The notes under the pieces: generated by a model | Databases searched by the model: none | What the model was told of the DNA's origin: nothing | What the model saw: only the letters and a program-made list of their open reading frames with translations | Position numbers and translations under genes: made by a program | Shown here: piece after piece, positions 1 through 64,000 of the stretch | How positions within the stretch are numbered: the stretch's first letter is position 1 | Layout of the letters: every line of letters starts with the position of its first letter | Virus record (IMG/VR): IMGVR_UViG_3300049218_000295 | Location: 104,949 to 168,948 of that record | Length of the DNA: 64,000 bases | Source: a virus | Direction: 5' to 3' (one strand)

Positions 1-3
1 CAA

Positions 4-870
4 ATGCCATTCACGGATACGCCAGACCCAATTACTGCGACACTCACCGACCTCGGTAGGATGAACTTTGCACGCGTCGCGCATGGGGAAATTTCTTTCG
101 AAGCCACTGGCTTTGCGGTTGGGCAAGGTGGCTACAATATGTCAAACCCTGTCCAGATCACCGCTATCGACTCCACCCAAACAGGTCTCATTGCTCAATT
201 CTTTCCCGCGCCCCCACCAGTGCAGACTCTTTCTTGTACTCTGACTGTTGGGAGCAATGCGGTCGTCACAACCAGCACCGCAAACCTCAGCCCTGGATTT
301 ATTATTGGCGGGATTGGTATTCCACCAAATACTACAGTGACGGCAGTGACATCGATAACTACCTTCTCGATGAGCAAAACAGTAATACCCCAATACAGCT
401 TCACGGTCGTTGCGGCCAATGCTACTGCGGGGGCCATTTACACCAGCAACTCCAACTCCTTTACAGTAGTGTCCTCCATTATCGGTGCCACAACACTTGT
501 TTGTAATGGTACCGGAGCACCTACACCACCAACCGGTACACTCACTAAGGTCTCCGGTCTGGGAGACGCTACCATCACCTATTCTGCTGTCAATGCAGCT
601 AGTGGGTCGCAAACTCTAACTTTTTCCAACTTACAGCCCCTCGCCGACATCGAATACCCAACACCGAAGACTGCGGTGATGAATTGCCGTCTATCAAGTA
701 GCCAAGCAGTGACGGCTCTTGGCGAACTAGGAATTTGGGCCACGATAGTTAGCTCCAACACTACGCCAGCGGAAATCGGAACAACATTCTTAATGGCAGT
801 GGCGCATTTTCCGATTATGACCAAAACTTTAAAGCAGGTAATCGTCTATCGAGTGGTCATACAATTCTAA
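4..870 (+). CDS. Tail-fibre-like virion protein
   Basis: Predicted virion protein of 288 aa. Residues 1-65 look like a phage tail-fibre/collar attachment domain. About residues 75-135 form a beta-rich repeat (VGSNAVV, GIGIPPNTTV, FSMS) of the kind repeated in the protein at 24016-24933. The rest is Thr/Ser/Val-rich, with no signal peptide or membrane segment. ATG at 4 is the first in-frame Met; the upstream ribosome site is outside the window. The next gene starts 10 nt after the stop, so it probably heads a structural operon. The fibre assignment is inferred from composition and context. Confidence 0.6.
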   Translation: MPFTDTPDPITATLTDLGRMNFARVAHGEISFEATGFAVGQGGYNMSNPVQITAIDSTQTGLIAQFFPAPPPVQTLSCTLTVGSNAVVTTSTANLSPGFIIGGIGIPPNTTVTAVTSITTFSMSKTVIPQYSFTVVAANATAGAIYTSNSNSFTVVSSIIGATTLVCNGTGAPTPPTGTLTKVSGLGDATITYSAVNAASGSQTLTFSNLQPLADIEYPTPKTAVMNCRLSSSQAVTALGELGIWATIVSSNTTPAEIGTTFLMAVAHFPIMTKTLKQVIVYRVVIQF

Positions 871-880
871 GGAATAGTCT

Positions 881-2290
881 ATGGGTCTTTTGCGCGACAT
901 CGAAAATATCGTCAACAACAGCATTAACACCTATTCGCATGTCAAGGTTTTCCCCAGAGGCTTGCCTTTCTTCCAGGACTCTCTACTCCGAGGAACCGTC
1001 CGCTTCGGAAAGCGAACTGGCAACAGCATCGCTACTATCAACCCTGACAACACTCAATATTTTGGAGCGGCAGCAAGCGTCAATGATACCCAAATTACGC
1101 TTTTATATCCCTCCCAATGGTTTGATGTGGCTTGCATTTTGTCGCTTGGTCCAGGTGAAGAACTGGCTCAGATTGTGGATGTCAGCGATGAGCAGATTCT
1201 CACACTTCAAGATCCGATTGGAAATTCCTACACCACGGACCTAGACAATCAAATTCTGCTCTGGGCTTTCCCACTCGTCATGCACACCGACGCCGCCGAG
1301 GGTGCAACAAGTATCACGGTAAGATCGCACTATCCTCTTGGCAACGGTGAAGTATTTACATACATGCAGACTCCCGGACTACTGGAATCACTGTTTGAAA
1401 TTGACGTTCTCACCGCCACTTACAATGGGACTTCTGCGGATCTCTACTATACTTCAATTTATACTTTGACACTGGCCAAACCTCTACCTAGTGCTCTCAT
1501 TCAAGAGAGTCAAGTTTATCACCGTGCTTATCCAGCTTACTTCTCCCAGCCCGTCCCAGTTCCTTTATCGATTAACTCTGCGGAACCAGTTGGACCGTTT
1601 CTTCTCGACTTGCTTAGCGGTAAGATTATTGAGGGTTCCAGCGTTAAAGAGACTTTTGCAGTTTGCACCTTGAATGCTTCTGGTGATTACGTCCTAGGAA
1701 ACTCCGACGGCTTCGTCACTGTCCCCAAGAATACAGTGATCCTAGAGAGGCAAGTCTCTTCCGATTTCCCAATGTTCTGGGAGCTAGCGGAAGGGACGAT
1801 GCGGCTCACTCCAAACAGCAGCGTCTTTATTGTAAACCAGGATGTTAACCGACTCTTTTTCTGTTGTGGGACTCGTTGTATTCCAAATTGGCAGGCCAAT
1901 GGCAATAGCTGGCGGCTAACTCTACAGGCAACCGATAGCTGCACGGTAAATTTCTTTTTCCATCCTTACCCCGTTCAATCTTTTTCGTGTCCGGCGGGTG
2001 CAACAGTGAACGCGATTGTCACAATACCGGTTGGTACTGATCCTGTTACCGAAATAGAAATCAATGTTCTTGGTCAATCCGAAATTTGCCAAGTTGAAAT
2101 GTCTGATTGGACGCCTGTAGGTAATACGGTTACCCAAATTCAGTACAGCCTAGTCGCCCAGGCCACCGGAATTGCGACGTATCAATCGACTGGTTTGGTA
2201 GTTAAACCCTTTTTCCTAAGCGTCGACTTCTTGCAGGCAACTTACGACCAGGAAAATACCACCTATGACGGTGGCAAAGTCTACTTCTAA
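881..2290 (+). CDS. Unknown virion-type protein, 469 aa
   Basis: Beta-rich 469-aa protein, low in Lys and high in Thr/Val/aromatics, as in baseplate or tail structural proteins. No catalytic motif is visible. ATG at 881 follows a GGAATAGTCT stretch. It lies between a fibre-like gene and small genes on the same strand, which is the only clue to function. No family is recognised. Confidence 0.55.
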   Translation: MGLLRDIENIVNNSINTYSHVKVFPRGLPFFQDSLLRGTVRFGKRTGNSIATINPDNTQYFGAAASVNDTQITLLYPSQWFDVACILSLGPGEELAQIVDVSDEQILTLQDPIGNSYTTDLDNQILLWAFPLVMHTDAAEGATSITVRSHYPLGNGEVFTYMQTPGLLESLFEIDVLTATYNGTSADLYYTSIYTLTLAKPLPSALIQESQVYHRAYPAYFSQPVPVPLSINSAEPVGPFLLDLLSGKIIEGSSVKETFAVCTLNASGDYVLGNSDGFVTVPKNTVILERQVSSDFPMFWELAEGTMRLTPNSSVFIVNQDVNRLFFCCGTRCIPNWQANGNSWRLTLQATDSCTVNFFFHPYPVQSFSCPAGATVNAIVTIPVGTDPVTEIEINVLGQSEICQVEMSDWTPVGNTVTQIQYSLVAQATGIATYQSTGLVVKPFFLSVDFLQATYDQENTTYDGGKVYF

Positions 2291-2302
2291 AGGAGAGAGT
2301 CT

Positions 2303-2590
2303 ATGAAGATTTATCAAATTGGTGATGAAATTCCGGATGAGGAAGTTAAAGCCCCTGATGCAGATAAGGTCCTTACTGTGGACTCGCTGCGAGCCAAGCT
2401 TCACGAAATGAGCATTATGGCAGATATTGAGACTCGGTCCAATGACGTTTTGGTGCGGGTCCTCGATAACATCGGTACCGGACAATTTTTGGCCAACGCC
2501 GTGGATGACCACTTCTGGCTCAAAAGCAAAGCTTACAAAACAGAGCGCCGTGGAACTTCGGTGGTTTATTTCCTGAAAATGGATAAGTGA
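2303..2590 (+). CDS. Small unknown protein
   Basis: A 95-aa charged soluble protein. An AAAGGAGAG ribosome site lies just before the ATG. The stop overlaps the GTG of the next gene (GTGA), indicating translational coupling. No domain recognised. Confidence 0.65.
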   Translation: MKIYQIGDEIPDEEVKAPDADKVLTVDSLRAKLHEMSIMADIETRSNDVLVRVLDNIGTGQFLANAVDDHFWLKSKAYKTERRGTSVVYFLKMDK

Positions 2591-2898
2591 ACAGCAAATT
2601 CATTCCGACCATTATCATCGTGCAGGAGCTTCACACCGAGTATCGCGGCTATACTCTGCAGGGCCGAGAATTTGTTCTGAAGCACCCTCAGCCTCGTAAA
2701 GATGAGGGCATCTTTATGGATGGGGCCAAGGTGGTTGATGAATACTGGGTTGTCAGCAAAGAAGAGTACATGCGGGTGGTTCCTGAAGCTAGGAACCAGG
2801 ATTTCGATTCGGAAGAAATTTATATACCAACTTTCGTAGCAAGGCTTTCATTCCGCCCGTGCTACGTAAAGTCTTCGGCTCAAACACTCCTGGAGTAG
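2587..2898 (+). CDS. Small unknown protein, TAG stop
   Basis: A 103-aa protein with a GTG start overlapping the previous stop by 4 nt. It ends with TAG; read-through would add 17 residues to a TGA at 2948-2950. Its last 110 nt overlap the opposite-strand zinc-ribbon gene, so one of the two ends may be shorter in reality. No domain recognised. Confidence 0.55.
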   Translation: MNSKFIPTIIIVQELHTEYRGYTLQGREFVLKHPQPRKDEGIFMDGAKVVDEYWVVSKEEYMRVVPEARNQDFDSEEIYIPTFVARLSFRPCYVKSSAQTLLE

Positions 2899-3088
2899 AG
2901 CGGACCACCTGCCATACTCCTGGTTCGCGTGTTTCATGAGCTTCTAGACTGAAACCGCACTTGGAACAATTCACATGCTCTCGGAGCAGGACAGAACAAT
3001 TCTTGCGTTTCAAGGGTTCTCCGCAAACGCAAACACTAGGATTAAATTTGTAAGCTTCGCCGTTGTGAATTATCGTGTCCATGTCCAT
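2789..3088 (-). CDS. Zinc-ribbon protein
   Basis: A 99-aa protein with a C-x-C-GE motif followed by a second Cys pair (NCSKCG), which together look like a zinc-binding ribbon. The start used is the ATG at 3088; an ATG at 3082 is equally possible and an upstream ORF start at 3148 is less likely. It converges on the plus-strand gene ending at 2898 and overlaps it by 110 nt, which is unusually long. Function unknown. Confidence 0.5.
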   Translation of the reverse strand: MDMDTIIHNGEAYKFNPSVCVCGEPLKRKNCSVLLREHVNCSKCGFSLEAHETREPGVWQVVRSTPGVFEPKTLRSTGGMKALLRKLVYKFLPNRNPGS

Positions 3089-3225
3089 CCGTTCTTTTAT
3101 GGTGTTATGCGTCTGCTGCAAAATAGCATGATGGGAGCACGGTGTCAATAAATGTAGTCTACAGCGAAACTCATATTTATCTTTAAGCTTGAGTTACACA
3201 GAGTAATATTCTAAGGAGTCTATAC

Positions 3226-4464
3226 ATGAGCTTTGATATTGATGTGCCGGAGAACACTTCTCAACCACAACAGGCAGCGCCAGTCACTCCTGCCGCAACC
3301 CTTCCAGCCCAAGGGACGTCAGTGGACCTACCAGACTTAGAAATGGCGGGACCCCGCACCAAAGCGGCCTATGTGGTTGAACCCGACCAGAAAGAACTAG
3401 CTGTCAAATTTGGAATCATTGGTTCTGGTCAAGGTGGTTCTCGCTTAGCTGATACTTTCTACCAACTTGGCTATCGTCGGGTGTGTGCAATCAATACAAC
3501 TCACCAAGATTTTTTGGGGCTTGAAATTCCAGTTAAGAACCAAAAAGTTCTTGAAGAATCTGAAGGCGGAGCGGGTAAGGACATTAAGAAGGGCGAAGAA
3601 GCACTTTCTCATGCTACCGAGGAAGTGATGAACCTTATGCGCCACTCTTTCGGTGAAGATATTGAACACATTATGGTCTGCGTCGGCGCAGGCGGCGGCA
3701 CAGGAACTGGCACGGCTCTTGGCCTTGTCAAACTCGCACGCTACTACATGAGACAGCTTAACAAACCCGAAAAGGTTGGGATGATAGTTTCCCTCCCCAA
3801 ATTTATTGAAGGCGGTAAAGTCCAGGCTAATGCTCATGAACTGCTTACTGCTTTGGCTCCGGAAGCCGCTTTGGCCAAATTGGGTCCAGATGCCTCAGGC
3901 AGTCGCCTCTCCCCTTTTGTCTTGGTAGACAACGAAAGCATTCACCAAATGTTTCCCGATGTCTCGGCCAAAAAATTCTGGCAGACCGCCAATCGCAATG
4001 CCATTGGACTCTTTGACATTTTCAACGTTCTTGCGGCCCAGAAGTCGGCATACCACACTTTTGACCGAGCAGACTACCGTAACATGTTGGACTCTGGGGT
4101 CCTCATTTTCGGGGCAACAAAGCTCGACTCTTACAAAAGTGACACCGACATTTCGGATGGCCTGCGCACCAACTTAAAGAGGACTCTCCTCGCGGATGTT
4201 GACATCACCACGGCAACCCACGTTGCTGGGATTTTGGCAGCCCCAGATGCAATTCTTGAAATTTTGCCACAATCACACATTGACCTTGCTTTTGCTACCT
4301 TAGAGCGCATCTTAAGTGGCGAGGGTAGAAATCTAACTGTTCATCAAGGTGTCTACGAAGCCTCCCCCAACAAGATGGGACTTTTTCTCTACACCATGGT
4401 GGGCGGATTGACAATACCACAAAAACGGCTTGCCATTATGAAGGCCCGATCCGGTACAGTGTAA
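3226..4464 (+). CDS. Tubulin/FtsZ-family GTPase
   Basis: Filament-forming GTPase of the tubulin/FtsZ superfamily, 412 aa. Visible motifs: the N-terminal nucleotide loop GSGQGGSR at residues 66-73, the tubulin signature GGGTGTG at 156-162, NRNAIGLFD near 257-264 (helix H7 region) and a T7-loop-like FDRADYRNML with Asp280/Asp283 as candidate catalytic acids. The first 55 residues are a Pro/Ala-rich disordered tail. Start ATG at 3226 has AAGGAG upstream. In jumbo phages, relatives (PhuZ, TubZ-like) position replication compartments or virions; that role here is inferred. The gene sits among virion genes rather than replication genes. Confidence 0.93.
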   Translation: MSFDIDVPENTSQPQQAAPVTPAATLPAQGTSVDLPDLEMAGPRTKAAYVVEPDQKELAVKFGIIGSGQGGSRLADTFYQLGYRRVCAINTTHQDFLGLEIPVKNQKVLEESEGGAGKDIKKGEEALSHATEEVMNLMRHSFGEDIEHIMVCVGAGGGTGTGTALGLVKLARYYMRQLNKPEKVGMIVSLPKFIEGGKVQANAHELLTALAPEAALAKLGPDASGSRLSPFVLVDNESIHQMFPDVSAKKFWQTANRNAIGLFDIFNVLAAQKSAYHTFDRADYRNMLDSGVLIFGATKLDSYKSDTDISDGLRTNLKRTLLADVDITTATHVAGILAAPDAILEILPQSHIDLAFATLERILSGEGRNLTVHQGVYEASPNKMGLFLYTMVGGLTIPQKRLAIMKARSGTV

Positions 4465-4487
4465 GCTTACTCTCTTAGGTGGATTAA

Positions 4488-7025
4488 ATGAACCTTGAAG
4501 GCCTAAATTACGATAGCAAGTTGAGCATTGATGACCTAACCTTCAATGCAAGTGTTCAGGAGCAAGCTATTCTTGACCGAACCACCATCATTTTTGGTGG
4601 TGGAACACAAGAAGGCGCTCCGATTCTCCCGACTCCGCAGTACGGGATCAACCCCGCCAAAATCATCGCGAGTGATACAACCAGGCCACTACTAGTAACG
4701 GCTGATACCAACACTGCCCTTACAATTGATGTCAATCCAGGAACAACTGTCTCACCTAACGGGTGCATTTGTACGGTCCCCACGGCGATCCAGGCTTTAC
4801 AGCTCGCAAGGACCCTGGTGGGTGATATCATAGTTGTCTACACTCAAAACCAAATTGTAGATAGCGCCCCAGTTCGAATTACTCGGTATGGCGTAGCCGA
4901 GCCTGTGCGCAGAACGCAGAATACACAAATCGTGAACTCAGCCCTGCTTTCAGACTTCACCAACCCCGTTTTATTTCCGCCTTCGGTCATGCAGAACATC
5001 GTGAGTTTGGCGGTGGTTACGGTGGTGCAGACTCAGACTGGCTTAGAACTGCAAATCGACCTTTCGGCTTCAACCTATGTTTTCAACCGCCCCTGGTATT
5101 CACCGGTGGATGTCCAACATCGTTCTTATCTCGGTACTGGTGTTGCCACAGAGAACAACCCTCACGCCACTTCATTTAATGACTTGTCTTCCGGGAACTT
5201 GACCTTATATCAAGAAGTCCTGCCCTATGGAATGGTACAATCTCGGGATGATGCTTTCAAGGGAATGCCGGGCTATTCCTGTACAGAAACTGTAACTCCT
5301 TCCCGCATTCTGACCGACACTGGCGGCACGATCACCGCACAATCTCGCTTTGGTGGGGTGGGAGCACAATATGTTGTGCTTTCGGCTTACCCATGGGCCA
5401 TGGGCTCCATGTATTCGATCTCTTCGCTATCGAGAGAAATTGCTTTTGATTGGATCAAAGGCACCAGAATTTTGGTGCTACCAGCAAGTGAAGTTCTTAC
5501 TGAAGATGCCATTATTGCATACACACGTGTCACTGCACTCGAACCACCGGCCTCTCTTCTATCAAACACCATTACGCTCGGACAGCCTAATATTTCCGAA
5601 GAGCTTATTTACACAGGTGGACTAGCCGTTTCCACCCTCACCAACCCAAGTATTGCTTATGACGGCTCTGGTCCTGTTCCTAGGAACTTCACTATTTATG
5701 CGAATAGTGACGGCTCTTTACTCAGTTCCCCTGGAATCCTTCAGCCAACGGTGACGTTAGATGCCATTGGAACTAATATTAATGCACTCACAATTGCACA
5801 GTTTGGACCTGCACACCTTTCTGTTGGTCTTGCCAATGCTGTTTCTGGCCCCAACCTATCTGTAGTTATCACTCTGTACGGTGTGGATAACGACAACAAC
5901 AATATCCAAGAAACTGTGACTTTCGGTTCTTCCTGGGTGCCAGCCTCTTTGCCAGGCACCGAAAATCTTAACCAGTACATCGTGACCAACAATGTTTTTG
6001 CAAGCTTAACGGGCTACCAGGTCGTTTCCCGCGCTAACGACGGACCAAACTCCCAAATCATCATTTACGCTGAGTACCAATCCGAGATTACTCCGGCTCT
6101 AAACAATTTGGCACAAGCTGTTGGTGTTGCTTGGAGTGGCCTTTCTATTTCTTCGGTTGTCGATCTCCGCCATGTGGTTAGGGCAATTCCCGAAATTCCC
6201 AACCGTTATCAAGCCATTGGGGAAGCTTATGGAATCGGTGGAACCAGCCCCACTTTCTTATTAAGCGAAGATTTTGCTGCTCCTCAACACCAAGAGACAA
6301 CTACGGGAAGCCAAGCCGCTACATCCGCCACTTTCAATATTGACATCAACGATTTCAGTCTGATTCAGACTAGCGACACCATCACCTTACCAAATGGTTC
6401 AACACTATCTCCCGTCTTAGCTCCGTCCATCCCAAATCGGACGCTTGGTCAGTTTCTTGCTTCGGTCTCAAATCAATCAACTCGGGACGACATGATTGCG
6501 ACTCTGAATTACTCTGGTTTTAGCAGCGGGGTTACTGCCGTCGCTGACATAAACTCCAACGTGGCCCAGGTCGACTGCACTTCCACGACAAAGGGCTCTG
6601 CTGGTAATGGTACAGTTACAACTTCCTTGGCAAACCCCAATTGTATTACGACCTCCGGGGCGGCAGTTGGTGGTTACGACACTTTCGGCCAAATTCACCT
6701 GGTGCGCCACTGGGATTACATCAATAGCACTATTCCTTCTTCATCCGTTTACGAAGTGTCTTACTTGCAGTCTCGTTACCAATCACGAGCTATTGCTACT
6801 GACGGAATGAATAATTTGATGCTCGTGGCCTACGGTGTTCCACAACCCTACGCCAGCAAACTTCAAGTAAGAATGCGGGTCGCACAGGGAACCTTCGACT
6901 GGAACCCTTGGCAAGTGGTTACAGGCAATGGAAACAGCTATACTTTGAGCGCTCCTGGGGTAACAAAGGTCCAAATAGAACTATTTGGTCGCTGCTCCGG
7001 GTTCTCTTTATATGAGTGGAACTAA
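4488..7025 (+). CDS. Large virion/baseplate-type protein, 845 aa
   Basis: Largest protein of the window. Beta-rich, Thr/Asn/Ser-rich, with no signal peptide, membrane segment or catalytic motif. The C-terminal part ends in an aromatic sandwich-like segment. It starts 23 nt after the FtsZ-like gene and is followed after 3 nt by another virion-type gene, consistent with a baseplate or fibre operon. Assignment rests on size, composition and position. Confidence 0.55.
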   Translation: MNLEGLNYDSKLSIDDLTFNASVQEQAILDRTTIIFGGGTQEGAPILPTPQYGINPAKIIASDTTRPLLVTADTNTALTIDVNPGTTVSPNGCICTVPTAIQALQLARTLVGDIIVVYTQNQIVDSAPVRITRYGVAEPVRRTQNTQIVNSALLSDFTNPVLFPPSVMQNIVSLAVVTVVQTQTGLELQIDLSASTYVFNRPWYSPVDVQHRSYLGTGVATENNPHATSFNDLSSGNLTLYQEVLPYGMVQSRDDAFKGMPGYSCTETVTPSRILTDTGGTITAQSRFGGVGAQYVVLSAYPWAMGSMYSISSLSREIAFDWIKGTRILVLPASEVLTEDAIIAYTRVTALEPPASLLSNTITLGQPNISEELIYTGGLAVSTLTNPSIAYDGSGPVPRNFTIYANSDGSLLSSPGILQPTVTLDAIGTNINALTIAQFGPAHLSVGLANAVSGPNLSVVITLYGVDNDNNNIQETVTFGSSWVPASLPGTENLNQYIVTNNVFASLTGYQVVSRANDGPNSQIIIYAEYQSEITPALNNLAQAVGVAWSGLSISSVVDLRHVVRAIPEIPNRYQAIGEAYGIGGTSPTFLLSEDFAAPQHQETTTGSQAATSATFNIDINDFSLIQTSDTITLPNGSTLSPVLAPSIPNRTLGQFLASVSNQSTRDDMIATLNYSGFSSGVTAVADINSNVAQVDCTSTTKGSAGNGTVTTSLANPNCITTSGAAVGGYDTFGQIHLVRHWDYINSTIPSSSVYEVSYLQSRYQSRAIATDGMNNLMLVAYGVPQPYASKLQVRMRVAQGTFDWNPWQVVTGNGNSYTLSAPGVTKVQIELFGRCSGFSLYEWN

Positions 7026-7028
7026 TCG

Positions 7029-7928
7029 ATGACACAAAGTAGAATTCAGGATTATGGCTCGCCGGTAGTAGCCCAAACTTTGAAAACGATGAACAAGTCG
7101 TTCGTCACTTCTGCCATTCTTTCTGGCAATCAATTCCTCGTTAATGGGGTCAACCGCCTTCAAATCAACCCTGGAACTGCGGTCACCGACCAAGGTGTGC
7201 TCATCATTGAGAGTGAGATTAAGTATCTATCAATTCCAACTTCGGCAAACCCCGTCAGTTACACGGTTTACTACTACCATGTTGACCAACAGGTTACCGG
7301 TGGCGTGGCAGCGGTTTTGACCCTCGATTCCGGGATTTTGACCCCCGCTGTGGTCCAGGGTGTAATCCTCGGCTACATCATTTACCCTGGTGGCGGTGTG
7401 AACCTTGATGCCACAATGTTTATTCAGCCTCCGGCGCTGCAAATTGGGTCTTCGGCACCAACCGAAAACAGCGCTAACTGGATTATTCCCATTAAAAACC
7501 AGGGCTATCTCATTACTGCCCAAACGGGCGGCTCCATCACTTTCACAGACGTTTTTGATACATCGGCAACAATTCCGCAAGTATATTCGCGCATCATTAA
7601 CAACACAACCACAGTTGGCACGATTACTATTGTTTATCCTTTCAAAGTTTACGACATTCCCTACTACAAACTCCAAATAAACATGGGAGTGGATGTAAAC
7701 GCAACCGTTAACCCATCGTTCATTGACTCTGGCGGCACATCAACAGTTTTGACTCTGACCCCAATTACCGGAACCACAAACCTGACCTTCCAGGAGTACA
7801 CGCTTCCCGCAGGTTCGGTCCAAACACCAAATTCGTTAGTTTATATCATGTTTGAAATTCAGGAATCACCAGGAAGGCAAGTTATTCTACAGTCTCTAGG
7901 ACTGTCGCAGTATAACATACCATCCTAA
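7029..7928 (+). CDS. Virion-type protein, 299 aa
   Basis: The first 80 residues include a self-assembly-like beta motif (NGVNRLQINPGTAVTDQGVL) resembling the start of phage baseplate/fibre proteins. The remainder is beta-rich. The start is 3 nt after the previous stop, so translation is probably coupled. No enzymatic motif. Confidence 0.55.
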   Translation: MTQSRIQDYGSPVVAQTLKTMNKSFVTSAILSGNQFLVNGVNRLQINPGTAVTDQGVLIIESEIKYLSIPTSANPVSYTVYYYHVDQQVTGGVAAVLTLDSGILTPAVVQGVILGYIIYPGGGVNLDATMFIQPPALQIGSSAPTENSANWIIPIKNQGYLITAQTGGSITFTDVFDTSATIPQVYSRIINNTTTVGTITIVYPFKVYDIPYYKLQINMGVDVNATVNPSFIDSGGTSTVLTLTPITGTTNLTFQEYTLPAGSVQTPNSLVYIMFEIQESPGRQVILQSLGLSQYNIPS

Positions 7929-7948
7929 CAGTCTAGTGAGGAAAGTCT

Positions 7949-8440
7949 ATGTCTGATCGTTCTCCTTTTGAAGGGCTCTACGTTATCGCCAAGTTCTACA
8001 TGTCAAAGGCTCCGGATGGGACTATCCATTGCATCTCCCGAAGTCTCGGGAAGCTGAGTATTGTTGAACCGGCCCAGGAAAGCAAAGTCAAACATAAAGA
8101 GGTTTGGCTCTGTCGAATCCAAAAAGAAATCAAGCCCGGACTGAATCGCGGAGCTTTTATCTTGGATGCGATTAAAAAAGTCGAGGACCCAGAGGCCCAA
8201 ATTAAGAAGATCATTCCAGGTTTCTATGACCTTCAAGCGGTAGGCAAGGCAGCAATGGTTCGGCCAAACTCCGACCCCGATGCTTATTGGATGCTCTCCA
8301 AAGTGACCCGCCAGATTTTCTCGAGCAAATACTACGCCGTGGTGGTCCCTATCCAGTACCAACCTGATGGAACAGTTTTTGATATTGAAAATGAGGAAGA
8401 AACAGAAAATGCCCTGCATAAGGTTCCGGAGCAATTATGA
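7949..8440 (+). CDS. Unknown protein, 163 aa
   Basis: Soluble, basic-then-acidic protein; AGTGAGGAAAG precedes the ATG. The stop overlaps the next ATG (ATGA). No recognised domain. It continues the structural operon and may be a chaperone or minor virion component, which is conjecture. Confidence 0.55.
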   Translation: MSDRSPFEGLYVIAKFYMSKAPDGTIHCISRSLGKLSIVEPAQESKVKHKEVWLCRIQKEIKPGLNRGAFILDAIKKVEDPEAQIKKIIPGFYDLQAVGKAAMVRPNSDPDAYWMLSKVTRQIFSSKYYAVVVPIQYQPDGTVFDIENEEETENALHKVPEQL

Positions 8441-8724
8441 GGGTACGTGAGAAGAAAACTGGCGGCATCTACGAAGTTTACCCCCAGGGGCGACCTGAGG
8501 GCATTCGTTTCGTTTGTGCAACCAATTCTAAACTAGTGTTCAAATGGGAAGAACTAGAAGCCTACATTGAAATTAAAAAACCTGCCAAGTCCGTCCAAAA
8601 GCACATCGGAGTGAAAATACCTATTGGTGCTTCGGCCTCCGTGAATTCAAGTTCTGAAGTTGCGACCCCGCGACGCGCAGTACAGCAAAATAGGTCAGCA
8701 AGGCTGGGCGGTAAGAAGATTTAG
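8437..8724 (+). CDS. Unknown protein, 95 aa, TAG stop
   Basis: The start overlaps the previous stop by 4 nt. The C-terminus is Ser/Arg/Lys-rich. The gene ends with TAG; the same frame stays open for another 61 codons to 8910, but that extension overlaps the next gene and does not look protein-like, so TAG is taken as the real end. Function unknown. Confidence 0.5.
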   Translation: MRVREKKTGGIYEVYPQGRPEGIRFVCATNSKLVFKWEELEAYIEIKKPAKSVQKHIGVKIPIGASASVNSSSEVATPRRAVQQNRSARLGGKKI

Positions 8725-8854
8725 TTGGTTGCGAGTGAAGGAATTGCGCCTTCCGTGATCTTGGTTATGAGCCAAGCAAGCCTCTTTTGCTCCATTCTCG
8801 CGTTAAATAAAGTAACATGGTGCTTACTTTTAGAAGAGATAAACGGGGGCATTC

Positions 8855-9562
8855 ATGCGCAAAGTCAAAGTTACTCAGGAACAGATCAGGGAATTGGTAA
8901 CAGCTTCTGAGGGCAACCCGGCTCTTGAAGAATTAGCTGGTGAATTACCTGGTTTGTCTCTTCGCATCACTAAGGATAAAGGCCAATTCAGCAAGAAGGG
9001 CGACATTCTAGAAGTTCAGCACTGCGAAGACAACAAAATTGACTTCCATTCTCCCTTTCGTTGCACTACCACCAACCCGGAAGTTGACAAGGATGATATC
9101 TGGCAACTTGACTGGATTATGGAAGGTCTCGGCAGCCAGAAGTATCTTGAAATTGTGGATGAACCGCACAAAGCCGAGGAGCTTCTTGCTCTTTGGGAAG
9201 AAGCAGAGCAGCTCGAAGACGATGACAACGACGACTATGAAGAAGAAACTGCATCTGTAATCGCTGCGTCTGGACCTTCTGAAGAGCAAAAAGAAGTTAT
9301 GGAAGAAGTAGGTATGGATACCTCCGACCTCAAAATCATTGAAGGTAAGAACTACAACCATCACGGGCAAGCCTATACCGATGGAAACTATTTAGCTTTT
9401 GTCGGAATGTCCTCGAAGGCGTGTGACAAGTTTCTTTACTACATGGGTGCTGAAAATGAAGCGGAGATAGTAGCCCTCTGGAAAGAGGTTGCTATTTATG
9501 AGGGCATCAGTGAAAGTCGATTGGAAGTGGACAGCGATGAAGAGGAAGATTCGGAAGACTAA
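8855..9562 (+). CDS. Acidic unknown protein, 235 aa
   Basis: Two similar halves (about residues 1-105 and 140-220) are separated by an Asp/Glu-rich linker, and the C-terminus is also strongly acidic. The upstream 130-nt gap has small hairpins (8742-8757, 8761-8783) and an AACGGGGGC ribosome-site-like sequence. No catalytic motif; possibly a nucleic-acid mimic or adaptor, which is speculative. Confidence 0.55.
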   Translation: MRKVKVTQEQIRELVTASEGNPALEELAGELPGLSLRITKDKGQFSKKGDILEVQHCEDNKIDFHSPFRCTTTNPEVDKDDIWQLDWIMEGLGSQKYLEIVDEPHKAEELLALWEEAEQLEDDDNDDYEEETASVIAASGPSEEQKEVMEEVGMDTSDLKIIEGKNYNHHGQAYTDGNYLAFVGMSSKACDKFLYYMGAENEAEIVALWKEVAIYEGISESRLEVDSDEEEDSED

Positions 9563-9567
9563 TCCTC

Positions 9568-11121
9568 ATGAAAACCACGGCCAATGAACAGCATTTTCAA
9601 TCCGTCTATCTCGACCTTGGTGCCAAGGATTGGAAAAAGCGTATCGTTTTTCATGACCCAGTTTATGAGCAGGAGACCCCCGGAGTTGTCGCCCTGAAAT
9701 CGCTCCGTCTTGAAGAAACCTTTGGTTTTGTGGTCAGTGCACCAAAAGAGACACTAAAGCAGTACCGCGACAGAGTTAAAGCAATGGACAAGGACCTGGA
9801 ACTGGGCAAACAGGACCCGGAAAAAATCCTTTCCAAGCTCCTTGAAACCGCCAAAAGCATGGGCATGACCCTTAACTACGTGCAAAGTGGTAAAGAAGGC
9901 GCTCCTGCGAAAGAAACGGCTCTCGATGATAAAGCTATTGCACACATCAATCGACTCTACGTTTCGAAAAAAGCACTTGCGATACCGGACCTTTCGGATA
10001 CTGCCTGGACCCCAAGCAAAGTCCAAGACAAGCTCGTGCGAGTTCTGGAGCTTATCAATAAAGTCTTTCCAGCCGACAAATTTCTACATCAAACCGCTGA
10101 GAAAGAAGATGATGTTCCCATCGTCCGCGTGCTTACCGGCCCTCGCGATCCTTATACTGCGGAACGCATCGGTTCTTTAGCTTTCTTTTCTACGCAGCGT
10201 GGTATGGAGTGGTACACCAAACAATTTGGCTCGACCGACTTCAGGCCACACGAAGGTTGGGTATTTGTCACCTATTTCGATGACGCCAAAATGCTTGAAG
10301 AGCCTGTTGGCAAGCTCAATTTAAATGACTCCGATGAACACTGGTCCGATTATCTCTGTGGCCTCTTTAATTTGACTGAGAAACTGCCTTGTGGATGTTT
10401 AAAGACTTGCCCTTGCGGCTGTGCCACTCTCGCAAACTGCCCCTGCAGTCCGTTAGCTAAAGCAAGCGTTGTTACTGCGGGCGTCGCGATGACTGCAAAA
10501 AGGCCCGACCCCCAAGTCACTCGTCAAATTCTGAACCATAACTGTGTTTGGATTGGTCACGACTCTGGTCGCACACTTGCCATGCAGCCAATAGCCCAAA
10601 CCAAGAAATTTCTGATTTATCGGGCCGGTGCAACAGCCACCGCTACGGCGTCCACAGACATTGACAAAAGACTCCGGAGATTGAAAGCAAGACAGGAAGG
10701 CCGACCGTACAATTACGCCGACCTTTTCGAGCGTGAACTTGCGGATCTCGATGACCCAGATTTTCTACCAGCGGTCCGGGAGGCACGAGCCCGGCTCCGG
10801 TCCCTCGGCTTATCTTCTCGTCTAGTGCTCGACAAGATTGTTGCTGGACAAAATGGTTATTCGGTAAGTCTGGTACTGGATGGCAAACTGCCCGAGCAGG
10901 TAATTACCACAGCCGGGTTCACGTCTATCCGTCCCGATTTCCATGAAACCGAGCTGAACGACCGAGCCAAACTATCTATTGCCTCACTGGATGGCTCGAC
11001 CAGGGTATTCCTTAGTTATGAAACTGGGTTATCCCCATCCAAAGTTAGTGAAGCAGCGGTGGTCCGCCACTATTTCCGGAGCCTCAAAGGAGCCCTCCGG
11101 AAACCACGAGCACCGCATTAA
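9568..11121 (+). CDS. Large unknown protein with Cys cluster
   Basis: A 517-aa protein starting 6 nt after the previous stop. Residues about 273-293 hold a dense cysteine cluster (CGCLKTCPCGC then CPC), probably a metal-binding knuckle. The C-terminal 100 residues are basic. No known enzyme motif seen. It lies just upstream of the MoxR/VWA cassette but is separated from it by its own promoter. Confidence 0.5.
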   Translation: MKTTANEQHFQSVYLDLGAKDWKKRIVFHDPVYEQETPGVVALKSLRLEETFGFVVSAPKETLKQYRDRVKAMDKDLELGKQDPEKILSKLLETAKSMGMTLNYVQSGKEGAPAKETALDDKAIAHINRLYVSKKALAIPDLSDTAWTPSKVQDKLVRVLELINKVFPADKFLHQTAEKEDDVPIVRVLTGPRDPYTAERIGSLAFFSTQRGMEWYTKQFGSTDFRPHEGWVFVTYFDDAKMLEEPVGKLNLNDSDEHWSDYLCGLFNLTEKLPCGCLKTCPCGCATLANCPCSPLAKASVVTAGVAMTAKRPDPQVTRQILNHNCVWIGHDSGRTLAMQPIAQTKKFLIYRAGATATATASTDIDKRLRRLKARQEGRPYNYADLFERELADLDDPDFLPAVREARARLRSLGLSSRLVLDKIVAGQNGYSVSLVLDGKLPEQVITTAGFTSIRPDFHETELNDRAKLSIASLDGSTRVFLSYETGLSPSKVSEAAVVRHYFRSLKGALRKPRAPH

Positions 11122-11215
11122 GACACCCACCCGCTACTTCAAGCCATTATAAAGGAAGAGCGGCTTCCCGTGTCTCCCGTTACCTATCTATCTCGGCTCA
11201 CAGAGAAGCCTCTAC

Positions 11216-11244
11216 TTGACAAGTATCGTACACTGTGCTATAAT
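11216..11244 (+). promoter_or_regulatory. Sigma70 promoter for moxR-like operon
   Basis: TTGACA at 11216-11221, 17-bp spacer ending TGTGC, TATAAT at 11239-11244. A short leader of about 17 nt with AAGGA precedes the ATG at 11268. Confidence 0.9.
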
Positions 11245-11267
11245 AGAATTACGAGGTACAAGGAAAC

Positions 11268-12368
11268 ATGAAAAAGCTGCAAGACCTGAAAAAAGCCCTG
11301 AACGAAGCCTGCCTGGAACGGTCCGACGTTATCGATGGCGCACTGACGGCGTTGGCCGCTCGTGAACATATGCTCATCATCGGCACCCCTGGTAGCGGAA
11401 AAAGCATGCTCTCCCGGTTGATTGCCAAGGCCACTCATGGCGAATATTTCGAGACGCTTTTTCACCCACTTATGAAGCCCGAGGAAATCTTTGGACCATT
11501 CTCTGCCAAGGGTATGCTCGAAGACAAGTTCGTTCGCAAAGTCGACGGCTACCTCCCGACCGCTGATATCGCTTTCGGCGATGAAGTCTTCAAAGCATCA
11601 GTAAGTCTTCGCCAGACCGTGCTTGGTATCCTCAATGAGCGCCACTATAACAACGGCGGCAAAACCTTGGCTTGCCCTCTCCGCACCTTTTTTGCAGCTT
11701 CGAACGAACTGCCGACTAGCCCCAACGACGCCGCTTTCTTTGACCGTTTAGCTCTGCGCTTTGAAGTCTCTCAAATCCAGGACGACGACAATGCTATCCT
11801 CCTTTTCACGGGTTTGCCCGAAGTCAAAATCCCAGACCTCAGCAAGGCTGACCTCGCTCAGATTGACCAGGAAGTTCCACAAATCAAGATCACTAAAGAC
11901 GTTGCCGACCTTCTAGTTGAAATCCGCCGCGAAGTCGCGAATGCTAATATCTTCGTTTCTGACCGCAAATGGCGGCAAGCAGCACGGTTGCTCCAAGCTG
12001 CAGCTTACCTCAATGGCAAGACCGAAGTGGAGCAGGACCACTTTGATATCCTGAACGCGGTTATCTGGAACACTCCGGACGAACGACCTCGCGCTCGCAA
12101 AATCATTGGTAAGCATGGCAACCCACTCGGTGAGAAGATTTTTGCCCTACAAGATGCCTTTGCCGAAATAGTCAGAAACATGAAACTTCCTAAAGGCGAT
12201 GAAAACCACATCGAAATGGCAGAAGGTGTGACTAAGATGCGTGGCACGATGGAAAAGTTCTCTGAAATGAAGAAGGAACACCCAAAGAACGAAAAAGTGG
12301 CGCGGGCTTTCGAAATCTGCAAATCAGACTACAACAAGTATCTCACCAAACATCTTGGCGTGAAATAA
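11268..12368 (+). CDS. MoxR/RavA-family AAA+ ATPase
   Basis: ATP-driven chaperone/remodelling ATPase of the MoxR branch, 366 aa. Walker A GTPGSGKS lies at residues 39-46, Walker B IAFGDE at 101-106, sensor-1 AASNELP near 143-149, followed by the usual helical lid. MoxR proteins pair with VWA-domain partners and mature or insert metal cofactors or remodel complexes. Here the VWA partner lies 1.6 kb downstream (13943-15343). The gene has a consensus promoter and a good ribosome site. The substrate in phage infection is unknown. Confidence 0.92.
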   Translation: MKKLQDLKKALNEACLERSDVIDGALTALAAREHMLIIGTPGSGKSMLSRLIAKATHGEYFETLFHPLMKPEEIFGPFSAKGMLEDKFVRKVDGYLPTADIAFGDEVFKASVSLRQTVLGILNERHYNNGGKTLACPLRTFFAASNELPTSPNDAAFFDRLALRFEVSQIQDDDNAILLFTGLPEVKIPDLSKADLAQIDQEVPQIKITKDVADLLVEIRREVANANIFVSDRKWRQAARLLQAAAYLNGKTEVEQDHFDILNAVIWNTPDERPRARKIIGKHGNPLGEKIFALQDAFAEIVRNMKLPKGDENHIEMAEGVTKMRGTMEKFSEMKKEHPKNEKVARAFEICKSDYNKYLTKHLGVK

Positions 12369-12377
12369 GGAGTGACT

Positions 12378-13214
12378 ATGACTAAGAGCGACCTTCCCAT
12401 TATCGGCTGGCTAGTGAACTACAATACGACCACGAAATTCAGCATTAAGCGCGATGACTTACTCAAGCTCATGGCAAAACACGACATTCCTGGCAACATC
12501 GCCAAGAAGGTACTCGACCGCAATGCTGTCATTCGCTCGGTGCGCAATACTGCTAAAGGCATTCTCGGTAAGAAGCTACGTTTCATCGTCACTGATGAAA
12601 AAGACGTGATGGTCATGGCGATTGCGATGGTGGACTCGACAGCCAATAACGATGCCAAAGTCAAGCAAGTTACCAAGGTGGTTTACGACAAGAAGACTAC
12701 GGAATTGACAGTCGAGGGTGAACACCAAGATGCTATCAAGCAAGGCTATGAAAATGCCAAAGACAGCTACGAGTCGGACCAGTTTCGTTCCATCGTGCTC
12801 CGCTACCTCAAAAAGGAGTGCATGGCAGTCAACTACCTTGAAACCGGTAACATCTACGTGGTGGCTACCGCGAAAGAGGACAAGCTCCAAAATATCGCCG
12901 CCCTATTCGAAGACCTTGGCAAAGACAACTGTGTTCTTCGCCGCAAAGAGGAGTACGACACCACTGCCAATCGCACCGTGATGTTGGACGTGGCAGTAGG
13001 GGAACTCCAGAAGGAAATCGAACACCACCGCAAGGATTTCGAAAACCAGGAAGACCTCACTGAGCGTGGTCTCGCCGCACGAGTTCGCAAGTATAAGGAA
13101 ACCGAGCTTAAAGCCCACATGTGGGGTTCGGTTCTGCAGGAGAAGGTAGACAACCTCGCCAAAGAACTGGATGGCCTGACTAAAGCGGTTCGCAAAAAGC
13201 TGATAGTGGAATAA
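12378..13214 (+). CDS. Unknown protein in moxR-VWA cassette
   Basis: A 278-aa mixed alpha/beta protein; residues about 200-275 are a charged, probably coiled, helical segment. ATG at 12378 is chosen over GTG at 12372 because AAGGAG sits 6-7 nt before it. It lies 9 nt after the ATPase gene, so is likely part of the same complex or operon. No family recognised. Confidence 0.6.
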   Translation: MTKSDLPIIGWLVNYNTTTKFSIKRDDLLKLMAKHDIPGNIAKKVLDRNAVIRSVRNTAKGILGKKLRFIVTDEKDVMVMAIAMVDSTANNDAKVKQVTKVVYDKKTTELTVEGEHQDAIKQGYENAKDSYESDQFRSIVLRYLKKECMAVNYLETGNIYVVATAKEDKLQNIAALFEDLGKDNCVLRRKEEYDTTANRTVMLDVAVGELQKEIEHHRKDFENQEDLTERGLAARVRKYKETELKAHMWGSVLQEKVDNLAKELDGLTKAVRKKLIVE

Positions 13215-13223
13215 GGAGACAAT

Positions 13224-13427
13224 ATGCAAATCTCGATAATGCTCGATCTACTTGACTCTTGTGACCAAGAAAACGAACTCAAGGTTGCACATAAACTCGT
13301 CAGCGCGGAGTGCGAATTGGTGGCGAAACGAGACCCCGCAGCAATGAAGCCGCTCGAATACATCGCGTGCAGTTGGGCTTTCCGATATCTTTGCCATTCG
13401 GCTCTAAATTCTGGTATCAATCATTAG
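13224..13427 (+). CDS. Small unknown protein
   Basis: A 67-aa helical protein with AAGGAGAC before the ATG; ends in TAG. The frame continues past TAG into the upstream part of the 13680 gene, but a convincing gene occupies another frame there, so read-through is not favoured. Confidence 0.6.
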   Translation: MQISIMLDLLDSCDQENELKVAHKLVSAECELVAKRDPAAMKPLEYIACSWAFRYLCHSALNSGINH

Positions 13428-13434
13428 GAACAAT

Positions 13435-13623
13435 ATGAAAAAGTGGACCGCCCCGATAACTATCCAAGAACTAACAGACGAAGAGAAGCTGGAAGTCATC
13501 GACCAGTTGCTGAAGCACTCCGGGTTCTTTCTTGTGTCCGAAGAGGACCGATCTTTACCCCGCGCCCGCAAAATCCTTTTGCTGCCGGAACCGCCCTTCT
13601 CCGGGGTTCCGGAGCGTGGTTGA
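13435..13623 (+). CDS. Small unknown protein
   Basis: A 62-aa protein with an acidic helical N-terminal half (ELTDEEKLEVIDQLL). It starts 7 nt after the previous stop. Function unknown. Confidence 0.55.
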   Translation: MKKWTAPITIQELTDEEKLEVIDQLLKHSGFFLVSEEDRSLPRARKILLLPEPPFSGVPERG

Positions 13624-13644
13624 GCCGGGTCAACCGGGACACAC

Positions 13645-13673
13645 TTGTGCACCATAGCACAGTGTGCTATAAT
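13645..13673 (+). promoter_or_regulatory. Promoter giving a leaderless mRNA
   Basis: TTGTGC at 13645-13650, 17-bp spacer, TATAAT at 13668-13673. The ATG at 13680 begins exactly 6 nt after the -10 box, where +1 is expected, so the transcript should begin at the start codon. Confidence 0.85.
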
Positions 13674-13679
13674 AGAAGT

Positions 13680-13946
13680 ATGAGTAAGCCAACAATAAGT
13701 TACCCACTCTATCTCTTCAAGAAGTCGGGCTCCGTGGTCGAACTGGTCGCGGATTGGGCACCGAGGTTCGCAGGTAAGCCCGGTGCGGTTGTCAAGCGTT
13801 ATGACACCGGCAAAGAAATGTTCGTCCTAAAGGAGGCGCTCGTGCCTCTCGTCCAGCTTTCGGCCTGCCATGGCGAGCTGGTCTGGGTCACCGACGACGC
13901 CGACCAAACCGAAATCACCGTTCCAAGTAGGAAGGTGTCCAAATGA
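13680..13946 (+). CDS. Small unknown protein, probably leaderless
   Basis: An 88-aa protein. The ATG at 13680 is chosen because it sits at the predicted transcription start of the promoter at 13645-13673; the longer reading frame back to 13443 overlaps another gene. The stop overlaps the VWA gene start (ATGA), so it is transcribed and probably translated together with the VWA gene. Confidence 0.7.
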   Translation: MSKPTISYPLYLFKKSGSVVELVADWAPRFAGKPGAVVKRYDTGKEMFVLKEALVPLVQLSACHGELVWVTDDADQTEITVPSRKVSK

Positions 13947-15343
13947 GCAAATCTAAAGCCCCAAAGCCCCAGCCAACTATTGAACCCGCTATCGTTAAGG
14001 ATGCTTATGACCAGATTTTGTATGACGGCGTCCGGGAGAACGCGGGCAACCTGCAGGACCTAGTCAAGAATGACCCCGACCGCGACATTTTGACATCCGA
14101 CATTTTCAGCGCTTTATATAAGAGCAAACCCACGCTGCGCTCGGAGTCCCGTGGACTTTCGCGCAAACTCATGGAGACGATGATGGGCCTGCCGGAGTAC
14201 CAGACACTCCGCGCACATACCAAGTTCGATGATATTACGTCCGCACTCGGAACCATTAAGCTCGCCCCTCGGGTGCTAGAGTCCTATGAAGAAGCCCGCA
14301 AGAAAATGGAGCAAAAGCAGCAGGAACAAAAGGGACAAAACCCAGGCCCAGATGGTAATGACCCTGAAAACCAAATTGATGACGACATCATGGACGGTCT
14401 GCGCCAGGGTATCCGTTCCGGCCTGAAAGCTGCACAGGAAAGTTCCGAAGAGTGGGGCGACGTCGCTAAAGGCTGGGGAGTCGGCAGAGACGAACTCGGC
14501 TCAGTTCCTACCGAAGCCAAGTTCGTGCTAGCAGAGAAACTCCTTAAATCGTCCAAGCTCCGGAAAATCGCCGATATGGCTGGGCGTCTGATCCAAGTAG
14601 CCAACGCTGCGGCAGCACAGACTCCGGTGCGCGGCATGGACGAAGTCACGGATGTTATCACCGGTAGCGACCTGTCCGACATTTTGCCTTCCGAATGGCT
14701 TAAACTTAAAATGACTCCAGCGCTCTTTATGAAGGACCTCATGGAGGACAACCTCATGATGTACAATTTGCGCGGCGTGGAAAATCAAGGCTACGGTCCA
14801 ATCATCATGTGCCTGGACATTTCACCATCGATGCAAGGCGAACGCGAAGTATTCGCTAAAGCCTTGGCCATAGCCCTCATGTTTATGGCGGAAAAGCAAA
14901 AGCGAGCATTCGGATTGGTGACTTTTGGTACTCAAGTGCACGAGACGATGTACGTGCCAGCAGGCCAGAAGTCTTCTATCGAGAACAAGATGCAGATTGC
15001 GGAGATTGTCTGCAATGGTGGTGGCACTGATTTCTATGTCCCGCTTAAAGCAGCCTTTGTAATCCGCCAGCAAGAGAAAGCCCAACTCAATCCTGCTGAT
15101 ATTGTGTTCCTGACTGATGGCGAATGCGAGATGGACGAGGAACAGCACGAAGAGATCGCCGAACTCAAAAAGGAAACCTCGGTTCGCATCCAAGGGATTG
15201 CGATTTGCGATGGCAGTAGTGACGAAGTCTGTGAAGGCTCCACGCTTGAGCGGTTCTCGGATAACCTCGCCACCGTGGACAAGCTTGGTGAAGTTCACAT
15301 GGTAAAGGGCATCCTGGCAAATGCGGCAGCAGGAAAGCGATAA
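13943..15343 (+). CDS. VWA-domain protein, ViaA-like
   Basis: A 466-aa protein with a helical N-terminal region, a Gln/Asp-rich linker near 125-150 and a C-terminal von Willebrand A domain. The MIDAS motif D-x-S-x-S is DISPS at residues 292-296, with further metal ligands expected in the GGTDF segment. The architecture and length resemble ViaA, the partner of RavA-type MoxR ATPases, and a MoxR gene lies nearby. It probably acts in the cytoplasm with the ATPase; the target is unknown. Confidence 0.88.
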   Translation: MSKSKAPKPQPTIEPAIVKDAYDQILYDGVRENAGNLQDLVKNDPDRDILTSDIFSALYKSKPTLRSESRGLSRKLMETMMGLPEYQTLRAHTKFDDITSALGTIKLAPRVLESYEEARKKMEQKQQEQKGQNPGPDGNDPENQIDDDIMDGLRQGIRSGLKAAQESSEEWGDVAKGWGVGRDELGSVPTEAKFVLAEKLLKSSKLRKIADMAGRLIQVANAAAAQTPVRGMDEVTDVITGSDLSDILPSEWLKLKMTPALFMKDLMEDNLMMYNLRGVENQGYGPIIMCLDISPSMQGEREVFAKALAIALMFMAEKQKRAFGLVTFGTQVHETMYVPAGQKSSIENKMQIAEIVCNGGGTDFYVPLKAAFVIRQQEKAQLNPADIVFLTDGECEMDEEQHEEIAELKKETSVRIQGIAICDGSSDEVCEGSTLERFSDNLATVDKLGEVHMVKGILANAAAGKR

Positions 15344-15384
15344 TGTTCGATTTCATCAAAAAGAACTCGTTTTGAGGAGAGGTT

Positions 15385-15576
15385 ATGCCCAAAACCAAAG
15401 AACCCGAAATCCCAATCCACAAACTATCGCCTCAACCCTTTCAAGACCAGGCCCTTGCTGACTGGAAACCAGGCAATGTCTGTGGTCAGAAGGGTCATGG
15501 TTCTTCGAGTTGGGACCATGTGAATTGCAAGGAGTGCAAAAGGCTCCGGCGTCGGGACCCCGCAGCGAAGACTTGA
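15385..15576 (+). CDS. Small zinc-knuckle protein
   Basis: A 63-aa protein with C-x2-KGH ... C-x2-C (CGQKGH, NCKEC), a plausible treble-clef/zinc knuckle. GAGGAGAGG precedes the ATG. The stop codon overlaps the -35 box of the next promoter. Confidence 0.65.
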   Translation: MPKTKEPEIPIHKLSPQPFQDQALADWKPGNVCGQKGHGSSSWDHVNCKECKRLRRRDPAAKT

Positions 15577-15602
15577 CAAATTGTACCATATTGTGCTACA
15601 TT
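15573..15602 (+). promoter_or_regulatory. Sigma70 promoter
   Basis: TTGACA at 15573-15578, 18-bp spacer ending TGTGC, TACATT at 15597-15602. It drives the gene at 15634 with a leader containing AGGAGGA. Confidence 0.8.
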
Positions 15603-15633
15603 CGGCATTCAACAGTCTTTAGGAGGACTACAC

Positions 15634-16017
15634 ATGTCGAATGAAAAACCGACCGCCGTAGAGCGGAAGCAGCAGTCACGTGATTACGTAAACGCAATCG
15701 AAACGCTCCGCAAAGCCGAGAAGCTCACCATCGAAGCCGCTGCCAAAAAGGCAGGTAAAACGGTTACGGGCTATTACTACCATAAACGTGTAGCCGCTGG
15801 ACAAAAGACCAAAACAGGCAAAACCATTAAAGTGAAAGCGACTCGCAAATATCGCAGGACCAATACGTTGCCAGTCACTACCGGATTCACCGAACTCCCA
15901 GCAAATCTGCGCACGTCGACTACTGGAAATGGTAAAATGCTGCTTGCGGTCGCAGTGGGTGATGGTGCCGAAATCACCAAAGCACTTGAGACCACGCTTA
16001 ATCGTTTCTTCAACTAA
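15634..16017 (+). CDS. Basic protein, possible DNA-binding
   Basis: A 127-aa strongly basic protein. Residues 18-55 resemble a helix-turn-helix (AAAKKAGKTVTGYYYHKR) followed by a Lys/Thr-rich linker. Optimal ribosome site AGGAGGA. It could be a phage regulator or nucleoid-type protein; inferred from composition. Confidence 0.6.
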   Translation: MSNEKPTAVERKQQSRDYVNAIETLRKAEKLTIEAAAKKAGKTVTGYYYHKRVAAGQKTKTGKTIKVKATRKYRRTNTLPVTTGFTELPANLRTSTTGNGKMLLAVAVGDGAEITKALETTLNRFFN

Positions 16018-16027
16018 GGGGCACTAA

Positions 16028-16519
16028 ATGCAAAACGAACTGTTGAACTTTAAGGGCAAGGCTCGCAATGAGCGCGAGCAAGCTTATTACGATTCACTCC
16101 AAACTACCTACGCACAACCTCGCCGTGCCGATAACAGCTTGGTAGGCTATCATGGTGAGTTCGACTTCCGACTTGGTATTGACGGCATCCGCGAGTTCTT
16201 TAAGAAGAAACGCATTTACATCGACAACGGCAAAAGGAAATTGGAGTTGGATAACTTGGAACCAGGCGAATTTATTGCTCTGGTCAATCGCGACCAAACA
16301 GGTGTTAAGCTAGTTGGACGATCCAACATCGTCGTTTATCAGAAAACACCCAAGGGACAGAAATTGCACCCCGGAGCGATTGTGTTGATTCCGCGTTACT
16401 TCAATGGCAAGGAAATTGACCTGACTCGGGCACAGGAACAGGCAATCCGCGAGGACTTTGCCAAGTATCTATCGCGCCAATCGAAAAAAGTCAAGGAAAT
16501 CGACCCAGAACTTCATTAA
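16028..16519 (+). CDS. Unknown protein, 163 aa
   Basis: Soluble basic protein, 10 nt downstream of the previous gene. No motif recognised. Followed by a hairpin at 16527-16557. Confidence 0.55.
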   Translation: MQNELLNFKGKARNEREQAYYDSLQTTYAQPRRADNSLVGYHGEFDFRLGIDGIREFFKKKRIYIDNGKRKLELDNLEPGEFIALVNRDQTGVKLVGRSNIVVYQKTPKGQKLHPGAIVLIPRYFNGKEIDLTRAQEQAIREDFAKYLSRQSKKVKEIDPELH

Positions 16520-16526
16520 TACACGC

Positions 16527-16557
16527 GGCAGCATCAGCTAAAAAACTGAATGCTGCC
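16527..16557 (+). terminator. Hairpin overlapping rmlC start
   Basis: GGCAGCAT at 16527-16534 pairs with ATGCTGCC at 16550-16557, extended by CAG/CTG around an A-rich loop. It may end the upstream operon. The 3' arm contains the ATG of the next gene, so it could also hide that start. Confidence 0.5.
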
Positions 16558-17095
16558 TTATGTACTATCGAAGACTGGATGCCGGATTTATACACCCAAG
16601 AAGTACACGGACCATCGAGGATGGTTCATGGAAGTCTTGAAGGAAAGCACAATTGATCTGCGATTTCAGCAGGTCAATCTTTCCTATTCAGACCCTGGTG
16701 TCGTGAGAGGTTTGCATTTCCAGACCAAGAACCCACAAGGCAAACTGATTGGGGTAATTGCTGGGCATGTAATCGACGTGGTAGTCGATTTACGAATCGG
16801 TTCTCCCACATACGGTATTCTGGAGTCTTTTGAACTGCGGGAAATGAACCAAATGGTTTTCGTTCCTGAAGGGTTCGCGCATGGATTTTGGGCCGTAGAC
16901 AAGAGCTATTTCTATTATCAATGCACCACGGAATACAACGCCGGGAGCGATGGTGGCATCAACCCGATGGATAACGATTTAGATTTGCCTTGGTCGGCCC
17001 ATATAGGTAAGGGAGATCTTCTCGTTACTCCTAAAGACATTGCTCTCCCTTACCTAAAGGATTTTGTTTCGCCGTTTATATACAACGGGTCATAG
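16550..17095 (+). CDS. rmlC: dTDP-4-dehydrorhamnose 3,5-epimerase
   Basis: RmlC-family cupin of 181 aa that epimerises dTDP-4-keto-6-deoxyglucose on the way to dTDP-rhamnose. Visible family signatures: DHRGWFME, VRGLHFQ with catalytic-position His56, QGKLI with Lys65, DLRIGSPTYG and VPEGFAHGF. No other rhamnose-pathway gene is in the window, so it may complement the host pathway or modify surface or virion sugars. The ATG lies inside a hairpin and has no clear ribosome site. Stop is TAG. Confidence 0.93.
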   Translation: MLPYVLSKTGCRIYTPKKYTDHRGWFMEVLKESTIDLRFQQVNLSYSDPGVVRGLHFQTKNPQGKLIGVIAGHVIDVVVDLRIGSPTYGILESFELREMNQMVFVPEGFAHGFWAVDKSYFYYQCTTEYNAGSDGGINPMDNDLDLPWSAHIGKGDLLVTPKDIALPYLKDFVSPFIYNGS

Positions 17096-17140
17096 CATAT
17101 ACTATCTTGACGCGTAAGGTATACTTATTTTCCTATCCGG

Positions 17141-17419
17141 ATGCTAGGATATTTACGGCGGATTGCATCTAAAGTCTTCGCCCGCCCACCACTTGTTCCA
17201 GAAGTCGTGGCCTGGTATGGTATCCAGGCTTCGGCGGGTAAAAATCCGATTGGTTGGGTAGACCCCAGCCCCTATATTGACCGCGAACAGCTTTACTTGG
17301 AGGGACTTATTCCGTTGGAAGGACAGCAGTTATCAGAATTGAAACAGTACCCGGAGTTGGTGGCTCTACTACAGAGCCATGGAGAAAGCCAACTTCCCGA
17401 CCGTCGCATTCTTATCTGA
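17141..17419 (+). CDS. Small unknown protein
   Basis: A 92-aa protein with a basic N-terminus and an acidic C-terminal half. It ends 1 nt before the chosen transglycosylase start. No domain recognised. Confidence 0.5.
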   Translation: MLGYLRRIASKVFARPPLVPEVVAWYGIQASAGKNPIGWVDPSPYIDREQLYLEGLIPLEGQQLSELKQYPELVALLQSHGESQLPDRRILI

Positions 17420-17420
17420 A

Positions 17421-17954
17421 ATGCGAATCACTGTCATTCTGATAGTACTCATGCTGTTGTCCACGCCCGCTCGCGCTGCGACCCAATGGGATGGTTTCAT
17501 CAAACAAACCGAGAAAATCCTCAATCTCCCGCAACGACTCCTTGCTGCCATAATCAAGTTTGAATCGAGCTTTAACTTCAATGCTGTTAACACCCAGAAG
17601 CCCGGAGTTGCAGTGACGAGTCACGGGCTTGGGCAACTCACCCTAGCCACCGCTCAATCTCTTTGCAACATGAGCCTGTCTGATCTCTATAACCCCATTA
17701 AAAACATTCGATGCTCGGCTAAGGTACTCCGTTACCAACTCGATCGATATGACAATCTGGACTATGCCATTGCAGCTTATAACGCTGGCACCCCTTGTGT
17801 ATGCGACGGCCATTTCTACCGTTACGAGGGTTGGCACGACGGCGAGGTTTGCAAAAAACCCCAAAGCAAGCAAGCTTTTACCTGTAATGGACGCGATAAG
17901 GGTCGGTTCCTCAATCAGTCGTACGTCGATGGCGTTAAGGACCTCATGCTGTAA
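17421..17954 (+). CDS. Secreted lytic transglycosylase (SLT)
   Basis: Peptidoglycan-cleaving lytic transglycosylase of 177 aa with an N-terminal signal peptide (hydrophobic residues 3-15, APARA-like cleavage near 19). SLT motifs in order: catalytic Glu48 in FESSFNFNAVN, SHGLGQLT, YNPIKNIRCS, AIAAYNAG, and a late YVDGV. The C-terminal part has several Cys, consistent with periplasmic disulfides. An upstream in-frame ATG at 17379 is possible, but 17421 gives a standard signal peptide. Likely role: wall degradation at entry or lysis. Confidence 0.9.
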   Translation: MRITVILIVLMLLSTPARAATQWDGFIKQTEKILNLPQRLLAAIIKFESSFNFNAVNTQKPGVAVTSHGLGQLTLATAQSLCNMSLSDLYNPIKNIRCSAKVLRYQLDRYDNLDYAIAAYNAGTPCVCDGHFYRYEGWHDGEVCKKPQSKQAFTCNGRDKGRFLNQSYVDGVKDLML

Positions 17955-17977
17955 CGTGGTTACGCCTAAAAGAGGTT

Positions 17978-18295
17978 GTGCAAGAAAAGCCAACTAAAGA
18001 CCTAGAGTCTACAATTCGCTGGAAAAAAGCACGCTGCGGTGAAGTCTACAATGTACTCAAAACAATCCTAAGTGCAACTATCAAAAATCAGACCTCTGAG
18101 TTTACTGAAGTAATTGAGGGCCTCGACCACTCCTATAAGTGCTTCGAGGCCCTCCTCATTTCTGAGGAGGTCCTGAACTTCGAAGAGGAGTGGCATAAAG
18201 GTGAATCTAAGATACCATTGCATGAGTTCCTAGGCTGGAACCGTGAACAGTATGCCAGGTACGTAGAAAGCGGAAAGACGCCCTATGAACCTTGA
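17978..18295 (+). CDS. Unknown protein with hairpin-rich mRNA
   Basis: A 105-aa protein starting with GTG; the C-terminal LHEFLGWNREQYARYVESG resembles the tail of small phage proteins that end in a helical EYxxW-type motif. Two perfect hairpins (18116-18154, 18151-18170) lie inside the coding sequence. The stop overlaps the next gene by 11 nt. Confidence 0.55.
   Translation: MQEKPTKDLESTIRWKKARCGEVYNVLKTILSATIKNQTSEFTEVIEGLDHSYKCFEALLISEEVLNFEEEWHKGESKIPLHEFLGWNREQYARYVESGKTPYEP
18116..18170. repeat. Tandem perfect inverted repeats
   Basis: An 11-bp stem (18116-18126 with 18144-18154) encloses CACT/AGTG (18128-18131, 18138-18141). It overlaps a second 8-bp stem, CCTCCTCA/TGAGGAGG (18151-18158, 18163-18170). 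The overlap makes the two partly alternative. Confidence 0.8.
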
Positions 18296-18593
18296 TTTGA
18301 AACAAGCGGTGTTGGCCGAAGTTTTGGAAGAACGAATCCGCCAAGATGAAAAATGGGGAGAGCAAAACCCTCCCGATGGCACTGGCGGTCCAGGTCGTGC
18401 CGACGACGCTGATCAGGCCCGTCGCTTTTGCGACGAATCATTTAAGAATGGTACTGGTACTTGGGCCGCAATCCTAGGGGAGGAAGTTGCTGAAGCTCTA
18501 GCAGAATCCGACCCCAACAAACTTCGCGCTGAACTAATACAATGCGCAGCAGTCTGCACTTCTTGGGTGGAAGCCATAGACCGCAGGTCATAA
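18285..18593 (+). CDS. MazG-like NTP-pyrophosphatase-type protein
   Basis: A 102-aa protein with the pattern of small phage/actinobacterial MazG-like proteins: VLEERIRQDEKWG at the start, PDGTGG, then GTWAAILGEEVAEALAE with the paired Glu residues that bind Mg2+, and a helical LRAELIQCAAVCTSWVEAID end. MazG-type enzymes hydrolyse NTPs to NMP and PPi. ATG start overlapping the previous gene. Confidence 0.75.
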   Translation: MNLDLKQAVLAEVLEERIRQDEKWGEQNPPDGTGGPGRADDADQARRFCDESFKNGTGTWAAILGEEVAEALAESDPNKLRAELIQCAAVCTSWVEAIDRRS

Positions 18594-18605
18594 AAACTAC
18601 GCATC

Positions 18606-19424
18606 ATGGAATTCGAACATTTTGCAAGCATTGCCATTCTAGAGTCCCATTGTGTAATTTCCGAAAAGATTCATGGGACCAACGCACAAATTGCCATTCC
18701 GGATGACCTCAGTACCATCTTCGCGGGCTCCCGCGAGCGCTGGGTTACGCCTGAGGATGATAACGCGGGTTTTGCTCGCAAGGTTTACGCAGAGAAGGAA
18801 GCCCTCTTTAAAGCTCTCGGCCCTGGTCGCCACTTTGGTGAATGGTACGGCTCTGGGATTGGGTCGGGTTATGGGTTGAAGGAAAAGCGGTTTGCGCTCT
18901 TCAACACGCATCGCTGGACTCAGCCCAAGAAAGATGGCCTGTTGCCAGCATGGGTCGACGTAGTTCCGATTTTGTATGAGGGCAATTTCACCCCAACAAT
19001 TGTTGATGAGACAATGGCCAAGCTCAAGGAGAGCGGTTCTGCCGCTGTTCCCGGCTTCAAAAAACCGGAAGGTATTGTGGTCTACTTCTCACGCTCCAAC
19101 ACCATGTATAAGAAGGTATTCGAAAGCGAAGACACGCGTTGGGACCAAAAGGATAAGAAAGAAAAGGCCCCACCTGACCCTGTATTTGAAGCCAAAGTGG
19201 ATTCTTATCTGCACCCTATCCGTCTAGAGAAACTACTAATGCGGGATGAGCGCTATTTGCGCGAGTATCCCAAGTCGATGCCTGAGATTTGTAAGGCCTA
19301 TATCGATGACCTCGTGAAAGAGGCCAATCCACCCATTGAGAACTTAGTTTTGGACGCTGTCAAGAAAAAAGCCTTTAAGATGGTTAAGACCATCGCAGAT
19401 TCTTGGAAAAATGGTAGCCCTTGA
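18606..19424 (+). CDS. RNA ligase
   Basis: ATP-dependent RNA ligase of the nucleotidyltransferase superfamily, 272 aa. Motif I is EKIHGTN with the adenylated Lys21; motif III HFGEWYG (Glu79); ALFNTHRW; motif IV KKPEGIVVY (Glu155); motif V MYKKVF (Lys169/170). It is closest in layout to the Rnl2-like ligases that seal nicked or cleaved tRNA. In this genome it joins Thg1 and peptidyl-tRNA hydrolases as a tRNA-repair set. The start follows a short spacer after the MazG-like gene. Confidence 0.92.
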   Translation: MEFEHFASIAILESHCVISEKIHGTNAQIAIPDDLSTIFAGSRERWVTPEDDNAGFARKVYAEKEALFKALGPGRHFGEWYGSGIGSGYGLKEKRFALFNTHRWTQPKKDGLLPAWVDVVPILYEGNFTPTIVDETMAKLKESGSAAVPGFKKPEGIVVYFSRSNTMYKKVFESEDTRWDQKDKKEKAPPDPVFEAKVDSYLHPIRLEKLLMRDERYLREYPKSMPEICKAYIDDLVKEANPPIENLVLDAVKKKAFKMVKTIADSWKNGSP

Positions 19425-19848
19425 GGCAACAGCAAGACAGAAGCAGTGGCTGAGTGAGAACAGAGTTGTTGCCCTTTACACGCTGGACCCACTAGCTTTT
19501 CTGAGGCTGACCTGTAATTCATACTTTACCCTTGGTTTCACCGAGGTCGATTGGTTTCTTTGGTCTACTCGGCCTTTGAGCTTCTATCAGTCAACCAAGG
19601 TTCAGGACTCTATGGTTGAACATCCTTTCCTAGAGTTGGACAGAGAGGGTAGAGTGGTTAGACATGAGGGACGTCATCGAGCGGCAGCCATTAAGAAGGC
19701 CGGTGGAGATACTTATGAGATTGCTATTCTTTCTGAGTACGGGGTTCCAGACCGGATTGTGGCCCAGTCCGATACGAGCATAGTTCACGAAGTAAACCAT
19801 GAGGCCCTTAGGTATGAATTTGACGGTGGAGCCAGGAGCGAGAATTGA
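19411..19848 (+). CDS. ParB/sulfiredoxin-like small protein
   Basis: A 145-aa protein. Residues about 80-97 (GRVVRHEGRHRAAAIKKAGG) match the GxxxxxGxHR core of ParB/Srx-type folds, which in phage relatives may bind nucleotides. The start overlaps the RNA ligase by 14 nt. The last 22 nt run antisense through the 3' end of the tRNA-Thr gene. Confidence 0.6.
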   Translation: MVALEATARQKQWLSENRVVALYTLDPLAFLRLTCNSYFTLGFTEVDWFLWSTRPLSFYQSTKVQDSMVEHPFLELDREGRVVRHEGRHRAAAIKKAGGDTYEIAILSEYGVPDRIVAQSDTSIVHEVNHEALRYEFDGGARSEN

Positions 19849-19900
19849 ACTCGCGTTTAGAGCTTACCATGCTCTCGTTCTGCCACTGAACTATCCCGGC
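19827..19900 (-). tRNA. tRNA-Thr(GGU)
   Basis: Cloverleaf with acceptor GCCGGGA/TCCTGGC, anticodon loop ATGGTAA (anticodon GGT), T-arm with TTCAATT, U73 and encoded CCA. It overlaps the convergent 3' end of the preceding gene. Confidence 0.92.
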
Positions 19901-19913
19901 ATAAAAGGAAACT

Positions 19914-20408
19914 ATGAACTTGCAAGACACGATTAAAACTTATAATTGGGTTACTGCTGATGGGGGCCGTCTTAAACTAAGTGAGATGACAACCCTGCAT
20001 TTGGGTAACGTCCTCAAAATGATTTGGAACCACGTTTGTCACCGCTATAATGGCACAAAAGTAGATTTCAGCAACACCTATGGCCGGTTTACCCAGATGG
20101 CGGAAGAAGAGCCTGACAAGATGCTGGACCTCTGCATTATACTCCGTCATGCTATTGATAAGCGTCCCGATGTTTACACTCTCGACCCGTGGTACCCACA
20201 AATTGCCGCGCAACTTGCTAGTGGTCGACCAAGAGTCCGCCATGGTCAACTACTCAATGGTGCGCACACGCGGTTCAAGCCCGTGTGTGAATTCTACCGA
20301 AGTACTCGACGTGCTTTTCACGCGCATCTGGACGCAACCATAGGTGGTACCAACGGTCTCGACCTTGACAGCGAAGAATATGAAGATGAGTTCGACGGCC
20401 CTTATTGA
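19914..20408 (+). CDS. Unknown protein, 164 aa
   Basis: Soluble protein with an acidic C-terminus (DSEEYEDEFDGPY). AAAGGAAACT precedes the ATG. No family recognised. It converges on the minus-strand gene ending at 20402. Confidence 0.6.
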   Translation: MNLQDTIKTYNWVTADGGRLKLSEMTTLHLGNVLKMIWNHVCHRYNGTKVDFSNTYGRFTQMAEEEPDKMLDLCIILRHAIDKRPDVYTLDPWYPQIAAQLASGRPRVRHGQLLNGAHTRFKPVCEFYRSTRRAFHAHLDATIGGTNGLDLDSEEYEDEFDGPY

Positions 20409-22084
20409 AGCTGCATGATGAACAAAGTCTGGACACTGCTTGGGGTGACTTCTTGTCCGTGGACAAAAATGGTGTCCCCATACGAAGTCATTTGACTCGT
20501 TGCATAGTAAACCGTATCGCCACTGATGTAGCCCGGTGGCAAGATCGGGTAAATGGTGCCGCTAGTACCGAAGCTGGTAACGACCTGAACAACATGACTA
20601 GCATTATTTAGCACTTGCACTTTGGTCATGTAATATTTCAAATCCGAGAAATCAAAGTTCGAATATACTACAATAAAAGTGTCCAACGAAAGCGGAACAA
20701 ACTTGGGGAAAACATTTGATGGAAGTACTGTTGATTCGTAATTAACCGACAACGTCGGGTCATAAACATAAAAATTGCCAGTATTGCTGACAAGGGTCAT
20801 GTAGCCAGTGCTGGTAACATAGTAATCAGTTACCATCAGTCCACTTGCTCCCACTTCGAGCGAGTAAATTTGACCACCGATAGTCGGGCTATTCAGCACA
20901 TACTGTAGGTTGGCACCGGTATTGTTTTGCACTACCGCCGCCGAACCGTACCAACCCTGAGAACCAACATAAAAACGCGGTGACCAATAGATTGAGAACG
21001 GGCTACTAACTTGGCCCGCTTGCATTGAGAAAGGAGCTTGCAAAGTGTTGGCCGAACCATCAGCATTCAGTGTTGCAAACACCAAGTCAATCGAGGTGTC
21101 GGCGTTCTGTCTGTAGCCACCTTGGTAAACGATGCCATTGTATTCAGCGATGACATTGGCGACCCAAACTGCCCCATAAGACTGGAAGGCCAATCCATTC
21201 GTGCCGAACCCTGATAGCGGGTTGCCGTTCAGATCACAGGCGTAGACAAAGGAATTTGCAGCCTGCCAGTCCCCGAAGCTGTCAATCGAAATTGCATAAT
21301 TTCCAAGGACATAAACGTTGCCGTCCGAACCCACCGTAAATGACTGGATATTAACCCAGTTGTTAACAAAGTCAAGTCCCGCAGGGTTCGGAGAGAATGA
21401 ATTCAGCAAATTTCCAGAGCTATCATAAACCTGGAAGTTGATAGCTTGAACGCCTGGTGGTGCATTAGGTGGAGCACCATTAACACCGCTGCCGTTGGTG
21501 TTTTCCATAGCAATAATTCCGCCGGAGGGCGCGGGAAGAGCCAGGTTGATGACACCCGAGCCGCTGGCTGTATAGTTAATACGGCCACCGGTCCCCCAAG
21601 CAGTATTGGGGGTCCCTGCAAAAGGAGAATATGCGGGAACAGGATGGGAGAGTTGGGTGCCGTTGTTGCCGGTGTAGATAATTGGAACCAAATATTGAGT
21701 GCCCTGAATAGTGGCATTCAGAATGTATAGGTTCAGGTTTGGAATGTTTGAAAATTGAAGAAGTACCCAGGACTGAACCTGAGTCTTAAAGTTGTCGAAG
21801 CTCGAGAGGTCCCAGCCGAGGCCGGTCCATGCCGAGGCCGCGAAATCGCTCGCTGCCTGCAAAGGCTGAGTTGTGTCCTGCATAAGAACACTGGACATAA
21901 GCTGTCCTTGACTAATAGCCGTGTTCGGGCCGCCACCGTTATTATTCAATCCAATCGGATCGAGAATGCAATAATCATTACCAGACTGTGGCCCCGTTTC
22001 TAGCCCGACGACAACGAACACGTCGCCAGAAATCGACCAGTTATTAGGCTCAAGGTCACGGTAGAAAATATTTGTCACAGACAT
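20402..22084 (-). CDS. Delta-60-repeat/propeller-like fibre protein
   Basis: A 560-aa Gly/Ser/Asn/Tyr-rich protein. At least two segments (GNPLSGFGTNG, VTSFGTSG) look like delta-60 repeats, which form beta-propeller-type folds in bacterial surface proteins. No signal peptide is seen, so a virion fibre or receptor-binding role is more likely than secretion. The start at 22084 is set by GAGGTG 6 nt upstream. The end overlaps the convergent gene by 7 nt. Confidence 0.6.
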   Translation of the reverse strand: MSVTNIFYRDLEPNNWSISGDVFVVVGLETGPQSGNDYCILDPIGLNNNGGGPNTAISQGQLMSSVLMQDTTQPLQAASDFAASAWTGLGWDLSSFDNFKTQVQSWVLLQFSNIPNLNLYILNATIQGTQYLVPIIYTGNNGTQLSHPVPAYSPFAGTPNTAWGTGGRINYTASGSGVINLALPAPSGGIIAMENTNGSGVNGAPPNAPPGVQAINFQVYDSSGNLLNSFSPNPAGLDFVNNWVNIQSFTVGSDGNVYVLGNYAISIDSFGDWQAANSFVYACDLNGNPLSGFGTNGLAFQSYGAVWVANVIAEYNGIVYQGGYRQNADTSIDLVFATLNADGSANTLQAPFSMQAGQVSSPFSIYWSPRFYVGSQGWYGSAAVVQNNTGANLQYVLNSPTIGGQIYSLEVGASGLMVTDYYVTSTGYMTLVSNTGNFYVYDPTLSVNYESTVLPSNVFPKFVPLSLDTFIVVYSNFDFSDLKYYMTKVQVLNNASHVVQVVTSFGTSGTIYPILPPGYISGDTVYYATSQMTSYGDTIFVHGQEVTPSSVQTLFIMQLQ

Positions 22085-22155
22085 TTGAACACCTCGCAAA
22101 AGAAAGATAACATGATGTGACGCGTAATGGCATCACATTGTAGTACCTAAAGTCA

Positions 22156-22632
22156 TCACAGCAAAATAAACGCCATCTGCCGAGTGTAACGATTTGCAAA
22201 CTCGTTGTGCCAACGGCACTTGAATTCTGATATTGTGAGTTTGAGGTACCGGGCTACAAAAGGGTCCATAAAGTAGACATGAGTGTCTGTGACCTTCATC
22301 GGGTTAATGTAGTGCCCAGAATCAAAGGAATTGCAGTTCAAATAAGGAAACTCTTCTTCGCCCCAAAGCTGCACTGCTGCGATCACCTGGCACCCATTTT
22401 CGAGACATTCTTGCATCTCTTCGAGTTCCAAAGGGCTCCGATAAAGATAAGGAATTTTGTAGTGGTTGCACGCTGCAACAATCCCCGAGGACGAGGTACC
22501 AATTCCGGGACGAGTCCCCATAAGTACCATGAGTTCCTTCTGATCCGCCACAATACCCCGGTCCGCAACTGCTGCCTGAAATGCAGCGGCGGCACATGCG
22601 TAATCCGTGATTTGTTGGATGGGAGGTATCAT
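22156..22632 (-). CDS. C39-like papain-fold protein
   Basis: A 158-aa protein with the layout of peptidase C39-like domains: an early Gln (IQQITDYACAAAAFQ) with Cys13 as candidate nucleophile, a helical ELMVLMGT segment, then GHYINPMKV with the His and YFMDPF with the Asp. It could cleave a peptide or amidate bond; no signal peptide. The terminator-like hairpin at 22646-22669 lies upstream. Confidence 0.7.
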   Translation of the reverse strand: MIPPIQQITDYACAAAAFQAAVADRGIVADQKELMVLMGTRPGIGTSSSGIVAACNHYKIPYLYRSPLELEEMQECLENGCQVIAAVQLWGEEEFPYLNCNSFDSGHYINPMKVTDTHVYFMDPFVARYLKLTISEFKCRWHNEFANRYTRQMAFILL

Positions 22633-22645
22633 AATGGAAAGATAA

Positions 22646-22669
22646 GGGTCCCGAAATTACTCGGGACCC
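22646..22669 (-). terminator. Hairpin between HNH and C39-like genes
   Basis: GGGTCCCGA (22646-22654) and TCGGGACCC (22661-22669) form a perfect 9-bp stem with a 6-nt loop. On the minus strand it is followed by TTATCTTTCC. It probably terminates the HNH transcript. Confidence 0.65.
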
Positions 22670-22677
22670 CAAGCTAC

Positions 22678-23217
22678 CTACCCAAATTCCAGTTCAGCAT
22701 CCCAGTAGAGATAGTTTCTCCAGGATTCCGGGGTGTTGTTCTTGATTCGGATAATCATATTCGGTGACCACTTCGGCTTGATAGGCTCCTTGATGAGCCT
22801 CATTCCAGCCTCAGCGGGAGTACGGCCACCCTTTTTGCGATTGCACGGTACGCAAGCCGTCACGATGTTTTCCCATGACTTCTTGCTGGCCGGAGTGTTG
22901 GTACACTTCGGAATGACGTGGTCGAAAGTGAGTTCTTCGGACTTTTTCTTCTTGCCACAGTATTGACATTTCCACTTGTCGCGGAAGAAAATATTGTAGC
23001 GCGAGAATTTCACCTTATTCTTGTTACGGACCATGGATACAAGAAGTCTCAGAACGCTCGGGAGCTTGAAGCTCATCTTTTCCGAACGAATGAGCACGTC
23101 ATCATACTCATGCACGATTTCCGCTTCTCCGGAAAGGAGATAGCCTACGGCCTTCGTCCAGTCAACTACACTATGCGGTTGGAACCCTTGGTCCAACACT
23201 AATACTTGCCACGACAT
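22678..23217 (-). CDS. HNH endonuclease
   Basis: A 179-aa homing-type HNH nuclease. Zinc/HNH core: CQYCG, LTFDHVIPK, then NIVTACVPCNRKKGG. ATG at 23217 is preceded by AAAGGAGG. The frame is open back to the TAG of the upstream superoxide dismutase gene. Stop is TAG. Likely a free-standing mobile endonuclease. Confidence 0.93.
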   Translation of the reverse strand: MSWQVLVLDQGFQPHSVVDWTKAVGYLLSGEAEIVHEYDDVLIRSEKMSFKLPSVLRLLVSMVRNKNKVKFSRYNIFFRDKWKCQYCGKKKKSEELTFDHVIPKCTNTPASKKSWENIVTACVPCNRKKGGRTPAEAGMRLIKEPIKPKWSPNMIIRIKNNTPESWRNYLYWDAELEFG

Positions 23218-23232
23218 ACACCCTCCTTTCAA

Positions 23233-23823
23233 CTAGAGTTTGGCAAATTCCTCTGAGGCTTTTTTCCAGTTAAGAAAAGTCCAGAGGTTCAACAGATAAG
23301 ATTTACGGTCAGCGGGGTAGTCCCCATTATATGCATGTTCCCAAGCGTCGACAACAAGCAGAGGGTAGAAACCCTCAATAAGCGGGTTCATCGCGTTCAT
23401 TGTGGTCTCGACATAAAGACGGCGTTCCGAGTCGGCAAAGAACCAGAGCCAACCGGAGCCAAAGAGCTTGCTCCCTTTATCAAGATAGGCCTGGCGTAAG
23501 TCGCCGGGGAACTCTTTAATGGCCTGTACCAGGGGTCCGGTTGGAATCGAAGGCTCCGGTGAGAGGCTTTGCCAATAGAAATCGTGGTTCCAAACTTGGG
23601 CCGCCTGATTGAAGATGGCATGTTCTTCGGGCCGAGGAGCCGTGCAGGTGGTGAGCATAATGGTTTCGAGAGTTTGGTTCTCCAACGGAGACCCCACCAA
23701 CAGCTCGTTGAGTTTCTTGATGTAGCCCGCGTGGTTCTTGTGGTAATGGTAGTCCACCGTCTGCTTGCTGATGGCAGGTTCCAGGGCATCTTTGGGATAG
23801 GGCAAGGGTTTAAGTTCGAACAT
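23233..23823 (-). CDS. sodB: Superoxide dismutase (Fe/Mn)
   Basis: Iron/manganese superoxide dismutase, 196 aa, converting superoxide to hydrogen peroxide and oxygen. Metal ligands fit His26 (DYHYHKNHAGY), His80 (NHDFYW), Asp159 and His163 (DAWEHAYNGDY). The C-terminal RKSYLLNLWTFLNW is typical. No signal peptide, so it acts in the cytoplasm. Unusual in a phage; it may protect the infected cell from oxidative stress. Ends in TAG, with the HNH gene in the same frame 15 nt further on. Confidence 0.95.
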   Translation of the reverse strand: MFELKPLPYPKDALEPAISKQTVDYHYHKNHAGYIKKLNELLVGSPLENQTLETIMLTTCTAPRPEEHAIFNQAAQVWNHDFYWQSLSPEPSIPTGPLVQAIKEFPGDLRQAYLDKGSKLFGSGWLWFFADSERRLYVETTMNAMNPLIEGFYPLLVVDAWEHAYNGDYPADRKSYLLNLWTFLNWKKASEEFAKL

Positions 23824-23841
23824 AGTATTAAGATAAGAAAG

Positions 23842-23919
23842 TGGTGCCTCCGGTCGGAATCGAACCGACAACACACAAGGTTTGAGCTTGCGTCCTCTAC
23901 CAAATTGGGATACGGAGGC
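23842..23919 (-). tRNA. tRNA-Leu(CAA), short variable loop
   Basis: Acceptor GCCTCCG/CGGAGGC, anticodon loop CTCAAAC, T-stem GTCGG/CCGAC, A73, encoded CCA. The variable region is only 5 nt (GTGTT), whereas bacterial tRNA-Leu has a long arm. Confidence 0.88.
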
Positions 23920-23929
23920 GCTGATAAAA

Positions 23930-24007
23930 TGGTACTCCCCGGTCGGATTCGAACCGACAACTCTCAGTTCTTAAGACTGATGCCACTACCAGTTAGGCTA
24001 CGGGAGC
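23930..24007 (-). tRNA. tRNA-Leu(UAA), short variable loop, odd acceptor
   Basis: Anticodon stem TCAGT/ACTGA with loop CTTAAGA (anticodon TAA), T-stem GTCGG/CCGAC, CCA encoded. The variable loop is 5 nt. The acceptor pairs only if one extra base is bulged near the T-stem, so function is uncertain. Confidence 0.75.
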
Positions 24008-24015
24008 ATAGGAAA

Positions 24016-24933
24016 TTATAATGACCCGAAGTTGACTTGAGTAAGTAGGGTGTTAATTTCACTGTAGTCAATCACCCAGTTCGACGTCGAGACCGAGTAG
24101 CTCGCCGAGCCACTGAAAGTAAAAGCGCCAGGGCTTGCTGCTGCGGTTGCCGCCGAGGACAAAGTGAAACTACTTGCACTTGTGATGGCAGAAACGGTGG
24201 TACTGTTGGCAATCTGCGAGCCTGAAACACCTAAACCAACAAAAAGACTAGAAAGGTTGGACGGAGTCACACCGGTTACTTGATAGGCGGAGGGGTTGGT
24301 ACTGAATGTGATGGTAGTAGAGCCGCTGGTGGTCGCAGCACCAGAAAGTACTATGTTGTTGTTATCTACGATGTTGAGAATAGCAGCTCCCGAAGGCAAG
24401 CCTACTCCGTTGGCTGTCATACCAACTTCCAAAGAAGCAGTAGATGAAAGGCCTGAAACCGTTGACGTTCCGTTTAAGGTCCCAGTTAGCACAATCGTTG
24501 GTGAACTCAATATTCCGTTGTAAGTCCGGGTTTGGTTCGCAGACAGTTGTAAACTGCTACTGCTCGGGATGGAGAGGACAGTGGTGCCAGAAGTAATACC
24601 TACCCCAGTAAGCGCCATACCTACCAAAACTGAGGCTGTTGAAGTAATTCCTGTAAGCAAATTCGAACCATCGGTCCCCGTGGCGGTAAACGTCGAATCA
24701 TATTTTGTTGCTAAAGCCGTGGAAATTACTCCTATAAGAAAGTCGTAGTAATCACTGCCAGGCAGAAACGACTTTGCAGTTTGGACCAAAGTGTAATCAA
24801 CGGACCCAGAACTTGTAAGAACCGGTTCCCCAGTCCCCGCACCAGCCAGCCAGCCATTGATGACAATGTTGGTGTCATTAGGTGCTTGTTCTAGCTTAAA
24901 ATCTTTGATTCGCCAGGTGTAACCTGTTGACAT
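24016..24933 (-). CDS. Virion protein with internal beta repeats
   Basis: A 305-aa Ser/Thr/Gly-rich protein. Three copies of a repeat of about 60 aa occupy residues 85-280 (VGMALTGVGITSGTTVL, VGMTANGVGLPSGAAIL, VGLGVSGSQIANSTTV), each followed by a SLQLS/NIVLS/SFTLS strand. The repeat also occurs in the first gene of the window. Typical of phage tail decoration or fibre proteins. Stop TAA. Confidence 0.65.
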   Translation of the reverse strand: MSTGYTWRIKDFKLEQAPNDTNIVINGWLAGAGTGEPVLTSSGSVDYTLVQTAKSFLPGSDYYDFLIGVISTALATKYDSTFTATGTDGSNLLTGITSTASVLVGMALTGVGITSGTTVLSIPSSSSLQLSANQTRTYNGILSSPTIVLTGTLNGTSTVSGLSSTASLEVGMTANGVGLPSGAAILNIVDNNNIVLSGAATTSGSTTITFSTNPSAYQVTGVTPSNLSSLFVGLGVSGSQIANSTTVSAITSASSFTLSSAATAAASPGAFTFSGSASYSVSTSNWVIDYSEINTLLTQVNFGSL

Positions 24934-24936
24934 ACT

Positions 24937-25356
24937 TTAGCCTATTCTAATTCTAAGAGATTCGAGAATTGCATCCAGACTCGCCAGGACCTGTTCCTGA
25001 GTTTCGATAAAACCATCTCGGCTATCGACCGAGGCCTGGGTTGGGAATTGAGTAGATTGTGCGGCTTTAGCTAAGACTTGTGCGTTAGCCTGCATCTTAG
25101 CAACATCCTTTCGGATTTGTTCGCGGAGGTCAAGATTTTGTTTGACCAAAGAAGCAAGCTTTGGGTTCCGAGCGCACCATTCAGAATATTCTAGAATCGA
25201 AGTTCCGAGAGTATTAGGTCGCTGAATAGTTTCAAGCTCGACTTGAAGAATTGACTCCACGTCCGATTTGTTCGCTTTACCATCCTTAAAACGGACCCCA
25301 AGCTCCTCAAGAGCTGCCACTACCCGCTGCTTTTTGAACCCTACGGTACGTGCCAT
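24937..25356 (-). CDS. Helical unknown protein, 139 aa
   Basis: N-terminal helix-turn-helix-like segment (VVAALEELGVRFKDGKANKSDVESIL) and a long helical C-terminal half. Three nt upstream of the repeat protein gene, so possibly its chaperone or trimerisation partner; inferred. Confidence 0.55.
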   Translation of the reverse strand: MARTVGFKKQRVVAALEELGVRFKDGKANKSDVESILQVELETIQRPNTLGTSILEYSEWCARNPKLASLVKQNLDLREQIRKDVAKMQANAQVLAKAAQSTQFPTQASVDSRDGFIETQEQVLASLDAILESLRIRIG

Positions 25357-25400
25357 ATGGGGAGAAAATAACCTTGTCTTATCCAGGACTAAAAATTTGG

Positions 25401-25622
25401 ATGGCCTATTTTCGCATCAGGATTAGCCTCCAGCCGCTCGAAACAATACCCAAACAATACAAAATGTATTACGCGCGGCTTCCTGATTTTGGCGAAGCCC
25501 AAAACTTGGCTCTACACACTGCATCCTCATTCAATGGGGGAACGGTGCATGACGTGGCAGAAGTTTCCTTTGACGATTTGGTCGAAGAGGTTAAAGAAGC
25601 AAGCTTTATCTACCTCGAATAA
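25401..25622 (+). CDS. Small unknown protein
   Basis: A 73-aa protein; ATG at 25401 chosen over the ATG at 25350, which would overlap the divergent gene start. The C-terminal half is acidic. It ends 1 nt before the tRNA-Arg gene. Confidence 0.5.
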   Translation: MAYFRIRISLQPLETIPKQYKMYYARLPDFGEAQNLALHTASSFNGGTVHDVAEVSFDDLVEEVKEASFIYLE

Positions 25623-25697
25623 TGGTCCGCCAGACAGGAATTGAACCTGTTAATAGTAGCTCCGGAAGCTATTGCCGATCCATTTGGCTTCTGGCGG
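25623..25697 (-). tRNA. tRNA-Arg(CCG)
   Basis: Acceptor CCGCCAG/CTGGCGG, anticodon loop TTCCGGA, T-stem ACAGG/CCTGT, A73, CCA. One A-C mismatch closes the anticodon stem. It abuts the stop of the tail-collar gene. Confidence 0.9.
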
Positions 25698-26279
25698 TCA
25701 GATATAGGCGATGCCGAACCGGACGACAGTGACTGGGTGGATGGTGTTGTGGCCAGCACCGGCAACTCCGCTGCTACTGCCATTATCGGTAGTGAAAGAA
25801 TGGTAGTGGTTTGCGGTTTGGCCTGAAGTATAGTTATATGTGGCATTGCCACCATCACGACCAAAACCTGGTGGCGGCTGGTTGTTGCTCAAATTGGCAT
25901 AGTCATCTTGGTAGGTGACAAAATAGTGGGTGTGGTCGGCAGACTCGTACCCGGTGTTACCGCTGTGGGTGTGCAAGGCCAATTCACCTGCACTTAGAGT
26001 ATGGTCCTCTTCTCCGAGAAGCTGCGCCAAAGTTCGAGCGCTAAGGCCCGACCCTTGGCCATCACCCATCGGGGAGCGGCTTCTAAGGTCGGGGACGTTA
26101 AAATTACTACCGCTTCCGCCCCAGGTGTAGCCAATCGCCGCGAAAAGATAGGGGTAGGCCGTAGTCAAATAGGAACTACCATCGCAGAGAAGAACCCCTG
26201 GAGGCAAAGCATCTTGGCCAATCTTTATGATTTGCCCGATAGCAGAGCCCGAATTATCTATTCCTCGAATGCGTGGCAT
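25698..26279 (-). CDS. Tail-collar domain protein (paralogue 1)
   Basis: A 193-aa phage tail-collar protein. N-terminal GQIIKIGQDALPPGVLLCDG and FNVPDLRSRSPMGDGQG are the collar signature; the C-terminal half is His/Tyr/Gly-rich (HTHSGNTGY, ADHTHYFV, NHYHSFTT) as in tip domains that bind metal or receptor. It is closely similar to the neighbouring gene at 26304-26879 with divergence in the last third, which suggests duplication of a receptor-binding tip. Confidence 0.9.
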   Translation of the reverse strand: MPRIRGIDNSGSAIGQIIKIGQDALPPGVLLCDGSSYLTTAYPYLFAAIGYTWGGSGSNFNVPDLRSRSPMGDGQGSGLSARTLAQLLGEEDHTLSAGELALHTHSGNTGYESADHTHYFVTYQDDYANLSNNQPPPGFGRDGGNATYNYTSGQTANHYHSFTTDNGSSSGVAGAGHNTIHPVTVVRFGIAYI

Positions 26280-26303
26280 GCAACTAAAATAAGATGGTCC
26301 TGG

Positions 26304-26879
26304 TCAAATGTAGACAATTCCGAAATGTACTATAGCTACTGGATGGACTGTATTGTGTGCCAACCCATCCACTCCGTCCCCGCTACCAGTGGTGAATGAA
26401 TGATAGTGGGGTGCCGATGGCGGCGAAGTATAGTTATAGACCGCTGGTGCTCCATCACGACCGAAACCAGGCGGTGGCTGATTGTTGGTAAGGTTGGCAT
26501 AATCATCCTGATATGTTACAAAATAGTGAGTGTGGTCCGCCGATTCGTACCCAGTACTACCACTGTGAGTATGGTACTCAAGCTCAGAAGCTGCTAAAGT
26601 GTGGCTTTCCTCTCCTGAAGTTTGGCCTAGGGTGCGCAGACTGAGACTTGCACCTTGGCCATCACCCATCGGAGTCCGGCTGCGAAGATCTGGGACGTTA
26701 AAATTACTACCGCTTCCGCCCCAGGTGTAACCAATCTTGGCAAAGAGATAAGGATAGGTTGCAATCGAGTAAGAACTTCCATCGCAAAGTATTACTCCCG
26801 GAGGCAGGTCGCTTTGCCCTACCTGAATTATCTGTCCGATAGTTAATCCAGTCCGGTCGATTTTGGGAATCCGTGGCAT
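26304..26879 (-). CDS. Tail-collar domain protein (paralogue 2)
   Basis: A 191-aa tandem paralogue of the preceding collar protein with the same GQIIQVGQSDLPPGVILCDG and FNVPDLRSRTPMGDGQG blocks and the same His-rich middle. Differences cluster in the hinge (residues 84-100) and the C-terminal loop region. Spacing to paralogue 1 is 24 nt. Confidence 0.9.
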   Translation of the reverse strand: MPRIPKIDRTGLTIGQIIQVGQSDLPPGVILCDGSSYSIATYPYLFAKIGYTWGGSGSNFNVPDLRSRTPMGDGQGASLSLRTLGQTSGEESHTLAASELEYHTHSGSTGYESADHTHYFVTYQDDYANLTNNQPPPGFGRDGAPAVYNYTSPPSAPHYHSFTTGSGDGVDGLAHNTVHPVAIVHFGIVYI

Positions 26880-26892
26880 ACTCCAAAAATAA

Positions 26893-26963
26893 TGGTGCCC
26901 CCACCCGGAGTCGAACTGGGCGCTAACGCCTTAGAAGAGCATGGCGGCATCCTTGCTGGGGGC
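26893..26963 (-). tRNA. tRNA-Arg(UCU), reduced D-arm
   Basis: Acceptor GCCCCCA/TGGGGGC, anticodon stem ATGCT/GGCGT with loop CTTCTAA, encoded CCA. Only 71 nt: the D-arm is reduced to about 12 nt and the T-stem has one mismatch. Possibly degenerate. Confidence 0.65.
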
Positions 26964-26980
26964 AAAGTTATTTTGTCAGT

Positions 26981-27547
26981 GTGCCAAAGATTAAAGGTAT
27001 TGATATTTCTGGCTACGCAGTGGGGCAAATGATTGACATTAGCTCAACTACTTTGCCGTTTGGAACTCTCGCTTGCGATGGTTCAGCCTATTCAACAGCA
27101 GCCTATCCCTCACTGTTTGCTGCAATACAGTACACCTATGGTGGTTCAGGCGGGAGCTTCAATGTGCCGAATTGCCAACGCAAAACGCTAGTTGGTTCTG
27201 GCGGCACCGGAACTTCGGAGCTAGGAAGCACCGTCGGAAGTTCGGGCGGCGAGGAATCTCATCTGCTGTTGGCAGCGGAATCCGGAATGCCAAGCCACTA
27301 CCATACCATTACCGATCCTTCACATGGGCACAGTCTCTCTAACTCGGTCTCGGGGAACACTGGGAATACAAACGACAACACGGCCAATGTGACGGCAGTT
27401 AATAGGTACGGTCTCATCGAGAACATTGTTGCCAACAACAACTATACGGGAATTACCGTGAATTATGCTGCGGCGGAAAATGCTAGTTCCTATCACAACA
27501 ACATTCAGCCATCTTTGGTAGTTACCAAAGCTATTGCCTATATCTAA
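26981..27547 (+). CDS. Tail-collar domain protein (paralogue 3)
   Basis: A 188-aa collar protein on the opposite strand to its two relatives, with GTG start. N-terminal KGIDISGYAVGQMI and FNVPNCQRKTLVGSG keep the collar signature; the C-terminal half (PSHYHTITDPSHGH) is different. More diverged than paralogues 1 and 2. Confidence 0.88.
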   Translation: MPKIKGIDISGYAVGQMIDISSTTLPFGTLACDGSAYSTAAYPSLFAAIQYTYGGSGGSFNVPNCQRKTLVGSGGTGTSELGSTVGSSGGEESHLLLAAESGMPSHYHTITDPSHGHSLSNSVSGNTGNTNDNTANVTAVNRYGLIENIVANNNYTGITVNYAAAENASSYHNNIQPSLVVTKAIAYI

Positions 27548-27555
27548 AAACTCTT

Positions 27556-28326
27556 ATGGTCTACGGTAATCAACCACTATTCAACCCCGGTGACCTTTTC
27601 GCTATTGGTGATGTTCATGGTGACGCCGATAAACTCAGGGACCTGCTCGCGATTATTGAACCAAAGTTCACTTCAACCACACATCTTGTTTTCTGTGGTG
27701 ACCTTTTTGATGTTGGTCCAAATGTTATTGGAGTCTGGGAAATAGTAATTCGGCTTCGCAAGCAATATCCCGGACAAATCTATATTGTCATGGGGAACCA
27801 TGAAATTATGCTCATGATGTACCTGGCTGGTCGAGATATGGTTTGGTCATGGGGGCAGCGATGGGGCAAGACTTTCCTGGCGCAAACTTTAGCACAGTGG
27901 GGTTCTGGTGAGCAAGCCTTCATCGCCGATGAGTTTAAAAAGCGCGGGTATGGCGAAGTCCTAGTGGACCTGCTACCCTATTACGAAACTCCCGAAGTTC
28001 TAGTTACCCACGCTGCCTTGGAAAAACACCGAGTTGACAGTGTTGGTGGTCTGGATGAAGAGACCCAAGAAGGCTTTCTGGCTCGCATGAGCGAAGATAG
28101 TCTTTATTGGAACTTTGTGGATGAAGTTACCAGTTGGAGCGGCCCCCCTCGTATTCCGGAACTCAAAAAATATCTTATTAATGGGCATCAGCGCAGTCAT
28201 GGCAATCGACCACGGCAATACGCTGGTCGTTGCTTTTTGGATACGGGATGTGGATACAAACCCACTTCGCCGTTAGCGGCGGTTCATTATCCGACCAAGA
28301 AAATTTTCTTATCAAGTGATAAATGA
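27556..28326 (+). CDS. Metallophosphatase (PPP family)
   Basis: Calcineurin-like phosphoesterase, 256 aa. Motifs: GDVHG (residues 18-22), GDLFD (48-52), GNHE (80-83), and later His residues in VTHAAL and NGHQR. This is the bimetal core of serine/threonine and diadenosine-tetraphosphate phosphatases. It could dephosphorylate host proteins or hydrolyse alarmone nucleotides. It follows the collar gene by 8 nt. Confidence 0.9.
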   Translation: MVYGNQPLFNPGDLFAIGDVHGDADKLRDLLAIIEPKFTSTTHLVFCGDLFDVGPNVIGVWEIVIRLRKQYPGQIYIVMGNHEIMLMMYLAGRDMVWSWGQRWGKTFLAQTLAQWGSGEQAFIADEFKKRGYGEVLVDLLPYYETPEVLVTHAALEKHRVDSVGGLDEETQEGFLARMSEDSLYWNFVDEVTSWSGPPRIPELKKYLINGHQRSHGNRPRQYAGRCFLDTGCGYKPTSPLAAVHYPTKKIFLSSDK

Positions 28327-28328
28327 GG

Positions 28329-28404
28329 TGGTACGGGTGGAGTGACTCGAACACTCTGTCTTTGCCTTATGAGAGCAACGCTTTGCCAGTTAAGCTACAC
28401 CCGC
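28329..28404 (-). tRNA. tRNA-Met(CAU)
   Basis: Acceptor GCGGGTG/CACCCGT, anticodon loop CTCATAA, T-arm TTCGAGT, A73, CCA. The 1-72 pair is G-U, which argues against an initiator; a lysidine-modified Ile tRNA cannot be excluded. Confidence 0.9.
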
Positions 28405-28970
28405 ACATTACGGGTCTCAAAAGAGACCCAAGCAGTAATGATGTATTTGTCGGTCTTTGGCGGCAAGCCAGTATGAAGATGGGTCCAAAAAGGCGGAAAG
28501 AAAAGAAGTTTTCCAGATTCAGGCTTGACCTTTAACTGTTGGTACCGGAATTCGGTTTCGCCCTCTTCCACATCATTTAGATAAAAAATGATAGAAAGCT
28601 GGCGACTGTGGCCAGCCATATAGTCCGCATGCTCCACATATCCAATCGCTCCGGGTTTGGTATGCTGGATTTGGTAGCCGGTGTCACCGAGCTTATAAGA
28701 ATTCAAGCCCCGAAATCGTTCTGTAAAGCCATAGACCCTCGGAGCAAGGATTTCGTGAAGCTTCTTATCGATATCACCCCAACCAGACTGCTGCGAAACA
28801 CACAAGTCAGTAGAATCTTTAATAGAGGCGTCATTCTTATAGTTTAGACCAACAAACCCCTGATGTTTTCGAGGGTCCATTTCAAAGCGTCGAATGATGT
28901 CGCTGCACAATTCAGCGGACAGTACCTTCTCTTCGGCAAAAATAAACGAACCCGGTTGTATCTCTTCCAT
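28395..28970 (-). CDS. 2OG-Fe(II) oxygenase
   Basis: A 191-aa prolyl-4-hydroxylase-like dioxygenase that would use 2-oxoglutarate, O2 and Fe(II). Iron-binding H-x-D is EHADY and the distal His is in PPFWTHLHTG; the 2OG-binding basic residue fits KYIITAWV. A paralogous enzyme is encoded at 30766-31359. The gene's TAG stop lies inside the tRNA-Met gene on the same strand. Confidence 0.88.
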   Translation of the reverse strand: MEEIQPGSFIFAEEKVLSAELCSDIIRRFEMDPRKHQGFVGLNYKNDASIKDSTDLCVSQQSGWGDIDKKLHEILAPRVYGFTERFRGLNSYKLGDTGYQIQHTKPGAIGYVEHADYMAGHSRQLSIIFYLNDVEEGETEFRYQQLKVKPESGKLLFFPPFWTHLHTGLPPKTDKYIITAWVSFETRNVRV

Positions 28971-29037
28971 TAGTCCTGCCTAGTGCATCATGTATACGTT
29001 CAATTGCGGTGTGACTCACATTTGGTTTTTTAAGAGA

Positions 29038-29130
29038 TGGTACTCCCGGAGAGAGTTGAACTCTCAACCAACACCCATCTAGTGCTTGAAGGATTTATAA
29101 GATCCTGGCTCGGAACCACCGAACGGGAGT
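29038..29130 (-). tRNA. Class II tRNA with UAU anticodon
   Basis: Acceptor ACTCCCG/CGGGAGT, perfect anticodon stem AGGAT/ATCCT with loop CTTATAA (anticodon TAT, Ile AUA), a 24-nt variable region that folds into an extra arm, T-arm GAGAG/CTCTC, A73, CCA. A long variable arm is normal for Leu, Ser and Tyr only. Confidence 0.85.
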
Positions 29131-29228
29131 AGACTATATACTTGCGCAGGGCGCAAGCGAGTGCTAAAAGGGATTATCGCGTACGGGTGAAGGTACCATT
29201 TTGGCCCTATCCGAACGCTCCATACATT

Positions 29229-29297
29229 GGTTGCCGAGCTACGGCTTGGTGTCGTCCCTTCCTGAGGATGTTAGATCTCACGATACCGTGGCAACCT
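29229..29297. ncRNA. Structured RNA candidate, ~70 nt
   Basis: GGTTGCC at the left end pairs with GGCAACC at the right end, and GGTGTCGT pairs with ACGATACC inside it, separated by internal loops. It fills most of the 186-nt gene-free stretch 29131-29316, between the UAU tRNA and the gene at 29317. A CTTGCGC/GCGCAAG hairpin sits near 29140-29157. It could be a leader element or a stand-alone RNA; strand not determined. Confidence 0.5.
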
Positions 29298-29316
29298 ACA
29301 ACAATGAAGGGTTTAT

Positions 29317-29544
29317 ATGTTCCGGCTCGTTTCCTTACAACCTGAAGACCTAGAAATAACACCTTACACATCTTCCAGCGGTCAGAGTTCACTCCGCATT
29401 TTCCACAAACCTACTACGCTACTTGTGCAAGATGAAAGTGGGGCAGACTACCACAAGACGCGGGACCGTCTCTTGAAAGAACTCGACCAAAAAGTCCAGG
29501 AGCGGCAACGACAGCAAAGCTGTGGTGATATAGTTGCAGGATGA
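29317..29544 (+). CDS. Small unknown protein
   Basis: A 75-aa protein with a charged helical C-terminus (RDRLLKELDQKVQERQRQQ). AAGGGTTT precedes the ATG. The stop overlaps the nuclease-like gene (ATGA). Confidence 0.6.
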   Translation: MFRLVSLQPEDLEITPYTSSSGQSSLRIFHKPTTLLVQDESGADYHKTRDRLLKELDQKVQERQRQQSCGDIVAG

Positions 29545-30071
29545 GACACGATATCAAGGCCCTTCATAGGAGTAGAAACTCTAAGCAAATTAGCGCAATT
29601 GGTGAATCGGCTGTGATGAGCTATTTCATCGCATTGGGCTACCCTGTATTCAGAGAAGTCGCCGACGCAAGTCCCGTTGATTTCATCCTTGACTATCAAG
29701 ACAAACTAGTCAAAGTCCAGGTAAAGACATTGCAACCCGCAGCTCACGATACTTATCAAGTGCGGCTGAGAAAAGAAGAACGCGGAAGGGACTTTCAGTA
29801 CACTTCCAAGATGGTGGACTTGCTGGCTGTATACTTGATAGACAAAGACAAAATCTGTTTCTTTAGAATGGGCGATTTTGAAGGTAGAGCCAGCTTTTCT
29901 GTTCGAGACACACCAACTAAGAACAACCAAAACCTATTAGTCAGGCGTGCTGATGACCATTTAGATTTCAGGCGGTGTTTGGAGCGGGTGGAGGGAATTG
30001 AACCCTCGGCCTCGATCTTGGCAAGATCGCGCTCTACCACTGAGCTACATCCGCACTTTAGAACAGACTGA
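29541..30071 (+). CDS. PD-(D/E)XK nuclease-like protein
   Basis: A 176-aa protein with the fold signature of PD-(D/E)XK endonucleases: Glu22 (IGESAV), Asp47 (SPVDFIL) and Gln60-x-Lys62 (KVQVKT). This Q-x-K variant occurs in homing enzymes such as I-Ssp6803I. The frame has no stop until 30071, so the last 30 codons run antisense through the whole tRNA-Gly gene; the real functional end may be earlier. Confidence 0.75.
   Translation: MRHDIKALHRSRNSKQISAIGESAVMSYFIALGYPVFREVADASPVDFILDYQDKLVKVQVKTLQPAAHDTYQVRLRKEERGRDFQYTSKMVDLLAVYLIDKDKICFFRMGDFEGRASFSVRDTPTKNNQNLLVRRADDHLDFRRCLERVEGIEPSASILARSRSTTELHPHFRTD
29980..30054 (-). tRNA. tRNA-Gly(GCC)
   Basis: Acceptor GCGGATG/CACCCGC with one A-C mismatch, anticodon loop TTGCCAA, T-arm GAGGG/CCCTC, U73, CCA. 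It lies entirely within the opposite-strand reading frame 29541-30071. Confidence 0.92.
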
Positions 30072-30276
30072 TGTCTTCCTCTTTTAGCAGTTCATGCAAT
30101 TGGTCGCGTGTATCTTGAAAGGCCTTACTAGTTTCGTCAGTAAGGTTTTCGTATTTCAACTTCGCACGCAGCCAATTATCAAGTTCTTGCAAGGCACTCT
30201 TATACACGCCGCCATTAAGGCAAGTTTGATGTTCTTCGGACTCCTCTGGCAATTTGAAGGAGAGAGTTGCTCGCAT
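30058..30276 (-). CDS. Small helical unknown protein
   Basis: A 72-aa acidic helical protein (SALQELDNWLRAKLKYENL). It overlaps the convergent nuclease-like gene by 14 nt. Function unknown. Confidence 0.6.
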   Translation of the reverse strand: MRATLSFKLPEESEEHQTCLNGGVYKSALQELDNWLRAKLKYENLTDETSKAFQDTRDQLHELLKEEDISLF

Positions 30277-30292
30277 GTTTCGAAGATAAAAT

Positions 30293-30366
30293 TGGTAGCC
30301 CCGGACAGAATCGAACTGTCGTTCTTCGGGTGTAGGCCGAATCTCTTTCCATTAGAGGACAGGGCT
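30293..30366 (-). tRNA. tRNA-Val(UAC) with C33
   Basis: Acceptor AGCCCTG/CGGGGCT, anticodon stem TTCGG/CCGAA, loop CCTACAC (anticodon TAC), A73, CCA. Position 33 reads C instead of the nearly universal U. Confidence 0.82.
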
Positions 30367-30382
30367 ATCTATAAAATGCTGC

Positions 30383-30769
30383 ATGGATGATATCAAGATC
30401 CCAAATGCTGGTGAAGCTTATCTCAGAAGTTCCGCTTTTTCGAGTCCCGCGCGCAAGAGGCGGGAAGAAGCTTATGAACAAGACTTTAAGAGTTGCCTGG
30501 CAAAATGTACGTCCAATATCCAAACCGCAATCCCAGAAGGACGGTATGACACCTTTGTTTGTTATGACTTCAAAGGTCCCGCTTGGGCAGACTTTGAGAA
30601 GGATATTTCAAAGCATTTGATGGGTCTTGGCTATAAGGTGACCGCCGGGAAAGCGTATCGAAGTGTACATTTTCGCATTCGCTGGGGCCTTAGTCTCTGG
30701 GATAGACTTCTACGCCGTGAACCGCCAATGCTGGCTCTTCCACTTTTGCCGCCTAAAGAATTCATGTGA
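30383..30769 (+). CDS. Unknown protein, 128 aa
   Basis: Soluble basic protein (RSSAFSSPARKRREEAYEQDF near the start). The stop overlaps the GTG of the oxygenase gene. No domain recognised. Confidence 0.6.
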   Translation: MDDIKIPNAGEAYLRSSAFSSPARKRREEAYEQDFKSCLAKCTSNIQTAIPEGRYDTFVCYDFKGPAWADFEKDISKHLMGLGYKVTAGKAYRSVHFRIRWGLSLWDRLLRREPPMLALPLLPPKEFM

Positions 30770-31359
30770 GAACTGTAGAAGAACAAATCGCATCATGCAT
30801 TATTGAGTATGAAAAAGTTCTGTCACCGGAGTTCTGTCAATCGACCATTGAGAAATTCGAAAACGAGAAGCGGATTTTTCGAACCAATACCGCCTGGATT
30901 AACCCCGACGGCAGCCGGGACAGCAAAGAAGCCTACAACCTAGAGCTTTCCAAATACCGAGAATGGCATGATGTGGACCGCGCACTTTTTGCAACCGTGG
31001 CGGACTACGCTAAGGCCTACCAAAACACTTACAAAACCTCGTTCCCAATTCTATGTTCAGGTTTCAGCATGGCCCGCTACAATATAGGGGACTTTTGCCA
31101 TGAGCACAAAGATGCGTGGTTCGGACGGCCAAACAAACCAGTGCTCAGCCTGGTCTATTATCTTAACGACGTTCAGGAAGGTGGCGAACTTTATTTCCCA
31201 GCCCAGCAGGTGGCTGTGAAACCCCAACAGGGGAAACTTGTAATTTACCCATCGGACTACACCCATCGACATTCCGTCCATAAGGTGATTAGCAACCCAA
31301 GGTACATCGCGATGACTTTTCTGAGCTACCTGTCTAACCGTGAATGGGAGCTAAAATGA
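30766..31359 (+). CDS. 2OG-Fe(II) oxygenase (second)
   Basis: A 197-aa dioxygenase with GTG start. Iron ligands: H-x-D in CHEHKDAW and the distal His in YPSDYTHRHSV; the C-terminal ISNPRYIAMTF fits the 2OG-binding Arg strand. VLSLVYYLNDVQEGGEL matches the double-stranded beta helix core. Probably hydroxylates a protein or small molecule. Confidence 0.9.
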   Translation: MRTVEEQIASCIIEYEKVLSPEFCQSTIEKFENEKRIFRTNTAWINPDGSRDSKEAYNLELSKYREWHDVDRALFATVADYAKAYQNTYKTSFPILCSGFSMARYNIGDFCHEHKDAWFGRPNKPVLSLVYYLNDVQEGGELYFPAQQVAVKPQQGKLVIYPSDYTHRHSVHKVISNPRYIAMTFLSYLSNREWELK

Positions 31360-31550
31360 AGTTGGTTGTCTCTGCGGAAGTCTTGAAGATTTTAAACGAC
31401 CCTTCCATTACCTGGAAGGTGCGGCGGGCCTTACTCCGCCTGAAAACTGACCTCACCGAAGATGCAATCGAAGAGCTTGTGCCTTCAGAATCATACGATG
31501 CGCCCGTAAGCGTCTTCCAAACGCATGACATCGTCGAGATGCGGTGTTGA
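31356..31550 (+). CDS. Small unknown protein
   Basis: A 64-aa helical protein; the ATG overlaps the previous stop (ATGA). No domain recognised. Confidence 0.6.
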   Translation: MKLVVSAEVLKILNDPSITWKVRRALLRLKTDLTEDAIEELVPSESYDAPVSVFQTHDIVEMRC

Positions 31551-31572
31551 CACTTCGAATAAAAATAAGACT

Positions 31573-31647
31573 TGGTCCGCCCAGCCGCGTTTGAATCGGC
31601 TTCTTAGAGTTATCATCTCCATGCTCTACCACATAAGCTATGGGCGG
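31573..31647 (-). tRNA. tRNA-Ile(GAU)
   Basis: Acceptor CCGCCCA/TGGGCGG, anticodon loop ATGATAA, T-loop TTCAAAC with one mismatched stem pair, A73, CCA. Confidence 0.88.
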
Positions 31648-31668
31648 GTACAACGACACGAGGGCAGA

Positions 31669-31743
31669 TGGTGGGTTGCCGGAGAGTCGAACTCCGTTCT
31701 TCTGGGTAAGAACCAGAAGCTTCACCACTAAAGCTTGCAACCC
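31669..31743 (-). tRNA. tRNA-Lys(CUU)
   Basis: Acceptor GGGTTGC/GCAACCC, anticodon loop TTCTTAC, T-arm GGAG/CTCC with TTCGACT, A73, CCA. Confidence 0.93.
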
Positions 31744-31756
31744 AATAAAAGTATGT

Positions 31757-32149
31757 ATGACTAAACAAGTAATCGTCCTTAGAACCGACCTCAAAATGCC
31801 AACGGGAAAAGCCGTTGCCCAAGGTGCCCACGCCTCTCTCAAAGTCTTTTTTGACCGAATCAACCGGGCGGCCTCTGTCGGTGGAAAGCTTGTTATCGAG
31901 AACATCCAATCCGAAGAGTACGACTGGATTCATGGGATTTTCACGAAAATTGCTTTAGGGTGCGATTCTGAGGCGGATTTGGTGGCCTTATATGAGAAGG
32001 CCAAAGAGGCCAATCTTCCTCATTCCCTGATCCAGGATGCTGGCAAAACTGTCTTTAACGAAGTGACCACCACTTGCATTGCTATCGGCCCTGGACCTGT
32101 TGAGGCCATCAATGCAATTACCGGTCATCTCAAAATGTACAAGTACTAA
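31757..32149 (+). CDS. Peptidyl-tRNA hydrolase, Pth2 family
   Basis: A 130-aa Pth2-type hydrolase, the archaeal/eukaryotic form, which releases peptides from peptidyl-tRNA. Signature KQVIVLRTDLKMPTGKAVAQGAHASL lies at residues 3-28, with later SLIQDAGKTVF and TCIAIGPGPVEAI. ATG at 31757 is chosen because the longer frame runs back into the tRNA-Lys gene. The next gene starts at the stop codon (TAATG). Confidence 0.93.
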   Translation: MTKQVIVLRTDLKMPTGKAVAQGAHASLKVFFDRINRAASVGGKLVIENIQSEEYDWIHGIFTKIALGCDSEADLVALYEKAKEANLPHSLIQDAGKTVFNEVTTTCIAIGPGPVEAINAITGHLKMYKY

Positions 32150-32685
32150 TGGACAAGCTGGTTCAATTACGGAAGTTCATGGAAGTGCTCTTTGAACATG
32201 GTGAAAAGACTGGTTTCGGGACCAAGAAAGATGTGCAGTTTCTGGACCAAGAAGCTCTTACGGTAACGGACCTTTCTTACGAAAAATTCTGTATCAACCC
32301 ACTGCGTGGCTCGCGCTTGGACGAAAACGTAACTGCTTTCCGAAATATCCTGATTGAGTCGGACGTCCTGAGTCTCGGGGAGCAGAAGGAATACATCGAG
32401 GGGTTGGAACTGCCTTATTCTACCTGCTGCTATAGCGGGGGCAAGTCCTACCACTTTATCATTGCTCTTACCGAGTCTTTGCCTTCCGCCACCGAATACA
32501 CGCGTTTGGTGCGCAGGGTCCTCTCAGGTGTCCCTTTGGCGGACCAATCTAAGGCCAATCCCAGTCGAGTGTCGCGCTTTCCTTTTCATCTCCGGGCCTC
32601 GGGGCAAGAGCAGACTTTGCAGGAGGTGCGTCCGCGTGTTCCTCTACGAGTCCTCGAGCAATGGCTTAGCGTGAAAAGCCCTTAA
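32149..32685 (+). CDS. Primase-like (AEP/PrimPol) protein
   Basis: A 178-aa protein resembling the catalytic core of archaeo-eukaryotic primases. Candidate motif I is ILIESDV (Glu70/Asp72), motif II is YSGGKSYHF (Ser100, His102) and motif III lies near PSRVSRFPF. Compact relative to full primases; it may be a truncated primase-polymerase or a nucleotide-binding relative. The start overlaps the Pth2 stop. Confidence 0.7.
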   Translation: MDKLVQLRKFMEVLFEHGEKTGFGTKKDVQFLDQEALTVTDLSYEKFCINPLRGSRLDENVTAFRNILIESDVLSLGEQKEYIEGLELPYSTCCYSGGKSYHFIIALTESLPSATEYTRLVRRVLSGVPLADQSKANPSRVSRFPFHLRASGQEQTLQEVRPRVPLRVLEQWLSVKSP

Positions 32686-32897
32686 TCTTCGTTCTCGTCT
32701 TCCGGAACCGTCGGCACCATCCAAATCAGAATTACCAAAATAAATAGCCCCAGGGACAACAACGCCCAGTCACCGTTGATTTCCGGAGCCGGTTCCGATT
32801 CCGGAACGGCTACGATTGTTGCATGGTCGCTTGATAGCGGCTTAATAAAATCCTGGGCTCGAGCGGGCTGCCAGTATTCTTGTTGTGGAGTATCCAT
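32682..32897 (-). CDS. Small membrane protein
   Basis: A 71-aa protein with one transmembrane helix at about residues 45-65 (LLSLGLFILVILIWMV) and an acidic C-terminus. GGAGGGCC precedes the ATG. Converges on the primase-like gene with a 4-nt overlap. Confidence 0.65.
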   Translation of the reverse strand: MDTPQQEYWQPARAQDFIKPLSSDHATIVAVPESEPAPEINGDWALLSLGLFILVILIWMVPTVPEDENED

Positions 32898-32932
32898 CCA
32901 TGGCCCTCCTTTTCAAGGTAGGACTGGAAAAA

Positions 32933-33008
32933 TGGTAGGTGCTGCAGGAGTTGAACCTGCGACCTTCTGCGAGTCATGCAGAAGCTCTACCAACTGAGCT
33001 AAGCACCC
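32933..33008 (-). tRNA. tRNA-Val(GAC)
   Basis: Acceptor GGGTGCT/AGCACCT, anticodon loop ATGACTC, T-arm GCAGG/CCTGC, A73, CCA. Confidence 0.92.
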
Positions 33009-33028
33009 ACGTGCCGACGCAGACGAGT

Positions 33029-33418
33029 CTATTTGTTAAAGTGTTTGTAGAAACCTTCGAGGGAACTGCGCTGCTTCACGACTTCGTCAATCATTTTGTG
33101 GAGTTCCTGGTCTTTCTCTTTACTGCCTTTATCAAGCAAGCCCAGCAAGTATGTTTTGAGGCCGTCAAAGCGTTCAGCTTCGGTCATATAAGACTTTTTG
33201 GCCGCTTCAGCAGACTTGCCGACTTTGAGGACGGCCTTTAGGACGTCAAGCCACGGAGCATTGGGACCGACGGGGAGCTTGTCCATCGTGGAGACAACCA
33301 GCGAGTCTTCCTTCATGTCCCCGTTCGCATCGAGTGCGTAAACTTGAACTTCTTTTCCGTCCACAATAACGCGCCAGGTAGCGCCTTGGTACTTGACTGA
33401 GTTTTCCGCTGATGCCAT
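33029..33418 (-). CDS. Unknown protein, 129 aa, TAG stop
   Basis: N-terminal beta strands followed by a helical C-terminal half (EAERFDGLKTYLLGLLD). ATG at 33418 is used rather than the ORF start at 33436. The tRNA-Lys(UUU) gene lies 25 nt upstream. No family recognised. Confidence 0.6.
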   Translation of the reverse strand: MASAENSVKYQGATWRVIVDGKEVQVYALDANGDMKEDSLVVSTMDKLPVGPNAPWLDVLKAVLKVGKSAEAAKKSYMTEAERFDGLKTYLLGLLDKGSKEKDQELHKMIDEVVKQRSSLEGFYKHFNK

Positions 33419-33443
33419 GGCTATAATATAACTCACGAGCGTA

Positions 33444-33517
33444 TGGTGGGGCCACAGAGAATCGAACTCTGATCTTCCGGTTAAAAGCCGGAAGCTCTAC
33501 CGTTGAGCTATAACCCC
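33444..33517 (-). tRNA. tRNA-Lys(UUU)
   Basis: Acceptor GGGGTTA/TGGCCCC, anticodon loop CTTTTAA, T-arm AGAG/CTCT with TTCGATT, A73, CCA. Confidence 0.93.
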
Positions 33518-33528
33518 ATAAAAGAAAC

Positions 33529-33557
33529 TTGACAAACTACGGACAATATGCTATAAG
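33529..33557 (+). promoter_or_regulatory. Sigma70 promoter, nearly leaderless
   Basis: TTGACA at 33529-33534, 17-bp spacer ending ATGC, TATAAG at 33552-33557. The ATG at 33566 is 9 nt after the -10 box, leaving almost no leader. Confidence 0.85.
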
Positions 33558-33565
33558 GTACATCA

Positions 33566-33913
33566 ATGAAAAAAGCAGTTGCGATAGTTAGCCAGGATTC
33601 AGAATTAGAACAGATGGTAAAGGCGCTCACCGAGGTCGATGAGCACTATGACCAAAAGCAGGAATTTCTGGTGAAACAGGCCAAAGACCTCAAAAAAGAG
33701 CGCAAGGCTCGGTCCGAGCCTATTCTGAATAGCATACTTAACCATCTCCGCGACCATAACAAACTTCCGCCCGGCTTTGATGAAAAAACCCACCACTTGC
33801 ACGTTGATGAAGATGCTGATGCCGTCATGGTTTGCGACGGTTCTGAGCACTCAGGGCATCCAATTCTGCAATTCCTGGGCGGGCTTGGTTTTAATCCAGA
33901 AAGTCTCGAATGA
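33566..33913 (+). CDS. Unknown helical protein, 115 aa
   Basis: Charged coiled-coil-like residues 15-60 followed by a His/Asp-rich C-terminal part. No ribosome site; the promoter at 33529-33557 places +1 almost at the ATG. Overlaps the next gene by 4 nt. Confidence 0.65.
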   Translation: MKKAVAIVSQDSELEQMVKALTEVDEHYDQKQEFLVKQAKDLKKERKARSEPILNSILNHLRDHNKLPPGFDEKTHHLHVDEDADAVMVCDGSEHSGHPILQFLGGLGFNPESLE

Positions 33914-34239
33914 TGTTCATTACCGAAAAGCCCGAAGCCTTTATTAGTGGCATCTTTGCACAAAAAGGCGACTGTCTAGAATACGCGGTCAAGAACTTCG
34001 CCAAGGGGGACGGCCACAAAGTCCGCGAACTGCGCGAAATCAATCACTACCCATTCTTTATCATTGAGCGTCCCAAAGGCTCATTCAAGTTCTTGCAATA
34101 CAAGAAAGACTTGCCCAAAAAGTGGCAGAAGAAAAAGGGCTACACGGTTTATACGATTACTAAGGATTGGCAACCGCCGACTCCAAAGACCGACTATATG
34201 GGTGCACTCGAACATGAACACAGCGATGAGGAAGTCTAA
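33910..34239 (+). CDS. Unknown protein, 109 aa
   Basis: Basic soluble protein with an acidic tail; start overlaps the previous stop (ATGA). No domain recognised. Confidence 0.6.
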   Translation: MMFITEKPEAFISGIFAQKGDCLEYAVKNFAKGDGHKVRELREINHYPFFIIERPKGSFKFLQYKKDLPKKWQKKKGYTVYTITKDWQPPTPKTDYMGALEHEHSDEEV

Positions 34240-34242
34240 TGC

Positions 34243-34437
34243 TTGGTGAGGGCTATCGGAGCCTACAAAGACTCGTTCTGGCTAGTCGTTACTGGAGTTG
34301 GCTCCTGTACTTTTGTCGGGGTTTGCTACCTCTATCTTACTCTGCGTTGCATGCACAAAGGTTACGTGCAGCCGCCAGGAGTAGTTTCATTAGCCCGTTA
34401 TCGTGACCAAAGGAGATTCAGTGGCCTCAAAAATTGA
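34243..34437 (+). CDS. Small membrane protein
   Basis: A 64-aa protein with one transmembrane helix (about residues 11-34) and a basic C-terminal tail. TTG start; GTG at 34246 is an alternative. The end overlaps the next gene. Confidence 0.45.
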   Translation: MVRAIGAYKDSFWLVVTGVGSCTFVGVCYLYLTLRCMHKGYVQPPGVVSLARYRDQRRFSGLKN

Positions 34438-34711
34438 ACACATCGTGAAGCATGATGCTTATACCGACGCCTTGCTTTGGGCCATGGATGTTGACCATGA
34501 AAGCACTGTCAAGTGGCTCGCGGAAAAAGCTGACGCTCACAAAAAGTATTTAGAAGAAATTCGCACCAAGAAGGCGGCCTATTACGCCACTGCCCCCAAG
34601 AACCGATTTCTAAACTGGCTCGGTCACAAATGTTTGGCCTGGGCCTGGGGCGGGAATTCTTATATGGCAATTACACTGAACCAAACCAATGAACCTAGGG
34701 AGACTATATGA
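34421..34711 (+). CDS. Unknown protein, 96 aa
   Basis: GTG at 34421 is chosen because AAAGGAG lies 6 nt upstream; a GTG at 34403 is less likely. Charged helical protein with a Trp-rich C-terminal third. Stop overlaps next ATG. Confidence 0.6.
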   Translation: MASKIEHIVKHDAYTDALLWAMDVDHESTVKWLAEKADAHKKYLEEIRTKKAAYYATAPKNRFLNWLGHKCLAWAWGGNSYMAITLNQTNEPRETI

Positions 34712-34923
34712 CCGATTATCAACTGTTAGTAGAAACTTTCACTAAACTGGGCATCAAATTCGAAGAATGCGATGAGCGCGTGATGACCACGCCAATTCCA
34801 GTTCTTGGTGCGACTAAGTTTCTTTCAGTACTAGTTGCCCATTATCATTTCGCCGCTGACGGAACCTATCTCGGCACCGAGTGCAACGGCGACGGCACTT
34901 TCGTTAAGTCAACCAAGCTGTAA
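34708..34923 (+). CDS. Small unknown protein
   Basis: A 71-aa alpha/beta protein; ATGA overlap with the previous gene. No family recognised. Confidence 0.6.
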   Translation: MTDYQLLVETFTKLGIKFEECDERVMTTPIPVLGATKFLSVLVAHYHFAADGTYLGTECNGDGTFVKSTKL

Positions 34924-34931
34924 TAAGTACC

Positions 34932-35099
34932 GTGGGGGAACTTATCGAGCTGGAACAGTACGAATGCGTGTCTGTATGCAAAAAGCGCTTCACGCTTGTG
35001 GTCAATGACGACCTAAAAATCTGCCCGCAGTGTGGTGACGTGCTGTATTGCATCGGTAAATACTCCGTCATGAGGAAGATTAAAAAGCGCTTTGGCTAA
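34932..35099 (+). CDS. Small zinc-ribbon protein
   Basis: A 55-aa protein with GTG start. Cys residues in ECVSVC and ICPQCGD form a plausible four-Cys zinc ribbon, and the C-terminus is basic (MRKIKKRFG). It starts 8 nt after the previous stop and ends just before the tRNA-Ala gene. Function unknown. Confidence 0.65.
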   Translation: MGELIELEQYECVSVCKKRFTLVVNDDLKICPQCGDVLYCIGKYSVMRKIKKRFG

Positions 35100-35104
35100 A
35101 AATG

Positions 35105-35179
35105 TGGTGGAGATGTGGGGAATCGAACCCCAACTCGCTGCGTGCAAAGCAGCAGTGCTACCACTATCACTACATCCCC
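35105..35179 (-). tRNA. tRNA-Ala(UGC)
   Basis: Acceptor GGGGATG/CATCTCC, anticodon loop TTTGCAC, T-arm GGGG/CCCC with TTCGATT, A73, CCA. Confidence 0.93.
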
Positions 35180-35183
35180 AATT

Positions 35184-35259
35184 TGGTGGAGCCAGTCGGG
35201 TACGATCCGACGACCTTTAGACTGCCAGCCTAACGCTCTACCAACTGAGCTATGACCCC
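35184..35259 (-). tRNA. tRNA-Ala(GGC)
   Basis: Acceptor GGGGTCA/TGGCTCC, anticodon loop CTGGCAG, A73, CCA. The T-loop reads ATCGTAC, with A in place of T54. Confidence 0.88.
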
Positions 35260-35268
35260 ACAAACGAA

Positions 35269-35356
35269 TTGAGCGCCCCGCCTTCGCGCTGACTAGTATG
35301 CACCTACGCGGGTTAATCCTCGTGCGTGCGTAGTGCACGAGTTGGAAAGCGCTCAA
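35269..35356. ncRNA. Three-way-junction RNA candidate, 88 nt
   Basis: Outer helix TTGAGCGC (35269-35276) with GCGCTCAA (35349-35356). Left arm CCCGC (35277-35281) with GCGGG (35308-35312). Right arm CTCGTGC (35319-35325) with GCACGAG (35335-35341). It lies between two tRNA genes and has no coding potential, in the manner of the stable RNAs in T4-type tRNA clusters. Strand unknown, probably minus with the tRNAs. Confidence 0.65.
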
Positions 35357-35359
35357 AAT

Positions 35360-35436
35360 TGGTGCCCATCGTCGGATTCGAACCGACACTGTCTACTTAC
35401 TCAAAGTAGCGACTCCTGCCGTTGGTCTAGACGGGC
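35360..35436 (-). tRNA. tRNA-Leu(GAG), short variable loop
   Basis: Acceptor GCCCGTC/GATGGGC, anticodon stem CTACT/AGTAG with loop TTGAGTA, T-arm GTCGG/CCGAC, A73, CCA. Variable loop ACAGT, 5 nt. Confidence 0.88.
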
Positions 35437-35450
35437 GCATTAAACAAAAA

Positions 35451-35527
35451 TGGTGCCGCCCGAGGGACTCGAACCCTCAACGCCTACGGTCTAAACGTAG
35501 TGACTCTACCAATTGGTCTAGAGCGGC
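35451..35527 (-). tRNA. tRNA-Leu(UAG), short variable loop
   Basis: Acceptor GCCGCTC/GGGCGGC, anticodon stem CTACG/CGTAG with loop TTTAGAC, T-arm GAGGG/CCCTC, A73, CCA. Variable loop GCGTT, 5 nt. The D-arm is nearly identical to the neighbouring GAG tRNA. Confidence 0.9.
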
Positions 35528-35539
35528 ATAAAACACTTG

Positions 35540-36010
35540 ATGGCTAAAGTTTACGCAGGTATTGGTTCTAGGTCGACTCCCGAAACCGTCTTACAAAAGT
35601 TTATTTCGATTGCCTCGCTTCTTGAAATTCGAGGCTTCCACCTCCGTTCGGGTGGAGCGGTGGGAGCAGACCAGGCCTTTGAAAAGGGCGTCGCGCAACC
35701 CCACATGAAAGAAGAGCTGCGGCCAAGGGATGCCACCGAGGCTGCAATGGAAATCGCGGCCCGTATTCACCCTGCCTGGCACATGTGCGATGAGCCTGCT
35801 CGTCGATTGCACGGTCGCAATGTCCAAATCATTCTGGGTCGCGACCTTCAAGACCCAGTGATGTTTGTCCTGGCTTATACCGAATCACCCGACCGGGGTG
35901 GAACTCGTACTGGTCTAGTGCTGGCCAAAGACTACAGCAAACCGGTGTTCAATTTCGCAGTCCCAGGAACCGAAGAAGCCTTCATGAAATACTATACTGA
36001 GTCTCTGTAG
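35540..36010 (+). CDS. SLOG-family nucleotide-binding protein
   Basis: A 156-aa Rossmannoid protein of the SLOG/YpsA type: GIGSRSTP at the start, SGGAVGADQAFEKG (nucleotide-phosphate loop) near residues 37-50 and GGTRTGLVLAKDYSKPVFN near the end. Relatives bind nucleotides or ADP-ribose derivatives. ATG at 35540 used; the TTG at 35537 is also possible. TAG stop abuts the tRNA-Arg gene. Confidence 0.78.
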   Translation: MAKVYAGIGSRSTPETVLQKFISIASLLEIRGFHLRSGGAVGADQAFEKGVAQPHMKEELRPRDATEAAMEIAARIHPAWHMCDEPARRLHGRNVQIILGRDLQDPVMFVLAYTESPDRGGTRTGLVLAKDYSKPVFNFAVPGTEEAFMKYYTESL

Positions 36011-36085
36011 TGGTGGTCCCTGCGCGAATCGAACGCGCATTCTCACTTTAGGAAAGTGTAGTCCTGTCCATTGAACGAAGGGACC
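36011..36085 (-). tRNA. tRNA-Arg(CCU)
   Basis: Acceptor GGTCCCT/AGGGACC, anticodon loop TTCCTAA with an A-A mismatch at the base of the anticodon stem, T-arm GCGCG/CGCGC, A73, CCA. Confidence 0.88.
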
Positions 36086-36100
36086 GGTTATCTTGTAACC

Positions 36101-36517
36101 ATGACCAGGAAACTACTTGCGGCGCTTCAAAAAGTGGTTGCTTCCAAAATTATCAACTTACAGTCTTTGGGCCATGGCGACATCGATATTCTATCTAGCC
36201 TCCTCAAACTCGAAGAGGAAATGGGACTAGAAATTTCCGGACAGGTGCCCTTATTTGGTATGATCGATGGGGTTCATGTTGCTGCGGCTATTTGGGTTGA
36301 GCCCGAGGGTGGCTTCTTCACTGTTGCGGTCGACCCCAAATACCAGAGCAAAGGCTACGCACGCAAGTTGCTTGAAAAATTGATTAAGTATGGCAAAGAG
36401 CAAGGATGGGAATTCCTCTGCTGTGACGCCATTCATCCAGCTACCAAGCATTTGGCCCAAGATTTGGGCTTTGTTCATCGCGGCAACATTGAGTGGTACC
36501 TTAGCCTGGAAGAGTAA
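36101..36517 (+). CDS. GNAT-family acetyltransferase
   Basis: A 138-aa N-acetyltransferase. Core: AAAIWVEPEGGFFTVAVDP (beta4), YQSKGYARKLLEKLIKYG containing the acetyl-CoA pyrophosphate loop (QxKGxA) and LAQDLGFVHRGNIEWY at the end. ATG at 36101 chosen because the longer frame enters the tRNA. Substrate unknown. Confidence 0.88.
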   Translation: MTRKLLAALQKVVASKIINLQSLGHGDIDILSSLLKLEEEMGLEISGQVPLFGMIDGVHVAAAIWVEPEGGFFTVAVDPKYQSKGYARKLLEKLIKYGKEQGWEFLCCDAIHPATKHLAQDLGFVHRGNIEWYLSLEE

Positions 36518-36529
36518 AATTCGGGTACT

Positions 36530-37942
36530 ATGCAAACCTTTGGTGCCCAGTATGTTGTTTACGAAGATAGTGGTTTTCTTAGAGAGTCAGTGCACCGCGT
36601 CTACCCCTTCCTAAAGAAGATACTGTTCCTGGTTGGGTTCGAGCCCTGGAATGGCAAGGGCGATGTTAAGTACCCACTGCAATCCATTGAACGCATCTTC
36701 TCGATGCCCGACCCGGATAAGAAGTTTGTCGTTGTCCAAAAGTACTGGGCTACCGAGGAAGAGCAACGCAATGAAGGTCTAAAGATTCTTCACGAACTGG
36801 GTTGCGACTGGGGCGTGGTCATCGACGATGACGAACTATACAATCGCCAGGAGTTCTACAACACTCTAAACAGAATTTCCAACTGGAGCCACAGTAATGG
36901 TCACCCGTCGGCTTTCACAGTCCCTCAGCAAATTTATTGGAAAAACCGCGATACCGTGATCGCCCATATTTCAAGTTCTCTACCGACCTTCGCATTTACG
37001 ACTCCGGGCTATGTGCATTTCACTAAGCACCGAGCATATTACGTCGACATTGGGGTCTGGAATAACTTAGATCAGAGCGAAATTGTTTGTCACCATATGT
37101 CCTATGTGCGTTCCGATGAACAGATGCTTCGCAAGATTTCGACATTCTCCCATGCCGATGAAATCCGCAATGATTGGTACCAGAACAAATGGCTCGGTTG
37201 GAATACAACTGTTTGGAATACAACTGTTACTAACTTGCATCCTATTAATCCCCAAGATTTTCACTATGCAATGAATGCCTGCTTCTCGTCACATATTCTT
37301 GAAGCCATTCCTCACGAATTGACTTTCACGCCGGAAAAGACTTTGTTTGACTCCTATGTTGACTACCGTAATTCACAACTGGTAGATTTCAAATCCCATG
37401 AAAGCGAAAACACAGTATGGTCCGACGGTCAGAAGCGTTTTATTGACGAGTTCATGCACTATCCGCTCGATGCCCAAATCCTCGACATTTCTTGTGGCGA
37501 TGGTATCGGACTCCGACAGTTCAGAGACAAAGGGTTCACCAAAGTCGAAGGCTTCGAATGGGACACTGATAAGACCGAACGCGCCCGCCAGTACGGTTAT
37601 CGTGTACATCAGGGCGACATGCACGACCTGCACAATTTCCCGCCGCAGAGTTTCGATGTAGTTTATTCTTCGCATACTTTGGAGCACGCTTTGAAACCAA
37701 AAAAGGTCTTGCAGCAGTTCCGACATGTGCTTCGGGCGGACGGTGATTTGGTACTTGTGTTGCCTTTCCCAGACACCGGACCTGATAAGGCTCATTGCGG
37801 AAAATATGAACTCGGGACCGACCGCGACGATGGCGGCCAGAAACTTACTCAGTTTCTAGAAGAGCTTGGTTTCAAAGTTATTGAGAAACGCTTTGATAAC
37901 TTCCGCGAACCGGAAATCTGGTTGCGCTGCAAACCTCTATAG
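36530..37942 (+). CDS. Glycosyltransferase-methyltransferase fusion
   Basis: A 470-aa two-domain enzyme. Residues 1-260 resemble a GT-A glycosyltransferase with a metal-binding DDD (residues 99-101 in VVIDDDELY). Residues about 300-470 are a class I SAM methyltransferase with motif I ILDISCGDGIGL, an acidic GFEWD loop and FDVVYSSHTLEHAL. It probably modifies a glycan on the virion or host surface. The AA at the tandem NTTVWNTTV site (near 225-233) marks a small internal duplication. Stop TAG. Confidence 0.8.
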   Translation: MQTFGAQYVVYEDSGFLRESVHRVYPFLKKILFLVGFEPWNGKGDVKYPLQSIERIFSMPDPDKKFVVVQKYWATEEEQRNEGLKILHELGCDWGVVIDDDELYNRQEFYNTLNRISNWSHSNGHPSAFTVPQQIYWKNRDTVIAHISSSLPTFAFTTPGYVHFTKHRAYYVDIGVWNNLDQSEIVCHHMSYVRSDEQMLRKISTFSHADEIRNDWYQNKWLGWNTTVWNTTVTNLHPINPQDFHYAMNACFSSHILEAIPHELTFTPEKTLFDSYVDYRNSQLVDFKSHESENTVWSDGQKRFIDEFMHYPLDAQILDISCGDGIGLRQFRDKGFTKVEGFEWDTDKTERARQYGYRVHQGDMHDLHNFPPQSFDVVYSSHTLEHALKPKKVLQQFRHVLRADGDLVLVLPFPDTGPDKAHCGKYELGTDRDDGGQKLTQFLEELGFKVIEKRFDNFREPEIWLRCKPL

Positions 37943-37965
37943 CCATTTCCAGTTATTTTTGAGAC

Positions 37966-38499
37966 ATGAATACGTTGATGCGCGCCCTGGCTCGTGTTCT
38001 CGCTGAGGAACAGCCCCAAGAGTTGCCTAAACCCGTTCTCAATTTCTTCCGTGCTTGGGATAACTGGGTGAAAGATAAAGCACTCGAATACTCTAGGGAA
38101 CCGGCGGTCAAAGACTTTTTGAGCAAATATCAGCCAAAGCATGCTATGAAACTATATCGTGGACTAAAGTACGAGACAGAACATAAATCCCTCTTTGAAA
38201 AATTTCTAGGTACAGAGGTCAAAGAAGGCGTGGTTTTTGACTATAGCGACAAGCAGCTCTCTTCATGGACCACGGACATCAGTCACATTGAATATGGTGA
38301 TTTTCATTGTGATGAGGTTTGCAAATATGGGGTGATTCTAGAGGCGACTGTCCCACAGAATCTCCTTCTCGTTGATTTTTCCCTAATTCCGGAAGACTTA
38401 GCAAAGCTACTAGCTCTCCGAAATGAGGGAGAAGTTATTGTACAGCCTGGGAAGTTTCAGGCAAAGATAAAGTCTTTATCGACTTACAAGTCTGAGTAA
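37966..38499 (+). CDS. ADP-ribosyltransferase (R-S-E type)
   Basis: A 177-aa protein with the arginine-specific ADP-ribosyltransferase triad: Arg65 in KLYRGL, the S-T-S-like strand QLSSWTTD (99-103), and E-x-E at residues 154-156 (NEGEVIV). It would transfer ADP-ribose from NAD+ to a host target, as T4 Alt and Mod proteins do on RNA polymerase and translation factors. The N-terminal 60 residues are helical. Single gene, no antitoxin neighbour. Confidence 0.82.
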   Translation: MNTLMRALARVLAEEQPQELPKPVLNFFRAWDNWVKDKALEYSREPAVKDFLSKYQPKHAMKLYRGLKYETEHKSLFEKFLGTEVKEGVVFDYSDKQLSSWTTDISHIEYGDFHCDEVCKYGVILEATVPQNLLLVDFSLIPEDLAKLLALRNEGEVIVQPGKFQAKIKSLSTYKSE

Positions 38500-38501
38500 A
38501 G

Positions 38502-38578
38502 TGGTAGCCCCAGGGAGATTCGAACTCGCCGTCTGTAGATTCGTAGTCTACTGTCCTATCCTATTGAACGACAGGGCC
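38502..38578 (-). tRNA. tRNA-Arg(ACG)
   Basis: Acceptor GGCCCTG/TGGGGCT, anticodon stem GTAGA/TCTAC with loop CTACGAA, T-loop TTCGAAT with one mismatched stem pair, A73, CCA. Needs A34-to-inosine editing to read all CGN partners. Confidence 0.88.
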
Positions 38579-38588
38579 ACATACAGAT

Positions 38589-38653
38589 GAGGGATGGTGG
38601 AGGCGTCGCATTCCGGACTCCCCGGTTAGCGACTAGCATCCTTTCCATCCCTC
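38589..38653 (-). ncRNA. Structured small RNA candidate
   Basis: Nested helices: GAGGGATGG (38589-38597) with CCATCCCTC (38645-38653), GTCGC (38605-38609) with GCGAC (38629-38633), CCGG (38613-38616) with CCGG (38622-38625). It begins just downstream of a minus-strand promoter (38660-38690) shared in sequence with the hsp20 promoter, and precedes tRNA-Arg(ACG). Confidence 0.65.
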
Positions 38654-38659
38654 TGTCTT

Positions 38660-38690
38660 TAAAGATGGTTATGTTTTGGTCTTTGTCAAG
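38660..38690 (-). promoter_or_regulatory. Promoter copy upstream of small RNA
   Basis: On the minus strand: ACTTGACA, about 14 nt, then CATAACCATCTTTA. The same arrangement recurs before hsp20 (39061-39092). The -10 region is a poor TATAAT but resembles the CCATCTT of heat-shock sigma promoters. Confidence 0.6.
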
Positions 38691-39041
38691 TTAGGAAGCT
38701 TGCTCGATTTGCTTGGTAGAACCGCCGGTAATCGAGATCGCTCGCACCTTTGGCTGCACTCGCGGTAGCGAGATTTCAAGCAGTCCATTTTGCAGTGAAG
38801 CATCGATTTTTTCGTAATCGATGTTCTCTGGCAAAATGAAGTCCTGTTTGAAGTCCGAACCGCGTTTACGGTACTCGACTCGTAGAGCATGTTCTTGTTC
38901 CAACACTGAAACTTTGCACTGCTCCGAAGTTACGCCAGGTAGTTCCATTGTGAGCTTGCCATCGCTATAAGTTACTCCGGCTGGAGCTGTTGGAACATTC
39001 CAAGCAGGAAACGTAAAGGGAAAGAAAAGGTCATTAATCAT
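38691..39041 (-). CDS. Small heat-shock protein (Hsp20)
   Basis: A 116-aa alpha-crystallin/Hsp20 chaperone that holds unfolding proteins. Core strand ELPGVTSEQCKVSVLEQEHAL and the conserved C-terminal block LQNGLLEISLPR are visible; a short C-terminal extension follows. AAGGAGGT precedes the ATG. Its promoter (39061-39092) resembles heat-shock promoters. Confidence 0.92.
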   Translation of the reverse strand: MINDLFFPFTFPAWNVPTAPAGVTYSDGKLTMELPGVTSEQCKVSVLEQEHALRVEYRKRGSDFKQDFILPENIDYEKIDASLQNGLLEISLPRVQPKVRAISITGGSTKQIEQAS

Positions 39042-39060
39042 AACTACCTCCTTGTACTTC

Positions 39061-39092
39061 TAAAGATGGTTATGATTAGGCCATTTGTCAAG
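39061..39092 (-). promoter_or_regulatory. hsp20 promoter, heat-shock-like
   Basis: Minus strand ACTTGACA then CATAACCATCTTTA, almost the same sequence as at 38660-38690. Sigma32-type promoters have CTTGAA and CCCCAT elements, which this partly matches; the assignment is inferred. Confidence 0.6.
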
Positions 39093-39094
39093 TA

Positions 39095-39169
39095 TGGAGC
39101 CTCGTGCTGGAATCGGACCAGCCGAAACGGTTTTGCAAACCGCTACCTTAGCCACTTGGTTAACGAGGC
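39095..39169 (-). tRNA. tRNA-Cys(GCA)
   Basis: Acceptor GCCTCGT/ACGAGGC, anticodon loop TTGCAAA, T-stem GCTGG/CCAGC with loop TCCGATT, U73, CCA. Confidence 0.9.
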
Positions 39170-39179
39170 GTGTTATTAG

Positions 39180-39253
39180 TGGAGCCCGCGAGGAGAATCG
39201 AACTCCTGACACCACGTTGGAAGCGTGAGATTTTACCACTAAATTACACGGGC
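39180..39253 (-). tRNA. tRNA-Gly(UCC)
   Basis: Acceptor GCCCGTG/CGCGGGC, anticodon loop CTTCCAA, T-arm GGAG/CTCC with TTCGATT, U73, CCA. Confidence 0.92.
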
Positions 39254-39263
39254 ACCAAACTTG

Positions 39264-39491
39264 TTAAACCTTTTCGAACTTGTCACCCCGCCAGACGTAG
39301 AGACCGTCGGCCACGGCGATGAATTCAGAGTCTGGGCTTCTCCACGTGTTCTCCGTGACCAGAATGGTAAGGAGAGTACCCCGATATTTGTAAATTCGAT
39401 AACCCAAATCCTTATTGACGTCTACCAATTTCTTAGCTTCCTTGTGGTCAGCATCACAGATTTCCACAATCACGCAGTTAAAACGGCTCAT
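39264..39491 (-). CDS. Small unknown protein
   Basis: A 75-aa alpha/beta protein; GGGAGA precedes the ATG. A longer reading frame on the other strand covers the same DNA but lacks a ribosome site. No family recognised. Confidence 0.6.
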   Translation of the reverse strand: MSRFNCVIVEICDADHKEAKKLVDVNKDLGYRIYKYRGTLLTILVTENTWRSPDSEFIAVADGLYVWRGDKFEKV

Positions 39492-39567
39492 ACTATTCTC
39501 CCTTGGATATACACCTGCACTATACAGGTGTTCAATTAGCTAGTAATTGATAGTATGAGCTTTTGGC

Positions 39568-39948
39568 TCATTCTGGGAGATGCGGTTCTTCGAGGTCCTG
39601 GGGTTCGCCCATTTCGTCTGCCGGAGGCAGGTGCTCTTCCTCTTCGCCTTCGAGTTCTTCTACATGATGGGAATACTCGTGCGCAATCATCAGGGCTTCT
39701 TTTTGACTAATTCCGTGTTGTACTAGTTTGTCAACCAGTTCACCAATTGAGTTACCAGCAAGAGGTTTAAGTTGCTTGATTAACTCTTCGTCTTTCATTT
39801 CACAGTAAGGCTTCAATTCGCCAAGACCCTTGGTCATGAACTCCTTTACGCATTCCTTCAACTCCTGGATTCCGGAGTTCTCGGCGTAATCGTCGACCAA
39901 AAGGTCAATGAGTTTATCCCGGTCTTCTTTAGCGAGCTTGAATGCCAT
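39568..39948 (-). CDS. Acidic helical unknown protein
   Basis: A 126-aa protein with helical N-terminal two thirds and a Glu/Pro-rich tail. AGAGGGG precedes ATG 39948. It lies just downstream of the tRNA-His gene. Function unknown. Confidence 0.62.
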   Translation of the reverse strand: MAFKLAKEDRDKLIDLLVDDYAENSGIQELKECVKEFMTKGLGELKPYCEMKDEELIKQLKPLAGNSIGELVDKLVQHGISQKEALMIAHEYSHHVEELEGEEEEHLPPADEMGEPQDLEEPHLPE

Positions 39949-39993
39949 GGTAGTCCCCTCTGTGACAAAATTATAAGATAACACATAGCGAGT

Positions 39994-40068
39994 TGGGGTG
40001 ACCGACCGGTACTGGCCCGGCTTGACCCGATTCACAATCGGGTGCATTACCTTTATGCTACGGCCACC
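39994..40068 (-). tRNA. tRNA-His(GUG), atypical T-loop
   Basis: Acceptor GTGGCCG/CGGTCAC with an extra 5' G and C73, as required for His; anticodon loop TTGTGAA; CCA. The T-loop reads GCCAGTA instead of the TTC-containing loop. The encoded G-1 makes Thg1 unnecessary for this tRNA. Confidence 0.85.
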
Positions 40069-40076
40069 ACAGTAAA

Positions 40077-40325
40077 CTAATTCCTAATTTCCGTAAGAAG
40101 GTACTCGCAAAACCACATCCAGTTTGAAGCGGTCCAGCGAGAGAAATCGAAAAGAACTGCCCCCATTGGGGCTTCCGGCCTCAGCGGTTGGCCAAAATGA
40201 CTCGATGCGTGGTCCCGCATCTTCTGTATAATAGCAGCGTGATGAGCGATTCTATAAACACGAGCTTGGCTTAAGATTTTTTGCCTGTGGTAGGGTATTA
40301 GTTCTGAAAGGGTGACTTCGCTCAC
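40077..40325 (-). CDS. Small unknown protein, TAG stop
   Basis: An 82-aa basic protein with several His and Trp residues. No ribosome site of note; no domain recognised. Confidence 0.55.
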   Translation of the reverse strand: MSEVTLSELIPYHRQKILSQARVYRIAHHAAIIQKMRDHASSHFGQPLRPEAPMGAVLFDFSRWTASNWMWFCEYLLTEIRN

Positions 40326-40355
40326 AGCATGCTATACCATGCGAAGTCACGCCTG

Positions 40356-41027
40356 TCAAATCTTGAATATAGGCGGCTTTCCGGCCACAATATTGGTTGG
40401 TGGGCCGTCGTCGTGGAAATCCTTAGGATCAATCTCGCCGTTGGGACCACGAGGTTTCTTCCCATAGCCTTTCCAACGGGCCTGAATGCACATATCCCGC
40501 TCGGGAAGATACTCGCGAATCCAGTCAAAAGGCACTACTAGCTTCCTATCCCTCAGCCAGCCTTCCAGAACAAAACGGAGGTCAAGGAGAACGTCCGAGC
40601 CGGTATCCGGAACTACTAGATAGCGGTCGAGCATCCCATACTCGTTGAGGATTTCCTGTTGGGCCAGGGAAGGCGGACTATCTTCGATAAGGAGCCATTC
40701 GGTCCCTTCTTTGACGCCACCAGTCACCTGGATGGCTTGTAATTTATGGGCTTCATTTGCTCGGGGGTGCCAATCTTGATAGACAGGCATCATATACCCC
40801 CGCTCGTCTGCCGCTCTGGGCCAATAGTCCATAATGACCGAACCATGAGCATAGATGGACTCAACGACATTTTTTCGGTTTGAGTTATCACTTACCCAGT
40901 AAATGTCAAAGTAGTGCCGCGCCCAGCCGGTGAGAGTGACGACATAAGGGCGAACTTGCCATTCTCCGCCATACTCGGCGTAAACCACGCCATCAAGATC
41001 AATATACAGTCGTGGTTTAGTGCTCAT
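40356..41027 (-). CDS. HAD-superfamily phosphatase-like protein
   Basis: A 223-aa HAD-type protein: motif I IDLDGVV near residues 9-15, motif II-like YWVSDNSNR, motif IV LLIEDSP. A Lys/Pro-rich C-terminal extension of 50 residues is unusual. Likely a nucleotide or small-molecule phosphatase. Three other HAD proteins occur in the window (58309, 59032, 62935). Confidence 0.82.
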   Translation of the reverse strand: MSTKPRLYIDLDGVVYAEYGGEWQVRPYVVTLTGWARHYFDIYWVSDNSNRKNVVESIYAHGSVIMDYWPRAADERGYMMPVYQDWHPRANEAHKLQAIQVTGGVKEGTEWLLIEDSPPSLAQQEILNEYGMLDRYLVVPDTGSDVLLDLRFVLEGWLRDRKLVVPFDWIREYLPERDMCIQARWKGYGKKPRGPNGEIDPKDFHDDGPPTNIVAGKPPIFKI

Positions 41028-41051
41028 GGTCCCCTCAAGGGTTGCGTTTCG

Positions 41052-41222
41052 CTAGTCTTTAGTAATTTTTTCGATTTGCTCTGGCGTACAGCCCTTATCC
41101 AGGGCCTTCATCTTGAGAGCGCTCTTTTCATGGGAATCGTAAGCCATCATGGCGTATCCCGCCAACATGATCAGGGCCATCGCTCCCATTACTCCAATTT
41201 CAAATTCGCCTTTGTTATTCAT
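41052..41222 (-). CDS. Small membrane protein, TAG stop
   Basis: A 56-aa protein with one transmembrane helix (residues 9-27, Met/Ala-rich). ATG at 41222 chosen because the longer frame runs into the tRNA-Thr gene. AAAGGTC precedes it. Confidence 0.55.
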   Translation of the reverse strand: MNNKGEFEIGVMGAMALIMLAGYAMMAYDSHEKSALKMKALDKGCTPEQIEKITKD

Positions 41223-41236
41223 AAGACCTTTTAAAG

Positions 41237-41322
41237 TGGAGCCGAGGGTGAGATTCGAACTCACGTGGGGTTGCCCCTCCGCTTTACAAAAGCGGTGCTA
41301 TCGACCACTAAGCGACCTCGGC
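41237..41322 (-). tRNA. tRNA-Thr(UGU) with long variable arm
   Basis: Acceptor GCCGAGG/CCTCGGC and U73 like the other two Thr tRNAs of the window. Anticodon stem CCGCT/AGCGG with loop TTTGTAA (anticodon TGT). Variable region AGGGGCAACCCCAC forms a GGGG/CCCC arm, making it class II in shape. CCA encoded. Confidence 0.88.
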
Positions 41323-41517
41323 AGCAAGAATTTTTCTGGCTTTCTTTCCTGGTTTGTAGCCTAAATCGGTTTCTGAGAAATCTTCAACAAAAGGACCGCA
41401 AGGTCTATCTGGAAAGAAGCCAACTGCAAAGTAAGTTTCTGGGTCAGCGTAAAACTGCAGAGCCTTACGTAAACGTCGAACTTCTTTTTCCAACTCTTTG
41501 ACTCTGGGGTCTTTCAT
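41308..41517 (-). CDS. Small helical unknown protein, TAG stop
   Basis: A 69-aa protein with a basic coiled-coil-like N-terminus (VKELEKEVRRLRKALQ). The last codons and TAG stop lie in the 5' end of the tRNA-Thr(UGU) gene. Confidence 0.55.
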   Translation of the reverse strand: MKDPRVKELEKEVRRLRKALQFYADPETYFAVGFFPDRPCGPFVEDFSETDLGYKPGKKARKILAAEVA

Positions 41518-41527
41518 ATTTCACTAA

Positions 41528-41601
41528 TGGAGCCGAGACCGAGAATCGGACTCGGGTTTATAGTTTACGAAACTATTGTTCTGCCACTGAACTATCTCGG
41601 C
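41528..41601 (-). tRNA. tRNA-Thr(CGU)
   Basis: Acceptor GCCGAGA/TCTCGGC, anticodon stem ATAGT/ACTAT with loop TTCGTAA, T-loop TCCGATT, U73, CCA; normal 5-nt variable loop. Confidence 0.92.
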
Positions 41602-41603
41602 GC

Positions 41604-41750
41604 TTAAAGCCGACGGCCTTGAATAACCCGGATGAGAACAACTACCACTGCGACCACAAGTAACAGATGGATAAGACCCCCGGCAACGTGCCCAAGACCT
41701 AAACCTAGAGCCCACATAATCAACAAAACGACGACAATTGTTTCTAACAT
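41604..41750 (-). CDS. Lmo0937-like small membrane protein
   Basis: A 48-aa hydrophobic protein with two membrane segments (residues 3-19 and 24-42) ending IRVIQGRRL, the pattern of the short lmo0937/DUF5670 family common in bacteria. ATG 41750, TAA stop. Found in bacteria with envelope-stress genes; role in phage unknown. Confidence 0.8.
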   Translation of the reverse strand: MLETIVVVLLIMWALGLGLGHVAGGLIHLLLVVAVVVVLIRVIQGRRL

Positions 41751-41768
41751 ACCGTGTTTTACAGGTGG

Positions 41769-41984
41769 CTAGTTGGCTGGTCGCGGCAAAACCACATCCA
41801 ATATCTTCTGCCGATATTCTAGTCGAACCCGCTCGCGGTTCATCCAGTCAGAGGCGTCAACATCTGAGGTCTCAATACTTGCCACGCCGCGAATCATGAG
41901 CACCGCGTTCTTGATGGCCTCAAAGTCATCATCGCGAAGGTCCTTTTCTAGCACAACTGTAAAGCCTTTAATCCGGTCAGTCAT
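41769..41984 (-). CDS. Conserved small phage-type protein
   Basis: A 71-aa alpha/beta protein (DRIKGFTVVLEKDLRDDDFEAIKNAVLMIRGVASIE) of a type common as a small conserved gene in large phages. TAG stop. The ATG overlaps the upstream stop (TGA) by 4 nt. Confidence 0.7.
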   Translation of the reverse strand: MTDRIKGFTVVLEKDLRDDDFEAIKNAVLMIRGVASIETSDVDASDWMNRERVRLEYRQKILDVVLPRPAN

Positions 41985-42166
41985 TTCAGGCACTCCGGTT
42001 TCACCAGTTCGCGGACCGTTTCCGAGACCTGCGACTCGTAGCCAAACTTGTAATGATACCACCGTTGGAGCCGCCAGCCGCCGTAAGCGACGGCAGAAAA
42101 CACACCAACAATAATCAAAAAGGTGGCAGCGGTGCCGAAAATTTCTAGCCGAGTTACTTTACTCAC
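41981..42166 (-). CDS. Small membrane protein
   Basis: A 61-aa protein with one transmembrane helix at about residues 9-29 and a charged C-terminal tail. Start overlaps the upstream stop, so it belongs to the 43221-41769 operon. Confidence 0.65.
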   Translation of the reverse strand: MSKVTRLEIFGTAATFLIIVGVFSAVAYGGWRLQRWYHYKFGYESQVSETVRELVKPECLK

Positions 42167-43221
42167 AGTACAACCTGCCTTTCGGTATCGGTTGGCAATT
42201 GTGGGAGGTCGAGATCATCTTCATCGGCGTTGAAGGAAGTGATTTCTTTGTGCTCCGGAAGATGCCCAGATTTGAGTTTGTGGTTCAAGACCTCAATGAT
42301 CATATTATAAATGAGACCATGGTTCATGGTGCTGGCACTCAGCATTTCTTTCATGCGTGAATTGCGGAGTAGACCATGCAAGCCTTCAATTTTGTTTTCA
42401 AACTTACCGAAATCGAAGGTGCCCTTGGTATCAAGGAAGTTGTTAATTACCACATGAGACCAAGCCAGGAAGAAACCCCGGCGATAGGCGGTCGCTTTAT
42501 GATCGTAGTCGCCGAAGATTTCAGCGGTCTGCTTGAGAAAGTTCCGCACTGCGAAGTCGATGAGCAAAATCTGGCGCGGGTCATGGTCTTCTTGCAGGAA
42601 GTTTTTCAGGCGACGTCCAGTAGGTACTGATTCCAAAAAGGCCCCAGAACTTAACTTGCGCGAAATCCAGAGCACCACTGGGCAGTAAGTGCTCAGAGTC
42701 AACCCATTGGCGGTGCTGTTCACCGAAAGTGGGAGAGCCATGTTTTTGCGACCGGTCGTCATTTGCTGTCGAATAAGGTCTGCAATAGGCCCGGTGTAAG
42801 ACTTGGCCAACTCACCGAAAGTGAGCTTTGAAGGCTCCGAGTTGAATTGGTGGAATAGCCGAATTTCTTCATTGAGGTCGATGTTTACATAGAGTTCGAC
42901 CGGTAGCTTATAGTCGAGCACGCCGCTGTCTTTCAAAGCCCAAATGCGCTGTTGACCGTCGATGACGTGGAATTCGCCATCCAGAACGAAGTCATCGGTG
43001 CCGCGCTGGGTTTTGCCAATTAGATTAAGCTTCACGCTGTCGATGGGCAAGCCTTTGCGATAAATGTCGACCAGAGCATTAATCTTTTTCCGCCGTAGAA
43101 TGCGTTCGCGCTGATAAGCGGGAATCCACTCTTCCTTAAAGCCCTGAATAAGCTCCTTGGAATTGATGTACCCAATCATCCGGTCCTTGCCGAAACTCAC
43201 TCCATAGAAATAGTAAAGCAT
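42163..43221 (-). CDS. DGQQR-domain (DUF262/DndB-like) protein
   Basis: A 352-aa protein with the ParB/DGQHR-type signature HVIDGQQRIWAL (about residues 87-98) preceded by an AYQRERIL segment, then a long helical region. Relatives include DUF262 defence proteins and DndB. AGGAGGG lies 8 nt before the ATG. Could be a nucleotide-dependent regulator or anti-defence factor; function inferred only at family level. Confidence 0.75.
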   Translation of the reverse strand: MLYYFYGVSFGKDRMIGYINSKELIQGFKEEWIPAYQRERILRRKKINALVDIYRKGLPIDSVKLNLIGKTQRGTDDFVLDGEFHVIDGQQRIWALKDSGVLDYKLPVELYVNIDLNEEIRLFHQFNSEPSKLTFGELAKSYTGPIADLIRQQMTTGRKNMALPLSVNSTANGLTLSTYCPVVLWISRKLSSGAFLESVPTGRRLKNFLQEDHDPRQILLIDFAVRNFLKQTAEIFGDYDHKATAYRRGFFLAWSHVVINNFLDTKGTFDFGKFENKIEGLHGLLRNSRMKEMLSASTMNHGLIYNMIIEVLNHKLKSGHLPEHKEITSFNADEDDLDLPQLPTDTERQVVL

Positions 43222-43286
43222 CGCTCACGCCCTCCTGGTATAGCGCATTTTTACAGGAGTTTCTATGAGTGCAGCGCGTTAAGAAA

Positions 43287-43361
43287 TGGCGGGGGTACGG
43301 GGAAATCGAACCCCGAATCGCTGATAGACAATCAGCCGTTATACCATTTAACTATACCCCC
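43287..43361 (-). tRNA. tRNA-Asp(GUC)
   Basis: Acceptor GGGGGTA/TACCCCC, anticodon stem GCTGA/TCAGC with loop TTGTCTA, G73 as expected for Asp, CCA. The T-loop is one base longer than usual. Confidence 0.9.
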
Positions 43362-43401
43362 AAACTTTTCGATATCATTTTGGTAAAAAGGGAGTACCAA
43401 A

Positions 43402-43824
43402 ATGGTGTGTTCCATCAAAGGTTGCAGTAAGCCGAGTGTGAACAGTGAATTCTGCGAGTATCACTACGCTTGTATTTATTCCACTAAGGGTGCTAAGCGT
43501 GGCGACCGGAAACCAAAAAAGCCAAAACCGGTAGCCATGGTAGTACCGGAGCCAGTTGTTAAAGTTGCTCCGCCGACTAACTCCATCTATTCAAAATTCC
43601 TGCCAGTCAATAGCGTCATCAAGGAAATCCCGAAAATTGGGACCTTTGAAGAAGAGGAATTCGAGGCGAGTCTCGCAAAAGAGAAGAATTCAGCGGCGGG
43701 TCAGGAAATCCGAAATTGCCGAAAATGCGGCAAGGTGATAATTGAACGTTTACGCCATTGCCGGACCTGTGAACCCCACCACAGTAGTTTGTTCCACAGC
43801 GACGGCAATTGGGTCTACTCCTAA
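43402..43824 (+). CDS. Two-zinc-finger protein
   Basis: A 140-aa protein with a Cys/His cluster at the N-terminus (CSIKGCSKP, CEYHYAC) and a second at the C-terminus (CRKCG, HCRTCEPHH), joined by a Pro/Val-rich linker. Probably nucleic-acid or protein binding. Converges on the antitoxin-like gene with a 4-nt overlap. Confidence 0.68.
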   Translation: MVCSIKGCSKPSVNSEFCEYHYACIYSTKGAKRGDRKPKKPKPVAMVVPEPVVKVAPPTNSIYSKFLPVNSVIKEIPKIGTFEEEEFEASLAKEKNSAAGQEIRNCRKCGKVIIERLRHCRTCEPHHSSLFHSDGNWVYS

Positions 43825-44009
43825 GAGTAAATTCCTTCTTCAATTCGGCCAAGAACAGCAAGAATGTGCTCGCGGCCATGCTCTGTTTCAAGTAGGTCAA
43901 GCGGCTTTTTGTCGTCAAGTTCAGGGCGTGCGCGGTCCAACCAGCCATAGGCTGTGCGGCTACTACCAAAGATTCGAATAGCTTCGTTGATGACGAATTC
44001 TTTTGTCAT
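43821..44009 (-). CDS. MbcA/ParS/Xre antitoxin-like protein (DUF2384)
   Basis: A 62-aa protein matching the toxin-binding domain of RES-Xre antitoxins: AYGWLDRARPELDDKKPLDLL then TEHGREHILAVLGRIEEG. No RES-type toxin gene adjoins it. It may neutralise a host toxin or act as a regulator. TAG stop. Confidence 0.78.
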   Translation of the reverse strand: MTKEFVINEAIRIFGSSRTAYGWLDRARPELDDKKPLDLLETEHGREHILAVLGRIEEGIYS

Positions 44010-44010
44010 C

Positions 44011-44208
44011 CTATCCCCGAAACTTCTTAGGTGTAACTGAAGCGCTATTGTCACCCCTAATCTTATAGCTGCCATGTGCAACAATGGCCTTGGGCGATTC
44101 AGTACCACACTTCTCGCAGGGCACCGTTTCGCGGACTGCGCTAATGCGCTGAGTAAGCTCTTCAGTCTCGGCTTCACATTTCGGGCAACGATAGACGGTA
44201 ATTGGCAT
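44011..44208 (-). CDS. FmdB-type zinc-ribbon protein
   Basis: A 65-aa protein: PITVYRCPKCEAETEEL then CEKCGTESPKAI, the FmdB/CxxC_CXXC_SSSS arrangement. One nt upstream of the antitoxin-like gene. TAG stop. Confidence 0.82.
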   Translation of the reverse strand: MPITVYRCPKCEAETEELTQRISAVRETVPCEKCGTESPKAIVAHGSYKIRGDNSASVTPKKFRG

Positions 44209-44224
44209 ACTATTCAATATAATT

Positions 44225-44299
44225 TGGTGGGGGAGCTTGGGCTTGAACCAAGGTGAGAAGGATTGCTCCAACTGAGTAAGTCTGCTACTCTACTCCCCC
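44225..44299 (-). tRNA. Aberrant tRNA-like gene
   Basis: Perfect acceptor GGGGGAG/CTCCCCC, T-arm CTTGG/CCAAG with TTCAAGC, A73 and CCA. The middle does not fold normally: a 17-nt stem-loop GAGTA/TACTC follows the acceptor directly and a D-arm-like CTCAGTTGGAG comes after it, as if the two arms were exchanged. No reliable anticodon. Confidence 0.55.
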
Positions 44300-44305
44300 A
44301 TAAAT

Positions 44306-44431
44306 GCCACTGTAAGTGAAGAACCCTTTTACGTGCTTTAACCGCTAAGCTACCTGCCGACAAGCGGCAGGGCCAGGATTCGAACCTGGCGTCCCGATCT
44401 CCAAAAGATGAAAGATTCTACGGAGAGTGGC
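44306..44431. ncRNA. Stem element A with permuted tRNA
   Basis: Closed by GCCACT/AGTGGC. On the minus strand the insert reads T-arm (CCAGG/CCTGG, TTCGAAT), then CCTGCCG, a CTTGT loop, CGGCAGG, then a D-arm (TAGCTTAGCGGTTAAAGC). The tRNA 3' half thus precedes the 5' half and the acceptor stem is closed by a 5-nt loop. The inner helix on the minus strand is AGAATC/GGTTCT. Confidence 0.7.
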
Positions 44432-44463
44432 GAAACAAAATCCTTTTACAGAAAACTGGAGGT

Positions 44464-44523
44464 GCCACTGTAAATCTCGAAGCGGTTTTATCGTTGCAAG
44501 ATGAACGCTTCAAATAGAGTGGC
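44464..44523. ncRNA. Stem element B
   Basis: Simple copy of 60 nt: outer helix GCCACT/AGTGGC, middle helix GAAGCG/CGCTTC, inner helix TTTATC/GATGAA. Confidence 0.72.
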
Positions 44524-44538
44524 GAATAGAAAATTGTT

Positions 44539-44596
44539 GCTACTGTAGAATCCTAAGCTTGTTTATCCCCAAGATGAAGGCTTAAGAAAGAGTAGC
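44539..44596. ncRNA. Stem element C
   Basis: Simple copy of 58 nt: outer helix GCTACT/AGTAGC (compensatory change relative to copy B), middle TAAGC/GCTTA, inner TTTATC/GATGAA. Confidence 0.72.
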
Positions 44597-44613
44597 GAAT
44601 TAAAATTTTATGG

Positions 44614-44817
44614 TCAACTGTTGTTATCTTCAGCGATCTGTTCTAGGTCCTTTTTGTTGAGGGGCTCTTTTGAAAAGATGAAGCCATACATGTCGGAACC
44701 CTCAAAAGTCGGGTCCTCATACACGTGGCCTCCAAAGAACTTTGCGACTGTCTTTAGATCGCCAATCTCTGGTTGTTCTTTCCAATCCCAACTAATTGCT
44801 ACAGTGTCTTTTGCCAT
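44614..44817 (-). CDS. Small unknown protein
   Basis: A 67-aa acidic alpha/beta protein (MAKDTVAISWDWKEQPE start). Lies between stem element C and the insert-bearing tRNA. No family recognised. Confidence 0.6.
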   Translation of the reverse strand: MAKDTVAISWDWKEQPEIGDLKTVAKFFGGHVYEDPTFEGSDMYGFIFSKEPLNKKDLEQIAEDNNS

Positions 44818-44833
44818 ATCCTTTTATAAATTA

Positions 44834-44958
44834 TGGTCGGGGGAGAAGGAGTCGAACCCCCATCTTCGCTCAACTGCTAAGAGCGTGTTCTCATGCACCA
44901 ACTCGGACGATGCGGGCAGTCGCATCTCGCTGTTGCATTACCGTTAAACTATCCCCCG
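44834..44958 (-). tRNA. tRNA-like gene with ~48-nt insertion
   Basis: Acceptor CGGGGGA/TCCCCCG, A73, CCA, T-arm GGGGG/CCTTC with TTCGACT, and a D-loop TAACGGTAA. Between D-arm and a CGCTC/GAGCG arm with a 9-nt loop lies an extra domain holding a GATGCG/CGCATC hairpin and an ATGCA/TGCAT closing pair. It could be an intron or an additional arm. The anticodon cannot be assigned. Confidence 0.6.
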
Positions 44959-44964
44959 AAAAAT

Positions 44965-45026
44965 GCCACTGTAGAACCCACGAGCCGGTTTTCATTTAAC
45001 AGATGAAAGCTCGCAGAAAGAGTGGC
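44965..45026. ncRNA. Stem element D
   Basis: Simple copy of 62 nt: outer helix GCCACT/AGTGGC, middle CGAGC/GCTCG, inner TTTCAT/ATGAAA. Confidence 0.72.
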
Positions 45027-45032
45027 GAAAAG

Positions 45033-45584
45033 TTATTGGATATGGCCGAGCCTTTTGGCCTCAGCCATTACTAAAGCGATGCGTGGGTCATTCCAGTACT
45101 GTTGATAAAGCACAGGCCCAAGCAACCTTTTAATGTTTACGAATTCTTGTTCAAAGGAATGCGACTGAGCATTGAAGAACCAACCAATTTTAGAAACATT
45201 TAGTTGACCGGCTAGAAACTTAAAGCCATTTATAGTGGGTCGATACTTGCCCAGTTTAGCGACTTTCAAAGGCACTTGTGGTTCAACTAATTCCCAGTGA
45301 TTCAATTGGGCGAAGGTGGTTCCGGCGGTATCTTTACGGCGTTTGGCTATGCACATGTTTGCTGGAATAAACTGCGCAGGAGTTTGTTGATTTTGCACTA
45401 CAATAAATAGGCCTTCCGCCATGGCTTTCGTAAATCGGTGCGGGTATAGACCTTCATCTCTGCCGGTACTGGAAATCACACGTTTATGACTAAGGATATT
45501 GGCTCTCTGCTCTAAAACCACATCTTTGTATAGTCTATGCCCGTTCATCTGAATGTCCAAATCGGAAAGTGTATGGTCTATCAT
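45033..45584 (-). CDS. Unknown protein, 183 aa
   Basis: Soluble protein; residues about 115-140 (GKYRPTINGFKFLAGQLNVSK) look like a winged-helix or fragment common in phage proteins of unknown role. It lies inside the RNA locus; no domain clearly recognised. Confidence 0.6.
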   Translation of the reverse strand: MIDHTLSDLDIQMNGHRLYKDVVLEQRANILSHKRVISSTGRDEGLYPHRFTKAMAEGLFIVVQNQQTPAQFIPANMCIAKRRKDTAGTTFAQLNHWELVEPQVPLKVAKLGKYRPTINGFKFLAGQLNVSKIGWFFNAQSHSFEQEFVNIKRLLGPVLYQQYWNDPRIALVMAEAKRLGHIQ

Positions 45585-45704
45585 CTTGGTTCTCCCAAAT
45601 GTCTTTTATAGCATATAATACCCAAATCGACTTCTTACAACCACCACATGAACATGAGGCCTTTTCCTGCCATCAGAGGACAACATTGACATTACACCTT
45701 TTAT

Positions 45705-45801
45705 GGAGCACTCAGTCTAGCTGGCTGGATTCGAACCAGCGCTCCCTTCGTCCCAAACGAAGTGCGATACCAGACTTCGCCACAGCTAGACTCAGTGCTC
45801 C
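45705..45801. repeat. 19-bp stem enclosing tRNA-Pro
   Basis: 45705-45723 and 45783-45801 are inverted repeats with a single C-C mismatch (45713/45793). The inner 7 bp are the tRNA acceptor stem; the outer 12 extend it beyond the mature tRNA. Confidence 0.85.
45716..45789 (-). tRNA. tRNA-Pro(UGG), no encoded CCA
   Basis: Acceptor CTAGCTG/CAGCTAG, anticodon stem CTTCG/CGAAG with loop TTTGGGA, T-arm GCTGG/CCAGC, A73. CCA is absent. Embedded in an extended 19-bp stem. Confidence 0.88.
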
Positions 45802-45824
45802 AGAAAATGGTTCCCGTGGAAATG

Positions 45825-45981
45825 TTGTGACCCTCGGGACAGGTTGTGAGCCTCCCAGTTAACTAGCCATTCGGGACTTTCAGAGGACTTCTCAGTCAGG
45901 TTTCCCTGCATTGCCCCTTACGATCTTGTTCCGAACCCCCTAGTTCAGTTCACTACCGTTTAAAAATCACGGCGGTCACGA
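45825..45981. ncRNA. Possible structured RNA, ~155 nt
   Basis: TTGTGACC at the left end can pair with GGTCACGA at the right end (last T-G wobble, TA). The gene-free interior is GC-rich with short pairings such as GAAC/GTTC. Sits between tRNA-Pro and stem element F. Weakly supported. Confidence 0.35.
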
Positions 45982-45986
45982 AGTTT

Positions 45987-46102
45987 GCTACTATAATCTC
46001 AAAACCCAGACCTTGCGGTTTTCATGGGTGCGGAATCGAACCGCCCCGGCCTCTGCCGGTGCCGCCAATAGGCCCCGTGATGAAGGGTTTCAAAAGAGTA
46101 GC
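45987..46102. ncRNA. Stem element F with tRNA-like insert
   Basis: Outer helix GCTACT/AGTAGC, middle AAACCC/GGGTTT, inner TTCAT/ATGAA. The minus-strand insert has a D-arm-like CCTATTGGCGG, a CCGGC/GCCGG hairpin with only a 4-nt loop (AGAG) where the anticodon arm would be, and a T-arm GCGG/CCGC with TTCGATT. A tRNA mimic without an anticodon loop. Confidence 0.65.
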
Positions 46103-46112
46103 GAATTGGCTT

Positions 46113-46337
46113 TTATAGCTTCAATCGTTTATGGACCTCGTCCCAGTAGACTCGTCCATGAACTTCGACTACAGCCTCTTCTAGGCGTGAGAGAATTGTC
46201 TTCTCTTTCCATCCCGACTTGAGGCCTTCCTTCACAAACTCGCCGTAAGCGACGACGTAGCCCTGTGAGTGTAAAGTGTCCAACAGAACAGCTAATGGTA
46301 AGCCATGTGTGTCGTAGAGCTTAAAGAGCCCTGACAC
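46113..46337 (-). CDS. Small protein resembling an AlaRS segment
   Basis: A 74-aa protein. The start LFKLYDTHGLPLAVLLD resembles the KLYDTYGFPxEL segment of alanyl-tRNA synthetase; the rest is helical and basic. Too short to be an enzyme. Inside the tRNA locus; homology is a suggestion only. Confidence 0.5.
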   Translation of the reverse strand: MSGLFKLYDTHGLPLAVLLDTLHSQGYVVAYGEFVKEGLKSGWKEKTILSRLEEAVVEVHGRVYWDEVHKRLKL

Positions 46338-46421
46338 TACCGGTCGCTGATCCTCGGTGATCCCGATTTGATTTAATAACTTGCCCCCATATGAGTACCC
46401 TCCTTAAAGATACTGTTGTTT

Positions 46422-46535
46422 GCCACTGTAAAGATGGAACCCGCATTTGTACTGGCGTCCTATCCAATTAGACTATTTTCACGGGATTCGAACCCGATTT
46501 CCAGTTGGATTGATGAAAGATTCCTAGAGAGTGGC
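46422..46535. ncRNA. Stem element E with rearranged tRNA
   Basis: Outer helix GCCACT/AGTGGC. On the minus strand the insert runs ACTGG (anticodon-stem 3' strand), T-arm CGGG/CCCG with TTCGAAT, a short TGAAAATA link, D-arm GTCTAATTGGATAGGAC, then CCAGT (anticodon-stem 5' strand). The acceptor stem is missing and the halves are permuted. Confidence 0.65.
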
Positions 46536-46552
46536 GATACTTAAAAAAGTGT

Positions 46553-46741
46553 ATGGGCTGTACGCAAGAACAAGAGCTTAAAAGCTGTTTCGGTCGACTA
46601 CGAATAGACTATGAGCAAGTCCTCCCAAATAGAGGAATTGCGCTAGTACCCGGTTCCACTTCGGGCATCCGGGTCGGTGATGTGGTCTTCTGCTTCTCGG
46701 GGTCGACCTTTATTGGGTATGTCAACATCAATGGTGACTAA
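46553..46741 (+). CDS. Small unknown protein
   Basis: A 62-aa protein ending in a beta-rich SH3-like segment (GIRVGDVVFCFSGSTFIGYVNING). Starts 17 nt after stem element E. Overlaps the next gene. Confidence 0.55.
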   Translation: MGCTQEQELKSCFGRLRIDYEQVLPNRGIALVPGSTSGIRVGDVVFCFSGSTFIGYVNINGD

Positions 46742-47324
46742 TGCTGACTTCATTCAACTGCTTGGGCAATCCGTCGACAAGGCCATTGTCAATGGAGGCG
46801 GCGGGGCTGGTGGCCAGATTGTGGCTGTTTACGACGGCTTTGCCCTCACCAGTCACGGCGAGAGGGTGCCATTGCCGCCAGAGACGGGTCTCACCGTGAG
46901 TATTTGCGAAATCACTGGCCGCCCTGATAAAGTGATTTATGGTATCACTGACCGACCAACAATGATCATACGTATGAACTATTCAGGGGGTTTCAATCTA
47001 CTGATTGAGGACTATGCCCGGTTTCCAAATCACATTGAATTGCACGGCGACATTGAGGAAGGTCGCTACCGGATTGTCCAAGCCGATACCCAGGAAGAGC
47101 TTGATGAGTATGGGCGTAGCCTAAATGTTGCTGTAAGTCGTAGTCTATCTGAGCTTCTAAAGTCACAATGCCCAAACGGCCATAAGTGGCACTACTGCCC
47201 AACCCATAATACGCTACAAATGAATTCAGGCCACGATAAAGTTACCCAAAGCGAGGGCGGGAAATGCCTGGGAGCGACGGTGGCTCCTTTCGAAGGCGAC
47301 CAGGACCGAAGCGATAATTGCTGA
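46719..47324 (+). CDS. Unknown protein, ~200 aa
   Basis: Start at ATG 46719 or 46731 (overlapping the previous gene). Contains a Gly-rich loop (NGGGGAGG), a beta-rich middle and a Cys/His-rich stretch (CPNGHKWHYCPTH) that may bind zinc near residues 157-169. Its 3' end borders the large ornate RNA region. Confidence 0.55.
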   Translation: MSTSMVTNADFIQLLGQSVDKAIVNGGGGAGGQIVAVYDGFALTSHGERVPLPPETGLTVSICEITGRPDKVIYGITDRPTMIIRMNYSGGFNLLIEDYARFPNHIELHGDIEEGRYRIVQADTQEELDEYGRSLNVAVSRSLSELLKSQCPNGHKWHYCPTHNTLQMNSGHDKVTQSEGGKCLGATVAPFEGDQDRSDNC

Positions 47325-47950
47325 AGTAGAAGGTCTGTGTTATTTTACGCCCATTGGCTCACGGAAACGTGGTTGCCGGTCTCACATAAGTAAAAATGGG
47401 CGGAGCCCTCACATTGCATGACAGCTCCGCCCGTTGTCAAGGCCCGAGGAATTCTTGGTGGATATTCCTCGGGCCGTTTGACAAGCGCCAAAAACTATGT
47501 TCATGAGTTGGATCAGGTGGATTTGACCTCTGGAATTTCCGCACCGCAAGGGCCTGTGGCCCCCTATTGGTTTAGCTTATCCCCGTCTGTCCACCCGGCC
47601 AGGGTATCGGACTCGATAGGGTCTCAGCGGATTTTCCACTCACTGCTTGTAAATTCAAAAACTCTTCTGCAAACTTAGTCCCCCAATACGTTTGAGGCCG
47701 GTGTTGGATCTCTCCAAACCGGCCTCGAATTCCTTCAAAACTTTTTAATCTTGTTGATTAAGTTTTGAGATCCTCCAAAGCCGATTCGTTCCCGAGTTTA
47801 CCGGGGCGACGATCCAGGCACATAATCGCGACTGCCACTGCTGGCAACGCGTGCGTCTTATGTAATCTGGTTGTTAGCTTTATCGATCCCATTTGTTTTA
47901 CCTAATCTCCTGTGGCCTTTTATGGTCCACTGGATTGTTCTAACATGAAA
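47325..47950. ncRNA. Large ornate structured RNA candidate
   Basis: About 620 nt without a convincing gene, filled with hairpins. Clear ones: 47398-47406 with 47424-47432 (9 bp); 47434-47452 with 47464-47484 (12+7 bp, GT bulge); 47694-47708 with 47713-47726 (14 bp, G bulge); 47735-47750 with 47756-47768 (13 bp, TTT bulge); 47820-47825 with 47858-47863 enclosing TGCCA/TGGCA. CGCCCAT (47348-47354) competes for 47396-47402, and GGATCTC (47706-47712) competes with GAGATCC (47767-47773). Size, structure and place next to phage tRNAs recall ROOL and GOLLD RNAs; identity is unproved. Confidence 0.65.
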
Positions 47951-47971
47951 TCTAATATCGAGTCAATATTT

Positions 47972-48208
47972 CTATTTGCTCGTATATCTCGCTGCTTGTA
48001 CTGTGAGTTCTTCTAGCCGCTCGCAGAGACCCAATAATTGCTGATGCTCTTCTGAGGTGAGAGGCAAATTCTGATAAACTTTTTCTCGGAGAGGGAAAAT
48101 TTTGTTTCTGAGTTGTTGAGAACGACGGAGCAGCACTTCTTGATAGGGCAGCACTCCGATTTGGGCCAGAACTCTCCTTACCGATTCTGGACAAGAAGTA
48201 TCACTCAT
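47972..48208 (-). CDS. Small helical unknown protein, TAG stop
   Basis: A 78-aa helical protein (QNLPLTSEEHQQLLGLCERLEELT). Its start overlaps the upstream stop by 8 nt. Function unknown. Confidence 0.62.
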   Translation of the reverse strand: MSDTSCPESVRRVLAQIGVLPYQEVLLRRSQQLRNKIFPLREKVYQNLPLTSEEHQQLLGLCERLEELTVQAARYTSK

Positions 48209-48536
48209 CAGTAGTAGCTCCATTCTTGTATTCGAGATACGCGTTGAGGATGGCTTCAATATTCTCTCGGCCCACCGGATTAGCTGAGTGCACGTTGAAC
48301 TGAAAATCATCCGGAATTCGTACTTTTCCATCAAGATCAGCATCCACCAGCCATTTCGCAAAGCCATAACCGGATTCACTTTCAATATCGGAGCCTAAAT
48401 CGTGATCAAATGAGATATAAGAAGGGCACCCTGATTCCAGGACTACGGTCTTCGCTTCATCAACATTACGAACCACTACCCAGGAACGCTTGGTCTTAGG
48501 AACACGCTCGTCATCGATATAAAGTGACCAACTCAT
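48201..48536 (-). CDS. Receiver-like cPPR-domain protein
   Basis: A 111-aa protein matching the receiver domain associated with cyclic-phosphate processing: SLYIDDERVP at the start with the acidic pocket, ISFDHDLGSD, GYGFAKWLVD and FNVHSANPVGRENIEAILNAYL. Such domains occur in RNA-repair contexts, which fits the tRNA-rich genome. The start overlaps the upstream gene by 4 nt. Confidence 0.8.
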   Translation of the reverse strand: MSWSLYIDDERVPKTKRSWVVVRNVDEAKTVVLESGCPSYISFDHDLGSDIESESGYGFAKWLVDADLDGKVRIPDDFQFNVHSANPVGRENIEAILNAYLEYKNGATTDE

Positions 48537-48763
48537 TTTCGGTACCTTAATCGTAAACCTTGAATTGAGCCATAGCACGATGGCTTGTTCCAGTGTTTCC
48601 AGGGCTTACACATCCCACAACCACACGAAAAATTAGACTTCCGCATTCGACCCAACTGCTTGGGATCATTTTTCCATTCTTTGACCATCGCGCCCCAAAT
48701 ACGCATACGCTTTTTTGAGACACGTTCTGACTGCTGCCTTCGATAAGCACGAGACCGAGACAT
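48533..48763 (-). CDS. Basic Cys-rich small phage protein
   Basis: A 76-aa very basic protein with KQLGRMRKSNFSCGCGMCKPWKHW, a common small phage protein pattern; Cys residues may bind zinc. Stop overlaps the receiver-like gene by 4 nt. Confidence 0.7.
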   Translation of the reverse strand: MSRSRAYRRQQSERVSKKRMRIWGAMVKEWKNDPKQLGRMRKSNFSCGCGMCKPWKHWNKPSCYGSIQGLRLRYRK

Positions 48764-48843
48764 TTATACTCTCCTTGTTGTCGACGGGCGCAACCCGCAC
48801 GAACTTGAAGAGTATCAGAAAGTTTATCATGGCCATAAAATAA

Positions 48844-49458
48844 CTACACCCAGCGGAAAATATACCCGCCTGCTGACTTGTACCCGTTTTTACCCCGCAG
48901 GCAATTTCTAATATGCCCTCGGTCCACATTCAGTTTGTGCGCAGCATCACGTACCATTAAGAATTCGCCCACTTTCTCACCTGTCTCTTTATTGAAAACC
49001 TCAAAAGGCTTTGCGCCATTACTCAAAGCGATTTTGGTCCTGTGTTCAGCGCTGTTGACATGACCGTGGCGTCGTTGGTTAGCAGCGACAATCGCAGCTA
49101 TTACTTTTGGCTGTTTCATTCTCAGTCGAACTACGTCGGAGATTCTTTGCTTGGTGATGAGGTTATGGGTGGCTTTCTCACCACCTTTAGTCAAATTGAA
49201 GCCACTGGTGGGATCTGTTGAGTCATAATGGTCAATCCAGAAAATCTCGCGTCGGCAGGCTTCTTCCCAGGTTGCACATTCCTCAATTATAGACCAAACA
49301 AACGCAGCCTTACCATACTTTCCTAAAGCTCTAGAAAAGTGCGAACTTTGTTTCCCAGCTTTGCTTTCGTGGTGCCATCTCCTATCTTTCAATCCCCTGC
49401 TTGTGATTCCGATATATACACGTCCGTCTGCATGAGTAGCCTTATAGACAACTATCAT
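48844..49458 (-). CDS. GIY-YIG homing endonuclease
   Basis: A 204-aa SegA-like nuclease: GIY-YIG core as VYKATH...VYIGIT (residues 4-17), Arg in DRRWHHES, Glu in REIFWIDHYDS, and a C-terminal NUMOD1-like DNA-binding segment (EFLMVRDAAHKLNVDRGHI). Probably a mobile element of the phage. TAG stop. Confidence 0.93.
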   Translation of the reverse strand: MIVVYKATHADGRVYIGITSRGLKDRRWHHESKAGKQSSHFSRALGKYGKAAFVWSIIEECATWEEACRREIFWIDHYDSTDPTSGFNLTKGGEKATHNLITKQRISDVVRLRMKQPKVIAAIVAANQRRHGHVNSAEHRTKIALSNGAKPFEVFNKETGEKVGEFLMVRDAAHKLNVDRGHIRNCLRGKNGYKSAGGYIFRWV

Positions 49459-49479
49459 ACAATAAAGGTAAGACTGGGA

Positions 49480-50136
49480 TTAATCGTAGTCCCAAGGGTC
49501 AAGCCAAAGGCGCAATAGGCTTTTTTGGTCGGCAAAAGCATCCCAATCGCCCTTGGCAATCATACGTTCTTCCCAGCGTCGCATGCCACGGTTTCCGAGA
49601 GTACGACAGTACTTGCGTGCGCCCACACCCCGACGCCAATTACCGTAGTCTCGGCGGCGACTACGGGTGAAGCCCTTTTTGTCGCGCCAGTCCTTCTTCT
49701 TTTGCTTTTCGGCCTCGACTTCGGGGTCACGCTCTTTAGCGGAATAGTCCACTGGGATTTTTTGGCGGTAGTGCGCACCGTTGCGAGGGTACCAATGGGA
49801 ATAATCGTCGCGGAGACAGCTACAGTAGCGACGATAACGGTGATGTCTTTCGCAAACACGTGGCAGGCCGCCATTAAGAACGGCGGTCTCGAACTCTTTA
49901 TAGGAGAGTTTGAGTTGCCCACCACCGCGACCAAGGTGGTAGAGATAGGTAAGAGTATCAAGTCGGATTTGATGGCTGGGCTTTACAGGCTCGGGTTCGG
50001 GGTCACGCCAAGGGGCGTAGTAGCGATATGGGGGTGCCCAGCAGGGGTCACCGTGCTGAGATTTGTAGAATTCATAAGCGGATGCTATGAACTGACGTTG
50101 AACGTCTTCGGTCCAAGGGGATGATACAGAATGCAT
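49480..50136 (-). CDS. Basic unknown protein, 218 aa
   Basis: Arg/Tyr/Trp-rich protein with a Cys/His-rich middle (CERHHRYRRYCSC). AAAGGAG precedes the ATG at 50136. A 199-codon open frame exists on the opposite strand but has no ribosome site. Possibly RNA-binding. Confidence 0.6.
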   Translation of the reverse strand: MHSVSSPWTEDVQRQFIASAYEFYKSQHGDPCWAPPYRYYAPWRDPEPEPVKPSHQIRLDTLTYLYHLGRGGGQLKLSYKEFETAVLNGGLPRVCERHHRYRRYCSCLRDDYSHWYPRNGAHYRQKIPVDYSAKERDPEVEAEKQKKKDWRDKKGFTRSRRRDYGNWRRGVGARKYCRTLGNRGMRRWEERMIAKGDWDAFADQKSLLRLWLDPWDYD

Positions 50137-50197
50137 AGTTTATAGGCTCCTTTACTAATGACCTATAAACATATAGTCCTCCCTTTGTGTGTCAAGT

Positions 50198-50287
50198 GAT
50201 GAAAGATTGCGCCGAGAGCGGTGAACAAGTCCCCAAGACCAGCCGCTATAATTGGACAACCCTTTGAGGCCTTTTTGGGGCCTCACA
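50198..50287. ncRNA. Rearranged stem element G
   Basis: Carries the element's 3' half first (GTGATGAAAGATTGCGCCGAGAGCGGTGAA, split here: GATGAAAG at 50199-50206, AGCGGT at 50216-50221) and its 5' half afterwards (GCCGCTATAATTGGACAACCC region, GCCGCT near 50240-50245). AGCGGT and GCCGCT pair uniquely with each other, so the element looks circularly permuted. A GAGGCC/GGCCTC hairpin follows. Confidence 0.5.
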
Positions 50288-50324
50288 TCAAAGGTAACAC
50301 AGGTTGTGGACCATGTCAATCCAT

Positions 50325-51077
50325 TTATTTGAATTGCTTGATTTGCTTGGACAGTTCTATGGCTTGCTTTACGCGTTTTATTGCTTCTTCACAATATTTG
50401 GGTTCAATTTCAATCCCAATGGTTCTGCGCCCTTCAAGGATCGCAGCAATACAGGTAGAGCCGGTACCCATAAAGGGATCGAACACGATTTCATTTTGTC
50501 CAGTAGACATTTCAATGAGCTGTGTAAGCAAGGCGATTGGTTTTTGAGTGGGGTGAGTACGTGAAGTTTCTCCCGACCGACTTACGCGCAGTACTGTGCC
50601 TTTACGCAGTCGGGCAGCAAGCTGCCCAGTCTTTTCAGAACGCTTGCCAGTATAACGTTTAACACCAAACCAAATTGGTTCATGGCTCTTGCCCCAAGGA
50701 ATTGTAAGATCTCCCGCAGACATTGAGGATTTATCCCAAATTAAATCTGTCACACCGCCCACTTCATTTGGAATTGTCTGACTAGGAGTAATCGGGCCAA
50801 AAACGTACCCATGACGGTTGATTTTGAGTTCTCGCCACGACTTGTTCAAAATTTCCAAGACTTTAGTATAATCGTCATCGCCTGTAATGCCATCAAATTG
50901 TTCGAGCACGTCTCGACTATTGGTCTTATAACCGTTGCAATACGGTGGATCGGTGAGCAACAAGTCATAGACTCGTCTTGCTGCCCCAATACCCTCTGCT
51001 GGCAGTTCAGGAATAACTTCGAGAGCGTCACCGCAATAGAGAATGACGCCCTCAGATTCAAATATTGGTTTAATCAC
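50325..51077 (-). CDS. DNA methyltransferase (beta-type)
   Basis: A 250-aa amino-methyltransferase: catalytic DPPY at residues 43-46, HPTQKP at 175-180 and SAM-binding DPFMGTGS at 200-207. The order motif IV then motif I is that of the beta class (N6-adenine or N4-cytosine). It overlaps the upstream candidate restriction gene by 8 nt. It may protect phage DNA or form a restriction-modification pair. Confidence 0.93.
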   Translation of the reverse strand: MIKPIFESEGVILYCGDALEVIPELPAEGIGAARRVYDLLLTDPPYCNGYKTNSRDVLEQFDGITGDDDYTKVLEILNKSWRELKINRHGYVFGPITPSQTIPNEVGGVTDLIWDKSSMSAGDLTIPWGKSHEPIWFGVKRYTGKRSEKTGQLAARLRKGTVLRVSRSGETSRTHPTQKPIALLTQLIEMSTGQNEIVFDPFMGTGSTCIAAILEGRRTIGIEIEPKYCEEAIKRVKQAIELSKQIKQFK

Positions 51078-51594
51078 TTAATCCCATCACCCAATCTGCA
51101 AGCTCCTCAACTTCGGAGTCTCTGGGTATTTGTGTCATAATTTTGACCTTAATATCATAAGATTCCAGATCTTCTTTGAGGCTATAATGTTCAGAACCCG
51201 AAGTTGCAAAACCGTTCATATCTTGAACCAGATCCAGATGTAACAAGAAATTTTTAACCATTCCATGTTTTGGGTCCGAACGACGTTGGAGCATAGCCGA
51301 TCCCAATGCATCCTTGTAACCTTTTTTACAATTTTTGTGATCGTGTTTTCCTGTTATCTCGTGGTGCTTGGTGGTGTTCACTTTTATTTCAACACAGTGT
51401 ATCACACCATCTTTATCCAAATAAGCATCAGTGTTTGACTTTAAACCCGGATGAACTCTACCAGCTATTAAACCACGCTGAACAAAAATTCTGACCAGTT
51501 TGTCAGCTAAAAATCTTCCAGTATCTGCGGCTGCGTAAATCTTGTGCTCGGTTAGGCTAATTGCTTTTTTAGCGGGATTCTTTGATTTGCTCAT
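51070..51594 (-). CDS. Candidate PD-(D/E)XK restriction endonuclease
   Basis: A 174-aa protein with a plausible nuclease core: Asp56 (SNTDAYLD) and Glu69-x-Lys71 (HCVEIKVN). The rest is alpha/beta with a helical C-terminus. Its stop overlaps the methyltransferase start, the usual arrangement of a type II system. Cleavage is inferred; an auxiliary or vestigial role is possible. Confidence 0.68.
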   Translation of the reverse strand: MSKSKNPAKKAISLTEHKIYAAADTGRFLADKLVRIFVQRGLIAGRVHPGLKSNTDAYLDKDGVIHCVEIKVNTTKHHEITGKHDHKNCKKGYKDALGSAMLQRRSDPKHGMVKNFLLHLDLVQDMNGFATSGSEHYSLKEDLESYDIKVKIMTQIPRDSEVEELADWVMGLSD

Positions 51595-51691
51595 TTGGTA
51601 TTTTATGACCTTTTCAGAATCGCCCAGGCCACCGCCAGAAATTTATGGTTAACCAATATTACCGTTTATAAAAGAACAAAGGAGGCACTCT

Positions 51692-51730
51692 ATGACTTAT
51701 CACTAGGTATCACTTGATAAACCACCCTAA
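51692..51730 (+). CDS. Mini-ORF with in-frame TAG at codon 5
   Basis: Strong ribosome site AAAGGAGG (51678-51685) 6 nt before ATG, then three sense codons (ACT TAT CAC), TAG at 51704-51706, seven more sense codons and TAA. A 4-residue peptide, or 12 residues if amber is suppressed. May be a leader or a translational sensor. The rest of 51595-51780 has no recognised gene. Confidence 0.4.
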
Positions 51731-51780
51731 TTCTTCTTGGTCCCCGAATTGTATCCCAACAATCAACCAAGGAGAAATCA

Positions 51781-52173
51781 ATGCGTACTTACAAATCTGC
51801 TACCCTCAACCGTCTGAAATCTGAACTCAAAAATCTCACAGCCACCATCAAAGTGGAAAAACCTGCTTATCGCACCGCTTACAGTGAAGCTGCCCGCGAT
51901 ATTGGGCCGTGGTCCGCCGTAACTACTCACGGTAGTGAACTCGGCAATGCTCAATACGAATTTCGCCATAAGCATATTGTATATTGCTTATTGCGAGGTC
52001 GTACTATGGAGCAGATTGAGAACAAGCCTCGCTGCGCCAATGAGAAGGGTTATTGCTACAAATGTAATCATCCCAACAAGAAGCGTATCGAGACTGAGTT
52101 GGCTGAATGTCAAGAGGCAATGGAAAAAGAGAAGGCTGCTGCTTTGAATGAGGCCCAACGTGCCGTGGGTTGA
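51781..52173 (+). CDS. Unknown Cys-containing protein, 130 aa
   Basis: Helical protein with a CANEKGYCYKCNHPNKK cluster near residues 82-98 that may bind zinc. AAGGAG precedes the ATG. Overlaps the next gene by 26 nt. Confidence 0.65.
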   Translation: MRTYKSATLNRLKSELKNLTATIKVEKPAYRTAYSEAARDIGPWSAVTTHGSELGNAQYEFRHKHIVYCLLRGRTMEQIENKPRCANEKGYCYKCNHPNKKRIETELAECQEAMEKEKAAALNEAQRAVG

Positions 52174-52390
52174 ACTAAAGAAATATCCTTTTCACCAAGA
52201 TGAGCGGGCTTCATGCCCGCTCTACTTGAGTGAGAAATCGTTTAAAGAAGTCGAGTCGGAAATGGCCGATATTCGTGAGGAATTCGCACATCTCGGCGTT
52301 TCCGACGTTCGGTTCAACAGTCATTTCAAGAGCCATGGCTATGGGGCCTACACAACCTGGTGGACTCTGGAAGGATGGTACGATGAGTAA
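52148..52390 (+). CDS. Small unknown protein
   Basis: An 80-aa protein with alpha/beta character and an aromatic C-terminus (TTWWTLEGWYDE). GTG at 52160 is an alternative start. Its stop overlaps the amber-containing gene start (ATGAGTAA). Confidence 0.6.
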   Translation: MRPNVPWVELKKYPFHQDERASCPLYLSEKSFKEVESEMADIREEFAHLGVSDVRFNSHFKSHGYGAYTTWWTLEGWYDE

Positions 52391-52691
52391 CTATTAGGAA
52401 TGCGTTGGTTGTGCGGGGGATAAAGTTTACCTTCTTGTGAAAGATGGTAAGGTTTATCGTGCTACTTTCAGTTTTTCACTGGCTGAACACCTTTCTCAGG
52501 GCCATTATGAGATTCGGCGGGTAGGGCTCAAATTAGGAAAGGTGCTTTCTTCCGGGGAAACAAGCTCATCTGGATTGTATGCGGTTGTCGCTCATCGGAG
52601 AGACCGTATCTTGCGGGTGAGTTTAATCAAGGACGTGGCCAACATGTTAGTAGATGGAACAAGGTACATAGCGGAGGTATGGGTATCATGA
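52383..52691 (+). CDS. Small Cys protein with in-frame amber codon
   Basis: Read as 103 codons with TAG at codon 5 (52395-52397): MSNY-TAG-ECVGCAGDKVYLL and on to codon 102, then TGA. The CxxC and beta-rich sequence immediately after TAG continue naturally, whereas the only downstream start in frame, GTG at 52437, lacks a ribosome site. The ATG overlaps the previous stop. Two CUA tRNAs in the same window could supply the amino acid. Confidence 0.62.
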
Positions 52692-53113
52692 GTGAAAAGA
52701 AATTGACGCCAAAAGAGCGAGCGGAGCAAAGCTATCAAACGATGCAAAGAACCTATGAGTTGAACCAAAAGCTCAAAGAAATTGGTGTTATCGACGAGGA
52801 CGCCCTGGGCAAAGTACTTTATGAACAAGGTACCGTCGACCGAGTGAACGATAAACTCTACTGCGTGGTTGATGCCACTCTTTCTAAGTCACAGCAGGGC
52901 GTACAGGCAGCGCACGGAGTGGCTCAGTATTTGCTTGAACACCGAGATACAAAATGGAACAATGGCACGCTCATTATCCTGAAGTCTTATGACCTTAGCC
53001 AGTGGGAAGATTGGGCGGAATCAATGTTCCGGGAACCAGACCTCGATAATCGAGTTACTGCCTGTGTATCCTTTGGAAAACCAGACCCGTCTAGTTACTG
53101 CCCGCTGATGTGA
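52688..53113 (+). CDS. Pth2-fold-like protein (second)
   Basis: A 141-aa protein. The N-terminal half is helical; residues from LYCVVDATLSKSQQGVQAAHGVAQYLL onward match the beta-alpha start of Pth2-type proteins, in which GVQAAHGV corresponds to the AQGAHAS helix. A catalytic role is uncertain. ATG overlaps the upstream TGA. Confidence 0.62.
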   Translation: MSEKKLTPKERAEQSYQTMQRTYELNQKLKEIGVIDEDALGKVLYEQGTVDRVNDKLYCVVDATLSKSQQGVQAAHGVAQYLLEHRDTKWNNGTLIILKSYDLSQWEDWAESMFREPDLDNRVTACVSFGKPDPSSYCPLM

Positions 53114-53525
53114 ATGCTTGCAAAGGTGAATTCAATTTTGCGAGTTCTAATTCCAGCTCATGAAGCCTGGTTTGTGATTGAGCCAATTCCTTTTCTTTGG
53201 CAGCCAGCGCGGTTGCGGTGTCTTTAAGTGCTGCTTCGTATCGGGTTTTGGCGTTTTTGACGTCAAGTTGGATACGTTCTTCTGCAGTCATCACTGCGAC
53301 CTCGAAGTTGTCTTGGGTGCCCATGACCTTCTTTTCATTGTAACCGTCATATTCTTCGTAGTAATATGTCGCTCGCGGTTTTGGATGTCGACCGGTAATA
53401 ACTAGCTCATCAATGATGTGATGCATGCAGTTGTATCTACTGGTGAGCCCCATAGTGACTACTCGGTCTCGAAGAGCTTTATGGATTGTTTCGACTGCTT
53501 TGTGAAATTCGTCTGGAGTTACCAT
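53091..53525 (-). CDS. Coiled-coil unknown protein
   Basis: A 144-aa protein whose last 65 residues form a coiled coil (AAKEKELAQSQTRLHELELEL). Converges on the Pth2-like gene with a 23-nt overlap. Function unknown. Confidence 0.62.
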   Translation of the reverse strand: MVTPDEFHKAVETIHKALRDRVVTMGLTSRYNCMHHIIDELVITGRHPKPRATYYYEEYDGYNEKKVMGTQDNFEVAVMTAEERIQLDVKNAKTRYEAALKDTATALAAKEKELAQSQTRLHELELELAKLNSPLQAFTSAGSN

Positions 53526-53541
53526 ACGAATGTTTTATAAC

Positions 53542-53573
53542 CGTGAGCCAGCACCCGTCGATGCTGGCTCACG
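53542..53573 (-). terminator. Terminator hairpin after sedolisin gene
   Basis: CGTGAGCCAGCA (53542-53553) and TGCTGGCTCACG (53562-53573) form a perfect 12-bp stem with an 8-nt loop, 28 nt beyond the sedolisin stop. No strong U-tract follows on either strand. Confidence 0.7.
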
Positions 53574-53600
53574 AATCTCCTTCTACCATAGGTAGATGAG

Positions 53601-55082
53601 TTAAAGAGCTTTTAGGACCTTAAGGAGAGCGGCAGCCCTCATGCTACCCCATCCGGTTACGGCGTCCCACCCCGGAGCTGCGGTAAATGCGCCATTGCTG
53701 CCGGAGACGACATCGTCAAAGCAGCTCGCTTTCTGGGCGTCCGAAACATTGAGGTAAATTCCATGCATGTCGAAGGATTTGCTGGCCCGAGCAGCATTTA
53801 CAAGAGCAGCAAAACCTGACCACTGAGGTGCCGCAATGCTAGTTCCCCCGATGACGATATAGCTTGCGTCTTTCATCACGTTACCATTGGCGTCGTAGTA
53901 ATGAAGCCAAGTTGGTTGACCCGAATTTGGGTCAGCATTGAAGGCCACGTCGGGATAAGCGCGTTTAGGATAGGTCGTAGCGCTCAATTCCGATTGGTAA
54001 CTTGGTTTCGCATACAAGGTGCTGATACCGCCACCACTACCGGACCAAGCAGTCTCGGAAGCGAGACCTGAAGGAAGAAGAGCTAAAGTGGTTCCACCAA
54101 CCGCCACCACATTCGGGCTAGAAGCTGGATAGTCCGCCATTACCGATCCGTCCTGCAAACAATCAGAGCCGCTGTCACCAGATGCAACGAAAATGTTAAT
54201 GCCTTGGGCGACCGCTTGGGCAAATACCTTATCCATCGCCGTTTTGTGGTCCGCAGCAAGCTGGCTTTCGCAGCTACCCCAACTGTAGTTAACGACTTTA
54301 GACTGATTGTTATCCACGATGGCGGTAAACATTGCAAGTTCCCCGGCGTCACTGTTTTCAGCCGAGGTATAAACGTGAATAGAGGCTCCGTGAGCAATCA
54401 TTCCGGAAAATTCGGCATCAGTTTGGGTTTCGGCAGCGGAGTCGGTGTTGTAGACCGCAGTACCATTGAAATTCACCTGTTCCACTGTGGGAGCTGGACT
54501 CACACCATTTTTGGTATAGTAGTCCTTAACGTCTTGAACGTAGAAACTGTCGTAAGTTGCAATCGAGATATTTTGTCCTTTAGCCGAAAGACCGCTTGCG
54601 TAAAGAGTGTCAAATCCGTAGGCTTTCTGAATTTGCGCGGGTAAAAAGCCACTGAAATCTTTTGGTGCAGACGTCAAGAAGCGAAGATGCGGCTTACGCT
54701 TAACACTTGGAGATAGACCAAGTACTTTAACCGGAGCGGCGTTGGTATCTAAAGCACGCATGTTTTGTTGGAACCCTTGAAGCACTTTACGGTCGGCGCG
54801 AACCATAATAACCAAGTGAGAATTTGAGACTTTAACAATTGCGATTTTTTGTGTTTTGAGTTGCGCTACCACTTGGTTGAATTGGGCATCGGTAGGACCA
54901 GCAAGCTGGCGGATTTCTTCCGGAGAATAGAACTTTTGGTAACGCGGTGATTGGGGGTCAGTTACTGATTGAGCCAAAGATTGAAGTGAAACGCGCTCTT
55001 TTAGTTGGATTGCCGCAGTGATGACCTCGGCGTGCGCGATTGATGGAAGAAGCATAAACAAAACAGCTAATAGCGTTTTCAT
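53601..55082 (-). CDS. Secreted sedolisin (S53) protease
   Basis: Serine-carboxyl protease of 493 aa. Signal peptide residues 1-18 (ALA-type cleavage HAEV), pro-domain about 19-140, catalytic domain after. Catalytic residues fit the sedolisin pattern: Glu218 and Asp222 (AAETQTD), Asp303 (SGDSG) and Ser415 in GGTSIAAP. Calcium-site residues are expected near the C-terminal SCFDDVVSG and APGWDAVTGWG. Acts outside the cytoplasm, possibly degrading envelope proteins at lysis. Rare in phages. Confidence 0.93.
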   Translation of the reverse strand: MKTLLAVLFMLLPSIAHAEVITAAIQLKERVSLQSLAQSVTDPQSPRYQKFYSPEEIRQLAGPTDAQFNQVVAQLKTQKIAIVKVSNSHLVIMVRADRKVLQGFQQNMRALDTNAAPVKVLGLSPSVKRKPHLRFLTSAPKDFSGFLPAQIQKAYGFDTLYASGLSAKGQNISIATYDSFYVQDVKDYYTKNGVSPAPTVEQVNFNGTAVYNTDSAAETQTDAEFSGMIAHGASIHVYTSAENSDAGELAMFTAIVDNNQSKVVNYSWGSCESQLAADHKTAMDKVFAQAVAQGINIFVASGDSGSDCLQDGSVMADYPASSPNVVAVGGTTLALLPSGLASETAWSGSGGGISTLYAKPSYQSELSATTYPKRAYPDVAFNADPNSGQPTWLHYYDANGNVMKDASYIVIGGTSIAAPQWSGFAALVNAARASKSFDMHGIYLNVSDAQKASCFDDVVSGSNGAFTAAPGWDAVTGWGSMRAAALLKVLKAL

Positions 55083-55133
55083 GGAAACCTCGTTGTGAGT
55101 TTACTGCCCTTCCAGGAATATAACCGGCTTCTA

Positions 55134-55355
55134 TCAACGCGTGATGCCACGTTTTTTGAGAATCGCAATTATCTCTCTTGGCGAGACAACTCTGGCACCC
55201 GGAAGTTTGGAACCACGCATCCTCTTGGGCACATCGTAGTGAGGGTGCCTCCCGCGATGGAACCAACAACGTTTGATGCCAATCGAATTGCAGTAGGCCT
55301 CTAGTTCTGCTTCTGAAACATCGGAGACGATGTGAATTCCATCAGTATAGATCAA
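55134..55355 (-). CDS. DUF4031 protein
   Basis: A 73-aa protein: MIYTDGIHIVSD, GIKRCWFHRGRHPHYDVPK, the DUF4031 signature with conserved Trp/His/Arg. Start overlaps the ferritin-like gene stop (ATGA). Function of the family is unknown. Confidence 0.85.
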   Translation of the reverse strand: MIYTDGIHIVSDVSEAELEAYCNSIGIKRCWFHRGRHPHYDVPKRMRGSKLPGARVVSPREIIAILKKRGITR

Positions 55356-55882
55356 GCCACCAAGCCAAGAGCGTTAAGCCCATTTTGATGGGCTTGGGAT
55401 GCCTGTTTCAAGGCTTTACTACCTGCTAGTGCTCGAAAGGCCTGTTCATGAAACTTTTCATCGGGGAGAATGGCTGCAAAAACTTGACGGATGTCCTCTG
55501 GAGCGGACTGGTCGTGGGCAATGACTTTAATCCGAGCCAGACGCATTTTTTCAGCGTGCGCACCAATTGCAGCAATTTCTTTCAGTGGCAGAGATTGGTA
55601 ATCTTTTGGTAGAGTCTGCTCCCAATAACGAGATTTCTTTTTCAAAACTTGGGGTTTGATGCCGCGACTCTTAAGCAGTTTGGAGACCCAGAGCGCGTGT
55701 TTCGCTTCTTGTAGCGCAATCAAGTCTAAACAGGCTTTATCGGTCCCTGCGGGCAGTGCTTTGGCCAGACTCTTGATGCGACGTGCAGCAGTCACTTCAC
55801 CGTGGTATTGGTCTTTGAGCCAGGGTATCAAAGCCTTAGGATTGTTCTTAACTTCATTCCACCACTGTTTACTTGTTCTCAT
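55352..55882 (-). CDS. Ferritin-like protein
   Basis: A 176-aa helical protein with paired Glu/His metal-site motifs (EAKHALW and DEKFHEQ) separated by about 70 residues, as in ferritin-like or rubrerythrin four-helix bundles. AGGAGAGG precedes ATG 55882. May protect against oxidative stress together with the SOD, but the reaction is uncertain. Confidence 0.8.
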   Translation of the reverse strand: MRTSKQWWNEVKNNPKALIPWLKDQYHGEVTAARRIKSLAKALPAGTDKACLDLIALQEAKHALWVSKLLKSRGIKPQVLKKKSRYWEQTLPKDYQSLPLKEIAAIGAHAEKMRLARIKVIAHDQSAPEDIRQVFAAILPDEKFHEQAFRALAGSKALKQASQAHQNGLNALGLVA

Positions 55883-55908
55883 AAGTACCTCTCCTATCAA
55901 AATAACTG

Positions 55909-55981
55909 AGGCCCCGACGGGAGTCGAACCCATGTACTAGGTTTTAGAAACCTCTGCTCTAACCAACTGAGCTACGGGACC
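55909..55981 (-). tRNA. tRNA-Sup(CUA), amber suppressor 1
   Basis: Acceptor GGTCCCG/CGGGGCC, D-arm TAGCTCAGTTGGTTAGAGC, anticodon arm GAGGT TTCTAAA ACCTA with anticodon CTA, T-arm ATGGG/CCCGT. The closing anticodon pair is a G-A mismatch. No encoded CCA. Decodes UAG; amino acid unknown. Confidence 0.85.
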
Positions 55982-55990
55982 ATATAAAGG

Positions 55991-56063
55991 CGCACCGGGT
56001 GGGGTTCGAACCCACGACACGCAGCTTTAGAAGCTGCTCCTCTACCAACTGAGGTACCGGTGC
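55991..56063 (-). tRNA. tRNA-Sup(CUA), amber suppressor 2
   Basis: Acceptor GCACCGG/CCGGTGC, perfect anticodon stem GCAGC/GCTGC with loop TTCTAAA (anticodon CTA), T-arm GTGGG/CCCAC, G73. No encoded CCA. Only 9 nt from the first suppressor. Confidence 0.9.
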
Positions 56064-56064
56064 A

Positions 56065-56307
56065 TTAAATAGTTCCGCTTTCGACGACAGTCTCACCAAC
56101 TACGCGCCAGGAAAGCTTCACTCCGGAGAGTTCGTGAAAACTCTTGGCGAGATTACGAGCTTCTTGACATGCCCGAGACTGACTGGCAAAACCGGGCTGG
56201 TTTGTAATGCGGGGAATATTGTACCACTGCCCCTCTTGATAAAGTTGGTCTTCGGACTGGTAATCCTGTGAGAAATAGATCTCAAAGGTATATGTGCTAT
56301 TCTTCAT
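56065..56307 (-). CDS. Small unknown protein
   Basis: An 80-aa alpha/beta protein (YTFEIYFSQDYQSE start). It lies 1 nt downstream of the suppressor tRNA on the same strand. No domain recognised. Confidence 0.6.
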   Translation of the reverse strand: MKNSTYTFEIYFSQDYQSEDQLYQEGQWYNIPRITNQPGFASQSRACQEARNLAKSFHELSGVKLSWRVVGETVVESGTI

Positions 56308-56336
56308 TTCTCTTTTTTAGAGGCTGCGCAGGATGC

Positions 56337-57098
56337 TTATTCGTCCGCAATATCCGGATAGTTTGGAATCAAGGATGGAAGTATTTCTCGGTCCTGTGTG
56401 AAAATCGGAGTTTCCACAACTTCCCAGCGAGTCCGTCTGACCGGAGTGTCGCGCAAATCACCCCCAGTCGGTGTAATCCAGTAGTCCTTCTTCACAATAA
56501 GGCGTCCACGTTTTTTGCCGGAATCGTAGTCGTTCCAGTTGATTCCTTTTTGGAAGATGAGTTCTTGGGCTTGGTCGAGTTTCACACCGTGCAACTCTTT
56601 ATGAGAATAAAGTGATTGGGCCACCATATTGATGGAGTTGCGAGTCGCGTCTTTCTGTCTCCAAATGAGATAATTCCGAACTTCGATTGGACTAGAAATC
56701 ACCCAGGCACGAGAATCGAAAAGAGCCTTGCCTTCGCCCTTTGGGTAGTTACGATTAAATGCTGCAGTGGCCAGAGCGGCGGAAATCGAAACCACCTTTT
56801 GCAAGTTTCCATCAAACCACGCTTGAGTTTGTGGTGTTTCGAAGTCTGTAAGTAAGATGGAGATCTCGTCTGATTGAACAAACGCACACTTTGCTCCCAT
56901 CATTTCTGGGAGCATTTCCAAAGCCGTATTATTCATGGCTTTAATAAGATCCTCGTCGAATGGACGCTCACAGTGACGCGTAAAGGTATGGAACGCCTTG
57001 CCATCAACGCGGATCAATGTATAGGTCCGACGCGGTAGCTCGTAACGCATCCGGTCCTCGTAATCGTTTTTCATTCTGTCGCCGAGTGAGTCTTGCAT
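56337..57098 (-). CDS. thg1: Thg1-family 3'-5' tRNA polymerase
   Basis: tRNA(His) guanylyltransferase-like enzyme, 253 aa. Metal-binding motifs are RVDGKAFHTF (Asp32) and VQSDEIS (Asp77/Glu78), with the family's helical C-terminal domain. Thg1-like proteins add nucleotides 3' to 5' and repair 5'-truncated tRNAs. The phage tRNA-His already encodes G-1, so repair of damaged tRNAs is the more likely job. Confidence 0.93.
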   Translation of the reverse strand: MQDSLGDRMKNDYEDRMRYELPRRTYTLIRVDGKAFHTFTRHCERPFDEDLIKAMNNTALEMLPEMMGAKCAFVQSDEISILLTDFETPQTQAWFDGNLQKVVSISAALATAAFNRNYPKGEGKALFDSRAWVISSPIEVRNYLIWRQKDATRNSINMVAQSLYSHKELHGVKLDQAQELIFQKGINWNDYDSGKKRGRLIVKKDYWITPTGGDLRDTPVRRTRWEVVETPIFTQDREILPSLIPNYPDIADE

Positions 57099-57114
57099 GA
57101 AAGCATTTTAAGAC

Positions 57115-57143
57115 TTGTGCGCACTGTTCTTATATGCTATAAG
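57115..57143 (+). promoter_or_regulatory. Promoter giving a leaderless mRNA
   Basis: TTGTGC at 57115-57120, 17-bp spacer ending ATGC, TATAAG at 57138-57143. The ATG at 57150 is 6 nt downstream of the -10 box. Confidence 0.85.
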
Positions 57144-57149
57144 GACCGA

Positions 57150-57362
57150 ATGAAATCATTCGCGCTACTGCTACTGTCTTTATTCGTGGTCCTTATTCCC
57201 ATCGCCCAGGCCGAACCTGAAACGTCCGACTGCATCTTAATGATGAAAGGCTTTGTTGACGGTAAGGCTTTTTGGTATTATCAATGCGAGAACGCTGCTC
57301 AGAAATGTGGGTTGCTCATTCACCAAGGGGAGTCACCCAAACGGAGTTGTGAGAACAAATAG
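57150..57362 (+). CDS. Small secreted protein
   Basis: A 70-aa protein with a clear signal peptide (hydrophobic 5-16, cleavage near AQA-EPE). The mature part has four Cys, suggesting disulfides in the periplasm. Probably translated from a leaderless mRNA. Overlaps the HNH gene by 1 nt. Confidence 0.75.
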   Translation: MKSFALLLLSLFVVLIPIAQAEPETSDCILMMKGFVDGKAFWYYQCENAAQKCGLLIHQGESPKRSCENK

Positions 57363-57691
57363 TGGCGCGTGTTGGAAACCAACACATTCTTGTTAAGCAA
57401 CCACATCTGCAATCTCCAGCCGCTCTGTATTTGCTGCGGCGAAAGTATGCGTCCATTTCCTACTACTTGCGCTGGGAGAAATACCGGAAAGAGTATCTTG
57501 CAACACAAAACCTGACCTGCCACTATTGTAAGCAAACCAACCTGAAAATCAAAAGCAAGGACCCCAAGGAGCTTGCTACAATTGATCATGTCGTTCCACG
57601 GGCACTAGGGGGCAAGAACGAACCTAGCAACTATGTGGTTGCCTGTCAGCATTGCAATGAAAAGAAAGGAGCAAAATTAGCGAATCGCTGA
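57362..57691 (+). CDS. HNH endonuclease (second)
   Basis: A 109-aa HNH nuclease with GTG start. Core: CHYCKQ, ATIDHVVPRALGG, NYVVACQHCNEKKG. Free-standing and in line with a mobile endonuclease. Converges on the gene at 57677. Confidence 0.92.
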   Translation: MARVGNQHILVKQPHLQSPAALYLLRRKYASISYYLRWEKYRKEYLATQNLTCHYCKQTNLKIKSKDPKELATIDHVVPRALGGKNEPSNYVVACQHCNEKKGAKLANR

Positions 57692-57973
57692 TTTGCCTTC
57701 TTGGAGAACCTTCATGTGGACGCTGGCATTCAATGTTGGCCAGGCCACCATCTGGCCATCGTCCACAATTTCCCAGATCACGATGTCATGGGGTCCGGCA
57801 AGTTTCAACTTCATGTACCAATCCACCGGCATAATGATTTGGCGGTCATCGGAGAGTACAAAAGTTAGATAGCCTACATTTCCCTCCATCTCGGGAATGA
57901 CCTTCAAAATGCGCGGACGTACTGCGTCATCCAAATCGAAACCTTCGTCGCCGTATTCTTCTTCTTTGCTCAT
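57677..57973 (-). CDS. DUF2442-like protein
   Basis: A 98-aa protein with DUF2442 features: a beta-rich core with FVLSDDRQIIMPVDWYMKL and WPTLNASVHMKVL near the end. Overlaps the HNH gene by 15 nt. Confidence 0.7.
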   Translation of the reverse strand: MSKEEEYGDEGFDLDDAVRPRILKVIPEMEGNVGYLTFVLSDDRQIIMPVDWYMKLKLAGPHDIVIWEIVDDGQMVAWPTLNASVHMKVLQEGKSAIR

Positions 57974-57986
57974 AGAGACTTTTAGG

Positions 57987-58283
57987 CTAGACTGCCTCGC
58001 ATTTGGTCTCGCTGTCTGACCCAATTTGAAGGAGAGGCTTTTCCAGCGCTTTTTCATTTTGTAAGGCCTGCAACTCCACCAAAGCTGCCGCGAACTTTAA
58101 TCCCGCCAGATAGCCTACTCTTTTGTGAAACTCTGGGTCCTTGTCCTTGGCGAGTTCGATTTGCTTTTCTACCACCTGAATGGCGTGGGCTATCTCATGG
58201 GCGATTGAGTTGGTGAGCTTACTTGAAACCTCACGTCTAATTTGGCGGTCGACTTCCTGTCGAATTTCGTATTCTTTACGCAT
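57987..58283 (-). CDS. Helical unknown protein with HEIAH
   Basis: A 98-aa helical protein; GAGGGGG precedes the ATG. IAHEIAHAIQ contains an H-E-x2-H sequence, but in a context lacking other zincin features, so it is probably coincidental. Function unknown. Confidence 0.58.
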   Translation of the reverse strand: MRKEYEIRQEVDRQIRREVSSKLTNSIAHEIAHAIQVVEKQIELAKDKDPEFHKRVGYLAGLKFAAALVELQALQNEKALEKPLLQIGSDSETKCEAV

Positions 58284-58308
58284 AATACCCCCTCTTTCAA
58301 GGTAGGCA

Positions 58309-58677
58309 TTAGCGTTTTTCGGGAGTTGTCCAATTGATTCCGGCGAGTTGGATGGGGTGGAACCACGCACGAATGAAACGGGTTGTGATTTGAAGATCGT
58401 CCACAGCAATATCAGGCTTTGGTAAGAAAGCCTGAAAAAGGTGCGCAATACCAAGGCGCTCCGCGTGCTCCTTGCAGTAATCATCGCCCGCTTGCGACCA
58501 AAGAAAGAGGCGACAGCCGCGACTTTTGGCATAGTGCAAAAATTCAATAACCGAAGGTTTGGGGTGGTCATGGCGGTCCATAATCGTGTCATCGACGTCC
58601 ACGTATACCACCGTGCCTGGTTTCCAATCGCTTTCGTCGTCCAAAATCTCTTCAAATTCCTTTTTGACATCGAGCAT
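58309..58677 (-). CDS. HAD-superfamily phosphatase-like protein
   Basis: A 122-aa compact HAD: motif I VYVDVDDTIM, motif II FLWSQAG, motif IV PKPDIAVDDLQ. Belongs to the small HAD proteins found in large phages; probably acts on nucleotides or nucleic-acid 5'/3' ends. Confidence 0.82.
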   Translation of the reverse strand: MLDVKKEFEEILDDESDWKPGTVVYVDVDDTIMDRHDHPKPSVIEFLHYAKSRGCRLFLWSQAGDDYCKEHAERLGIAHLFQAFLPKPDIAVDDLQITTRFIRAWFHPIQLAGINWTTPEKR

Positions 58678-58685
58678 CCTGGGTT

Positions 58686-58994
58686 TTAGTCCCCTAGTTC
58701 TTTCATGATGAATGCGGCTTGTTTCAGAATCTTGGTGGCATGCTTGGCAAACATTTCACACAGGACTTCTTCTACTTGGTGCGGCGTTAGGTCAGCAGCT
58801 CCCACACAAGTAGAAGCGAAATATGCGTGGCAAAGCTCATGGACCACGGTTTCTCGGTTTAAGTCATCCTCATTCAGAACAATGCAGCGAGTCTCTGGAA
58901 AGGTGACTCCGGCATGCATCCCAAAGCGCTGCTCGAATTCCTCGTCGTCCAGGGCCGTCACTTCCCAAATATCACCACAAATCAAAACCCTCAT
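58686..58994 (-). CDS. Zincin-like metallopeptidase
   Basis: A 102-aa protein with HELCH (VVHELCHAYF) and a downstream EEVLCEMFA glutamate helix, consistent with the short zincins found in phages and toxin systems. Role unknown. Confidence 0.78.
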   Translation of the reverse strand: MRVLICGDIWEVTALDDEEFEQRFGMHAGVTFPETRCIVLNEDDLNRETVVHELCHAYFASTCVGAADLTPHQVEEVLCEMFAKHATKILKQAAFIMKELGD

Positions 58995-59031
58995 AGGTTC
59001 AAATTAATGGCGCGACTGCTAAAAATCCTAC

Positions 59032-59526
59032 GTGAACAGTCATAAAGTTATAGTGTTTGTTGATATGGATGGTGTACTGGCGAATTTTGATTCTGCAATT
59101 TCGCGTCAACGTGGTGAGCCCTACGTCAAAGTCGATGACCCGCCCGAGATGTTTGTCAAAGGCTTCTTTAGGAACCTACCGGTCATGCCGGGTGCCGCCG
59201 AAGGTATTCATGCCTTATTACAAATGCCAAAACTCGCGCTTTACATTGGGTTTAAGTTTTCCAACAAGAATGTTAATTCAGCGACGGAAAAACTAGAATG
59301 GCTCTACGAGCATTTCCCTAAGCTCGCTCGGCATTGTATGCTCTCTTGCGATAAAGGCCTCCTTAGAGGAGATTACTTAATCGATGACGACCGCAAGTGG
59401 GAGCACCAATTCCAGGGCAAATTTCTCCACTTTGACCCCCAGTCGCCATCCGAACAAAACTGGCAAAAGATCGTGGAATATTTTAAGAAGAAATATGACT
59501 CAGACCATCATAGCCCCTCCACCTAA
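59032..59526 (+). CDS. 5'(3')-deoxyribonucleotidase-like HAD
   Basis: A 164-aa HAD phosphatase of the NT5C type, with GTG start: motif I VDMDGVLANFD (residues 10-20), a cap segment FFRNLPVMPGA, motif II-like FKFSNK and motif IV LIDDDRKWE. Dephosphorylates deoxynucleotides in relatives. A small zinc-ribbon gene starts before its end. Confidence 0.85.
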   Translation: MNSHKVIVFVDMDGVLANFDSAISRQRGEPYVKVDDPPEMFVKGFFRNLPVMPGAAEGIHALLQMPKLALYIGFKFSNKNVNSATEKLEWLYEHFPKLARHCMLSCDKGLLRGDYLIDDDRKWEHQFQGKFLHFDPQSPSEQNWQKIVEYFKKKYDSDHHSPST

Positions 59527-59740
59527 GTATAACGAACACTTTCGTTGTCTTTCGTGTGGAGTTGAGTTTTTATACAAACCCGGCCCGGTCTCGCGATGCC
59601 CACGCTGCCAGGGCAAGTATTTCCTATGGGTCAACTGGGAAAAGGACTGGTACTGCGATGCGCAGACCGGTAGCTGGTGCAGATTATCTTTAGAGCATGA
59701 AAAACCCAAGCAAGAGCAAACCGAAGACCAAAAGTTGTGA
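59495..59740 (+). CDS. Zinc-ribbon protein, 81 aa
   Basis: A protein with CLSCG and CPRCQG as a zinc ribbon, and a later Cys/Trp pair. ATG at 59495 follows the nucleotidase 3' end by overlap. Function unknown. Confidence 0.7.
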   Translation: MTQTIIAPPPKYNEHFRCLSCGVEFLYKPGPVSRCPRCQGKYFLWVNWEKDWYCDAQTGSWCRLSLEHEKPKQEQTEDQKL

Positions 59741-59906
59741 TGGTTATGACAACGGTTGGCCCCCAAATACGACCAAGTACCCTAAGGCAACGAAGCCCAG
59801 CCAGGGCGCTTATCCCTTCCAAATGCCACCGCAGCCTATTACCCCGAAAAGCGGCGCGTATCCAATGCCAATGCCAGGAGTAGCAAAATCTTCTAAAAAG
59901 AAGTAA
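59697..59906 (+). CDS. Pro/Lys-rich small protein
   Basis: A 69-aa low-complexity basic protein (PFQMPPQPITPKSGAYPMPMPG). Overlaps the zinc-ribbon gene by 44 nt. Probably disordered. Confidence 0.55.
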   Translation: MKNPSKSKPKTKSCDGYDNGWPPNTTKYPKATKPSQGAYPFQMPPQPITPKSGAYPMPMPGVAKSSKKK

Positions 59907-60166
59907 TGGTTCTCTGGAAGCCTCCAAAATGTGGAAACGAACACGGCCAAGTCAAATGTTTGATTTGCTCGAGTATCACTTATAAGTGCGGCTGCTTTAA
60001 CGCTCAAAGTTGCACCAGTTACCAACGTTGTAAAGCCTGTAAAGAGCGGGTGGCGAACGCCTCAGTCGAAGAACTTAGACTCCTCGTAGACCAGCTTTAT
60101 GAAGCCGTCCATGGTTTGCGCAAATACACTATCACGTACAAGCCGATGAGCGAGCGCCGGTTCTAG
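59906..60166 (+). CDS. Cys-rich small protein
   Basis: An 86-aa protein with multiple Cys (CLICSS, CGCFNAQSC, CKACKERV) and a helical C-terminal half. ATG shares a base with the previous TAA. Likely zinc-binding. Confidence 0.68.
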   Translation: MVLWKPPKCGNEHGQVKCLICSSITYKCGCFNAQSCTSYQRCKACKERVANASVEELRLLVDQLYEAVHGLRKYTITYKPMSERRF

Positions 60167-60357
60167 AGCCTGGATTTCGGTTCCAAAACTACGCTATGTG
60201 CGACGACTTCGCACTGTTCATCCAAGATGACCTCCACAATACCACACTCCGGCCAGCACTTTTTCTTGGCCTTTAATTCGTCAATACTGTTAAAGAAGTC
60301 AAGGGTATGGTCGAGTTCGGCCTCAAAATCCACCCCACAAACAAAATGCCTGGACAT
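60163..60357 (-). CDS. Small unknown protein
   Basis: A 64-aa protein with three Cys. CAGGAGA precedes the ATG. Overlaps the convergent gene by 4 nt. Confidence 0.6.
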   Translation of the reverse strand: MSRHFVCGVDFEAELDHTLDFFNSIDELKAKKKCWPECGIVEVILDEQCEVVAHSVVLEPKSRL

Positions 60358-60408
60358 ACTGTCTCCTGCTATGCGTTATAGTGGCCAATCCTTATTGCTA
60401 AGGTAAAC

Positions 60409-60437
60409 TTGACTTAGAGGCTCCGGAGTGGTATACA
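60409..60437 (+). promoter_or_regulatory. Promoter giving a leaderless mRNA
   Basis: TTGACT at 60409-60414, 17-bp spacer, TATACA at 60432-60437. The ATG of the acylphosphatase gene (60443) lies 5 nt downstream of the -10 box. Confidence 0.8.
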
Positions 60438-60442
60438 CTGGT

Positions 60443-60805
60443 ATGCACGAAGTTATTCAAAGACGCCTTATTATAAGTGGAAAAGTGCAGGGAGTGGGCT
60501 TTCGAAGTTCCACCCGTGAAGCCGCAGTAATGCGAAGCTACGCCCCCGAGATGGAGATGGGCGAAGAGCTTCGAGGGTTTGTAAGAAATCTTGCAAACGG
60601 CGATGTGGAAGCGGTCTTTTGTGGAACTCAAGAGGCGGTGATGTGGATGGTTGCCTGGTGCCATCACGGGCCGATTTATGCACGTGTTGACCGCGTAAAA
60701 GTATATAAGGAAACTCCAAATCTGGAACTGGAACGATTTCTGGACGTCAATGATTTTGGGGCGCGGGGGACAGGAACCAATGTCTATTTCCAGAAATATT
60801 TTTGA
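60443..60805 (+). CDS. Acylphosphatase
   Basis: A 120-aa acylphosphatase: ISGKVQGVGFR (Arg of the phosphate cradle) and GFVRNLANGDVEAVFCG (catalytic Asn). Hydrolyses acyl-phosphates in the cytoplasm. ATG at 60443 is set by the promoter, whose +1 coincides with it. Rare in phages. Confidence 0.92.
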   Translation: MHEVIQRRLIISGKVQGVGFRSSTREAAVMRSYAPEMEMGEELRGFVRNLANGDVEAVFCGTQEAVMWMVAWCHHGPIYARVDRVKVYKETPNLELERFLDVNDFGARGTGTNVYFQKYF

Positions 60806-61031
60806 ATGCGCAATTTACGATGGGTCGGAATTTGATCGCATCTATGGCCTTTTGCGCGGAGTAGAACGCGGAACCATTCAGGTTTGTAAAGACCCAGAAT
60901 TGGGCACAACCATCGCCGAAAATGTGAGGTTCGCTCCAGCCGCAGATACGGTTTGTTATTCAAGAACTTGGTTGACCGGCGGTGTAATGGTCCTTGGAGA
61001 TGAGGGGAAACCAGAAACTGACGAGGTCTGA
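60780..61031 (+). CDS. Small unknown protein
   Basis: An 83-aa protein overlapping the acylphosphatase gene by 26 nt and the next gene by 1 nt. No family recognised. Confidence 0.58.
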   Translation: MSISRNIFECAIYDGSEFDRIYGLLRGVERGTIQVCKDPELGTTIAENVRFAPAADTVCYSRTWLTGGVMVLGDEGKPETDEV

Positions 61032-61327
61032 TGATATTCGATAAGGTTATCTTTGATGAGCACTTTTTCCAAATGTTAAAGGCTAACAGAGAGGTTGTCT
61101 CCGAAGCTAGTGTGCCTAGGTTTGTCTTTGAGACCGAAGTTAGTGTGCTTAGGTTCGATGAAGAACGGGCAGCCCACAAACTCACCCAGGTTGGTAAGCC
61201 TTTTGATGGTTCTCTAGTGCTTGTTATTGATACATTGCAAGCTTTAGCGTCAATCGACCAAAGACCGGATGAGAATTCCACACTTTTCAAATGGGCTTAC
61301 AATAGAACTGACAAGCCAGATTCCTAG
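61031..61327 (+). CDS. Small unknown protein, TAG stop
   Basis: A 98-aa protein with charged segments. Its ATG overlaps the previous TGA. No domain recognised. Confidence 0.6.
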   Translation: MIFDKVIFDEHFFQMLKANREVVSEASVPRFVFETEVSVLRFDEERAAHKLTQVGKPFDGSLVLVIDTLQALASIDQRPDENSTLFKWAYNRTDKPDS

Positions 61328-61342
61328 CCTATATTTTGAGGT

Positions 61343-61534
61343 ATGGCACCCGAAAAACTGGCTCATTATTGGATTTGTTTCGAATGCGCAGAAGCTAAAA
61401 AGGGTACTTGGCCTGAGGGTCATGTGGCGACCTGTATGCTCGGAGATTGCCCTTATTGCGGCCTTCCGGGAAGTCTCGCTCCTATTGTTGACTTCGATTG
61501 GCCCGACCGTGATCTCAGCGCCTGGCGCGACTAA
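61343..61534 (+). CDS. Small Cys-rich (zinc) protein
   Basis: A 63-aa protein: ICFECAEAKKG, then CMLGDCPYCGLPG, a plausible zinc-binding module. Function unknown. Confidence 0.65.
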   Translation: MAPEKLAHYWICFECAEAKKGTWPEGHVATCMLGDCPYCGLPGSLAPIVDFDWPDRDLSAWRD

Positions 61535-61857
61535 CTGGGATCTTTTGAATAGATATTCTCAATGTTGTATTTGTGGCCACAATTGCCGCACTTGAAAGTC
61601 TTGCGCATGATTGACTTGTTGTCCCAGAAAAATCCATTGATTTCATCTTCGTCGAAGCTGTATTCACATTTAGGACAGGCAGTCTCCGGCGGCGCTAAGT
61701 ATATCCACTCTTCGGTCCAGTTGCCCCTTGTATAGTAATGACTACCTTGTTCACCTCCACCGTCTAGATACCAGGCCAAAAAATTGCTGCGGCCTTGCTT
61801 GGTGTCGAAGTATAGGGTGAGTTTGACTTTGTCCATAGGTTCGTCTTTTTTGGGCAT
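61531..61857 (-). CDS. Zinc-ribbon protein
   Basis: A 108-aa protein with CPKCEYSFDEDE and CGNCGHKYN forming a zinc ribbon; N-terminal half is beta-rich (KLTLYFDTKQGRS). ATG at 61857 (or 61836). Overlaps the convergent gene by 4 nt. Confidence 0.68.
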   Translation of the reverse strand: MPKKDEPMDKVKLTLYFDTKQGRSNFLAWYLDGGGEQGSHYYTRGNWTEEWIYLAPPETACPKCEYSFDEDEINGFFWDNKSIMRKTFKCGNCGHKYNIENIYSKDPS

Positions 61858-61877
61858 CCTGGTTATTTTTATGCGAT

Positions 61878-62441
61878 ATGGCCCTGACGCGAAACCAAAT
61901 TCTTGACGCATTGGCAGACCTCGGGATCGAGGTCTCCAGAGACAACAAAGTTTCACGGAAATCTGTAAACGCAGCGCTTCAATGGGACCTCGAAGGGGTC
62001 CAGGCTTTGGCCGAAAAGTTGAACCACCTTGGTATCAGCCCCGAACCACTTAAAGCGCCCTTTCATATCGAGCTTTCGCCGGAACTCTATCGCGAGATGG
62101 CCATTAAGTCTCTAAAGGCCAAGCGCCCTGATATGGACTGGGAGAACATCTTACCACAAGTCCCAAAAGAAGAGAAGCACAAAGATGCCGCAGCAGGCTT
62201 TAACGACGTTGATGACTGGCAAGATGGTATCTTCCTCGAGATGCTTCAAAAGAAGCTGATGTCAATTATTGGGGACTGGGATAAAGTTCGCGCTGTCATG
62301 GATGAGTTTAATAAATACGAAGTCCGACTTCTTATTGCGCCGAAGGTCGAAACCGCTCCCGCAAAGGATAAAGCAGACAGCGGTATTGCTCCAATTGGTC
62401 CTCATCTTGGTTCAGGCGCGGATAAGTGGCAAGGCCCATGA
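61878..62441 (+). CDS. Unknown protein, 187 aa
   Basis: N-terminal helix-turn-helix-like segment (TRNQILDALADLGIEVSRDNKVSRKSVN), then a helical body and Ala/Pro-rich tail. Stop overlaps the next gene (ATGA). Possibly a DNA-binding or virion-associated protein. Confidence 0.6.
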   Translation: MALTRNQILDALADLGIEVSRDNKVSRKSVNAALQWDLEGVQALAEKLNHLGISPEPLKAPFHIELSPELYREMAIKSLKAKRPDMDWENILPQVPKEEKHKDAAAGFNDVDDWQDGIFLEMLQKKLMSIIGDWDKVRAVMDEFNKYEVRLLIAPKVETAPAKDKADSGIAPIGPHLGSGADKWQGP

Positions 62442-62938
62442 AAACCAAAGCTGGTCCACCGGACAATTGCGTCGTTTGGAGAATGCCTATGAACCTCGAA
62501 GACACGAAACCAGAAGACCTCGAAGAGTCCCCCGCCCCGGATGCTGCTGAGAGCAAAAAAGACAAGAACGAGGAGGATGATTATCTCGCTGAAAAGAAAG
62601 CAAAAGAAAGCCAAATGCTTTCCAAGATTGAGTCCTTTTTGGATGCCAACCAGATTGACCCCGAGCAAATCACAACAGCCGATTTGCAGTGTCTAGTGCT
62701 TGCATTCTCTGTGCGCGATGAAGCGGAGAAAATTTACCAATCCGAGTCTTTCAAAGAGATTTTGGCCGGTGCCTGTGAAGATTTTCCGAACTATAACAAC
62801 GATATCGAGGATTTGAGTGGTGTTATGGATGTAACCCTTGCGGAAGCCCGCGACGAGTTTGCATCGAGCTATGAACACCCGGAATGGTTGATGATTGCAG
62901 GCAAACTGGCTTCAATGCTTCATGGTGGTCTAACTTAG
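62438..62938 (+). CDS. Acidic unknown protein, 166 aa
   Basis: Highly acidic N-terminal 50 residues and a helical C-terminal part (FSVRDEAEKIYQSESFKEI). Start overlaps the previous stop. No family recognised. Overlaps the HAD gene by 4 nt. Confidence 0.6.
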   Translation: MKTKAGPPDNCVVWRMPMNLEDTKPEDLEESPAPDAAESKKDKNEEDDYLAEKKAKESQMLSKIESFLDANQIDPEQITTADLQCLVLAFSVRDEAEKIYQSESFKEILAGACEDFPNYNNDIEDLSGVMDVTLAEARDEFASSYEHPEWLMIAGKLASMLHGGLT

Positions 62939-63261
62939 ACCTTGATATTGACTCGACCTAGAGTCCCTTCGCTAATTCGCGTGTGCATGTCCAAGTCGTC
63001 GATTGTGATGTCAGGCTGAATTGAGCCTTTTTCAATCACTTGGGCCTCTAAGCCCAGTTTCTCACAGATGCGGTCGGCGTAATCGAGTGAGGACTCGTTT
63101 TCACCCCCGCCATTGGACCAGACAACCATCCGGCAACCAAAGCGCTGCAGAAGCCTAAAGAGCTGTACTACCTCTTCGCGTGGTTCCTCGTCGTCATCGA
63201 CCAGGGTGTTATCAACATCAAACGCGACTATAGGCTTCAGGTACACCAAGGATGGGTTCAT
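62935..63261 (-). CDS. HAD-superfamily phosphatase-like protein
   Basis: A 108-aa HAD: motif I VAFDVDNTLVDDD, motif II VVWSNGG, motif IV PDITIDDL. Of the same short type as the protein at 58309-58677. Confidence 0.8.
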   Translation of the reverse strand: MNPSLVYLKPIVAFDVDNTLVDDDEEPREEVVQLFRLLQRFGCRMVVWSNGGGENESSLDYADRICEKLGLEAQVIEKGSIQPDITIDDLDMHTRISEGTLGRVNIKV

Positions 63262-63269
63262 CTAGTCTT

Positions 63270-63749
63270 TTACATCATCGCGGCGGCAACGACTTTGGCC
63301 TTTACGGAATTAAACAAACTGTCGTATTCCTGGGCAGCTTTAGCGTCTTCGCTCATGCTGAAATAAGTGAGCAGATTGAGCGCAGTGTCCTGAAGTCGGA
63401 GCCATCTCCCCAGCACCTCATCAACCGAAATGGTAGCGAAGTCCTGGAGAAGCATGTTAAGAGCATTCACGACATCGGTAGCAGAAAGGGCGGCGGCAGT
63501 GACTCCTGCGCCACAAAGCCCCTTTACAATCTTGATGTGCTTGCAGTCCGTGCCTTTTGGGTTGCAGACCCGCGTCCAACCCATACAGCCACAGGTCCAG
63601 CGGCTATCCGAATTTCGAATGGCGACCGTGTATTCTCGTTTCCCATCTTCGGATTTAACAATACGACGACCTCGGTACTGTTCGGAGTTCTCCAACGTAG
63701 CTACGATTTGGGAACGCTGTGATTGGGAAACGGTAGTTGCTGTTGTCAT
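63270..63749 (-). CDS. SWIM zinc-finger protein
   Basis: A 159-aa protein with CGCMGWTRVCNPKGTDCKHIKIVKG, a C-x-C-x(n)-C-x-H zinc finger of the SWIM type (nucleic-acid or protein binding), followed by a helical C-terminal region. The start at 63749 coincides with the predicted +1 of its promoter. It is read as leaderless. Confidence 0.8.
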   Translation of the reverse strand: MTTATTVSQSQRSQIVATLENSEQYRGRRIVKSEDGKREYTVAIRNSDSRWTCGCMGWTRVCNPKGTDCKHIKIVKGLCGAGVTAAALSATDVVNALNMLLQDFATISVDEVLGRWLRLQDTALNLLTYFSMSEDAKAAQEYDSLFNSVKAKVVAAAMM

Positions 63750-63755
63750 ATTTCC

Positions 63756-63784
63756 ATTATAGCATAGTGTGATATCCTTGTCAA
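63756..63784 (-). promoter_or_regulatory. Promoter giving a leaderless mRNA
   Basis: On the minus strand TTGACA (63784-63779), 17-bp spacer ending ATGC, TATAAT (63761-63756); ATG 63749-63747 begins 6 nt after the -10 box. Confidence 0.88.
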
Positions 63785-63888
63785 GGACGCGCGCTCGGCG
63801 CGCTCGGCCCTTTACTCGCCCTTTAAAGGAGGTGGCCCATAACCATGTCACGCAGGACAGGGTAGTCCCTATCCCGTCCCTGTAGGAC

Positions 63889-63918
63889 TTGACAAGGTGT
63901 GCTATACTATGCTATAAT
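63889..63918 (+). promoter_or_regulatory. Sigma70 promoter at window edge
   Basis: TTGACA at 63889-63894, 18-bp spacer ending ATGC, TATAAT at 63913-63918. The leader holds a GCTCC/GGAGC hairpin near 63940-63955 and a ribosome site AAGGAG before ATG 63986. Confidence 0.85.
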
Positions 63919-63985
63919 AGAATTACAGGCTCGAGGGACGCTCCACTAATGGAGCTTCAAGTAGAGCCAAAACAAGGAGTCCGAA

Positions 63986-64000
63986 ATGAGTAAACCCAAC
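63986..64000 (+). CDS. Truncated gene at window edge
   Basis: Only the first five codons (MSKPN) are inside the window, following AAGGAG. Product unknown. Confidence 0.6.

What the first reader, a model, noticed from the sequence alone, without database searches (positions are those of the whole stretch)
47325..47950. Candidate giant ornate RNA in a phage tRNA locus
About 620 nt with no gene contain at least five long, mostly perfect hairpins (9 to 19 bp), several with bulges typical of structured RNA and at least two pairs of mutually exclusive helices. The region sits directly beside tRNA genes. Large phage RNAs of this kind (ROOL, GOLLD) are known in such settings; whether this is one of them or a new class cannot be told from one sequence.
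Basis: partly seen in the sequence, partly recalled or inferred. Interest (0 to 1): 0.9.

Follow-up and report, generated by a model that had tools for sequence, protein, structure and literature searches.

The report
Orphan large structured phage RNA
A virus contig that looks like a large bacteriophage carries, between two converging genes, a gene-free stretch of about 540 bases that looks like the gene for one large folded RNA, with its own start and stop signals, and it matches no RNA family or related sequence that could be searched.

Summary
Four of the 13 perfect hairpin stems of 9 bp or more in the 64-kb window lie within 371 bases here. The stretch folds far better than shuffled copies (z about -7 to -8) and better than the other 112 tiles of the window. 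No reading frame looks coding. The pairs of exclusive helices exist. One detail is wrong: the nearest called tRNA is 1.5 kb away, not adjacent.

I read it as one minus-strand RNA of about 541 nt (47930 to 47390). A promoter-like site sits at its 5' end and an intrinsic-terminator-like hairpin with U5 at its 3' end. A 129-nt three-way-junction domain folds well only on the minus strand. Unpaired bases are 49% A. The middle 207 nt show no excess structure.

It matched none of 4,227 Rfam families (ROOL, GOLLD and tmRNA included). No homologue was found in 33 viral records, phage or plasmid collections, or by exact core searches of IMG/VR and GTDB. Covariation could not be tested, so structure and function are inferred from one sequence. 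The main rival is a long 3' UTR with stacked terminators between converging operons.

Side find: six paralogous RNA elements with covarying stems, three carrying tRNA-like inserts, lie 1-3 kb away.

The parts
47390..47930 (-). Proposed structured RNA, about 541 nt, 5' end near 47930 and 3' end near 47390
   Evidence: Fold z -6.9 on 100 shuffles; best 560-nt tile in the window; no coding signal; minus strand 56% purine, unpaired bases 49% A. Ends are inferred from the promoter-like and terminator-like sites, not measured.
47937..47966 (-). Promoter-like site TTGACT-N18-TAGAAC with TG (extended -10) before the second hexamer
   Evidence: One of only two sites scoring 11 or more on the minus strand between 44 and 57 kb; 21 such sites in the window against 9-11 in shuffles. 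Same architecture as, but weaker than, the perfect TTGACA...TGCTATAAT promoters of this contig. The score was defined after the site was seen.
47906..47934 (-). 5' hairpin H1: UCC-A-GUGG-A-CC-AUAAAA-GG-CCAC-A-GGA
   Evidence: z -4.2, 0 of 200 shuffles; pairs above 0.8 probability
47765..47893 (-). Domain II: long stem (GGGAUC../GAUCUC, AAAGC/GGCUUU) opening into a three-way junction with two arms
   Evidence: z -2.9 on minus (2 of 200 shuffles) but -1.0 on plus; most pairs above 0.8 probability on minus only
47735..47768 (-). Hairpin H4, 9 bp plus 4 bp
   Evidence: z -4.4
47694..47726 (-). Hairpin H5, 14 bp with one bulged C and a GAGA (GNRA) tetraloop on the minus strand
   Evidence: z -7.3
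47484..47690 (-). Middle segment with no excess of structure (possible linker)
   Evidence: z 0.25
47434..47484 (-). Hairpin H9, 12 bp plus 7 bp separated by a 2-nt bulge
   Evidence: z -8.2
47390..47432 (-). Intrinsic-terminator-like element: hairpin GGGCGGAGC...GCUCCGCCC followed by AUUUUUAC
   Evidence: Sequence; z -6.9 on minus against -5.6 on plus. The consensus scanner did not list it, because its loop (17 nt) exceeds the scanner's limit of 8.
46734..47324 (+). Flanking gene of unknown function (196 aa), converging on the region; not part of the RNA
   Evidence: positive coding score in one frame; no Pfam or PHROG match
47972..48202 (-). Flanking gene, end of a minus-strand operon that includes a cyclic-phosphate processing receiver-domain protein (48204-48536)

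Best explanation
47390-47930 is the gene for one stable, structured non-coding RNA of about 541 nt, made from the minus strand like the tRNAs of this locus. A sigma-70-type promoter at 47966-47937 starts it at the first hairpin, and an intrinsic terminator at 47432-47390 ends it. It has a folded 5' half (hairpin, three-way-junction domain, two long hairpins, one capped by a GNRA loop), a loose middle that may be a linker, and a two-hairpin 3' end that protects it from exonucleases. Most likely it accumulates during infection as a stable RNA scaffold, alone or with protein, in the way ROOL and GOLLD do, without being one of them. Shown: the hairpin cluster, the excess folding energy, the lack of coding signal, the strand bias of structure and composition, and the absence from Rfam. 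Inferred: transcription, ends, stability and function.
For: Hairpin clustering and folding. No coding signal. Strand: domain II folds beyond chance on minus only, and the terminator hairpin is more stable on minus and is followed by U5 only there; composition flips from purine-rich plus to purine-rich minus near 47400; 49% of unpaired bases are A; H5 has a GNRA loop on minus. Ends: promoter-like site 7 nt upstream of the proposed 5' end and terminator-like element at the 3' end. Setting: a minus-strand tRNA locus of 26 ARAGORN tRNAs. ROOL and GOLLD are encoded in phages, often near tRNA islands, and have an unstructured linker (PMC12286853).
Against: No homologue anywhere, so no covariation. 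Middle 207 nt unstructured. Ensemble diversity is higher on minus (105) than plus (69) and z values are similar on both strands. H11 at 47335-47380, outside the proposed RNA, has its GNRA loop on the plus strand. The promoter is weak (4 of 6 in the -10) and was scored after it was noticed. No expression data.
Confidence: 0.55

Rival explanations
1. Not one RNA but a long intergenic spacer between two converging operons. The hairpins are stacked terminators and 3'-end stabilisers for the plus operon ending at 47324 and the minus operon ending at 47972, plus chance structure between them.
For: The flanking genes do converge on it. One hairpin is terminator-like on minus. The middle is unstructured. 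Other intergenic spacers of this contig hold single strong hairpins, for example 53542-53573 and 40312-40350.
Against: The plus strand has no strong hairpin followed by a U-run in the region. Terminators do not explain domain II, H1, H4 and H5, or a promoter-like site at the 5' edge. About 650 nt and five to six hairpins is a lot for termination.
Confidence: 0.3
2. A very divergent member of ROOL or GOLLD that the Rfam models cannot see.
For: Length about 541 nt against 574 model positions for ROOL; phage tRNA locus; structured ends with a loose linker.
Against: No match at E<=10 in a 701-nt search against all families nor to ROOL over the contig. No ROOL-specific pseudoknot could be tested.
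Confidence: 0.05
3. A DNA-level element (origin, packaging or recombination site) whose inverted repeats act as DNA.
For: The long stems are almost all Watson-Crick and so symmetrical between strands.
Against: No GC-skew turn at the region. No direct-repeat array or second copy. The structure and composition are strand-asymmetric.
Confidence: 0.07

Closest known systems
ROOL RNA (RF03087)
   Same: Phage-borne, near a tRNA island, similar length (model of 574 positions), structured with a loose linker segment.
   Different: No sequence-structure match at E<=10; none of its pseudoknots or kissing loops could be identified here.
GOLLD RNA
   Same: Phage-borne, near tRNA islands, several long helices.
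   Different: Shorter (about 541 nt against often more than 800 nt, PMC12286853); no match to any Rfam family at E<=10.
Phage tmRNA (RF00023)
   Same: Large structured RNA at tRNA clusters; two records sharing this contig's ribonucleotide reductase, G003 and G006, carry tmRNAs beside their tRNA clusters.
   Different: No tRNA-like domain and no tmRNA match here. The only tmRNA-model matches in the contig are sub-threshold; none lies at 152338-152878, the contig position of the proposed RNA.
Structured 3' UTRs and stacked intrinsic terminators between converging operons
   Same: Position between converging genes; terminator-like hairpin.
   Different: Far longer, with a three-way-junction domain and a promoter-like site of its own.

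Membership tests
ROOL | Match to the ROOL covariance model RF03087 | tested here: not met
   No match at E<=10 in the whole contig and none in the 701-nt stretch. The 14 control genomes also gave no match, so the search had no positive control.
ROOL | Encoded in a phage or prophage near tRNA genes | tested here: met
   Viral record with 26 tRNAs in the window; nearest called tRNA 1.5 kb
ROOL | Conserved pseudoknots and homo-octamer nanocage | not testable with these tools
   Needs homologues or cryo-EM
GOLLD | Match to the GOLLD covariance model (conserved 3' domain) | tested here: not met
   No family matched at E<=10 apart from two miRNA/sRNA chance hits; none at gathering in the window. GOLLD was not run alone: the accession I guessed (RF01998) proved to be a group II intron model.
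OLE / HEARO / group I or II introns / RNase P / tmRNA | Match to the respective Rfam models | tested here: not met
   tmRNA; group-II-D1D4-1 also (its only match lies outside the window)
Large structured phage ncRNA (functional kind) | Base pairs supported by covariation in homologues | not testable with these tools
   No homologue found in 33 records searched with DNA and/or a domain II model, phages, plasmids, or by exact core patterns in IMG/VR and GTDB
Large structured phage ncRNA (functional kind) | Structure beyond chance and no coding signal | tested here: met
Large structured phage ncRNA (functional kind) | Abundant discrete transcript during infection | not testable with these tools
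   No RNA data available

The most novel reading that the evidence does not exclude
The RNA is the founding member of a new class of large phage RNA, unrelated in sequence to ROOL and GOLLD, that folds into a defined three-dimensional (perhaps multimeric) scaffold during infection.
Probability: 0.2. Interest if true: 0.85.

Novelty: new variant of a known kind. Interest (0 to 1): 0.45.

Why it matters
Very few large structured bacterial or phage RNAs are known, and those solved (OLE, ROOL, GOLLD) turned out to form RNA-only assemblies of unknown function. An unrelated phage RNA of the same size in the same genomic setting would suggest that large RNA scaffolds arose more than once in phages. 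The predicted ends and domains make it directly testable by in vitro transcription and cryo-EM. If it is only a long 3' UTR it matters little.

Tried and rejected
Homologue searches that failed: blastn in phages and plasmids; DNA query in 12 RNR-related and 12 terminase- or ATPase-related records, where the few weak hits (E 0.009-1, 14-27 nt, often the same A/T-rich hairpin) were taken as chance; a covariance model of domain II from the single sequence in 34 records including the own contig; nhmmer of the whole RNA against fetched loci; exact 18-20-mers in IMG/VR and GTDB. Routes to close relatives that failed: the neighbouring 196-aa protein, the RavA-like ATPase, an 845-aa protein, RecA. The ribonucleotide reductase brought records sharing little else; the terminase brought only 27-35% relatives. 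tmRNA considered because RNR-sharing records have one beside their tRNAs, rejected. Introns, RNase P and miRNA hits rejected. Replication origin rejected. Plus-strand RNA considered: it has a GNRA loop at 47335-47380 and lower ensemble diversity, but no terminator-like end and no fold signal in domain II.

Full report
WHAT WAS CHECKED. The window is the last 64 kb of a 168,948-base virus record that reads as a large tailed phage (terminase and portal; ribonucleotide reductase; DnaB-like helicase and RecA-like protein). The region lies between a plus-strand gene ending at 47324 and a minus-strand operon ending at 47972, so the flanking genes converge on it.

A scan of all perfect stems of at least 9 bp with loops up to 21 found 13 in 64 kb, four of them in 47398-47768. 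The stretch folds 7-8 standard deviations better than dinucleotide-preserving shuffles and is the best of 113 tiles of 560 nt, although the grid was anchored on it. Two pairs of mutually exclusive helices are present. There is no coding signal. Two corrections: the nearest called tRNA is 1.5 kb away, and 47484-47690 has no excess of structure.

STRAND AND ENDS. Most long stems are symmetrical, so total energy does not tell the strand. Other signs point to minus. Domain II (47765-47893), a long stem opening into a three-way junction, has z -2.9 on minus and -1.0 on plus, and its pairs exceed 0.8 probability on minus. The stem 47398-47432 is followed by AUUUUUAC on minus, as in an intrinsic terminator; nothing comparable exists on plus. 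Composition changes near 47400 from purine-rich plus to purine-rich minus, and 49% of the bases left unpaired in the minus fold are A, as is usual for structured RNAs (general knowledge). This contig has perfect extended -10 promoters of the form TTGACA-N17/18-TATAAT with TG. A weaker site of that form, TTGACT-N18-TAGAAC, ends 7 nt before the first hairpin; only two sites of that score lie on the minus strand between 44 and 57 kb. I noticed the site before I defined the score. Against this, ensemble diversity is higher on minus and whole-region z is the same on both strands. Together these give a proposed RNA of about 541 nt, 47930 to 47390. All ends are inferred.

WHAT IT IS NOT. No Rfam family matched at E<=10 apart from two miRNA/sRNA chance hits. 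ROOL, whose model has 574 positions, did not match in the whole contig, though that search had no positive control. tmRNA, present in G003 and G006, two records that share this contig's ribonucleotide reductase, is not here. Failing these tests lowers the claim that it is ROOL or GOLLD, not the claim that it works in a similar way.

HOMOLOGUES. None was found. No close relative of this virus turned up: the nearest terminases found are 27-35% identical, and records sharing a 70% identical ribonucleotide reductase share almost nothing else. The tools also state that very near records may be left out. Absence of homologues is therefore weak evidence about the age or spread of the RNA, and covariation, the decisive test, could not be done.

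MECHANISM. Best reading (0.55): an independent, stable minus-strand RNA with a folded 5' half, a loose middle and an armoured 3' end, acting as an RNA scaffold during infection. ROOL and GOLLD, whose cages hide a disordered linker, are the model (PMC12286853). Only the anatomy is shown; the function is analogy. Main rival (0.3): a long spacer with stacked terminators between converging operons. Lesser rivals: a very divergent ROOL/GOLLD (0.05) and a DNA element (0.07).

SIDE FINDING. On the minus strand of 44305-46535, about 0.9 to 3.1 kb from the region, six paralogous elements share GCYACTC-N-P2-TTCATC-loop-P2'-N-TAYAGTRGC. Their outer stem P1 covaries (GCCACT/AGTGGC and GCTACT/AGTAGC). Their inner stem P2 differs in every copy, yet 35 of 36 pairs are kept, and only 1 of 720 pairings of 5' with 3' arms, the true one, does so well. 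Three copies are about 60 nt; three carry a tRNA-like insert in permuted order (in the clearest, T-arm, 3' acceptor strand, 5' acceptor strand, D-arm). Rfam gives a sub-threshold match of one insert to YrlA, the bacterial Y RNA with a tRNA-like domain (24.1 bits against a gathering score of 69, E 0.035; PMC7790460). No Ro60-type (TROVE) gene is in the contig. No other copy was found in IMG/VR with a strict pattern.

Noticed in passing
44305-46535, minus strand (46535-46422, 46105-45990, 45026-44965, 44596-44539, 44523-44464, 44431-44306): Six paralogous RNA elements with a covarying outer stem and an inner stem different in every copy but always paired. Three carry permuted tRNA-like inserts; one insert matches the Y-RNA-like family YrlA below threshold. 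Possible Y RNAs, tRNA mimics or a new small RNA motif.
   Followed up: partly
50198-50225, minus strand: A partial seventh copy of the same element (5' part only) in the leader of the gene 49480-50136, downstream of a promoter-like site at 50319.
   Followed up: no
55908-56063, minus strand: Two tandem tRNAs with anticodon CUA (amber suppressor type). TAG still ends 15 of 82 ORFs of at least 200 aa in the contig, so wholesale recoding is not evident.
   Followed up: partly
44837-44958, minus strand: A 122-nt tRNA-like gene with a 49-nt insertion in the D-arm by the Rfam alignment, not called by ARAGORN.
   Followed up: no
L058 302-654 and L067 6469-6933 (records G003 and G006): tmRNA genes beside the phage tRNA clusters of two records sharing a 70% identical ribonucleotide reductase with this contig; ARAGORN missed the second.
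   Followed up: no
11268-15340, plus strand: A RavA-like MoxR ATPase and a ViaA-like protein side by side in a phage; the closest match found is Moorella phage MTATph1 at about 30% identity.
   Followed up: no
53542-53573, 26670-27229, 38430-38989: Other stretches of the window with unusually strong folding; the first is a 12-bp perfect hairpin between minus-strand genes.
   Followed up: no
3226-4464, plus strand: A tubulin/FtsZ-like protein (weak Pfam match, 412 aa), possibly a phage cytoskeletal tubulin.
   Followed up: no
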